From IMG/VR virus record IMGVR_UViG_3300043449_000032, positions 1-26,884 of that record: a DNA stretch of 26,884 nt; one strand, given 5' to 3'. This document shows, piece by piece, positions 1 to 26,884 of this stretch. Position numbers and translations under genes: made by a program. This DNA comes from a virus. The notes below the pieces were generated by a model. That model saw nothing but the letters and a program-made list of their open reading frames with translations. It did not search any database and had not been told where the DNA came from. The number at the start of each line of letters is the position of its first letter. Within the stretch, counting starts at the first letter, position 1.

Positions 1-130
1 CACTCCTCCAAATACATTCCAACAAACACCTCCCCTTCCTTTCCAAATCCTTACACCCCGGGGGTATATATATTTTTGAAAAAAGACTTGCGAACGTTCG
101 CATTTGCGTTTAAACTGGGTTTGTTTAAAC
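1..130. promoter_or_regulatory. Upstream control region, possibly divergent
   Basis: No rightward gene is visible before the first ORF. Positions 20-60 are pyrimidine-rich on the + strand, so the - strand reads as purine-rich with GGGGAGG (29-35) about 11 nt before a - strand ATG (17-15). That could be the ribosome site and start of a leftward gene cut off by the window edge. A 14-bp perfect palindrome lies at 89-102. A rightward promoter can be drawn as TTGCGA (88-93), 17 nt, TAAACT (111-116). A leftward one can be drawn with TTCGCA (94-89) and a TATATA-like box near 72-66. All promoter assignments are inference from weak consensus matches. Confidence 0.35.
89..102. promoter_or_regulatory. 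14-bp palindrome, candidate operator
   Basis: The sequence TGCGAACGTTCGCA is a perfect inverted repeat. It overlaps the candidate -35 boxes in both directions and lies about 30 bp before the first gene, which encodes a LexA-type winged helix. Its GAAC/GTTC halves recall Gram-positive and alphaproteobacterial LexA boxes, but here they abut with no spacer, so it is not a canonical LexA site. Autoregulation by the product of the next gene is inferred. Confidence 0.4.
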
Positions 131-373
131 ATGAAGAAGACAATGACACCCCGCAGACAGCTTGTCCTTGATTTCATCAAGGCATACATTCGTATTCATG
201 GCATTGCGCCGTCGTATGAAGTGATTGCCAAGGGATTGAAGATGAAGTCAAAGGCGAATATCCACCGCATAGTGCATCGCTTGCGCGATGATGGGTTTGT
301 GTCGATCAAGCCCCACAAGTTTCATTCGATCAAGCTGGTGGACAGGTCGGTCAAGGAGATGTCAGCCTTATGA
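131..373 (+). CDS. LexA-type winged-helix DNA-binding protein (small-terminase position)
   Basis: This 80-aa protein matches the N-terminal LexA DNA-binding domain over nearly its whole length: MTPRRQLVLDFIKAY at residues 5-19, the P-S-Y-E-V-I-A helix-turn-helix near 27-45, and the wing D-G-F-V-S-I-K near 54-60. The LexA peptidase domain (Ser/Lys dyad) is absent. The ATG at 131 is chosen over an in-frame TTG at 104, which would add nine unrelated residues; a further ATG lies at 143. No clear Shine-Dalgarno is seen, and if the proposed promoter is real the leader is very short. The stop overlaps the terL start (ATGA). This is where phages usually encode the small terminase subunit, which also binds DNA through a helix-turn-helix, so it may be a regulator, a TerS analogue, or both. 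Confidence 0.75.
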   Translation: MKKTMTPRRQLVLDFIKAYIRIHGIAPSYEVIAKGLKMKSKANIHRIVHRLRDDGFVSIKPHKFHSIKLVDRSVKEMSAL

Positions 374-1878
374 GTTTGCTGACCCGTGAAGAGATTCTTG
401 AATACTTAGGGGTAGCCAATTCTTTGCCGCCTGATGATCGGGCGAAGGTTTTCCAGTTATTGGAGATGGACAGGGTTGAGCGGTGTCGGGAAAACTTCTT
501 GTATTTTGTGACGCAGATGTGGCCCGGGTTTATTTCGGGTAAACACCATGCAATCATGGCAAATGCTTTTGAGCGGGTTGCCAACGGAACCCTGAAGCGG
601 TTGATCATCAACATGCCGCCCCGGCACACCAAGTCTGAATTTGCCTCCTACCTGTTGCCTTCATGGTTTCTGGGCAAGTACCCACAGAAGAAGATCATCC
701 AGACTGCTCACACCGCAGAACTGGCTGTTGGGTTCGGGCGTAAGGTCAGGAATCTTGTCCAGTCAGAAGCCTATGCCAAGGTGTTTGAGACAAAACTGTC
801 GTCGGATTCCAAGGCGGCAGGCCGCTGGAACACCGACAAGGGCGGGGATTACTTCGCTATTGGTGTCGGCGGTGCGGTAACCGGTAAGGGTGCGGATATT
901 TTGATCATTGATGACCCGCATTCGGAACAAGAAGCCCGCCAAAACAACCCCGCAGTCTTTGATGGGGTGTATGAGTGGTACACATCCGGCCCGCGCCAGC
1001 GTTTACAGCCCGGTGGAGCCATCATCATTGTGATGACAAGGTGGTCAAAACGAGATTTGACGGGCCAAATCATCAAAAATTCGGAAAAAGGCGGCGTGGA
1101 TGACTGGGAAGTCATCGAATTCCCCGCTATTTTGCCGTCAGGAACCCCTCTTTGGCCCGGATTCTGGTCGAAAGTTGAGCTGGAAGCCCTGAAAGCTGAA
1201 TTGCCCGCAGCAAAATGGGAAGCGCAGTACCAACAAAACCCCACCGGCAACGAATCAGCCATCATCAAGCGGGATATGTGGCGCATTTGGGAGAGTGAAA
1301 CACCACCCCCGTGCGAATTCATCATCCAAAGCTGGGATACCGCCTTTGAAAAGAACAACCGGGCTGACTTCTCAGCCTGCACCACGTGGGGTGTGTTCCA
1401 ACATCCCGATCAACAGGGCAATATGAAGTCCAACATCATCGTTTTGGACTCGTTTAAACAACGCATGGAGTTCCCAGAGCTGAAACAAAAGGCAATGGAG
1501 ATGTGGAAAGACTGGAACCCCGACACCCTGATTGTGGAAAAGAAGGCTGCTGGCGCACCCTTGATCTATGAACTGCGGGCGATGGGCATCCCGTTACAAG
1601 AGTACACACCAAGCAAAGGAAACGATAAGATAGCGCGTGTAAACGCGATATCAGACCTGTTTGCATCTGGCGTGGTCTGGTGTCCAGAAACCCGTTGGGC
1701 TGATGAATTGATGGAAGAGCTTGCGGCTTTTCCAAATGGCGACAACGATGACCTTGTGGATTCGACCAGTCAGGCATTGATTCGTTACCGGCAGGGCGGC
1801 TTCATTTCGATTGACTCAGATGAGCAGGACGAAGTCAGGTACTTCAAAGGCCGCAAAGAGCGGTATTACACGGTTTAA
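370..1878 (+). CDS. terL: Terminase large subunit (ATPase and nuclease)
   Basis: This 502-aa protein is the DNA-packaging motor that pumps DNA through the portal and cuts concatemers. The ATPase part shows a Walker A-like loop N-M-P-P-R-H-T-K-S-E at residues 81-90, a Walker B strand D-I-L-I-I-D-D at 176-182, and a V-M-T-R-W coupling motif at 221-225. The C-terminal RNase H-fold nuclease shows S-W-D-T-A-F at 321-326 (acidic D323), V-E-K-K at 389-392 (E390) and N-G-D-N-D-D-L-V-D at 457-465. Length and motif order are normal for the family. It overlaps the upstream gene by four bases and the portal follows after nine bases, so it is part of the head operon. Confidence 0.96.
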   Translation: MSLLTREEILEYLGVANSLPPDDRAKVFQLLEMDRVERCRENFLYFVTQMWPGFISGKHHAIMANAFERVANGTLKRLIINMPPRHTKSEFASYLLPSWFLGKYPQKKIIQTAHTAELAVGFGRKVRNLVQSEAYAKVFETKLSSDSKAAGRWNTDKGGDYFAIGVGGAVTGKGADILIIDDPHSEQEARQNNPAVFDGVYEWYTSGPRQRLQPGGAIIIVMTRWSKRDLTGQIIKNSEKGGVDDWEVIEFPAILPSGTPLWPGFWSKVELEALKAELPAAKWEAQYQQNPTGNESAIIKRDMWRIWESETPPPCEFIIQSWDTAFEKNNRADFSACTTWGVFQHPDQQGNMKSNIIVLDSFKQRMEFPELKQKAMEMWKDWNPDTLIVEKKAAGAPLIYELRAMGIPLQEYTPSKGNDKIARVNAISDLFASGVVWCPETRWADELMEELAAFPNGDNDDLVDSTSQALIRYRQGGFISIDSDEQDEVRYFKGRKERYYTV

Positions 1879-1887
1879 GGAATCAAA

Positions 1888-4374
1888 ATGGCAATAGACA
1901 AAGGTTTGTACGCAGCGCCTAAAGGCTTGGAAGAATTGACCGCGCCGGACATCGAAATTGAAATCGAAAACCCTGACGCAGTTGACATCTACATGGATGA
2001 TCTGGCTATCCACATGGAGCCAGATACCGACGCAGATTTCAACGCCAACCTTGCGGAATTCATGGATGATTCAGAACTGGAAGCCTTGGGTTCTGACCTG
2101 ATCGATGACTTCATGTCCGACCAGCGTGACCGCAAAGACTGGATTCAAACCTATGTCGAAGGCTTAAAGCTTCTGGGCTTGCGGTATGAAGAACGCACAG
2201 AACCTTGGCAAGGGGCCTGCGGGGTGTTCCACCCCATGCTGACAGAGTCAGTTGTCAGATTCCAATCAGAGGGCATCTCTGAAACCTTCCCTGCAATGGG
2301 GCCGGTCAAAACCAAAATCATCGGAAAAGAAACCCCAGAAACAGAAGAAGCCGCCGCCAGAGTTCAAGAAGACATGAACTACCAACTGACGGAAGTGATG
2401 ACGGAATACCGCCCAGAGCATGAAAAGCTCCTGTGGTCTTTGCCTATCACCGGCTCCGCCTTCAAGAAAGTCTATTACGACCCAAGCAAAGGCCGTCAGG
2501 TCGCCGTGTTCATCCCCGCAGAAGACTTGGTCGTCCCGTACGGAGCCTCCAATCTTGAAACCGCAGAGCGTGTGACACACATCATGCGCAAAACCAAGAA
2601 CGATGTCCTGAAACTGCAAAAGAGCGGGTTTTACTTGGATGTTGATCTGGGCGATCCGGGCTATGAACTGGACGACGTGGAGAAACAAAAGTCAGAGGAA
2701 GACGGCATGTCTGCCATCCAAGACAACCGCTTCCGTCTTTTGGAAATGCATGTTGAGCTTGACCTCAAAGGATACGAACACAAAGACAAGGACGGCGAGC
2801 CAACCGGCATTGCCTTGCCCTATGTTGTGACCATTGAAAAACAAACCGGTAAAGTTTTAGCCATAAGGAGAAATTGGTATGAAGGAGATGAACTGCACAT
2901 CAAGCGCCAGCATTTTGTCCACTACCAATACATCCCCGGTTTTGGCTTCTATGGCTATGGTCTTATCCACCTTATCGGAGGCTACGCCAAAAGCGCCACG
3001 ATGCTCATCCGGCAACTCGTGGATGCGGGAACACTTTCAAACCTACCCGGGGGCCTCAAGTCTCGCGGTCTTCGCATCAAGGGTGATGACACGCCAATCC
3101 AGCCGGGGGAATTCAGAGACGTAGATGTCCCGTCCGGCTCAATCCGCGACAACATTCTTCCGCTCCCGTACAAAGAACCCAGTCAGGTTCTGTTTGCCCT
3201 CTTCCAAAACATCGTCGAAGAAGGCCGCTCGTTTGCCAACGGCGGCGACATGAATGTCTCTGACATGTCTGCCCAAGCGCCTGTCGGCACAACCTTGGCA
3301 ATTTTGGAAAGAACCCTGAAGGTCATGGGCGCAGTCCAGTCCCGCATGCATTTCTCCATGAAGCAGGAATTCAAGCTGCTCAAGGTGATCATTGCCGACT
3401 ACGCGCCCGAAGATTATGACTACACCCCAGAAGAGGGTAGCCGCACCGCCCGCAAGTCAGATTACGACTCCACGGACGTGATTCCTGTCAGCGATCCAAA
3501 CGCCGCCACAATGGCGCAAAAGATCGTCCAGTACCAAGCAGTTCTCCAATTGGCCCAACAAGCCCCGCAGTTGTATGACATGCCCTTGTTGCACCGTCAG
3601 ATGATTGAAGTCTTGGGCATCAAGAACGCCGCCAAACTGGTCAAGACAGACGAAGACCAAGTCCCAACCGACCCAATTCAGGAAAACCAAGATGTCCTGA
3701 CCATGAAGCCGGTCAAGGCTTTTGTGCAGCAAAACCATGAGGCGCACATCAAAGTCCACATGATGGCGATGCAAGACCCCAAGATCGCCCAGATTGTTGC
3801 TCAAAACCCACAAGCCCCAATGATTCAAGCAGCCATGCTGGCTCACATCAATGAACACGTGGGCTTTCAATATCGCATGGAAATTGAAAAGCGCATGGGC
3901 ATCACCCTTCCGCAAGAAGAGCAAAACAAACAAGTCCCGCCGGAAATGGCAGATCACATTGCCATCATGGCAGCAGAAGCTGCCCAACAACTGTTTACAC
4001 AAAACAGCCAAGAGGCCCAACAGCAACAAGCCCAACAGCAAATGCAAGACCCGATCGTCCAGATGCAGATGCAAGAGCTTCAGTTGAAGATGGAAGACTT
4101 AAAACTAAAGCAACAAAAACAAGCGATGGACGCTGCCGCCAAGGCAGACCAGATTCGGGTGGAAGAAGCCCGCATCGCCGCGCAGAAAGAAATCGCAGCC
4201 ATGCAAGTTGGCGCAACGGCTGCTGCAAACAAGGATCGTTTAAACAAACAAATGGAGTTGGATGGCGCTCGACTTGGAGTCGATATTGCCAAACACCGCG
4301 CACAGTTAAGTGTGCAGCAAGCGCAACGGGCAGCGCAAAAACAGCCTAGCAAACCCAAAAAGGAGCGTGATTGA
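1888..4374 (+). CDS. Portal protein, P22-like
   Basis: This 828-aa protein follows terL directly. It is the likely dodecameric portal through which DNA enters and leaves the head. The N-terminal 90 residues are acidic. The body has aromatic-rich stretches typical of large P22-type portals, including a T-E-P-W-Q-G-A-C-G-V-F-H-P-M segment near 110-123 and a P-Y-V-V-T-I-E-K-Q-T-G-K region near residue 310. The last 150 residues are Q-, A- and K-rich (about 4000-4370) and look like a long coiled coil, comparable to the barrel extension of P22 portal. The ribosome site AAGGA precedes ATG 1888. Its stop overlaps the TTG start of the next gene. The role is known for the family; subtype assignment is inference. 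Confidence 0.9.
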   Translation: MAIDKGLYAAPKGLEELTAPDIEIEIENPDAVDIYMDDLAIHMEPDTDADFNANLAEFMDDSELEALGSDLIDDFMSDQRDRKDWIQTYVEGLKLLGLRYEERTEPWQGACGVFHPMLTESVVRFQSEGISETFPAMGPVKTKIIGKETPETEEAAARVQEDMNYQLTEVMTEYRPEHEKLLWSLPITGSAFKKVYYDPSKGRQVAVFIPAEDLVVPYGASNLETAERVTHIMRKTKNDVLKLQKSGFYLDVDLGDPGYELDDVEKQKSEEDGMSAIQDNRFRLLEMHVELDLKGYEHKDKDGEPTGIALPYVVTIEKQTGKVLAIRRNWYEGDELHIKRQHFVHYQYIPGFGFYGYGLIHLIGGYAKSATMLIRQLVDAGTLSNLPGGLKSRGLRIKGDDTPIQPGEFRDVDVPSGSIRDNILPLPYKEPSQVLFALFQNIVEEGRSFANGGDMNVSDMSAQAPVGTTLAILERTLKVMGAVQSRMHFSMKQEFKLLKVIIADYAPEDYDYTPEEGSRTARKSDYDSTDVIPVSDPNAATMAQKIVQYQAVLQLAQQAPQLYDMPLLHRQMIEVLGIKNAAKLVKTDEDQVPTDPIQENQDVLTMKPVKAFVQQNHEAHIKVHMMAMQDPKIAQIVAQNPQAPMIQAAMLAHINEHVGFQYRMEIEKRMGITLPQEEQNKQVPPEMADHIAIMAAEAAQQLFTQNSQEAQQQQAQQQMQDPIVQMQMQELQLKMEDLKLKQQKQAMDAAAKADQIRVEEARIAAQKEIAAMQVGATAAANKDRLNKQMELDGARLGVDIAKHRAQLSVQQAQRAAQKQPSKPKKERD

Positions 4375-4568
4375 AAGACTACCAAGAGTTGGCGTACGTA
4401 GCCAAAGAAATACAAAAACTGAAACAAGAGCGTGAAGCATACGTGGCGGCGGGCCGGTGCGACACGCTTGAAGAGTACCGAAGAGTCTGCGGAGTAGTCC
4501 AAGGTCTGAACTACGCAGAAAACATCATCCAAGACCTTGTGCAAAAAATGGAGAAATCTGATGAGTGA
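4371..4568 (+). CDS. Small charged helical protein, function unknown
   Basis: This 65-aa protein starts at TTG 4371, overlapping the portal stop, with AAGGAG (4360-4365) five bases upstream. No better in-frame start is present. It is rich in Lys, Glu and Gln and looks fully alpha-helical (for example K-E-I-Q-K-L-K-Q-E-R-E-A-Y), so it is probably a coiled-coil protein. It overlaps the co-chaperonin gene by eight bases. Its place between portal and scaffold suggests a head-assembly role, but no family is recognised. Translational coupling on both sides supports it as real. Confidence 0.65.
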   Translation: MKDYQELAYVAKEIQKLKQEREAYVAAGRCDTLEEYRRVCGVVQGLNYAENIIQDLVQKMEKSDE

Positions 4569-4971
4569 ATTTGACACCGCTGCTGTTGATCTGTCTGGCA
4601 TTCTGAACAAGACTGCCGAAGAGAAAGCCAAGCAGTTGCCTGACCCCAAAACATTCCACCTTCTGTGCGTTGTTCCTGAAGCGATGGAAGAGTATGCGGA
4701 CAGCGAAGTTGGCTTGATCAAGGCTGACAAAACCATGCATTACGAGGAAGTGCTGACCCCAGTGCTGTTCGTTGTAAAGCTTGGCCCCGATGCCTACAAA
4801 GACGTTACCCGCTTTCCCAGCGGCGCATCTTGCAAGGAGGGTGACTTTGTCATCGTCCGCCCCAATTCAGGAACTCGCCTGAAGATCCACGGTCGTGAAT
4901 TCAGAATCATCAACGATGACTCTGTCGAAGCAGTTGTGGAAGACCCGCGTGGAATTACCCGCGCTGCATAA
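4561..4971 (+). CDS. GroES-like co-chaperonin
   Basis: This 136-aa protein fits the Cpn10/GroES fold. It has an N-terminal extension (1-30), a first strand H-L-L-C-V-V-P-E (33-40), a mobile-loop-like stretch at about 44-62 containing G-L-I, a strand L-F-V-V-K-L-G-P (69-76), then K-E-G-D-F-V-I-V-R (92-100), matching the GroES V-K-V-G-D-I-V-I-F motif, and a final R-I-I-N-D-D-S-V-E-A-V-V-E (115-127), like GroES V-L-I-M-S-E-S-D-I-L-A-I-V-E. Family knowledge: phage co-chaperonins such as T4 gp31 replace host GroES on GroEL to fold the capsid protein. Start ATG 4561 is chosen over an in-frame ATG at 4537 because GGAG (4550-4553) lies seven bases before it and the protein begins cleanly there. Sequence identity to GroES is low, so the call rests on motif order. 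Confidence 0.72.
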   Translation: MSEFDTAAVDLSGILNKTAEEKAKQLPDPKTFHLLCVVPEAMEEYADSEVGLIKADKTMHYEEVLTPVLFVVKLGPDAYKDVTRFPSGASCKEGDFVIVRPNSGTRLKIHGREFRIINDDSVEAVVEDPRGITRAA

Positions 4972-4980
4972 GGAGAAAAC

Positions 4981-5949
4981 ATGGCAACAAAATTTGACGA
5001 CGATTACACCTTCCCTGACGAAGTAAAAGTCAAAGCAGAAGACGACAAATTTGAAATTGAGGTGGAGGATGACACCCCCGCCGAAGACAGAGGTCGCAAA
5101 ACTGCACCACCCCCAGACGATCCCACGGACGAAGAACTGTCGTCTTACGACGAAAAGGTTCAAGCCCGGATCAAGAAATTCACCCGTGGCTACCACGATG
5201 AACGCAGGGCAAAAGAGACTGCGCTTCGGGAGCGGGAAGCCGCAGAAAACTTTGCCAAGCAGGTGTATGAGGAAAACCAGCGTTTAAAGGGACAGCTCAA
5301 GACCGGCAGCGAAGTCTTCATTGAGCAAAACAAGTCATCTGCCCAGATGGAACTTGATGCAGCCAAGAAGAAATACAAGGAAGCATATGAGTCAGGCGAC
5401 GCAGACGGCGTGGCTGAAGCCCAGATGCAGATTACCAAGGCAACCCTCAAGATCGACCGCGCAGAACAAATGCGCCCAATCGAAGAGCCAGACACGCCAC
5501 CACCCCCAACGCAGTCAAAACCCAACGTCAGCCCACGTACCCAAAAGTGGATTGACGAAAACTCTGACTGGTTCGGCGCAGACGAAGAAATGACAATGGC
5601 TGCGATGGGGCTTGACAAAAAGTTGAAAACCAAATATGGTGACAACTATGCGGGTACTGAAGAGTATTTCCGTACCATCGATCAAACGATGCGCAAACGT
5701 TTTCCTGAGCATTTCACAGATGATCAGAGCCATGAGGATGATGACACCTACCAAAGTCATACCCCGGACGAGGACGATAGACCGGCCCGCCGTGCAACAA
5801 AAACCGCTTCTCCTGTAGCGCCTGCTACACGAAGCACACCACCCAACCGCATTCGACTGAAGGCATCAGAAGCCGCGATAGCTCGCAGGCTTGGGGTTCC
5901 CATTGAAGAATATGCGAAACAGGTTGCCAACTTAAAAAGGAATGCTTAA
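4981..5949 (+). CDS. Head scaffolding protein
   Basis: This 322-aa protein lies between portal and capsid genes with ribosome site AAGGAG at 4970-4975. It is very acidic at the N-terminus (D/E-rich to about residue 55). A long helical, coiled-coil-like centre rich in E, K, A and R follows (60-165), then a Pro-rich linker P-P-P-P-T-Q-S (about 177-183), a more ordered segment around W-I-D-E-N-S-D-W-F (193-201), and a basic Arg/Ala-rich C-terminus. This composition, the length and the position are typical of scaffolds that template the procapsid and then leave. No catalytic motif is seen. The assignment is from context and composition. Confidence 0.75.
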   Translation: MATKFDDDYTFPDEVKVKAEDDKFEIEVEDDTPAEDRGRKTAPPPDDPTDEELSSYDEKVQARIKKFTRGYHDERRAKETALREREAAENFAKQVYEENQRLKGQLKTGSEVFIEQNKSSAQMELDAAKKKYKEAYESGDADGVAEAQMQITKATLKIDRAEQMRPIEEPDTPPPPTQSKPNVSPRTQKWIDENSDWFGADEEMTMAAMGLDKKLKTKYGDNYAGTEEYFRTIDQTMRKRFPEHFTDDQSHEDDDTYQSHTPDEDDRPARRATKTASPVAPATRSTPPNRIRLKASEAAIARRLGVPIEEYAKQVANLKRNA

Positions 5950-5951
5950 TC

Positions 5952-6416
5952 ATGGATGAAGTTAAACAAAACCGCGAACCCCGTGACCTCAAATCCCGGG
6001 CCACCACGTACAGACCAACTTCATGGAAGGCTCCCGAAGCTCTTCCCATGCCAGATGATCGACCCGGCTGGAAACACCGGTACGTCAGATTGAGTACGCT
6101 TGGAACGGCAGATCCAAGCAATATTTCTTCCAAGTTGCGCGAAGGATACGAACCCTGCAAAGCAGAGGAATATCCCGAGCTAATGATGCACGCTGCCATT
6201 GAAGGCCGCTTTAAAGGCGGTATTGAAATAGGCGGTCTGTTGCTCTGTCGTATTCCAACCGAGTTCATGGAACAACGTGCCAAGCACTTTGACAACCTGA
6301 ACAAGTCGCAAATGGAATCGGTGGACAACAATTTCCTTCGTGAAAGGGATGCTCGTTCAAATATGGCGTTATTCGCTGATAAGAAAACGAACGTCACTTT
6401 CGGTTCTGGTTCTTGA
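5952..6416 (+). CDS. Head-module protein, function unknown
   Basis: This 154-aa soluble protein sits between scaffold and virion genes. ATG 5952 follows the scaffold stop by two bases, with AAGGA about ten bases upstream. It has a basic, Pro-rich N-terminus (R-P-T-S-W-K-A-P-E), a central region with E-G-R-F-K-G-G-I-E-I-G-G-L-L-L-C-R-I-P and a polar helical end. No enzyme motif or membrane segment is visible. Comparable proteins occur in this slot in freshwater and marine podovirus-like genomes, but I know of no role. A minor head or assembly function is inferred from position only. Confidence 0.6.
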   Translation: MDEVKQNREPRDLKSRATTYRPTSWKAPEALPMPDDRPGWKHRYVRLSTLGTADPSNISSKLREGYEPCKAEEYPELMMHAAIEGRFKGGIEIGGLLLCRIPTEFMEQRAKHFDNLNKSQMESVDNNFLRERDARSNMALFADKKTNVTFGSGS

Positions 6417-6434
6417 TTTTTAGGAGTCCTTTAA

Positions 6435-7091
6435 ATGGCATATCCAACGATCGACAAGCCTTACGGCTTGAAACCGATCAATCTATACGGCGGTACACCC
6501 TTCGCGGGCGCTACACGCCAGTATCGGATTGCTTCGGCGTACAACACCTCGATTTTTTACGGTGATGTGGTTGAGATGATTAACGATGGCACGATTATCA
6601 AATCTGCTATCACTTCAGCTCGCGCAACTGTGACAACTTCGCAGGTCATTGGTGTTTTCTTGGGTTGTTCTTACGTTAATTCGCAAGGCCAAACCATTTT
6701 TGCCCAATACTTCCCAGCAAACACTGCCGCCCCGACAGGTACAGTTATTACTGCCTACGTGTGTAATGACCCTGATACCTTGTTCAAAGTGGTTATTGCC
6801 GCTGGTACAACCGCTGATGGCGCGTCTTCTGGACTGTTGCCCTCTTCGACCACTCAGTACACAGTAATCGGTACGAATGTGGAATTGGTTCAGAACTCTG
6901 GTGTTACAGCGACTGGCGATAGCCGCGTAGCTGTTGCAGCATCTGCAACCACAGGAACACTGCCCATGAACGTCGTTGACGTTGTGCCTGAGACATCTTA
7001 TGTCAATGGTTCTGGCAACATCGTGTTCCCCGAACTCATCGTTCGTTGGAACTTTGAGATTCATACAACCACAATCGCTTCTGGCGTTTAA
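6435..7091 (+). CDS. Virion protein, likely capsid-associated or decoration protein
   Basis: This 218-aa protein is rich in Thr, Ser, Val, Ala and Gly with few charged residues and looks all-beta. It starts M-A-Y-P-T-I-D-K-P-Y-G-L-K-P and ends in a strand-rich W-N-F-E-I-H-T-T-T. AGGAGT precedes ATG 6435. It directly precedes the major capsid gene. The composition and position suggest a decoration or head-stabilising protein present in many copies. No sequence family is recognised with certainty. A head fibre is an alternative. Confidence 0.62.
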   Translation: MAYPTIDKPYGLKPINLYGGTPFAGATRQYRIASAYNTSIFYGDVVEMINDGTIIKSAITSARATVTTSQVIGVFLGCSYVNSQGQTIFAQYFPANTAAPTGTVITAYVCNDPDTLFKVVIAAGTTADGASSGLLPSSTTQYTVIGTNVELVQNSGVTATGDSRVAVAASATTGTLPMNVVDVVPETSYVNGSGNIVFPELIVRWNFEIHTTTIASGV

Positions 7092-7106
7092 TCAAGGAGC
7101 TAAATC

Positions 7107-8018
7107 ATGGCTATTTCACGCGCACAACTGCTGAAAGAGTTGCTCCCCGGTCTGAACGCTTTGTTCGGTATGGAGTATGCTCGTTACGGCGAAGAACACA
7201 AAGAAATCTACGAAACAGAGACTTCTGAGCGTTCATTCGAGGAAGAAACCAAGCTGTCCGGCTTTTCTGCCGCACCTGTCAAGAACGAAGGCTCTGCCAT
7301 CGCTTATGACAATGCGCAAGAAGCATGGTCAACCCGCTATACACACGAAACCATCGCCTTGGGTTTCTCAATCACTGAAGAAGCGATTGAAGATAACTTG
7401 TACGACAGCTTGTCGTCACGTTACACCAAGTCATTGGCCCGTGCTATGGCTTACACCAAACAGGTCAAGGCTGCTGCCGTCCTGAACAATGGCTTCAGCT
7501 CCAGCTACCCCGGTGGCGACGGCGTGTCTTTGTTCAACGCCAACCACCCATTGATCTCTGGTGGTGTCAACAGCAACACTCCCTCAACCCAAGTTGATTT
7601 GAACGAGACTTCTTTGGAGGCCGCCGTTATTCAGATCGCTGCTTGGACAGACGAGCGTGGTTTGTTGATCGCAGCAAAACCCAAGAAGATGATTGTTCCC
7701 CCGAACTTGATGTTCGTCGCTAAACGCTTGTTGGACACCGAACTCCGTGTGTCTACTGCTGATAACGACATCAACGCCATCAAGCAAATGGGCGCAATCC
7801 CCGAAGGTTACGCTGTCAACCACTTCTTGACAGACACCAATGCTTGGTTCTTGACCACAGACGTGCCAAACGGTTTGAAGCACTTTGTTCGTTCCCCGCT
7901 GGCTAACAGCATGGACGGCGACTTCGACACCGGCAACGTCCGTTACAAAGCCCGTGAGCGTTACAGCTTCGGCTGGTCTGACCCTCTGGGTATGTGGGGT
8001 TCTTCAGGCACTGCCTGA
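7107..8018 (+). CDS. Major capsid protein, Mu gpT-like
   Basis: This 303-aa protein has the size and layout of the Mu gpT major head subunit family, an HK97-fold capsid. Features include an N-terminal L-L-K-E-L-L-P-G-L-N-A-L-F-G segment, an acidic E-loop-like region with Y-E-T-E-T-S-E-R-S-F-E-E-E (35-47), S-L-F-N-A-N-H-P-L (about 141-149), P-K-K-M-I-V-P-P-N-L-M-F-V-A (about 192-205) and L-T-D-T-N-A-W-F-L near residue 245. AAGGAG precedes the ATG. A strong terminator begins 12 bases after the stop, consistent with the need for high expression at the end of this transcript. The capsid role is well supported by position; the gpT relation is recalled from family features. Confidence 0.88.
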   Translation: MAISRAQLLKELLPGLNALFGMEYARYGEEHKEIYETETSERSFEEETKLSGFSAAPVKNEGSAIAYDNAQEAWSTRYTHETIALGFSITEEAIEDNLYDSLSSRYTKSLARAMAYTKQVKAAAVLNNGFSSSYPGGDGVSLFNANHPLISGGVNSNTPSTQVDLNETSLEAAVIQIAAWTDERGLLIAAKPKKMIVPPNLMFVAKRLLDTELRVSTADNDINAIKQMGAIPEGYAVNHFLTDTNAWFLTTDVPNGLKHFVRSPLANSMDGDFDTGNVRYKARERYSFGWSDPLGMWGSSGTA

Positions 8019-8030
8019 TAGCCTCAAAGA

Positions 8031-8056
8031 AAAGGGAGCTTCGGCTCCCTTTTTTT
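8031..8056 (+). terminator. Rho-independent terminator after capsid gene
   Basis: A nine-pair stem AAAGGGAGC/GCTCCCTTT (8031-8039 with 8044-8052) encloses a TTCG tetraloop and runs into a seven-T tract (8050-8056). It ends the head-gene transcript. Confidence 0.92.
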
Positions 8057-8068
8057 ATGTTTAAACTC

Positions 8069-8097
8069 TTGTTGACAGCGTTTAAATGGTGTATATT
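8069..8097 (+). promoter_or_regulatory. Candidate promoter for the second late unit
   Basis: After the terminator, TTGTTG (8069-8074), 17 nt and TATATT (8092-8097) form a sigma70-like arrangement. Alternatively, TTGACA (8072-8077) can pair with TATTGA (8094-8099) at 16 nt. This is the largest non-coding gap and directly follows a terminator, so a promoter is needed for the downstream genes unless there is read-through. GTTTAAAC (8059-8066) lies just upstream and GTTTAAAT lies within the spacer. Confidence 0.5.
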
Positions 8098-8100
8098 GAA

Positions 8101-8187
8101 GTCATTCCGGGGTTCTCCGGTGTATCAAACAGTCCCGGCTGACGACATGCAGATTGATACACCTTAACTTGCATGTAAGGAAAAAAC
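8101..8187 (+). ncRNA. Structured 5' leader, possible H-type pseudoknot
   Basis: Two interleaved perfect inverted repeats are present. Stem 1 pairs GGTGTATCAA (8119-8128) with TTGATACACC (8154-8163), ten pairs. Stem 2 pairs ACATGCA (8145-8151), inside the loop of stem 1, with TGCATGT (8170-8176) downstream of it. This is the topology of an H-type pseudoknot. A small CCGG/CCGG hairpin (8107-8110 with 8117-8120) competes with the base of stem 1. Stem 2 ends exactly at the AAGGA ribosome site (8177-8181) of the gene at 8188, so translational control is plausible. The six-base connector 8164-8169 would have to span a ten-pair stem, which is tight, so the two stems may instead be alternatives. A family called Mu-like gpT downstream element has been described next to gpT capsid genes; this could be a member, but I cannot test it. 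Confidence 0.6.
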
Positions 8188-8739
8188 ATGGCACGCACTA
8201 CGTTTCAAGGCCCAGTCCGGTCGCTCACAGGTTTCTATTCTCAAGGCCCCGGTTCTGTTGTAGCAATCTCCGCAACTGCCACTCTTAACCCCGTTGACCA
8301 CGGTGGTCGCATCATCTCTGTTGGTGGCTCTCTTGCCGCAACAACCACTTTGACATTGCCAACCATCAATGTCTCCTCTGACCCCACCTCTTCAGGCCCC
8401 GGTCAAGACCCCAACACCATCAACAACGAAGGCGTTGTTTACACCATCTGGGTTCCCACAACCATCTCTACCAGCTCTTTGAAGATCGCTACTACAGCGG
8501 CTTCCGGTGACTATTTCATCGGTACTTTGATGGGCGTGGACACTGACTCATCCGACGCTTTGGTGGCCTACAACGCTTTGGCGGCAGACACCTTTGACTT
8601 CATCAACTTGAACGGCGGAACCACTGGTGGTGTTGCTGGTACATGGATCGAAATCGTTGCTGTCGCTGCAAACGCCTACATGGTTCGTGGCACTGTAAAC
8701 GGCTCAGGCACTGTCGCAACACCATTCTCTACCACCTAA
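8188..8739 (+). CDS. Small beta-rich virion protein, candidate decoration protein
   Basis: This 183-aa protein is dominated by Thr, Ser, Gly, Ala and Val with no membrane span and almost no Lys or Arg. It begins M-A-R-T-T-F-Q-G-P-V-R-S-L. It contains V-G-G-S-L-A-A-T-T-T-L-T-L-P near 46-59, a form common in capsid decoration and head-fibre proteins. It has its own leader with a strong AAGGA six bases before ATG and is bracketed by UUCG-capped hairpins, suggesting high and separately tuned expression. The structural role is inferred from composition and position, and no enzyme motif is seen. Confidence 0.65.
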   Translation: MARTTFQGPVRSLTGFYSQGPGSVVAISATATLNPVDHGGRIISVGGSLAATTTLTLPTINVSSDPTSSGPGQDPNTINNEGVVYTIWVPTTISTSSLKIATTAASGDYFIGTLMGVDTDSSDALVAYNALAADTFDFINLNGGTTGGVAGTWIEIVAVAANAYMVRGTVNGSGTVATPFSTT

Positions 8740-8749
8740 TCAACCCAAT

Positions 8750-8763
8750 GGGGCTTCGGCCCC
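8750..8763 (+). terminator. UUCG hairpin without U-tract
   Basis: GGGGC-TTCG-GCCCC forms a short, very stable hairpin just after the 8739 stop. It is followed by TGTTAAATC rather than a T-run, so it is a weak terminator at best. It may protect the 3' end of the upstream message or partially attenuate transcription into 8785. Confidence 0.5.
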
Positions 8764-8784
8764 TGTTAAATCAGGAGATTGATT

Positions 8785-9093
8785 ATGGCAATGCAAGCAG
8801 ACATCCTAGCCAGTGCAATACGCACTGATGATGGTGTTTTAAACGACCAAGCTGGCAACGCAATTGGGCGGGCGCGTATCAAGGCTATCCGCATCATCCC
8901 GACCGCAGATACCGCTGGCACAGTGGTGTTCAAAGACGGCAGTGCAAGCGGCACTACACGCTTAACAGTCAATGTTTTTGCTGGCACGACAGGGGCTGAC
9001 TACATGTTGCTCCCCCATGAGGGCTTGCTGTTTAACTCTGGCATTTATGTTGACGTGACCACCATTGCGTCTGTCATGGTGTTCTATGGCTAA
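8785..9093 (+). CDS. Small virion protein, function unknown
   Basis: This 102-aa protein begins M-A-M-Q-A-D-I-L-A-S. AGGAG (8773-8777) lies seven bases before ATG 8785, so the in-frame TTG at 8779 is rejected. The middle shows I-R-I-I-P-T-A-D-T-A-G-T-V-V-F-K-D-G and the end is beta-rich with L-L-P-H-E-G-L-L-F-N-S-G-I-Y-V. This looks like a compact beta-sandwich of the sort found in head-tail or tail proteins. The stop overlaps the next gene (ATGGCTAA). No family name is known to me. Confidence 0.62.
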   Translation: MAMQADILASAIRTDDGVLNDQAGNAIGRARIKAIRIIPTADTAGTVVFKDGSASGTTRLTVNVFAGTTGADYMLLPHEGLLFNSGIYVDVTTIASVMVFYG

Positions 9094-9409
9094 ATCCCCC
9101 GCATGGCAGAGAGCGGAAGGGAAGAATCCCAAAGGCGGTCTGAACGCCAAAGGACGAGCCTCCTACAACGCAGCAAATCCGGGGAAACCCGGGTTGAAAC
9201 CACCTCAGCCACAGGGCGGGAGCCGCCGCGACTCTTTCTGCGCACGCATGAAAGGCATGAAAGCGAAGCTTACGAGCGCCAAGACCGCAAACGATCCGGA
9301 TTCGAGGATTAACAAGAGCCTTCGTGCATGGAACTGCGCAGATGGCGGGTACGTAACCAAAGCAGATGGCTGTGCCACCAAAGGCAAGACCAAAGGCAGG
9401 ATGATCTGA
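9086..9409 (+). CDS. Small basic phage protein with conserved core and C-terminal tag
   Basis: This 107-aa protein begins M-A-K-S-P-A-W-Q-R-A-E-G-K-N-P. Its core N-P-K-G-G-L-N-A-K-G-R-A-S-Y-N, S-R-R-D-S-F-C-A-R-M-K-G-M and D-P-D-S-R-I-N-K-S-L-R-A-W-N-C is a pattern I recognise from many phage genomes as a small protein of unknown function. Two Cys residues (in F-C-A-R-M and W-N-C) might bind metal. The C-terminus A-D-G-C-A-T-K-G-K-T-K-G-R-M-I (9362-9406) is the first of four similar tags in this region. ATG 9086 is chosen over an upstream GTG/TTG-type start because it overlaps the preceding stop and starts the conserved core. Confidence 0.72.
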   Translation: MAKSPAWQRAEGKNPKGGLNAKGRASYNAANPGKPGLKPPQPQGGSRRDSFCARMKGMKAKLTSAKTANDPDSRINKSLRAWNCADGGYVTKADGCATKGKTKGRMI

Positions 9410-9648
9410 TGGACGTGAACACAATTTGGTCTGCCGCCTTGTCTTTGTTGATGGGTGGCTTGTGGTTCTTCATTCGTGAAAGACTGGATGATGTCAAACG
9501 CATCGAGCGGCTTTTAAACATTACACGCGAGGAGATTGCCCGTGATTACACAACTAACGCAGAGGTTCAGAGAATTACTGACCACATTGACCAACGGTTT
9601 AATCGCCTTGAAGCAAAAATTGACCAACTTATTCAAGCGGGAAAATAA
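9409..9648 (+). CDS. Membrane-anchored coiled-coil protein
   Basis: This 79-aa protein has one N-terminal transmembrane segment (about residues 6-24, A-A-L-S-L-L-M-G-G-L-W-F-F-I) followed by R-E-R and a charged helix to the end, I-T-D-H-I-D-Q-R-F-N-R-L-E-A-K-I, with heptad-like spacing. It starts at ATG 9409, overlapping the previous stop (TGATG), and its own stop overlaps the next ATG. A holin, spanin-like or virion membrane role is possible; none can be shown. The small gene at 26596 has the same ingredients in the reverse order. Confidence 0.6.
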   Translation: MDVNTIWSAALSLLMGGLWFFIRERLDDVKRIERLLNITREEIARDYTTNAEVQRITDHIDQRFNRLEAKIDQLIQAGK

Positions 9649-10142
9649 TGCCAGCGACCAGTCTTAAACAAAAGAAATTCATGGATGCTGCGGCGCACAA
9701 CCCAGCATTTGCGAAGCAGGCGGGTGTCCCGCAAAAGGTGGCAAAAGACTTCAGCAGCGCCAGCAAGGGCATGAAGTTTGGTAGCGGGGCAAAGACCCGC
9801 GCAGATTCGCAGAAGGTCAACAATCCTAAAACCAATCAAGGTAAGCAGGAACTTTTCAAAAGGGGTGGGGAAATGAAAGAATCAAAAGCAATGGTCAAAA
9901 AAGAAGTCAGCTTTATGAAAGCCAAAGGCGCTCCCAAGTCTATGGTCAAGCATGAAATGAAAGAAGCTGGCATGAAGAAAATGGCAAATGGTGGCATCAC
10001 CAAAGCCAAGATGGGTTCTGTGAAAACAGCCGCCCCAAGCCGTGACGGTCTTGCTTCAAAAGGCAAAACCAAAGGCGCAATGGTCAAGATGTCTGGCTCT
10101 AAGCCATTGGGCATGAACAAGGGCGGCAAAGCCTACTGCTAA
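9648..10142 (+). CDS. Lys-rich low-complexity phage protein with C-terminal tag motif
   Basis: This 164-aa very basic protein opens M-P-A-T-S-L-K-Q-K-K-F-M-D-A-A-A, a start seen in a family of small phage proteins. A K/M-rich stretch resembling nucleic-acid-binding or disordered proteins follows (V-K-K-E-V-S-F-M-K-A-K-G and M-V-K-H-E-M-K-E-A-G). The tag motif S-R-D-G-L-A-S-K-G-K-T-K-G-A-M-V (10038-10085) is followed here by 18 more residues ending G-G-K-A-Y-C. It is coupled to its neighbour (TAATG). Possible roles are an internal virion protein ejected with DNA or a DNA-condensing protein; both are speculation. Confidence 0.65.
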   Translation: MPATSLKQKKFMDAAAHNPAFAKQAGVPQKVAKDFSSASKGMKFGSGAKTRADSQKVNNPKTNQGKQELFKRGGEMKESKAMVKKEVSFMKAKGAPKSMVKHEMKEAGMKKMANGGITKAKMGSVKTAAPSRDGLASKGKTKGAMVKMSGSKPLGMNKGGKAYC

Positions 10143-10154
10143 AAGGAGCCGATC

Positions 10155-10874
10155 ATGGCAAAAAACACTGGAAGATTGGCTGGACTTGCTGCGCTTGCGG
10201 GCGCAGCTTACATGATGTCTAGGGGCAAGGATAAAGACAAGGGTAAAGTCAGCGAAGATGCGGGCGACCAAAAAACCAGTTCCTATACCGGTGACACCAA
10301 AACCAGTCTGAAAACACCCGCACAAAGCATCAAAGAGGCGGACAAGTCAGTTGGCTCTGGCCCTTCTCCTATTTCACAGCAACCGTCTGGCACTCTGACT
10401 CAAGGGACGGACAAGTCTGCCCCTAATTTGGATGTAAAGCCTGCACCAGTGGCTAACCGTCCATCAGCACCAAACAAAATTGTTGCGGACTCTGTCCCTT
10501 CCGCGCCGCCTGTTCAGGTTAGCCGGACTATGGAAGACTCAACAAAGCAAAACGTTTTGGACACTCTGAACCAACGTGCCGGTGCTAACACGCCCAGCGC
10601 ATTGCGCTCCGACCAGCTTGCCAACGTGTCTCGTGCTACGAAGCGGGAACAGAAAACCAAGCAGTTTGCTCAAGATGTGCCGTATCAAGAAAGCGCAGCC
10701 AAAACAGATGCAATGATGGTTGCTTCCCGCGCAGCCAGAGCTGCCGATGCCAAAAAACGCGCAGCCAAGCAAAGTTCGTTTAAATCTGGTGGCATGGTAT
10801 CCAAAGTGTCATCTGCTTCCAGCCGTGCTGACGGGATTGCATCCCGTGGCAAAACCCGCTGCAAAATGTATTGA
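10155..10874 (+). CDS. Disordered Ala/Ser/Lys-rich protein with C-terminal tag
   Basis: This 239-aa protein is preceded by AAGGAG. The N-terminus L-A-G-L-A-A-L-A-G-A-A-Y-M-M-S (8-22) is a weak hydrophobic helix, followed by K-D-K-D-K-G-K and a long Pro/Ser/Lys-rich region (30-130) that looks unstructured. A charged helical region follows, with many A-R-A-A-D-A-K-K-R-type stretches. It ends with G-G-M-V-S-K and the tag S-S-R-A-D-G-I-A-S-R-G-K-T-R-C-K-M-Y (10818-10871). No enzyme motif is present. It may be a minor virion or internal protein. Confidence 0.6.
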   Translation: MAKNTGRLAGLAALAGAAYMMSRGKDKDKGKVSEDAGDQKTSSYTGDTKTSLKTPAQSIKEADKSVGSGPSPISQQPSGTLTQGTDKSAPNLDVKPAPVANRPSAPNKIVADSVPSAPPVQVSRTMEDSTKQNVLDTLNQRAGANTPSALRSDQLANVSRATKREQKTKQFAQDVPYQESAAKTDAMMVASRAARAADAKKRAAKQSSFKSGGMVSKVSSASSRADGIASRGKTRCKMY

Positions 10875-10882
10875 GGTGAATC

Positions 10883-11239
10883 ATGGCTACTAAATGGGGC
10901 GCTAAAACAGCTATTGGCAACGCTGCCGCACAAGAATCATGGGATAAAAATTGGATGAAAAATGAATCTAAAAAAGCCACTTCGGATCGCGTAAGGCAAG
11001 CTAGGGACGAGGCAGATGCCGAAGTAAAGCGTGAAACTCGCGGTGTAGAAGAGCCAATGACACCCGGCCAAAAGCAGTCTATGGAAGAAGCAAAAGACGA
11101 AGAGATGCGCAAGAAGATGAAGAACGCACCCACCACTAAAACGGAGATGGGCAAAGTATTTGCTAAGGGCGGTATGACAGCTTCCAGTCGTGCTGATGGC
11201 TGCGCACAGCGGGGTAAAACCCGTGGGACGATGATCTGA
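10883..11239 (+). CDS. Small charged helical protein with C-terminal tag
   Basis: This 118-aa protein starts at ATG 10883 with GAGGTGA upstream. It is mostly helical and highly charged (R-D-E-A-D-A-E-V-K-R-E-T-R and E-E-A-K-D-E-E-M-R-K-K-M-K). It ends with F-A-K-G-G-M-T-A-S-S-R-A-D-G-C-A-Q-R-G-K-T (to 11236), the clearest copy of the shared tag. Its stop overlaps the next ATG (TGATG). The function is unknown. Confidence 0.62.
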   Translation: MATKWGAKTAIGNAAAQESWDKNWMKNESKKATSDRVRQARDEADAEVKRETRGVEEPMTPGQKQSMEEAKDEEMRKKMKNAPTTKTEMGKVFAKGGMTASSRADGCAQRGKTRGTMI

Positions 11240-11517
11240 TGATGGCCTCTCGCGGCATGGGCGCAATCAACCCGAAGAAGATGCCGGGGAAGAAAGTCGT
11301 TCGCCGCAAAGATCAGCCACAGAATGTTGACATGTACGCCGAAGGCGGCGGTGTAAACGCTGCTGGCAACTACACCAAGCCAAGTCTGCGCAAGCGGATC
11401 GTGGCTCAGGTCAAAGCCGCAGCAACGCATGGCACTGGCGCGGGTCAGTGGTCAGCAAGGAAAAGTCAACTTGTAGCTAAAAAATATAAGGCTGCTGGAG
11501 GTTCTTACCGTGACTAA
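11239..11517 (+). CDS. Small basic phage protein
   Basis: This 92-aa basic protein has an N-terminal segment G-A-I-N-P-K-K-M-P-G-K-K and a C-terminal block K-P-S-L-R-K-R-I-V-A-Q-V-K-A then G-A-G-Q-W-S-A-R-K-S-Q-L-V-A-K-K-Y-K. I recognise the G-Q-W-S-A-R-K-x-Q-x-L/V-A-x-x-Y-K form from small proteins in many phages, without a known function. It contains G-G-G-V in the middle but not the tag. ATG 11239 overlaps the preceding stop; ATG 11242 is an equal alternative. The endonuclease gene at 11510 begins inside its last codons. Confidence 0.65.
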   Translation: MMASRGMGAINPKKMPGKKVVRRKDQPQNVDMYAEGGGVNAAGNYTKPSLRKRIVAQVKAAATHGTGAGQWSARKSQLVAKKYKAAGGSYRD

Positions 11518-11968
11518 AGCTTGCACCGGATGTAAACAAGAAAAGCCTTTGACGGAATTCTTTAGTCGTGGCGGCAAATTGTCACATCTCTATAAATCGC
11601 AATGTAAGTTGTGTATGCAGGCTAAACGGCAAGAATGGGCTGTACAAAATAGAGACCATATCAATGATTGGCGTAGAAAAAATTGGGTAGTAGCAAATCG
11701 ACGACTCAAGCGTCGAGGAGCAACTCAAGAAATGTACGATATTCTGTATGAAGCCCAACAAGGTTGTTGCGCAATTTGCAATGAACCAGAAGAAAAATTT
11801 AGCTGGCTGTGCATTGACCATGACCATGCTACAGGAAGAGTTCGTGGACTACTTTGCCCAAATTGCAATCGTGGGATTGGATTATTGGGGGACAGTGAAC
11901 ATTTGTTGCAAAAAGCAAAAGATTATTTAATTTCTGCCAAAATACAAGAGGTAGAAAATGTCTCTTAA
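11510..11968 (+). CDS. Homing endonuclease, recombination endonuclease VII-like
   Basis: This 152-aa protein has the endonuclease VII / HNH arrangement: a first zinc knuckle C5/C8 with C32/C35, then C87/C90 with C116/C119 around the active-site run D103-H104-D105-H106 and N120. Free-standing genes of this type cut DNA in related phages lacking them and are copied in by repair. The GTG start overlaps the upstream stop by eight bases and the stop overlaps the downstream ATG by eleven, so it is tightly fitted between two conserved small genes. Codon use is more AT-rich than its neighbours, a sign of later arrival. Confidence 0.88.
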   Translation: MTKACTGCKQEKPLTEFFSRGGKLSHLYKSQCKLCMQAKRQEWAVQNRDHINDWRRKNWVVANRRLKRRGATQEMYDILYEAQQGCCAICNEPEEKFSWLCIDHDHATGRVRGLLCPNCNRGIGLLGDSEHLLQKAKDYLISAKIQEVENVS

Positions 11969-12197
11969 AGCACCGCAGACTTCCCTTAAAAACTGGGGCG
12001 ACCAGAAATGGCGCACCAAGTCGGGAAAGCCTTCGTCAAAAACAGGTGAGAGATATCTCCCTGAAGCTGCAATCAAGTCTTTGTCGCCAGCGGAGTACGC
12101 AGCCACAACCCGTGCGAAGCGGGCGGGCAAGAAGGCTGGCAAGCAGTTTGTGGCACAACCCAAGAGCATTGCAAAGAAAACGGCAGGATTTAGATAA
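11958..12197 (+). CDS. Small basic phage protein
   Basis: This 79-aa protein is very basic. Its core K-W-R-T-K-S-G-K-P-S-S then T-G-E-R-Y-L-P-E-A-A-I-K-S-L-S and E-Y-A-A-T-T-R-A-K-R-A-G-K is a pattern I know from small phage proteins of unknown role. GAGG lies just before ATG 11958 and the start sits inside the end of the endonuclease gene. The stop overlaps the start of the adaptor gene (TAATG). Because its partner at 11239 is separated only by the endonuclease, the two were probably adjacent before insertion. Confidence 0.68.
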   Translation: MSLKAPQTSLKNWGDQKWRTKSGKPSSKTGERYLPEAAIKSLSPAEYAATTRAKRAGKKAGKQFVAQPKSIAKKTAGFR

Positions 12198-13123
12198 TGG
12201 CAAATACTTCCGGCGCATCAAGCTTTAACCTTGACCTGACAGAACTTGTCGAGGAGGCGTTTGAACGCGCCGGTAGCGAGCTGCGCACCGGGTATGACCT
12301 TCGTACAGCCCGCCGCAGTTTAAACATCATGTTTGCCGACTGGGCAAACCGTGGCATCAACCTGTGGACAATTGAGCAAGGCACGATCGACCTTGTCCAA
12401 GGCCAGAATACCTACCCGCTGCCCAACGACACCATTGACCTGTTGGAGCATGTGATCCGCACGGGAGCGAACATATCTTCGACTCAGGCTGACCTGACCA
12501 TTACCCGCATCAGTGTTTCCACCTACGCAACGATCCCCAACAAGATCACGCAAGCCAGACCCATTCAAATCTGGATTCAGCGGTACAACGGACAGACTTC
12601 GCCGACAGGGTTAACCCTTGACGGGGCGATCACAAGCTCATCTACCCAGATCACACTGGACTCTGCGGTTGGCCTGCCAGCCGCTGGGTTTGTGAAGATC
12701 GACAATGAAATCATCAATTACGGGTACATAGAGGGAAATGTCCTCTACAACTGCTTCCGTGGACAGCAAAACACCACGGCGGCAAGCCACACAGACAACA
12801 CCGCTGTTTATTGGGAGCAGGTTCCCGCTGTAACCGTCTGGCCCACGCCAGACAACGCCCAGACCTACCAATTGGTTTATTGGCGTTTACGCCGCACGCA
12901 AGACGCTGGAGGCGGTGTAAACATTATGGACGTACCTTTCCGCTTCTTGCCCTGTATGGCGGCTGGATTGTCGTACTACATCGCTGGAAAGATACCTACT
13001 GGCGCAGAGCGCCTTGGCTTCCTGAAAGCCCAGTATGACGAGGCTTGGGAACTTGCAGCGTACGAAGACCATGAGAAAGCAGCTTTGAGGCTTGTACCCC
13101 GTCAGACCTACATTGGGAGGTAA
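12197..13123 (+). CDS. Head-tail adaptor / tail accessory protein (P22 gp4-like) with inserted domain
   Basis: This 308-aa protein has N-terminal helices (L-T-E-L-V-E-E-A-F-E-R-A-G at 14-26; A-R-R-S-L-N-I-M-F-A-D-W-A at 38-50) and a T-Y-P-L-P-N-D turn (72-78) as in P22 gp4-like adaptors that sit under the portal. Residues about 138-206 form an insertion (S-S-S-T-Q-I-T-L-D-S-A-V-G-L-P then I-D-N-E-I-I-N-Y and C-F-R-G) of a type found as a separate module in tail proteins. The C-terminal helices resume the adaptor (F-L-P-C-M-A-A-G-L-S-Y-Y-I-A-G-K). It would connect head and tail. The family call is from motif resemblance and position. Confidence 0.75.
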   Translation: MANTSGASSFNLDLTELVEEAFERAGSELRTGYDLRTARRSLNIMFADWANRGINLWTIEQGTIDLVQGQNTYPLPNDTIDLLEHVIRTGANISSTQADLTITRISVSTYATIPNKITQARPIQIWIQRYNGQTSPTGLTLDGAITSSSTQITLDSAVGLPAAGFVKIDNEIINYGYIEGNVLYNCFRGQQNTTAASHTDNTAVYWEQVPAVTVWPTPDNAQTYQLVYWRLRRTQDAGGGVNIMDVPFRFLPCMAAGLSYYIAGKIPTGAERLGFLKAQYDEAWELAAYEDHEKAALRLVPRQTYIGR

Positions 13124-13125
13124 GG

Positions 13126-13551
13126 ATGGGTAACAGGTTTGCCAGTGGTAAATTTGCGATTGCCCAGTGTGATCGCTGCGACCAGCGGTTCAAATTGAAT
13201 ATTCTCAAGACGGAGATCATCAAAACCAAGACCTACAACCTCTTGGTTTGTCCGGCTTGCTGGGATCCAGATCAGCCGCAGTTGCAGTTGGGTATGTTCC
13301 CAGTGGATGACCCGCAGGCTTTGAGAAATCCAAGGCCAGATCGCAGTTATCTCTTGTCCGGTACAAGCGGATTGCAGATTGTGCCGACAGGCAGTGGCCC
13401 GTTGGGTACAGGGACGGTGGAAGGTGGCAGTCGAATCTTCCAGTGGGGATGGAATCCAGTGGGTGGATCAAGAGCAAATGACGATGGTTTAACGCCAAAC
13501 AATTTGGTTTTGACAGTGGAACTTGGTACAGTATCAGTTACAACGACATAA
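13126..13551 (+). CDS. Zinc-ribbon-containing phage structural-region protein
   Basis: This 141-aa protein has a probable zinc ribbon formed by C15/C18 and C42/C45 (C-D-R-C and C-P-A-C). A Pro-rich segment (D-P-D-Q-P-Q, P-V-D-D-P-Q-A-L-R-N-P-R-P-D-R) and a Gly/Thr-rich beta-like end follow. The start has GGAGGTAAGG upstream. It lies between the two adaptor-type genes, so a connector or tail role is likely, but no family function is known to me. Confidence 0.65.
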   Translation: MGNRFASGKFAIAQCDRCDQRFKLNILKTEIIKTKTYNLLVCPACWDPDQPQLQLGMFPVDDPQALRNPRPDRSYLLSGTSGLQIVPTGSGPLGTGTVEGGSRIFQWGWNPVGGSRANDDGLTPNNLVLTVELGTVSVTTT

Positions 13552-13561
13552 GGAGTCGATG

Positions 13562-13723
13562 ATGGACGCAAAGAAAGCAGTTCGCAAACACGAACAAAAC
13601 ATGCACCCCGGTCAAAAGCCAACCAAGCTTCGCGCTGGCGGCAAGACCAACAGCGACATGCTCAAGTATGGTCGCAACATGGCAAAGATTATGAACCAGC
13701 GTAGCTCTGGCAGAGGTAAATAA
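13562..13723 (+). CDS. Small basic phage protein
   Basis: This 53-aa protein begins M-D-A-K-K-A-V-R-K-H-E and ends R-S-S-G-R-G-K. AAGGAG (13550-13555) is six bases before ATG 13562 and only three before ATG 13559, so 13562 is preferred. An upstream in-frame start at 13523 lies inside the previous gene and is rejected. The central motif L-R-A-G-G-K-T-N-S-D-M-L-K-Y-G-R-N-M-A is typical of small connector-region phage proteins. The function is unknown. Confidence 0.7.
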   Translation: MDAKKAVRKHEQNMHPGQKPTKLRAGGKTNSDMLKYGRNMAKIMNQRSSGRGK

Positions 13724-13724
13724 C

Positions 13725-13925
13725 ATGGCAACATACAAAGTACCCAAGAAGGTTGCGACTGTTGTTGTGGGCGAAGAGCCAGCAAAAGAGACGATGCGCA
13801 AAGCAAACGTGTCTGTTGCAAACACACGCAGCCAAGACTACCCTCCCACCAAGACCAGCGGCATCAAAATCCGTGGTACTGGCGCAGCCACTAAAGGCGT
13901 GATGGCACGAGGCCCGATGGCATGA
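13725..13925 (+). CDS. Small phage protein with Gly/Arg C-terminus
   Basis: This 66-aa protein opens with M-A-T-Y-K-V-P-K-K. Its C-terminus S-G-I-K-I-R-G-T-G-A-A-T-K-G-V-M-A-R-G-P-M (13857-13919) is a form I have seen in many phage genomes and loosely resembles the tag of the 9086-11239 genes (G-A-A-T-K-G against G-C-A-T-K-G-K-T-K-G). The start lies one base after the previous stop; the stop overlaps the next start (ATGA). The function is unknown. Confidence 0.68.
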   Translation: MATYKVPKKVATVVVGEEPAKETMRKANVSVANTRSQDYPPTKTSGIKIRGTGAATKGVMARGPMA

Positions 13926-14638
13926 ATTACAGCGAACTTGTAATTGCAATTCAGAGCTATACTGAGAATCAGTTCCCCGACGTATACCTTGCTGATGGAT
14001 CGACTGAGAATTCAACCACTCAGATCAATCGGTTCATTCAGCAGGCTGAACAACGCATTTACAACATGATTCAGTTTCCGTCGTTGCGGAAGAATCAATA
14101 CACAGCAATCACGGCAAACAACAAGTACGTGTCTTTGCCAAACGACTTCCTTGCTGTGTATTCGCTGGCTTTGGTGACAGGTGTTGTTGGCGGGAACTTG
14201 GACACCGGCACGTTTGAGTATTTGCTCAACAAGGATGTCAACTTCATCCGTCAGGCGTATCCAACACCAAATGATACAGGTGAGCCGAAGTACTACGCGC
14301 TGTTTGGCCCAACAATTGTCAGCTCCGCCATCACAAACGAGTTGTCTCTTATTCTTGGCCCGACACCCGATGCTGCGTATTACGTCGAGCTGCACTATTA
14401 CTACTACCCAGAATCTATCACCACAGCCCTGACCACATGGCTGGGTGACAACTTTGACTCTGTGCTGCTGTATGGCTCCTTGGTCGAGGCGGCAACGTTT
14501 ATGAAGGCTGAACAAGATATGGTGACTCTGTACGACACCAAGTTCAAAGAAGCACTTGCGTTGGCGAAACGTCTGGGCGATGGCATGGAGCGTCAAGACG
14601 CTTACAGGTCTGGACAGTTTAGACAGGCGGTGACCTGA
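13922..14638 (+). CDS. Head-tail connector / adaptor protein
   Basis: This 238-aa protein has helical N-terminal (Y-S-E-L-V-I-A-I-Q-S-Y-T-E-N, 3-16; R-F-I-Q-Q-A-E-Q-R-I-Y-N-M-I, 37-50) and C-terminal regions around a central beta domain (Y-V-S-L-P-N-D-F-L-A-V-Y, 69-80). This is the layout of portal adaptors and T7 gp11/P22 gp4-type connector proteins. The P-x-D-F turn is characteristic of the group. The gene is coupled to 13725 by ATGA and to the next gene by TGATG. Together with 12197 it would form the short tail stack. The subtype is uncertain. Confidence 0.72.
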   Translation: MNYSELVIAIQSYTENQFPDVYLADGSTENSTTQINRFIQQAEQRIYNMIQFPSLRKNQYTAITANNKYVSLPNDFLAVYSLALVTGVVGGNLDTGTFEYLLNKDVNFIRQAYPTPNDTGEPKYYALFGPTIVSSAITNELSLILGPTPDAAYYVELHYYYYPESITTALTTWLGDNFDSVLLYGSLVEAATFMKAEQDMVTLYDTKFKEALALAKRLGDGMERQDAYRSGQFRQAVT

Positions 14639-15060
14639 TGGCTTTTCAAGGTAACTTCTCTTGCAACACGTTGCGGGCAGGGCTGGCAAACGGGTCAATC
14701 AACTTGACCTCGGATACGTTCCGACTGGCTCTGTATACCAACGATGCAACACTGGACGAAACCACCACGGCGTACACAGTCACAGGCGAATCCTCTGGCG
14801 GGAACTACGTGGCTGGCGGGGAGATCGTCACCACCACAGTGACATCCCAAACCACAGCTTCGGGCAGTGTGACCTATGTCACTTTCTCCTCACCTTCGTG
14901 GACTGGTCAGATCACTGCTCGGGGTGCTTTGATATACAAAGCAGGCGACAATGGCGCAGTCTGTGTTTTGGATTTTGGAAACACAAAGACATCAACCTCA
15001 ACATTCACCGTGACGATGCCTGCAAACACAAGCACGTCAGCACTCATAAGGATTGTGTAA
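14638..15060 (+). CDS. Beta-rich tail protein, copy A
   Basis: This 140-aa Thr/Ser-rich protein contains T-F-R-L-A-L-Y-T-N-D-A-T-L-D (about 27-40), T-A-Y-T-V-T-G-E-S-S-G-G-N-Y (43-56) and a C-terminus T-F-T-V-T-M-P-A-N-T-S-T-S-A-L-I-R. These blocks recur in the same order in the protein at 15715, so the two genes are paralogues. They are typical of tail or baseplate beta modules in this phage group. It is coupled by TGATG to the adaptor and by TAATG to the following gene. Confidence 0.7.
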   Translation: MAFQGNFSCNTLRAGLANGSINLTSDTFRLALYTNDATLDETTTAYTVTGESSGGNYVAGGEIVTTTVTSQTTASGSVTYVTFSSPSWTGQITARGALIYKAGDNGAVCVLDFGNTKTSTSTFTVTMPANTSTSALIRIV

Positions 15061-15254
15061 TGGCACTTGTGACCACAACCAAAGGCGAAATGGATGATTC
15101 CTTGCTTGTAAAGAAGGAAGGCACAGTCGATAATGACAATGAACTCACCACATGGGTTGAGTACTGGTTGGATGGCGAGCTTGTCCACCGTTCCGCGCAT
15201 GTGACTTTGAAGAAGCCGCCGGTATTAGCCGGTGGTGAAGCAGCTTCGTTTTAA
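15060..15254 (+). CDS. Small acidic tail-region protein
   Basis: This 64-aa protein starts M-A-L-V-T-T-T-K-G-E-M-D-D-S-L-L at ATG 15060, overlapping the previous stop. The reading frame extends upstream inside the preceding gene, but that part is a shadow. The centre T-T-W-V-E-Y-W-L-D-G-E-L-V-H-R-S is conserved in homologues I recall next to tail genes. No function is known. Homology and coupling make it a real gene. Confidence 0.7.
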   Translation: MALVTTTKGEMDDSLLVKKEGTVDNDNELTTWVEYWLDGELVHRSAHVTLKKPPVLAGGEAASF

Positions 15255-15256
15255 AA

Positions 15257-15718
15257 ATGGAAACATTGGCAGCAACCAAAATTTGCCCCTGTTGCAAACA
15301 GGAAAAGCACTTATTTGACTTTGCAATTCGCCAAAGTGGGGGTCGTATTGGTCAACCGGTTGCGTACTGTAAAACTTGCAATTCTGAAAAACAAAAAGAA
15401 AGAAAAGCGCGAGATCCATCGATCTATCGACGTGTCGAATGGCCCTCTAAGTTAAAAAATATGTATGGCATTACGGTAGATGATTACTATGAAATGCTGG
15501 AAAACCAAAATGGCGGCTGTGGTATTTGCGGGACAAAAGTTCCAAGCGCCAGAAAAAGAAAGCATGTCACCCAAGAAATGTTTTTTGTTGACCACTGTCA
15601 TTCGACAGGAAAAGTTCGGGGGCTTCTTTGCGGAAAATGCAATAGAGGCTTAGGTTATTTTGAAGATGCGCCCGAAAGACTTGAAGAAGCGGCAAATTAT
15701 TTAAGGAGATCTTTGTGA
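15257..15718 (+). CDS. Homing endonuclease, recombination endonuclease VII-like
   Basis: This 153-aa protein has the same fold as that at 11510: Cys pairs C10/C13 and C38/C41, then C88/C91 and C125/C128 enclosing D112-H113-C114-H115, with N129. Identity to the 11510 protein is modest outside the motif, so they are separate arrivals rather than a recent duplication. No Shine-Dalgarno precedes ATG 15257 (sequence CGTTTTAAAAATG). The stop overlaps the GTG of the next gene. Codons are AT-rich. It separates the tail-protein paralogues at 14638 and 15715. Confidence 0.87.
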   Translation: METLAATKICPCCKQEKHLFDFAIRQSGGRIGQPVAYCKTCNSEKQKERKARDPSIYRRVEWPSKLKNMYGITVDDYYEMLENQNGGCGICGTKVPSARKRKHVTQEMFFVDHCHSTGKVRGLLCGKCNRGLGYFEDAPERLEEAANYLRRSL

Positions 15719-16191
15719 GTAATACCCAATCAATGTGTACCTCGTTCTTGGGCGAGTTGATGACCGCAACGCATAACTTCGGCACTGCGCCTATTCGAGC
15801 AGCGTCTACTGCCGACACTTTCAAAGGCGCGTTGTATTTGGCTTCTGCCACCGTCAACGCAGCCACCACTGCGTATTCATCTACAGGTGAAGTGACTGGC
15901 ACAGGTTATTCGCCCGGTGGCGTGACTGTGACTAACGCAAACCCACCTGTATCAACCAACGCATCAGCAACTGCTGGCGTAGGCTACTGGACACCTTCCG
16001 CCAGTTTGACCTACACATCAGTGACCTTGACTACGGCATTTGATGCAGTGTTGATCTACAACTCGTCGCAAAGCGACAAGGCGGTGAGTGTTCACACATT
16101 TGGTTCGCAGACCATTACAGCGGGTACTTTCACGTTGACAATGCCTGCAAGCACCACAACCACAGCTTTGTTGCGTCTGGCTACAACCTAA
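15715..16191 (+). CDS. Beta-rich tail protein, copy B
   Basis: This 158-aa protein starts at GTG 15715 inside the endonuclease stop, with AGGAG about eight bases upstream. Its N-terminal M-C-T-S-F-L-G-E-L-M-T-A-T-H-N-F (7-22) is a start I recognise from phage tail proteins. The blocks D-T-F-K-G-A-L-Y-L, T-A-Y-S-S-T-G-E-V-T-G-T-G-Y and T-F-T-L-T-M-P-A-S-T-T-T-T-A-L-L-R align with copy A at 14638. It is likely part of the tail or a fibre base. Which of the copies is essential is unknown. Confidence 0.7.
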   Translation: MSNTQSMCTSFLGELMTATHNFGTAPIRAASTADTFKGALYLASATVNAATTAYSSTGEVTGTGYSPGGVTVTNANPPVSTNASATAGVGYWTPSASLTYTSVTLTTAFDAVLIYNSSQSDKAVSVHTFGSQTITAGTFTLTMPASTTTTALLRLATT

Positions 16192-16216
16192 GCGGAGGCG
16201 GCGTAGGCCGTAAACC

Positions 16217-17128
16217 ATGTTTGGTATATCCGCATACGCCCAGTCACCGTACGCCGCTCTTGGCGAGAATGTAGTCGTCGTTGCCCTGACGGGCGTATCT
16301 GCGTCTGGGGATGTTGGAACGGTTGTTGCAAACCCACAGCTTGCCCTGTCAGGCGTATTTGCAACAGGTGATGTCGGGTCTGTAACAGAAACAAACAGTC
16401 CAGCCGAGACGGGCGATCAAGCAAACGGTTTTGTTGGTACTGTTGGGGCAAACATCTCTGTTGCCCTGACGGGCGTTTTGTGCCACCCAGATGTTGGGCA
16501 GGTAGACCCGTACCCAAATCCAGAAATTGCCGAAGTACATGCCAACGGTTTTGCGGGTACGGTAGCGGTAAATCTAACTATTGCTCTGTCGGGCGTAGAG
16601 GCTTCAGGCGCGGTTGGCACTGTAACGGTTGGCGAAAGAACGGTCGCGCTGACAGGCGTAGAGGCTTCCGGCGCTGTCGGAACAATGCTCTACAACGAGT
16701 CGGACGCAACAACCGGCGACGTAGCCATAGGCGAAGTTGGAACAGTCACTTACAACCTGATAAGGGCGTTGACTGGGGTTCAGGCAAACGGCGCTGCTGG
16801 TAATGTCGAGTTTGCGCAGGTTGCCGAAATAACTGGAGATAGTGCAACTGGATCGGTTGGTTCGGTAGTCAAGAACGTTTCGGTTGCCCTGTCTGGGGTG
16901 CAAGCCGCAGGCTCGGTTGGGAATGTGATCGCGCTCTACTGGAAGTTGGTAGATGACAGCCAGACCGCAAACTGGCAAAATGTCAACAATTCCCAATCTG
17001 CTGGCTGGGCGTTGGTGAATAACGCGGAATCAGCCAACTGGACTTTGGTCGATAACTCAGAAACGTCCAACTGGGCGTTGGTGGATGACACAGAGACATC
17101 CGACTGGACGTTGGTTGAGACGGAATAA
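16217..17128 (+). CDS. Tandem-repeat tail/fibre protein
   Basis: This 303-aa protein is made of repeats. After a short head (1-22) come about 12 units of 18-22 residues with the pattern A-L-[ST]-G-V-x-A-x-G-x-V-G-x-V (16283-16939). Then come five and a half 11-residue units of the form W-x-L-V-D-[DN]-[ST]-[EQ]-[ST]-[AS]-N (16940-17125). Both look like extended beta shafts or solenoids. A stop lies just upstream in frame, so ATG 16217 is the first possible ATG; GGAGG at 16194 is rather far. The role is probably a fibre shaft or spacer. Repeat number may vary between relatives. Confidence 0.72.
   Translation: MFGISAYAQSPYAALGENVVVVALTGVSASGDVGTVVANPQLALSGVFATGDVGSVTETNSPAETGDQANGFVGTVGANISVALTGVLCHPDVGQVDPYPNPEIAEVHANGFAGTVAVNLTIALSGVEASGAVGTVTVGERTVALTGVEASGAVGTMLYNESDATTGDVAIGEVGTVTYNLIRALTGVQANGAAGNVEFAQVAEITGDSATGSVGSVVKNVSVALSGVQAAGSVGNVIALYWKLVDDSQTANWQNVNNSQSAGWALVNNAESANWTLVDNSETSNWALVDDTETSDWTLVETE
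16283..16939 (+). repeat. About 12 tandem units of ~60 bp
   Basis: Codons for A-L-T-G-V or A-L-S-G-V recur every 54-66 bases (for example CCTGACGGGCGTA and CCTGTCAGGCGTA), separated by more variable sequence. It is in-frame throughout and confined to the gene at 16217. Confidence 0.85.
16940..17125 (+). repeat. Tandem 33-bp units (W-x-L-V-D)
   Basis: Trp codons recur every 33 bases followed by L-V-D-N/D-S-E-T-S-N-like residues, giving five full units and a partial one at the C-terminus of the 16217 protein. Confidence 0.85.
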
Positions 17129-17136
17129 GGACACAC

Positions 17137-17568
17137 ATGGCTTTCGTACTTGCAGACCGAGTTAAAGAGACGACCACCACGGCTGGTACGGGAACAGTGA
17201 CGCTGCTTGGCGCATCGACTGGGTATCAGTCGTTTGCTGTCATTGGGAACGCCAACACCACCTATTACACAATTTCAGCCCAAAGTGGCACAGAGTGGGA
17301 AGTTGGTATTGGCACGTACACATCTTCAGGTACAACGCTTTCCAGAGATACAGTTTTGGCTTCCAGCAATGCTGGATCGCTGGTCGTTTTCAGCGCCGGT
17401 ACAAAAGATGTGTTTGTCACCCAACCCGCAGAAGTGACGACAGTATCAAGCAACAATCCGGGTACAAGCGGGTATTTGTTGACATCCAACGGCACGGGCG
17501 TAGCCCCGTCTTGGCAAGTGAATGCGGCAACAGACCAAGCGTACTTTCTCTCTTTTATGATGGGCTGA
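17137..17568 (+). CDS. Tail/fibre attachment module protein
   Basis: This 143-aa protein opens M-A-F-V-L-A-D-R-V-K-E-T-T-T-T. Its domain W-E-V-G-I-G-T-Y-T (about 53-61) and L-S-R-D-T-V-L-A-S-S-N (68-78), then K-D-V-F-V-T-Q-P-A-E, is commonly found at the N-terminus of phage fibre proteins. Here it stands alone with a short tail S-N-G-T-G-V-A-P-S-W-Q. That end resembles the joint to a longer fibre, so it may be a truncated fibre or an adaptor that binds one. RBS AAGGA precedes ATG. Confidence 0.68.
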   Translation: MAFVLADRVKETTTTAGTGTVTLLGASTGYQSFAVIGNANTTYYTISAQSGTEWEVGIGTYTSSGTTLSRDTVLASSNAGSLVVFSAGTKDVFVTQPAEVTTVSSNNPGTSGYLLTSNGTGVAPSWQVNAATDQAYFLSFMMG

Positions 17569-17569
17569 C

Positions 17570-17896
17570 ATGGCAACATACACAAACACCTCCTACGTCG
17601 CCAAAAATGTTGGCACATCTGCGTCCACACTGACCACGGTGGCTTCAGCCACAACTGCGGCGATTGCCAGTTTGGTGGTGGCAAACACAACCACATCCCC
17701 CATCACTTGCGACGTTTACATCACAAGGTCTGCGGTGGACTACTACTTGGTCAAGACAGCCACCGTGCCGGTTGGTGGTTCGCTGGAAGTGATTCAAGGC
17801 AACAGGGTGGTGTTGATTGCATCCGATGCACTGAAGGTTGTGTCCAGCGCAGCAACATCGGCAGACGTAGTTGTTTCAGTATTGTTGGCGGCATAA
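17570..17896 (+). CDS. Small beta-rich tail protein
   Basis: This 108-aa protein is Thr/Val/Ala-rich with alternating polar and apolar residues (C-D-V-Y-I-T-R-S-A-V-D-Y-Y-L-V-K, 44-59; P-V-G-G-S-L-E-V-I, 64-72). Its pattern recalls short tail proteins of this phage group that follow the module at 17137. It starts one base after the previous stop. It has no membrane helix despite the hydrophobic end. The role is probably structural. Confidence 0.62.
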   Translation: MATYTNTSYVAKNVGTSASTLTTVASATTAAIASLVVANTTTSPITCDVYITRSAVDYYLVKTATVPVGGSLEVIQGNRVVLIASDALKVVSSAATSADVVVSVLLAA

Positions 17897-17897
17897 C

Positions 17898-19025
17898 ATG
17901 GCATTCATAGGCAACACCAACACCACGCAGGCGTTTACACCGGCTGTAGATTTCTTCAGCGGAAATGCTTCGACCACGGCGTTTACGTTGTCTCGCCCAG
18001 TGGCTTCTGTGGCACAGGTGCAGGCTGTCATCTCAAACGTACCGCAAGCACCGGGTACTGCTTTCACTGTCAGCGGCAACACCATCACGTTCACCTCTGC
18101 CCCGCCCAGTGGCACGAACAACATCTATGTGTACTACACAAGCCCGATCACGCAAGTGATTGCACCAAGCCAAGGGACTGTAGGTACGACGCAGCTTCAG
18201 AATGGGCTTACGGTTAACTTTGCAGATGGGTCTGCCGCCGCTCCGTCTATTACAAACGATGGCGATACCAACACCGGCATTTTCTTCCCCGCCGCTGACA
18301 CCATTGCTTTTGCTGAAGGTGGTGTTGAGTCTATGCGTATCGACTCCAGCGGTAATGTTGGGATTGGTACGAGTTCGCCATTTGGTAGATTGCACGTTGA
18401 GTCTTCGGCAGGCGGTTTGCCTCTTTATGTCAACACTACAGCATCAGCGCAAAACGCACGCATTCGACTCAATAGTACGGACAATGCCTCATCTGTTTCG
18501 TACGTTCTTTCTTATTCGCACGCAAGTTTAAATAAGCAAGCATCAATACTTCTTGGCGGCACTGGAGCGATTGGTTTTTATACAAATCAAACCGCTGGTT
18601 CAGAACCAACCAGTGGAATTCTTGCCGCCTCTATTGACACAAGCGGCAACTTGCAATTCAACTCAGGCTACGGCTCTGTTGCTACTGCTTATGGTTGTCG
18701 TGCTTGGGTGAACTTTAATGGCACAGGTACTGTGGCGATCAGGGCATCAGGTAATGTATCGAGCATTACCGATAACGGTACTGGCGATTACACAGTGAAC
18801 TTCACGAATGCTATGCCCGATGCAAATTATGCTTACCATATTGGATCAAAACAAGATCAATCTGGTCTTGGCGATGCTGCATTTCCAACAAATGGGACTC
18901 CCACCGGCGCAACTGATGGGGCGGCGGGCATGACAACTACACGAATTAGATTACGTTTTACGAACTTTGATGCCACTCCAGCAACGAGAGATCAAGAAGT
19001 TGCTTGCGTTTCCATTTTCAGATAA
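17898..19025 (+). CDS. Tail fibre / receptor-binding protein A
   Basis: This 375-aa protein has an N-terminal F-I-G-N-T-N-T-T-Q-A-F-T-P-A module with V-S-G-N-T-I-T-F-T-S-A-P-P-S-G and Y-V-Y-Y-T (about 51-81), shared with the fibre at 20361. A middle part contains the fibre motif S-M-R-I-D-S-S-G-N-V-G-I-G-T, and the C-terminal tip starts C-R-A-W-V-N-F-N-G-T-G-T-V-A-I-R (18696 onwards). The tip recurs in the next gene. ATG 17898 follows the previous stop by one base; an in-frame ATG at 17871 inside the previous gene is rejected. This is likely a host-recognition fibre. Confidence 0.78.
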   Translation: MAFIGNTNTTQAFTPAVDFFSGNASTTAFTLSRPVASVAQVQAVISNVPQAPGTAFTVSGNTITFTSAPPSGTNNIYVYYTSPITQVIAPSQGTVGTTQLQNGLTVNFADGSAAAPSITNDGDTNTGIFFPAADTIAFAEGGVESMRIDSSGNVGIGTSSPFGRLHVESSAGGLPLYVNTTASAQNARIRLNSTDNASSVSYVLSYSHASLNKQASILLGGTGAIGFYTNQTAGSEPTSGILAASIDTSGNLQFNSGYGSVATAYGCRAWVNFNGTGTVAIRASGNVSSITDNGTGDYTVNFTNAMPDANYAYHIGSKQDQSGLGDAAFPTNGTPTGATDGAAGMTTTRIRLRFTNFDATPATRDQEVACVSIFR

Positions 19026-19034
19026 GGAGCAAAC

Positions 19035-19478
19035 ATGCCAATAAGCACAATCAGTCAAGCAGGTTTGGATGCTCCCATATCTTTAACCAGCCCAACGCTG
19101 ACAACACCAAACATCAACTCAGCGCAAATTGCTACTGTGTCTGGTACTGCACCACTTTATATGTGTCGTGCTTGGGTTAATTTTAATGGCACAGGCACTG
19201 TGGCAATTCGTGCAAGTGGAAATGTGACGAGCATTACTGATAATGGGACAGGCGATTATTATGTAAATTTTTCAACTTCTATGCCAGACACTAATTATGT
19301 AATTACAGGGTCTGCAAGGATTCAAGACTCAACAGCAGCAGATGGAGCAATGTTTGGGACAACTAGGCAGAATGTTGCAACAACATACCAAACAGGCAAA
19401 TGTAGAGTTAATGGGCTTTATCCTGTAAACGGTGATTTATATGATGCAGTTGTTATGTCTGTCGCCATCTTTCGTTAA
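19035..19478 (+). CDS. Short fibre-tip protein B
   Basis: This 147-aa protein has a short N-terminus (P-I-S-T-I-S-Q-A-G-L-D-A-P-I-S-L) that resembles the end of a fibre shaft, then the tip domain C-R-A-W-V-N-F-N-G-T-G-T-V-A-I-R (19164 onwards). The tip is nearly the same as the C-terminus of the 17898 protein for about 50 residues, then differs. It looks like a second, shorter receptor-binding tip. AAGGAG precedes ATG. The nucleotide match to the upstream copy is substantial, which suggests a duplication. Confidence 0.72.
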   Translation: MPISTISQAGLDAPISLTSPTLTTPNINSAQIATVSGTAPLYMCRAWVNFNGTGTVAIRASGNVTSITDNGTGDYYVNFSTSMPDTNYVITGSARIQDSTAADGAMFGTTRQNVATTYQTGKCRVNGLYPVNGDLYDAVVMSVAIFR

Positions 19479-19488
19479 AAGGACAACT

Positions 19489-19953
19489 ATGAACCAACGA
19501 CTGCATGAATTGTTTGCTTACGCCAACGGCAAGTTGTTGTGGCGCGTGAATCGTGGACGCGCTTGTGCTGGTGACGAAGCTGGCTCAATCATTCCAAATG
19601 GCAGACTGTATGTAGGTGTTGATGGTAAGAAGCACCTTGTTCATCGGGTGATTTGGTTTTTGCACCACGGCGAATGTCCGCAATTTCTTGACCACATTGA
19701 CGGCAACCCGCTGAACAATCGTATTGAAAATTTGCGCCCTGCGACAAAAGCGCAAAACGCCATGAACCGTAAGATTCGTTCTGATAATGTCACAGGCATG
19801 AAGGGCGTGTATCCACACGGGAAAAAATTTGCAGCATCCATTTGCATTGAAGGTAAGAATAACTACCTCGGTGTCTTTGAAACCTCAGAACTTGCCCAAG
19901 CCGCTTACATGGCGGTGGCAAAACAAACATTTAAGGAGTTTGCTCGTGTCTAA
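19489..19953 (+). CDS. HNH homing endonuclease with AP2-like C-terminus
   Basis: This 154-aa protein shows the HNH pattern: H52 (V-H-R-V-I-W), D68-H69-I-D71-G-N73 and N77-R-I-E-N81-L-R. An AP2-type DNA-binding part follows (T-G-M-K-G-V-Y-P, 102-109; Y-L-G-V-F-E-T-S-E-L-A-Q-A-A-Y, 126-140). ATG 19489 is chosen over an in-frame ATG at 19432 within the previous gene because AAAAGGA precedes it and the family starts here. Its last codons overlap the GTG of the next gene. It lies between a fibre gene and its small companion gene. Confidence 0.88.
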   Translation: MNQRLHELFAYANGKLLWRVNRGRACAGDEAGSIIPNGRLYVGVDGKKHLVHRVIWFLHHGECPQFLDHIDGNPLNNRIENLRPATKAQNAMNRKIRSDNVTGMKGVYPHGKKFAASICIEGKNNYLGVFETSELAQAAYMAVAKQTFKEFARV

Positions 19954-20137
19954 TTTTCGCGTGATTTACCCAACAGACGATGGCGGCGTTGCTGTCATCA
20001 TTCCAGCCGCTGAATGCGGTTTAACCATTGAGGAAATTGCCGCCAAGGATGTTCCTGCTGGCAAGCCTTACAAGATTGTGGATGTCGCTGACATTCCATC
20101 AGACCGCACATTCAGATCAGCATGGGAGTACACATGA
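19946..20137 (+). CDS. Small fibre-associated protein
   Basis: This 63-aa protein starts at GTG 19946 with AAGGAG (19933-19938) seven bases upstream; a longer frame starting at 19829 lies inside the endonuclease and is rejected. The sequence V-I-Y-P-T-D-D-G-G-V-A-V-I-I-P-A (5-20) and K-D-V-P-A-G-K-P-Y-K-I-V-D (34-46) is a pattern I recall next to phage tail fibres. It is coupled to the next gene by ATGA. A fibre-assembly or tail role is inferred from company only. Confidence 0.66.
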   Translation: MSNFRVIYPTDDGGVAVIIPAAECGLTIEEIAAKDVPAGKPYKIVDVADIPSDRTFRSAWEYT

Positions 20138-20364
20138 CCATCGTCATCAACATCGACAAAGCCAAAGCAATCGCCCACGACAAGCGCCGTGAAGCACGTG
20201 CAATAGAGTTCCAACCCTACGACGAAGCTATTGCCAAACAGATTCCCGGACAAATGGAAGGCGCTGAAGCTGCAAGAGCGGCGATCAGAACCAAGTATGC
20301 AGACATGCAGACAGCCATTGACGCAGCCACAACCGTAGACGAAATCAAAGCAGCCATGCCATGA
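20134..20364 (+). CDS. Small helical fibre-associated protein, possible assembly factor
   Basis: This 76-aa protein is helical: K-A-K-A-I-A-H-D-K-R-R-E-A-R (9-22), then A-A-I-R-T-K-Y-A-D-M-Q-T-A-I-D (53-67) and T-V-D-E-I-K-A-A-M-P at the end. It resembles the C-terminal region of tail-fibre assembly proteins. ATG 20134 overlaps the preceding stop (ATGA) and its stop overlaps the following fibre start (ATGA), so the three are translated as a set. Confidence 0.68.
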   Translation: MTIVINIDKAKAIAHDKRREARAIEFQPYDEAIAKQIPGQMEGAEAARAAIRTKYADMQTAIDAATTVDEIKAAMP

Positions 20365-21413
20365 GCTATATCGGCAACACACCAATCTCAGTAGCCTTCC
20401 TGACTGACACGTTCAGCGGGACTGGAAGTCAGACTGCGTTCACCATGACGGTGGCTCCGGCAAACACGTCGTCTATTCTTGTGGCTGTGACTGGTGTGGT
20501 GCAAGACCCATCTACATATTCTGTATCCGGCACAACGCTGACATTCTCTGCTGCCCCGCCGAGCGGGACAAGCAACATCTCTGTTCGCTACCTTGGCATC
20601 CCAGCATCGGGCGTGACCACCACAGCCTACAGGACTGTGACCAACTTCACTGCGACCGCAGGACAGACATCGTTCTCAACCCCAAGCTATACCGTTGGTT
20701 ACATTGACGTGTACAGAAACGGTGTGCGACTTGTCTCAACAGATTTCACAGCCACCACAGGAACAACAGTTGTCTTGACCAACGCCTGCACCGCAGGCGA
20801 CACAGTGGTGACTGAGAGCTTCTACGTCTCCAGTGTGTTGAATGCCATTCCTGCAACAGCGGGCAGTGTGTCTGATAGTTACATCGTGGATGTCTCGGCT
20901 TCAAAGCTGACGGGGTCAAGAACAATTCCCAAGGGTACGATGCCAGCAGGGTCTGTGTTGCAAGTTGTCAGCGTAACCAAGACAGATACATTTTCCACAA
21001 CAAGCACATCTTTTACTGATGTCACAGGGTTATCTGCAAGTATTACACCAACCAGTTCATCAAGCAAAATTTTTGTTATAGTGAATGTTGCTTTAGGTGC
21101 TGGAAATATTCAAACTTCTGCTAGATTGATGCGGGATGCAACAGCAATTTCTATTGGTGATACCGCAAGTAATAGAGTTAGAGCAAGTTCTGTAAATGTG
21201 GGAAATACAACTGCAAATTCAACTTCAGGAATGCCATTAAGTACAGCAATAAATTATTTGGATTCTCCTGCATCTACATCATCAATTACTTACAAAATAC
21301 AAATTCAAGTAAATTCTGGAACTGGTTATGTAAATAGGGCTGATGACGATCAAGATGCAACATTTAGAGCAAGAACAGCATCAACAATCACAGTAATGGA
21401 GATTGCCGCATGA
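20361..21413 (+). CDS. Tail fibre protein C
   Basis: This 350-aa protein starts with M-S-Y-I-G-N-T-P-I-S-V-A-F-L-T-D-T-F and two similar beta modules: V-S-G-T-T-L-T-F-S-A-A-P-P-S-G (about 53-67), and Y-I-D-V-Y-R-N-G-V-R-L (about 114-124) as in many phage fibres. A shaft with A-S-K-L-T-G-S follows, then a distal domain from about residue 215 (nt 21000) whose codons are clearly AT-richer than the N-terminal part. That suggests that the tip was exchanged. Overlapping ATGA junctions link it to 20134 and 21410. Confidence 0.8.
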   Translation: MSYIGNTPISVAFLTDTFSGTGSQTAFTMTVAPANTSSILVAVTGVVQDPSTYSVSGTTLTFSAAPPSGTSNISVRYLGIPASGVTTTAYRTVTNFTATAGQTSFSTPSYTVGYIDVYRNGVRLVSTDFTATTGTTVVLTNACTAGDTVVTESFYVSSVLNAIPATAGSVSDSYIVDVSASKLTGSRTIPKGTMPAGSVLQVVSVTKTDTFSTTSTSFTDVTGLSASITPTSSSSKIFVIVNVALGAGNIQTSARLMRDATAISIGDTASNRVRASSVNVGNTTANSTSGMPLSTAINYLDSPASTSSITYKIQIQVNSGTGYVNRADDDQDATFRARTASTITVMEIAA

Positions 21414-21676
21414 ATCACAATGCAATATATGCTCTTTACCCGCAAGTTGTCTCTGTTGATGACGCTGATGGCGCAAGGGATGCTCAAGGCAATCAAGTTG
21501 AAATTGACATGGATGCAGTTAATGCTTGGGTTGACCCAAACGCATACAAGTACAAACGTGCTGCGGAGTACCCATCAATTCCTGACCAATTTGACTTGCT
21601 GTATCACGGCGGGCTTGATGCGTGGAAGGCTGCAATCCAAACAGTCAAAGACAAATACCCCAAGGCAACACCATGA
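21410..21676 (+). CDS. Small fibre-associated protein, possible assembly chaperone
   Basis: This 88-aa protein contains V-S-V-D-D-A-D-G-A-R-D-A-Q-G (14-27), W-V-D-P-N-A-Y-K-Y-K-R-A-A-E-Y-P-S (40-56) and A-I-Q-T-V-K-D-K-Y-P-K (75-85). The Y-P-S-I-x-D-Q-x-D-x-L-Y-H-G-G type block occurs in short proteins encoded after tail fibres in many phages, sometimes classed with tail assembly chaperones. It is coupled to the fibre before it and to the endonuclease after it by ATGA overlaps. Confidence 0.68.
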   Translation: MNHNAIYALYPQVVSVDDADGARDAQGNQVEIDMDAVNAWVDPNAYKYKRAAEYPSIPDQFDLLYHGGLDAWKAAIQTVKDKYPKATP

Positions 21677-22368
21677 CCAACGCAGTAATCATTGCTCAAC
21701 AAGGCTCAAACAACACCACATTGTTTAAGCCAACCGTTCTTTTGGTGATGACTCATAATGTCACTGGCAAAAAATACTTTTGCAAAACAACCGTACTCAA
21801 AAGATTGAGTTGGTACAAAGGCAGTGGAGTCCATTGGAGACGTCATTTAGCAAAGTATGGATCAGATATAACTGTCGATGTTCTCGGTCTATATTTTAAT
21901 AAAAATTATTGCGTTAATTCTGCATTGGAATTTTCAAAAACAAACAATATTGTTGAGTCTGATGAATGGCTCAATCATGTGGCTGAAGACGGCTTAACTG
22001 GTTGGCCTTGCGGTAAAGAAAACTATGCTTTTGGCAAAGTTAATCAATACAAAGATAAAAAACGTCCTGACATATCAGTCAGATTCACAGGCTCCAACAA
22101 CCCCATGTGGGGTAAACCAAGTCCCATGCGAGGCATAGCCAAACCAAAGGGTAAAGACAGCCCTTTGTACGGCAGAAAACGCCCTGAAGGCGGCGGGAAA
22201 AAGCCCCATTCAGTCATCAAAATAGATGCTGACGGCGTAGAAACAAGATACGATTCTGTGTCTGATGCGGCAAGAGTTTTGGGTGTTTCACGTTCTTGCA
22301 TACATACCGTTTGCACTGGTAAAAACAAAACTGGTGCTGGTTATAAATGGAGATACGCAAATGACTAA
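21673..22368 (+). CDS. Homing-endonuclease-like protein with NUMOD domains and a fibre-like N-terminus
   Basis: This is a 231-aa protein. Residues 1-18 (M-T-N-A-V-I-I-A-Q-Q-G-S-N-N) closely match the start of the following fibre protein (M-T-N-A-V-N-V-A-Q-S-G-S-N-N). From residue 20 comes a GIY-YIG-like region (T-G-K-K-Y-F-C-K-T-T, 31-40; Y-K-G-S-G-V-H-W-R-R-H, 48-58). NUMOD3-like repeats follow (N-N-P-M-W-G-K-P, 142-149; S-P-L-Y-G-R, 163-168), then a NUMOD1-like end (D-S-V-S-D-A-A-R-V-L-G-V-S, 194-206). NUMOD modules are DNA-binding parts of homing endonucleases. It has ATGA and ATGACTAA overlaps with its neighbours. The catalytic family is less certain than the NUMOD part. Confidence 0.82.
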   Translation: MTNAVIIAQQGSNNTTLFKPTVLLVMTHNVTGKKYFCKTTVLKRLSWYKGSGVHWRRHLAKYGSDITVDVLGLYFNKNYCVNSALEFSKTNNIVESDEWLNHVAEDGLTGWPCGKENYAFGKVNQYKDKKRPDISVRFTGSNNPMWGKPSPMRGIAKPKGKDSPLYGRKRPEGGGKKPHSVIKIDADGVETRYDSVSDAARVLGVSRSCIHTVCTGKNKTGAGYKWRYAND

Positions 22369-23437
22369 TGCTGTTAACGTTGCCCAGTCAGGGTCTAATA
22401 ATGTAAGTTTTAGAAACCGCATCATCAATGGTGCGATGGTGATTGACCAAAGAAATGCGGGGGCGAGTGTTACGCCATCAAACCAAGCATACACACTTGA
22501 TAGGTGGACTGCTTATCAAAATCAGGCATCTAAATATTCTGTACAACAAAATGCAGGATCAGTCACTCCTCCAGCAGGGTTTAGTAACTATCTTGGTGTT
22601 ACATCACTATCAGCATATTCAGTGCTTACAGGAGACTACAACGCATTAATTCAAGCAATTGAGGGGTTCAATGGTGCTGACTTGGCGTTTGGCACTGCAT
22701 CTGCTTCTACTATAACCATATCATTTTGGGTTCGTTCTTCTTTGACAGGAACATTCGGTGCGGCAATTAAAAATAATGCTGGAGATAGGTCTTATCCATT
22801 TACATATACCATTAGTGCCGCAAACACTTGGGAGCAAAAGTCAGTCACTATTCCGGGAGATACTTCTGGAACATGGCTAACCAATAATAGTCGCTGGGCA
22901 TATGTTCAATTCGGACTTGGTGTAGGCGCAACTTACAGCGCAGCCGCCGGAGCATGGACAACAACAAACTGTATTTCCGCAACAGGCGCAACATCAGTAG
23001 TCGGCACAAATGGCGCAACTTTCTACATCACAGGTGTCCAGCTTGAAGCAGGGTCTACTGCATCCCCGTTTGAGTATCGCTCGTATGGTACTGAGTTGGC
23101 TTTGTGTCAGAGGTATTTTTATAATCTTGTCGCAGCAGCAGGATCGGCAGCAAGCACAACAAAAGTAGAACTTTTCTACCAACACCCAGTCCCTATGCGA
23201 GCAGCTCCAACATTGAATGTTGTAGGTTTAATAAGAGTTGAAGATGTTGCTGTTGGTAGTTATTCACAAAGTTCAGCAACTTCTACTTTAGAGCAAGCAA
23301 ATTATTTAAGTATGAAAACTGGTTTTGGGAATTTGAGTGGGCTTACTGTTGCAAGACCTTATTTTATTGCTACTTTAGCAGCAAGCATAACAGCATCACC
23401 ACCAACTAATTTGTGCCAAGTATCTGCGGAGTTATAA
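22361..23437 (+). CDS. Tail fibre / receptor-binding protein D
   Basis: This 358-aa protein starts at ATG 22361 (M-T-N-A-V-N-V-A-Q-S-G-S-N-N); an in-frame start at 22265 lies inside the endonuclease and is rejected. The body has F-R-N-R-I-I-N-G-A-M-V-I-D-Q-R-N-A (16-32) and Y-T-L-D-R-W-T (near 45-51). It then has a carbohydrate-binding-like beta domain (T-I-S-F-W-V-R-S-S-L-T-G-T-F) and I-T-G-V-Q-L-E-A-G-S-T-A-S-P-F-E-Y-R-S (about 223-241), hallmarks of a widespread phage tip family. The final 110 residues form a variable C-terminus with AT-rich codons. It is likely a receptor-binding protein. Confidence 0.82.
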   Translation: MTNAVNVAQSGSNNVSFRNRIINGAMVIDQRNAGASVTPSNQAYTLDRWTAYQNQASKYSVQQNAGSVTPPAGFSNYLGVTSLSAYSVLTGDYNALIQAIEGFNGADLAFGTASASTITISFWVRSSLTGTFGAAIKNNAGDRSYPFTYTISAANTWEQKSVTIPGDTSGTWLTNNSRWAYVQFGLGVGATYSAAAGAWTTTNCISATGATSVVGTNGATFYITGVQLEAGSTASPFEYRSYGTELALCQRYFYNLVAAAGSAASTTKVELFYQHPVPMRAAPTLNVVGLIRVEDVAVGSYSQSSATSTLEQANYLSMKTGFGNLSGLTVARPYFIATLAASITASPPTNLCQVSAEL

Positions 23438-23440
23438 ACT

Positions 23441-23602
23441 ATGAAACAATATAAAGAATATAAAGACCGTAATGGTGAGCTTGCTTGTATCTTGTTTGGA
23501 GCTAAAGCAATACCACTTGACCCCGCCAACACCGACTACCAAGCCTACCTTGCTTGGCTGGAAGAAGGCAACACACCCGAACCCGCAGAGGAGAATAACT
23601 GA
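23441..23602 (+). CDS. Small fibre companion protein
   Basis: This 53-aa gene, M-K-Q-Y-K-E-Y-K-D-R-N-G at the start, was read by hand. GGAG (23428-23431) lies nine bases before ATG 23441 and the stop overlaps the next ATG (TGATG). The C-terminal part I-P-L-D-P-A-N-T-D-Y-Q-A-Y-L-A-W (24-39) with E-G-N-T-P-E-P-A-E is a pattern often seen at the end of fibre or fibre-assembly proteins. The function is unknown. Confidence 0.72.
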   Translation: MKQYKEYKDRNGELACILFGAKAIPLDPANTDYQAYLAWLEEGNTPEPAEENN

Positions 23603-23811
23603 TGGCATTAACTAAAGTAGCTTCTTCAATGGTTGGCGACGGCAGTGGGCAGTCGTTTGCTCCGCTTGTACCGATCTACGAAAACACCAAGACAGTCACA
23701 GCTTCGTACACCATCACATCAGGATCATGCGCCATGTCTGTCGGGCCGATCACGCTTTCGGCAGGGGTAGTGGTAACCATTCCAGCGGGCAGTCGCTGGG
23801 TTGTTCTTTAA
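23602..23811 (+). CDS. Short fibre-like protein
   Basis: This 69-aa protein (M-A-L-T-K-V-A-S-S-M-V-G-D-G-S-G) begins like the N-terminus of many fibre proteins and then has a beta block T-V-T-A-S-Y-T-I-T-S-G-S-C-A-M-S-V-G-P. It ends in I-P-A-G-S-R-W-V-V-L, a form typical of the closing strands of a tip domain. It may be a complete mini-fibre or a remnant of a longer gene. AGAGGAG precedes ATG. Confidence 0.66.
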   Translation: MALTKVASSMVGDGSGQSFAPLVPIYENTKTVTASYTITSGSCAMSVGPITLSAGVVVTIPAGSRWVVL

Positions 23812-23820
23812 GGAATTGAT

Positions 23821-24396
23821 ATGACGGGATTTGTTTTAGCAGGAGACACATCAGGGCAAATTGCAGTAAACGCCCCTGCTGTCGCAGGATCAAACACGCT
23901 GACACTTCAAGCCGCCACTGCGACAAATGCTGTCAATACATTGGCAACAGCGGTTGCGTCTACATCTGGCACTTCAATTGAATTCACAAGTTTGCCAAGC
24001 TGGATTAAAAAAATCACTGTGATGTTTCAGGGAGTAAGCACTAATGGAAGCTCAAATCTTCAATGCCAAATTGGCGCTGGAAGCGTGACAAGTTCTGGTT
24101 ATTTGAGTAGTGCTGCATATATTTCTGGTGGTACTGCGGCGGCTTTTACAACTGGTTTTGGAATTGCTAATGCGATTGGTTCGGGAACTATTCTTCATGG
24201 CTCATTTACTATTTCTCTTTTAGGATCAAATGCTTGGGCGGCATCTGGAACTATGGCTTCCTCAAATGCGGCAAATGTATGGTCTATGGCGGGTTCAATT
24301 TCACTTTCTGGAACTCTTGATCGTGTCCGCATCACAACAGTCAACGGCACAGACACATTCGATGCTGGCACTATCAACATTCTGTACGAAGGATAA
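23821..24396 (+). CDS. Fibre-tip paralogue 1
   Basis: This 191-aa protein is the first of a set of three. A variable N-terminus (1-42) with A-G-D-T-S-G-Q-I-A-V-N-A-P-A is followed by the shared domain from T-A-V-A-S-T-S-G-T-S (23947 on) to D-R-V-R-I-T-T-V-N-G-T-D-T-F-D-A-G then I-N-I-L-Y-E-G at the end. Between the conserved edges the middle is divergent and Ser/Gly/Ala-rich. AAGGA precedes ATG 23821. A receptor-binding or decoration role on the fibre is inferred. Confidence 0.72.
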   Translation: MTGFVLAGDTSGQIAVNAPAVAGSNTLTLQAATATNAVNTLATAVASTSGTSIEFTSLPSWIKKITVMFQGVSTNGSSNLQCQIGAGSVTSSGYLSSAAYISGGTAAAFTTGFGIANAIGSGTILHGSFTISLLGSNAWAASGTMASSNAANVWSMAGSISLSGTLDRVRITTVNGTDTFDAGTINILYEG

Positions 24397-24398
24397 TC

Positions 24399-24983
24399 AT
24401 GTCAATACTTGTTTTAACTTCTGACACACTTATCGGTACGCCAGCGACAGGCAACATCGAATACAACGGTCAATTCTTTGGCACTGACAGCAATGCGTCA
24501 CGGGCGCAGATGCAGAGGATTACTCAGGGTACTGCTGTTGCATCTACCAGCGGAACATCAATTGATTTCACAGGGTTGCCAGCGTGGGTGAAGCGGATAA
24601 CAGTAATCCTTAGTGGTGTAAGCACAAGCGGAACAAGTAATCTAGTTTGTCGTATAGGAGATGGTTCTATATCGTCTTCAGGCTATGCTAGTGGGGCAAC
24701 CAGAATTGGAACATCTGGCGCAGTGGCAACATCTACTGCTGGGTACTTGCTCACTGGAGACAATGGTTCTGCAAGCATTCATCATGGTAGCGTTTTAATT
24801 ACAAATATATCAAGTAATTCTTGGACAACATTTGGTGTGTTAAGTCGATCTGATGATGGCTTTTCAAATATTAGCGGAGGGTCAAAAACATTATCCGCAA
24901 CACTCGACCGAGTACGCATCACCACTGTAAATGGAACTGACACCTTTGACGCTGGTTCAATCAACATTTTGTACGAGGGCTAA
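24399..24983 (+). CDS. Fibre-tip paralogue 2
   Basis: This 194-aa protein starts two bases after the previous stop. Its N-terminus (1-44: M-S-I-L-V-L-T-S-D-T-L-I-G-T-P-A then F-F-G-T-D) is unlike paralogue 1 and resembles a shaft-to-tip segment. From T-A-V-A-S-T-S-G-T-S (24531) to L-Y-E-G it carries the same domain with a different middle (I-G-D-G-S-I-S-S-S-G-Y). Confidence 0.72.
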   Translation: MSILVLTSDTLIGTPATGNIEYNGQFFGTDSNASRAQMQRITQGTAVASTSGTSIDFTGLPAWVKRITVILSGVSTSGTSNLVCRIGDGSISSSGYASGATRIGTSGAVATSTAGYLLTGDNGSASIHHGSVLITNISSNSWTTFGVLSRSDDGFSNISGGSKTLSATLDRVRITTVNGTDTFDAGSINILYEG

Positions 24984-24986
24984 ATC

Positions 24987-25499
24987 ATGGCACTAACTTT
25001 GGATGGATCAGCAAGCGTCACGATCAACTCAGGTGCGGTACTGGGGATTACCTCTGGCACTGCTGTTGCCTCTACATCGGGTACAAGCATTGACTTCACT
25101 GGTATACCGTCATGGGTAAAGCGAATCACGGTAATGTTTAATGGAGTTTCGACAAACGGTACTTCTAATATTCTTATCCAATCTGGTAGCGGAAGCATTG
25201 ACTCAACAGGATATGTTTCTCAAGCTGGAAACCGAGGTGCTGAAGCAAGCTCAACGGCTGGATTTTTAGTAACGAACTCTACTGCTGCCGCCTCATTAAT
25301 AGGTGGCTCAGTAGTTTTAACAACTTTAGGGTCTAATATTTGGGTTGCCGCAGGAACACTTAACGGTGCTAACTCTGTTCCAAACATTTGCGCTGGTTAC
25401 AAAACATTTTCAGGAACTATTGATCGTGTTCGTATAACCACAGTCGGAGGAACAGAAACCTTTGACGCTGGCTCAATCAACATTCTTTATGAAGGCTAA
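24987..25499 (+). CDS. Fibre-tip paralogue 3
   Basis: This 170-aa protein has the shortest N-terminus (1-24, M-A-L-T-L-D-G-S-A-S-V-T-I-N-S-G), then the shared domain from 25059 to the C-terminus. Its middle block differs again (I-Q-S-G-S-G-S-I-D-S-T-G-Y). The N-terminus M-A-L-T-L-D-G is common in phage fibre proteins. Confidence 0.72.
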   Translation: MALTLDGSASVTINSGAVLGITSGTAVASTSGTSIDFTGIPSWVKRITVMFNGVSTNGTSNILIQSGSGSIDSTGYVSQAGNRGAEASSTAGFLVTNSTAAASLIGGSVVLTTLGSNIWVAAGTLNGANSVPNICAGYKTFSGTIDRVRITTVGGTETFDAGSINILYEG

Positions 25500-25502
25500 A
25501 CC

Positions 25503-25679
25503 ATGACACACAGAATCGTAGTAAATGTAGAGACAGGCGTGACCACACAAGTTGAGTACACACCTGAAGAACAGGCGGCACACGATGCGGCAGTAGCGGC
25601 ACAGCAAGCAGAGGCTCAGGCTTTGGCAGAAGCGGCGCAAACCCAACAGATACCAGATAATCCCCCACAAGGAGAGTAA
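25503..25679 (+). CDS. Small fibre companion protein, Ala/Gln-rich
   Basis: This 58-aa gene, M-T-H-R-I-V-V-N-V-E-T-G-V-T-T, was read by hand; it starts three bases after the previous stop. The C-terminal half is a helix of A, Q and E (A-A-H-D-A-A-V-A-A-Q-Q-A-E-A-Q) ending P-D-N-P-P-Q-G-E. The Y-T-P-E-E-Q-A-A-H-D motif occurs in small proteins after fibre genes. It is likely a fibre-assembly partner; the function is not shown. Confidence 0.7.
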   Translation: MTHRIVVNVETGVTTQVEYTPEEQAAHDAAVAAQQAEAQALAEAAQTQQIPDNPPQGE

Positions 25680-25681
25680 TA

Positions 25682-26596
25682 ATGGCTCAACAGAAATTTA
25701 CCAACAATGCAGTAGCCACGCTATCTGCATCTATCAACAGTACGGCCACCACGATTACTGTTGCTTCCGGACAGGGCGCTCTGTTCCCTACTCTGTCAAC
25801 AGGTGATTATTTCTACGCCACCATCATTGACTCCAGCAACAACATAGAGATCGTCAAGGTAACTGCCAGATCGACAGATTCCCTGACAGTTGTCCGCGCC
25901 CAAGAAAGCACAACAGGCAGATCTTTTATTGGTGGAGACAACATCTCCTTGCGTGTCACAGCCGCTGGTTTGAATAACTTTGCCGCCCAAGATAAAAACA
26001 ACACCTTCTCTGGAACAAATACATTTTCTGGAACAAACACATTCAGCAACGCCCTTACCATCTCGGGCGCGGCAACTGTTTCTGGAACATTAGATGTTCC
26101 AACCCAGTCATTTGGAGATAGTGACACATCAGCCGCATCTACTGCTTTTGTTCAAGCGGCACTGGCAGCTATGTATCCGGTTGGCTCTATCTACACAAAT
26201 GCCTCTGTTGCAACGAACCCCGGCACATTGCTTGGCTTTGGTACATGGACTGCATTTGGTGCTGGTCGTGTCATGGTTGGTTTTGACTCAAGCAATGCAT
26301 TGTTTGACACTGCTGAAGAAACTGGCGGTAGTGCAAATGCAATTGTTGTAAGTCACACCCACACATTCACGGGTACTGCTCTCCCAGCCCACACACACGA
26401 CTACGTAAGGGGTAATGCGTCAGTATTTATTCAAGGTTCAATTGGTGGTACGGGTTTGACCAATCAATTTACATCACAAGTTGGTGCTGTGTCTGGTGGA
26501 ACACCAGCGGGTACAAACAGCACAGAAGGTGCAAGCGGAACAAACGCCAACTATCAACCGTACATAACTGTCTACATGTGGAAAAGGACTGTGTAA
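25682..26596 (+). CDS. Tail fibre protein E with His-x-His tip
   Basis: This is a 304-aa protein. Residues 8-93 form an N-terminal virion module: T-T-I-T-V-A-S-G-Q-G-A-L-F-P, then I-E-I-V-K-V-T-A-R-S-T-D and V-V-R-A-Q-E. A short repeat N-T-F-S-G-T-N-T-F-S-G-T-N-T-F (105-119) leads into a shaft. The tip has Y-P-V-G-S-I-Y (about 163-169), then F-G-A-G-R-V-M-V-G-F and S-H-T-H-T-F-T-G with A-H-T-H-D-Y (about 222-241). It closes with Y-I-T-V-Y-M-W-K-R. H-x-H pairs bind metal in T4 gp37 and related tips. GGAGAGT precedes ATG 25682. Confidence 0.82.
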   Translation: MAQQKFTNNAVATLSASINSTATTITVASGQGALFPTLSTGDYFYATIIDSSNNIEIVKVTARSTDSLTVVRAQESTTGRSFIGGDNISLRVTAAGLNNFAAQDKNNTFSGTNTFSGTNTFSNALTISGAATVSGTLDVPTQSFGDSDTSAASTAFVQAALAAMYPVGSIYTNASVATNPGTLLGFGTWTAFGAGRVMVGFDSSNALFDTAEETGGSANAIVVSHTHTFTGTALPAHTHDYVRGNASVFIQGSIGGTGLTNQFTSQVGAVSGGTPAGTNSTEGASGTNANYQPYITVYMWKRTV

Positions 26597-26790
26597 TGGA
26601 AGACTTAGAAAGAAACTTTGCCGTACATGAGGCAATCTGCGCCCAGAGATACGACGCTATACAAAAGTCGCTATCAGATGGCGATAAGCGCATGACGAAG
26701 ATTGAATATCTTTTGTATACCGTAATTGTCGTAGTTCTGTTTGGGCCGGGCGTTGCCGCTGAGTTTGTAAAGAAATTATTGGGGATCTGA
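26596..26790 (+). CDS. Small coiled-coil protein with C-terminal membrane segment (XhlA-like)
   Basis: This 64-aa protein starts at ATG 26596, overlapping the fibre stop (TAATG). A charged helical N-terminus (E-R-N-F-A-V-H-E-A-I-C-A-Q-R-Y, then D-K-R-M-T-K-I-E) leads into one hydrophobic span (about 38-58, Y-L-L-Y-T-V-I-V-V-V-L-F-G-P-G-V). This layout resembles haemolysin XhlA-type proteins encoded near lysis genes. It may start a lysis cassette beyond the window. Confidence 0.62.
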   Translation: MEDLERNFAVHEAICAQRYDAIQKSLSDGDKRMTKIEYLLYTVIVVVLFGPGVAAEFVKKLLGI

Positions 26791-26791
26791 A

Positions 26792-26884
26792 ATTGATCCG
26801 ATCTCCCTCCTCTTTGCTGCAAATGCTTGCGTTGCCGCCATCAAAGAGGGTTGCGAGTTATACAAGCAAGTTAAGACATCTTTC
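26792..26884 (+). CDS. Partial gene at window end, possible AUU start
   Basis: An open frame runs off the right edge with D-P-I-S-L-L-F-A-A-N-A-C-V-A-A-I-K-E-G-C, a pattern I recognise from small phage proteins encoded near lysis genes. The upstream in-frame stop is at 26768-26770 and there is no ATG, GTG or TTG in frame. ATT at 26792 lies six bases after GGGGA (26781-26785), so an AUU start is possible. A different open frame beginning with TTG 26793 is also open to the end but looks less protein-like. Confidence 0.45.
   Translation, partial: MDPISLLFAANACVAAIKEGCELYKQVKTSF

Follow-up and report, generated by a model that had tools for sequence, protein, structure and literature searches.

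The window analysed here, that is, the whole stretch of 26,884 nucleotides of the IMG/VR virus record IMGVR_UViG_3300043449_000032, carries on its + strand three overlapping genes: a gene of unknown function (21410-21676; phrog_9114), an open reading frame of 231 aa encoding a homing endonuclease (21673-22368) and a tail-fibre gene of 358 aa (22361-23437; phrog_4492 tail fiber, E 1e-54). The stop codon of the first gene overlaps the ATG of the second as ATGA, and the endonuclease stop (22368) overlaps the fibre ATG (22361) by 8 nt; the endonuclease frame opens with MTNAVIIAQQGSNN and the fibre frame with MTNAVNVAQSGSNN, the first 14 residues of each being alike. The segment 21673-21722 (+; MTNAVIIAQQGSNNTT..) is a relic of the resident fibre start, which now forms the N-terminus of the endonuclease. 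It is followed by an insert (21723-22420, +; defined relative to an empty site), comprising the endonuclease body, an embedded ribosome-binding site (Shine-Dalgarno GGAG, 22349-22352, +, within the last endonuclease codons) and a replacement fibre start (MTNAVNVAQSGSNNVSFR, 22361-22414, +), synonymously diverged from the relic. The fibre body, from the N codon at 22415 onwards (+; NRIINGAMVIDQRNAG..), is resident sequence.

Downstream of the relic, the endonuclease is composed of a GIY-YIG domain (aa 19-109), a NUMOD3-like linker and an I-HmuI/I-TevI-like NUMOD/HTH region (aa 175-231); the presence of both the GIY-YIG catalytic fold and the NUMOD/HTH DNA-binding region is predicted, on the basis of a structural model and of domain and family matches. 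In particular, Pfam returned a match to PF22083 NUMOD above its cutoff (E 9e-9) and PHROGs a match to phrog_314 homing endonuclease (E 8e-8); no GIY-YIG match was obtained in the Pfam search of the 231-aa protein. In the predicted structure (mean pLDDT 83), residues 19-109 align with the catalytic domain of I-TevI (1mk0; Z 9.3, 88 residues aligned, rmsd 2.8, VIA-align), well above unrelated rows, while residues 175-231 align with I-HmuI (Z 9.7) and with the DNA-binding domain of I-TevI (Z 6.7). As regards the catalytic Tyr/Arg/Glu of I-TevI-like enzymes, a Tyr and a Glu column are invariant across 39 endonuclease homologues, single residues not having been mapped onto I-TevI; moreover, dN/dS of endonuclease pairs ranges from 0.06 to 0.30, which shows that the protein is under purifying selection. 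The fixed site is found both occupied and empty, as for an I-TevI-like homing endonuclease; cutting of the empty allele, sparing of the occupied one and active homing are inferred, no cleavage or homing having been observed. Since the isolated phages searched yielded only distant relatives of the endonuclease (at best 39% identity over half the length, or 27% over 89%) and the genome contigs searched a single weak one, the evidence rests on IMG/VR contigs.

Other genes of the window, all on the + strand, deserve mention in their own right. A second endonuclease-like gene (19492-19953), apparently HNH with an AP2-like tail as judged from sequence only, sits between a fibre ORF (19035-19478) and an ORF starting near 19946, and similar DNA is present in two other contigs (L194, 98%; L212, 88%). 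The ORFs 17871-19025 and 19035-19478 bear near their ends a similar CRAWVNFNGTGTVAIRASGNV.. domain (phrog_11355), probably a duplicated fibre C-terminal domain. Three genes in a row at 23821-25499 have the look of tandem paralogues; at least two of them end in ..DAGxINILYEG, and the second and the third match phrog_29482.

The 5' copy is the resident fibre start

Scanning viral contigs for the sequence pattern of such starts retrieved empty relatives, namely fibres without an endonuclease between start and body. In five (L131, L133, L137, L138 and L145) there is a single start, whose DNA resembles the copy at 21673 and not that at 22361. The first copy is 98% identical to the fibre start of an uninserted relative over 48 nt, with 14/14 shared codons (98% nucleotide identity holds for the empty starts of L145/L006), while the best empty match of the second copy (22361 onwards) reaches only 76%. 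The most informative relative is L145, in which the upstream gene has a homologous counterpart that shares its 3' end and its ATGA overlap and lies directly 5' of an uninterrupted fibre whose start runs straight into CGCAATAGGATCATCAATGG (RNRIING). When the window is aligned with this contig by blastn, homology on the left stops at 21722 and is taken up again on the right at 22421; the insert is therefore placed at 21723-22420, with a length of 698 bp. The insertion and its boundaries are thus shown, and so are the resident origin of the 5' copy and the divergence of the 3' copy.

The two starts of the window have in common 10 residues other than Met/Trp over their first 17 codons, and none of the 10 is written with the same codon (NG86 pS = 1.0); a chance likeness is excluded, because the DNA of the first copy is 98% identical to the start of an uninserted relative. 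The initial annotation of the window, which had pointed out that the endonuclease and the fibre begin alike with differing DNA, is confirmed on this point; its headline claim, that the endonuclease carries the diverged copy, is reversed, since the endonuclease holds the original start and the fibre the diverged one. The comparison that it suggested, with relatives lacking the endonuclease, gave the match to 21673 described above, and the outcome that it named as refuting, both starts occurring as separate fibre genes in uninserted relatives, was not seen.

Recurrence and recoding at other viral loci

Recurrent loci were collected by a search with the endonuclease alone, followed by parsing of the loci; it should be borne in mind that the loci used for the statistics were gathered with the queries of this analysis, come from IMG/VR and are partly related to one another. 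The arrangement recurs: at about 30 related viral loci the endonuclease occupies the same point, just 5' of the conserved (K/R)NRIING codons, in fibres of about eight N-terminal types (MTNAV.., MALTQ.., MSVxxxGTxGxTFND.., MTLAISGTTG.., MSTxKxNxxxDASGG..LYGVA.., ..TINSMTP.., MxYGxxxAD.. and MGKA..). Upstream, a truncated start of the local type is either fused in frame to the endonuclease, as in the window and in L271-L276, L278, L283, L285 and L286, or forms a mini-ORF of 20-30 codons that is coupled to the endonuclease, its stop overlapping the endonuclease start or lying right next to it (L279-L281, L284, L288, L289, L292, L295-L297, L299, L300, L302-L304 and L312); at a few occupied loci (L282, L290, L294, L308 and L311) the relic has been lost. 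At most loci the relic ends about 1-5 codons from NRIING, with no downstream fibre remnant after it, and at many of them a stop codon follows it at once; downstream, the fibre body is preceded by another start, of broadly the same protein type. Free-standing relatives of the endonuclease found elsewhere begin with M-(x)-PTWLYIKQH, which suggests that the fibre-borne forms exchanged their own start for that of the host gene.

GGAG, GAGG or AGGAG is found within 20 nt 5' of the replacement start at 37/37 homologous loci examined, the Shine-Dalgarno sequence lying in the last codons of the endonuclease (often ..KE, AAGGAG). At all 37 a fibre ORF opens from this start; where neither the contig nor the locus ends too early, the ORF has a length of about 320-377 aa. 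That the insert carries a functional substitute for the part of the target that it cuts off is inferred from sequence alone.

Codon identity at shared residues was computed for 27 curated loci, using pairs with at least 8 shared residues. Empty alleles among themselves show an identity of 0.546 and relics versus empties 0.518, while replacement starts versus empties reach 0.297, codon usage alone predicting 0.319; consistently, the relic is nearer than the replacement to an empty allele in 24/27 loci (mean 84% vs 66% nt; Wilcoxon p 3e-7). Relics therefore belong to the pool of empty alleles, and replacement starts are synonymously saturated; in L283 the two copies have 22 residues other than Met/Trp in common and only 4 identical codons. 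The identity between replacement and relic (0.303 vs 0.316 by chance) is at chance and not clearly below it; since the divergence is that expected from codon usage, saturation is shown, whereas selection for dissimilarity is not demonstrated. Pairing each 5' start with its own or with a swapped 3' start made no difference (0.29 vs 0.31), and the two pools, though different, are not specially so within one locus.

The carried segment has a sharp right end. From the N codon onwards occupied alleles follow the codon choice of empty alleles (0.65 vs 0.59 and 0.51 vs 0.46 at the first two codons, across 27 loci), which places the end of the segment at the junction. Immediately before this N, the residue is K/R in 151/154 empty alleles, compared to 25/37 occupied ones (Fisher p 1.6e-7); the remaining 12/37 occupied alleles have V, Y or T there, and the presumed target is therefore altered on its left side.

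Between the window and L271 the endonuclease is identical at 524/642 nt (82%) and the replacement start at 44/51 (86%), compared with only 29/48 (60%) for the relic, and the two are alignable at the DNA level from the endonuclease body onwards. Over the whole data set, a Mantel test gave the replacement start and the relic equal correlations with the endonuclease (r 0.51 vs 0.51, DNA), and different replacement starts accompany some closely similar endonucleases (L300/L312); in view of the equal correlations, long-term co-inheritance is not claimed, and strict co-inheritance is shown for the closest pairs only. At least one fibre start that resembles the replacement kind (TQNTSAFTGGFAMRNRIING) lacks an endonuclease upstream, in L149 near position 4333, a point against the explanation preferred below; it might be a scar left by loss of an endonuclease or a natural source of such starts.

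A related arrangement was observed at the other end of a different gene. In six viral contigs (L317, L321, L324, L325, L328 and L331) related endonucleases lie at the 3' end of a gene ending in ..YLAWLAEGNxPLPADE*; they end like the native tail of that gene (PADEVTP*, PADEVKA*), and the gene itself has a slightly different substitute tail. This may be a 3'-end mirror of the window, and as such a hint at a general strategy.

Proposed mechanism and rival explanations

The most likely explanation, to which we assign a probability of roughly 0.82, is that of a homing endonuclease restoring the gene that it breaks by means of a diverged replacement start, with cutting, immunity and active homing remaining inferences. 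According to this model, a free-standing gene for an I-TevI-like endonuclease has inserted at a fixed point of the fibre gene, where the variable N-terminal codons give way to the conserved (K/R)NRIINGAMVIDQRNAG. The cut-off resident start remains upstream, as the endonuclease's own start or as a coupled mini-ORF, and, being ATGA-coupled to the upstream gene, now drives the endonuclease; the insert brings a ribosome-binding site and a replacement start of the same type in other codons, so that the downstream body would still be translated as a whole fibre. The enzyme would cut empty fibre genes near the junction, and repair from the occupied allele would copy endonuclease and replacement start together. 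The right repair arm would be provided by the highly conserved NRIING DNA and the left one, within an N-terminal type, by the relic; entry into a new type would call for illegitimate one-sided joining, and one-sided events with microhomology junctions are known from T4 homing (PMC2988022). A replacement identical to the target would permit repair that skips the endonuclease, cutting of the occupied allele and deletion of the insert via direct repeats; it is the divergence of the replacement start that, by inference, would avoid the repair short cut, the re-cutting and the direct-repeat loss.

A bolder reading, which in our opinion could go either way, sees in these loci a natural family of home-and-rescue drives, in which the recoded start is kept by selection because it is both uncuttable and non-homologous to the target, forcing the endonuclease to be copied; related enzymes would do likewise at the 3' ends of another gene (the '..PADE' tails of L317-L331), and rescue of a cut-off gene end would be a general strategy of this endonuclease clade.

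Of the competing explanations, the one that remains possible is that the replacement start is an ordinary natural allele of another phage, co-converted with the endonuclease, and that its codon differences are neutral, with no role in immunity or homing. In its favour, a fibre with no endonuclease nearby (L140) has 8/13 codons in common with the replacement start, the divergence is at and not beyond the expectation from codon usage, and similar endonucleases may carry different replacement starts; against it, the replacement set is far from the empty pool (0.297 vs 0.546) in spite of near-full protein identity at some loci, such as L283, the divergence ends exactly at the junction, and a half-site residue is altered. 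It is very unlikely that the locus derives from tandem fibre genes with like starts, the endonuclease having replaced the body of the first and fused with its remnant. This would be in keeping with the presence of several fibre genes in these phages and with the single protein type of the two starts; however, the empty L145 has one start, with flanking homology that stops and resumes at the insert, no fibre remnant follows the relics, and the same break would be needed at about 30 loci.

The reversed origin, with the 5' copy arriving together with the endonuclease and the 3' copy resident, can draw on the in-frame position of the 5' copy in the window, but it is all but ruled out: the 5' copy is 98% identical to empty starts, homology in the left flank extends as far as this copy, no such match exists for the 3' copy, and many loci have the 5' copy as a mini-ORF of its own. 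Both this reading and the tandem-fibre fusion were rejected on the empty-site alignment with L145. Virtually excluded, too, is a self-splicing intron or an intein joining the 5' copy to NRIING, the second start being incidental. An insert in coding sequence, at a conserved site and with an endonuclease aboard, would suit such an element; yet the insert is nearly filled by the endonuclease ORF, at every locus examined the second start has a Shine-Dalgarno sequence and leads into an open fibre ORF, and a stop follows the relic at many loci. The self-splicing intron was rejected for want of any Rfam intron match around the endonuclease: a search of 21300-22800 gave no intron family at E up to 1, the best hits being sub-threshold snoRNA/sRNA.

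With respect to the initial annotation, its proposal of an insertion into a fibre gene with take-over of the start and a recoded copy keeping the fibre intact has thus largely held, given the boundaries against L145 and the about 30 other loci. Its suggestion that the recoded copy protects the site from cutting has circumstantial support only (saturation up to the junction; K/R in 151/154 vs 25/37), and its alternative, in which the endonuclease would be fused with what is left of a second fibre gene, is unsupported.

Comparison with known systems

Endonucleases residing inside needed genes usually rely on introns, inteins or tolerance of the protein to being split; the phage clade described here avoids harm via a spare gene start at about 30 loci. 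Among phage systems, the free-standing GIY-YIG enzymes SegA-G of T4 are likewise promoter-less cassettes in polycistronic transcripts, with overlapping stops and starts and a GIY-YIG fold, and double-strand-break repair and co-conversion are expected in both cases (PMC2988022); the T4 Seg genes, however, lie between genes and cut a neighbour, whereas the phage-fibre endonucleases lie inside the target gene, with a substitute for the cut-off part. Aeh1 mobE in nrdA and T4 mobA in gene 60 are free-standing endonucleases within a phage gene as well (PMC2988022), but there the gene is split into two polypeptides that reassemble, whereas the fibre is kept whole by the replacement start; the T4 Seg/Mob endonucleases and the Aeh1/T4 split genes have been described without a rescue segment (PMC2988022). 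No report of the same arrangement in phages was found in the open-access literature searched, an absence which is no proof of novelty.

The arrangement explains the fibre-like N-termini of annotated endonucleases in these phages, as well as the saturated codons of fibre starts with near-identical proteins; it also makes it possible to ask, in a simple and testable system, whether a diverged coding sequence at a homing site is selected against re-cutting and repair short cuts. A parallel is offered by the engineered home-and-rescue (HomeR) drive, in which a homing nuclease is directed at a gene that is needed, with a functional substitute travelling on the element (PMC7968924); HomeR is synthetic, CRISPR-based and built in insects, with cutting and rescue demonstrated, whereas in the phage case, which would be its natural counterpart, both are only inferred.

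A close likeness is to the gene hybrids created by mobile ORFs in fungal mitochondria, known from Allomyces atp6, from Glomus atp6, atp9, cox2 and nad3, from Rhizopus atp9 (PMC3630166) and from Phlebia cox2 (PMC4019555). In these, too, an endonuclease ORF lies in a gene and brings along a copy of that gene's end which has diverged, for the most part synonymously (about 64% nt and 91% aa for the duplicated ends of Glomus atp6), and the displaced native end matches uninserted relatives while the carried end does not, as found here in 24/27 loci (p 3e-7). The fungal hybrids replace the C-terminus, occur in organelles, mostly involve LAGLIDADG enzymes and number one or few cases per genome; in the phages, by contrast, it is the N-terminus of tail fibres that is replaced, by a GIY-YIG enzyme using the displaced start, at about 30 loci. 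The phage arrangement can thus be described as a 5'-end mirror of the fungal mitochondrial gene hybrids, with take-over of the start and many recurrences.
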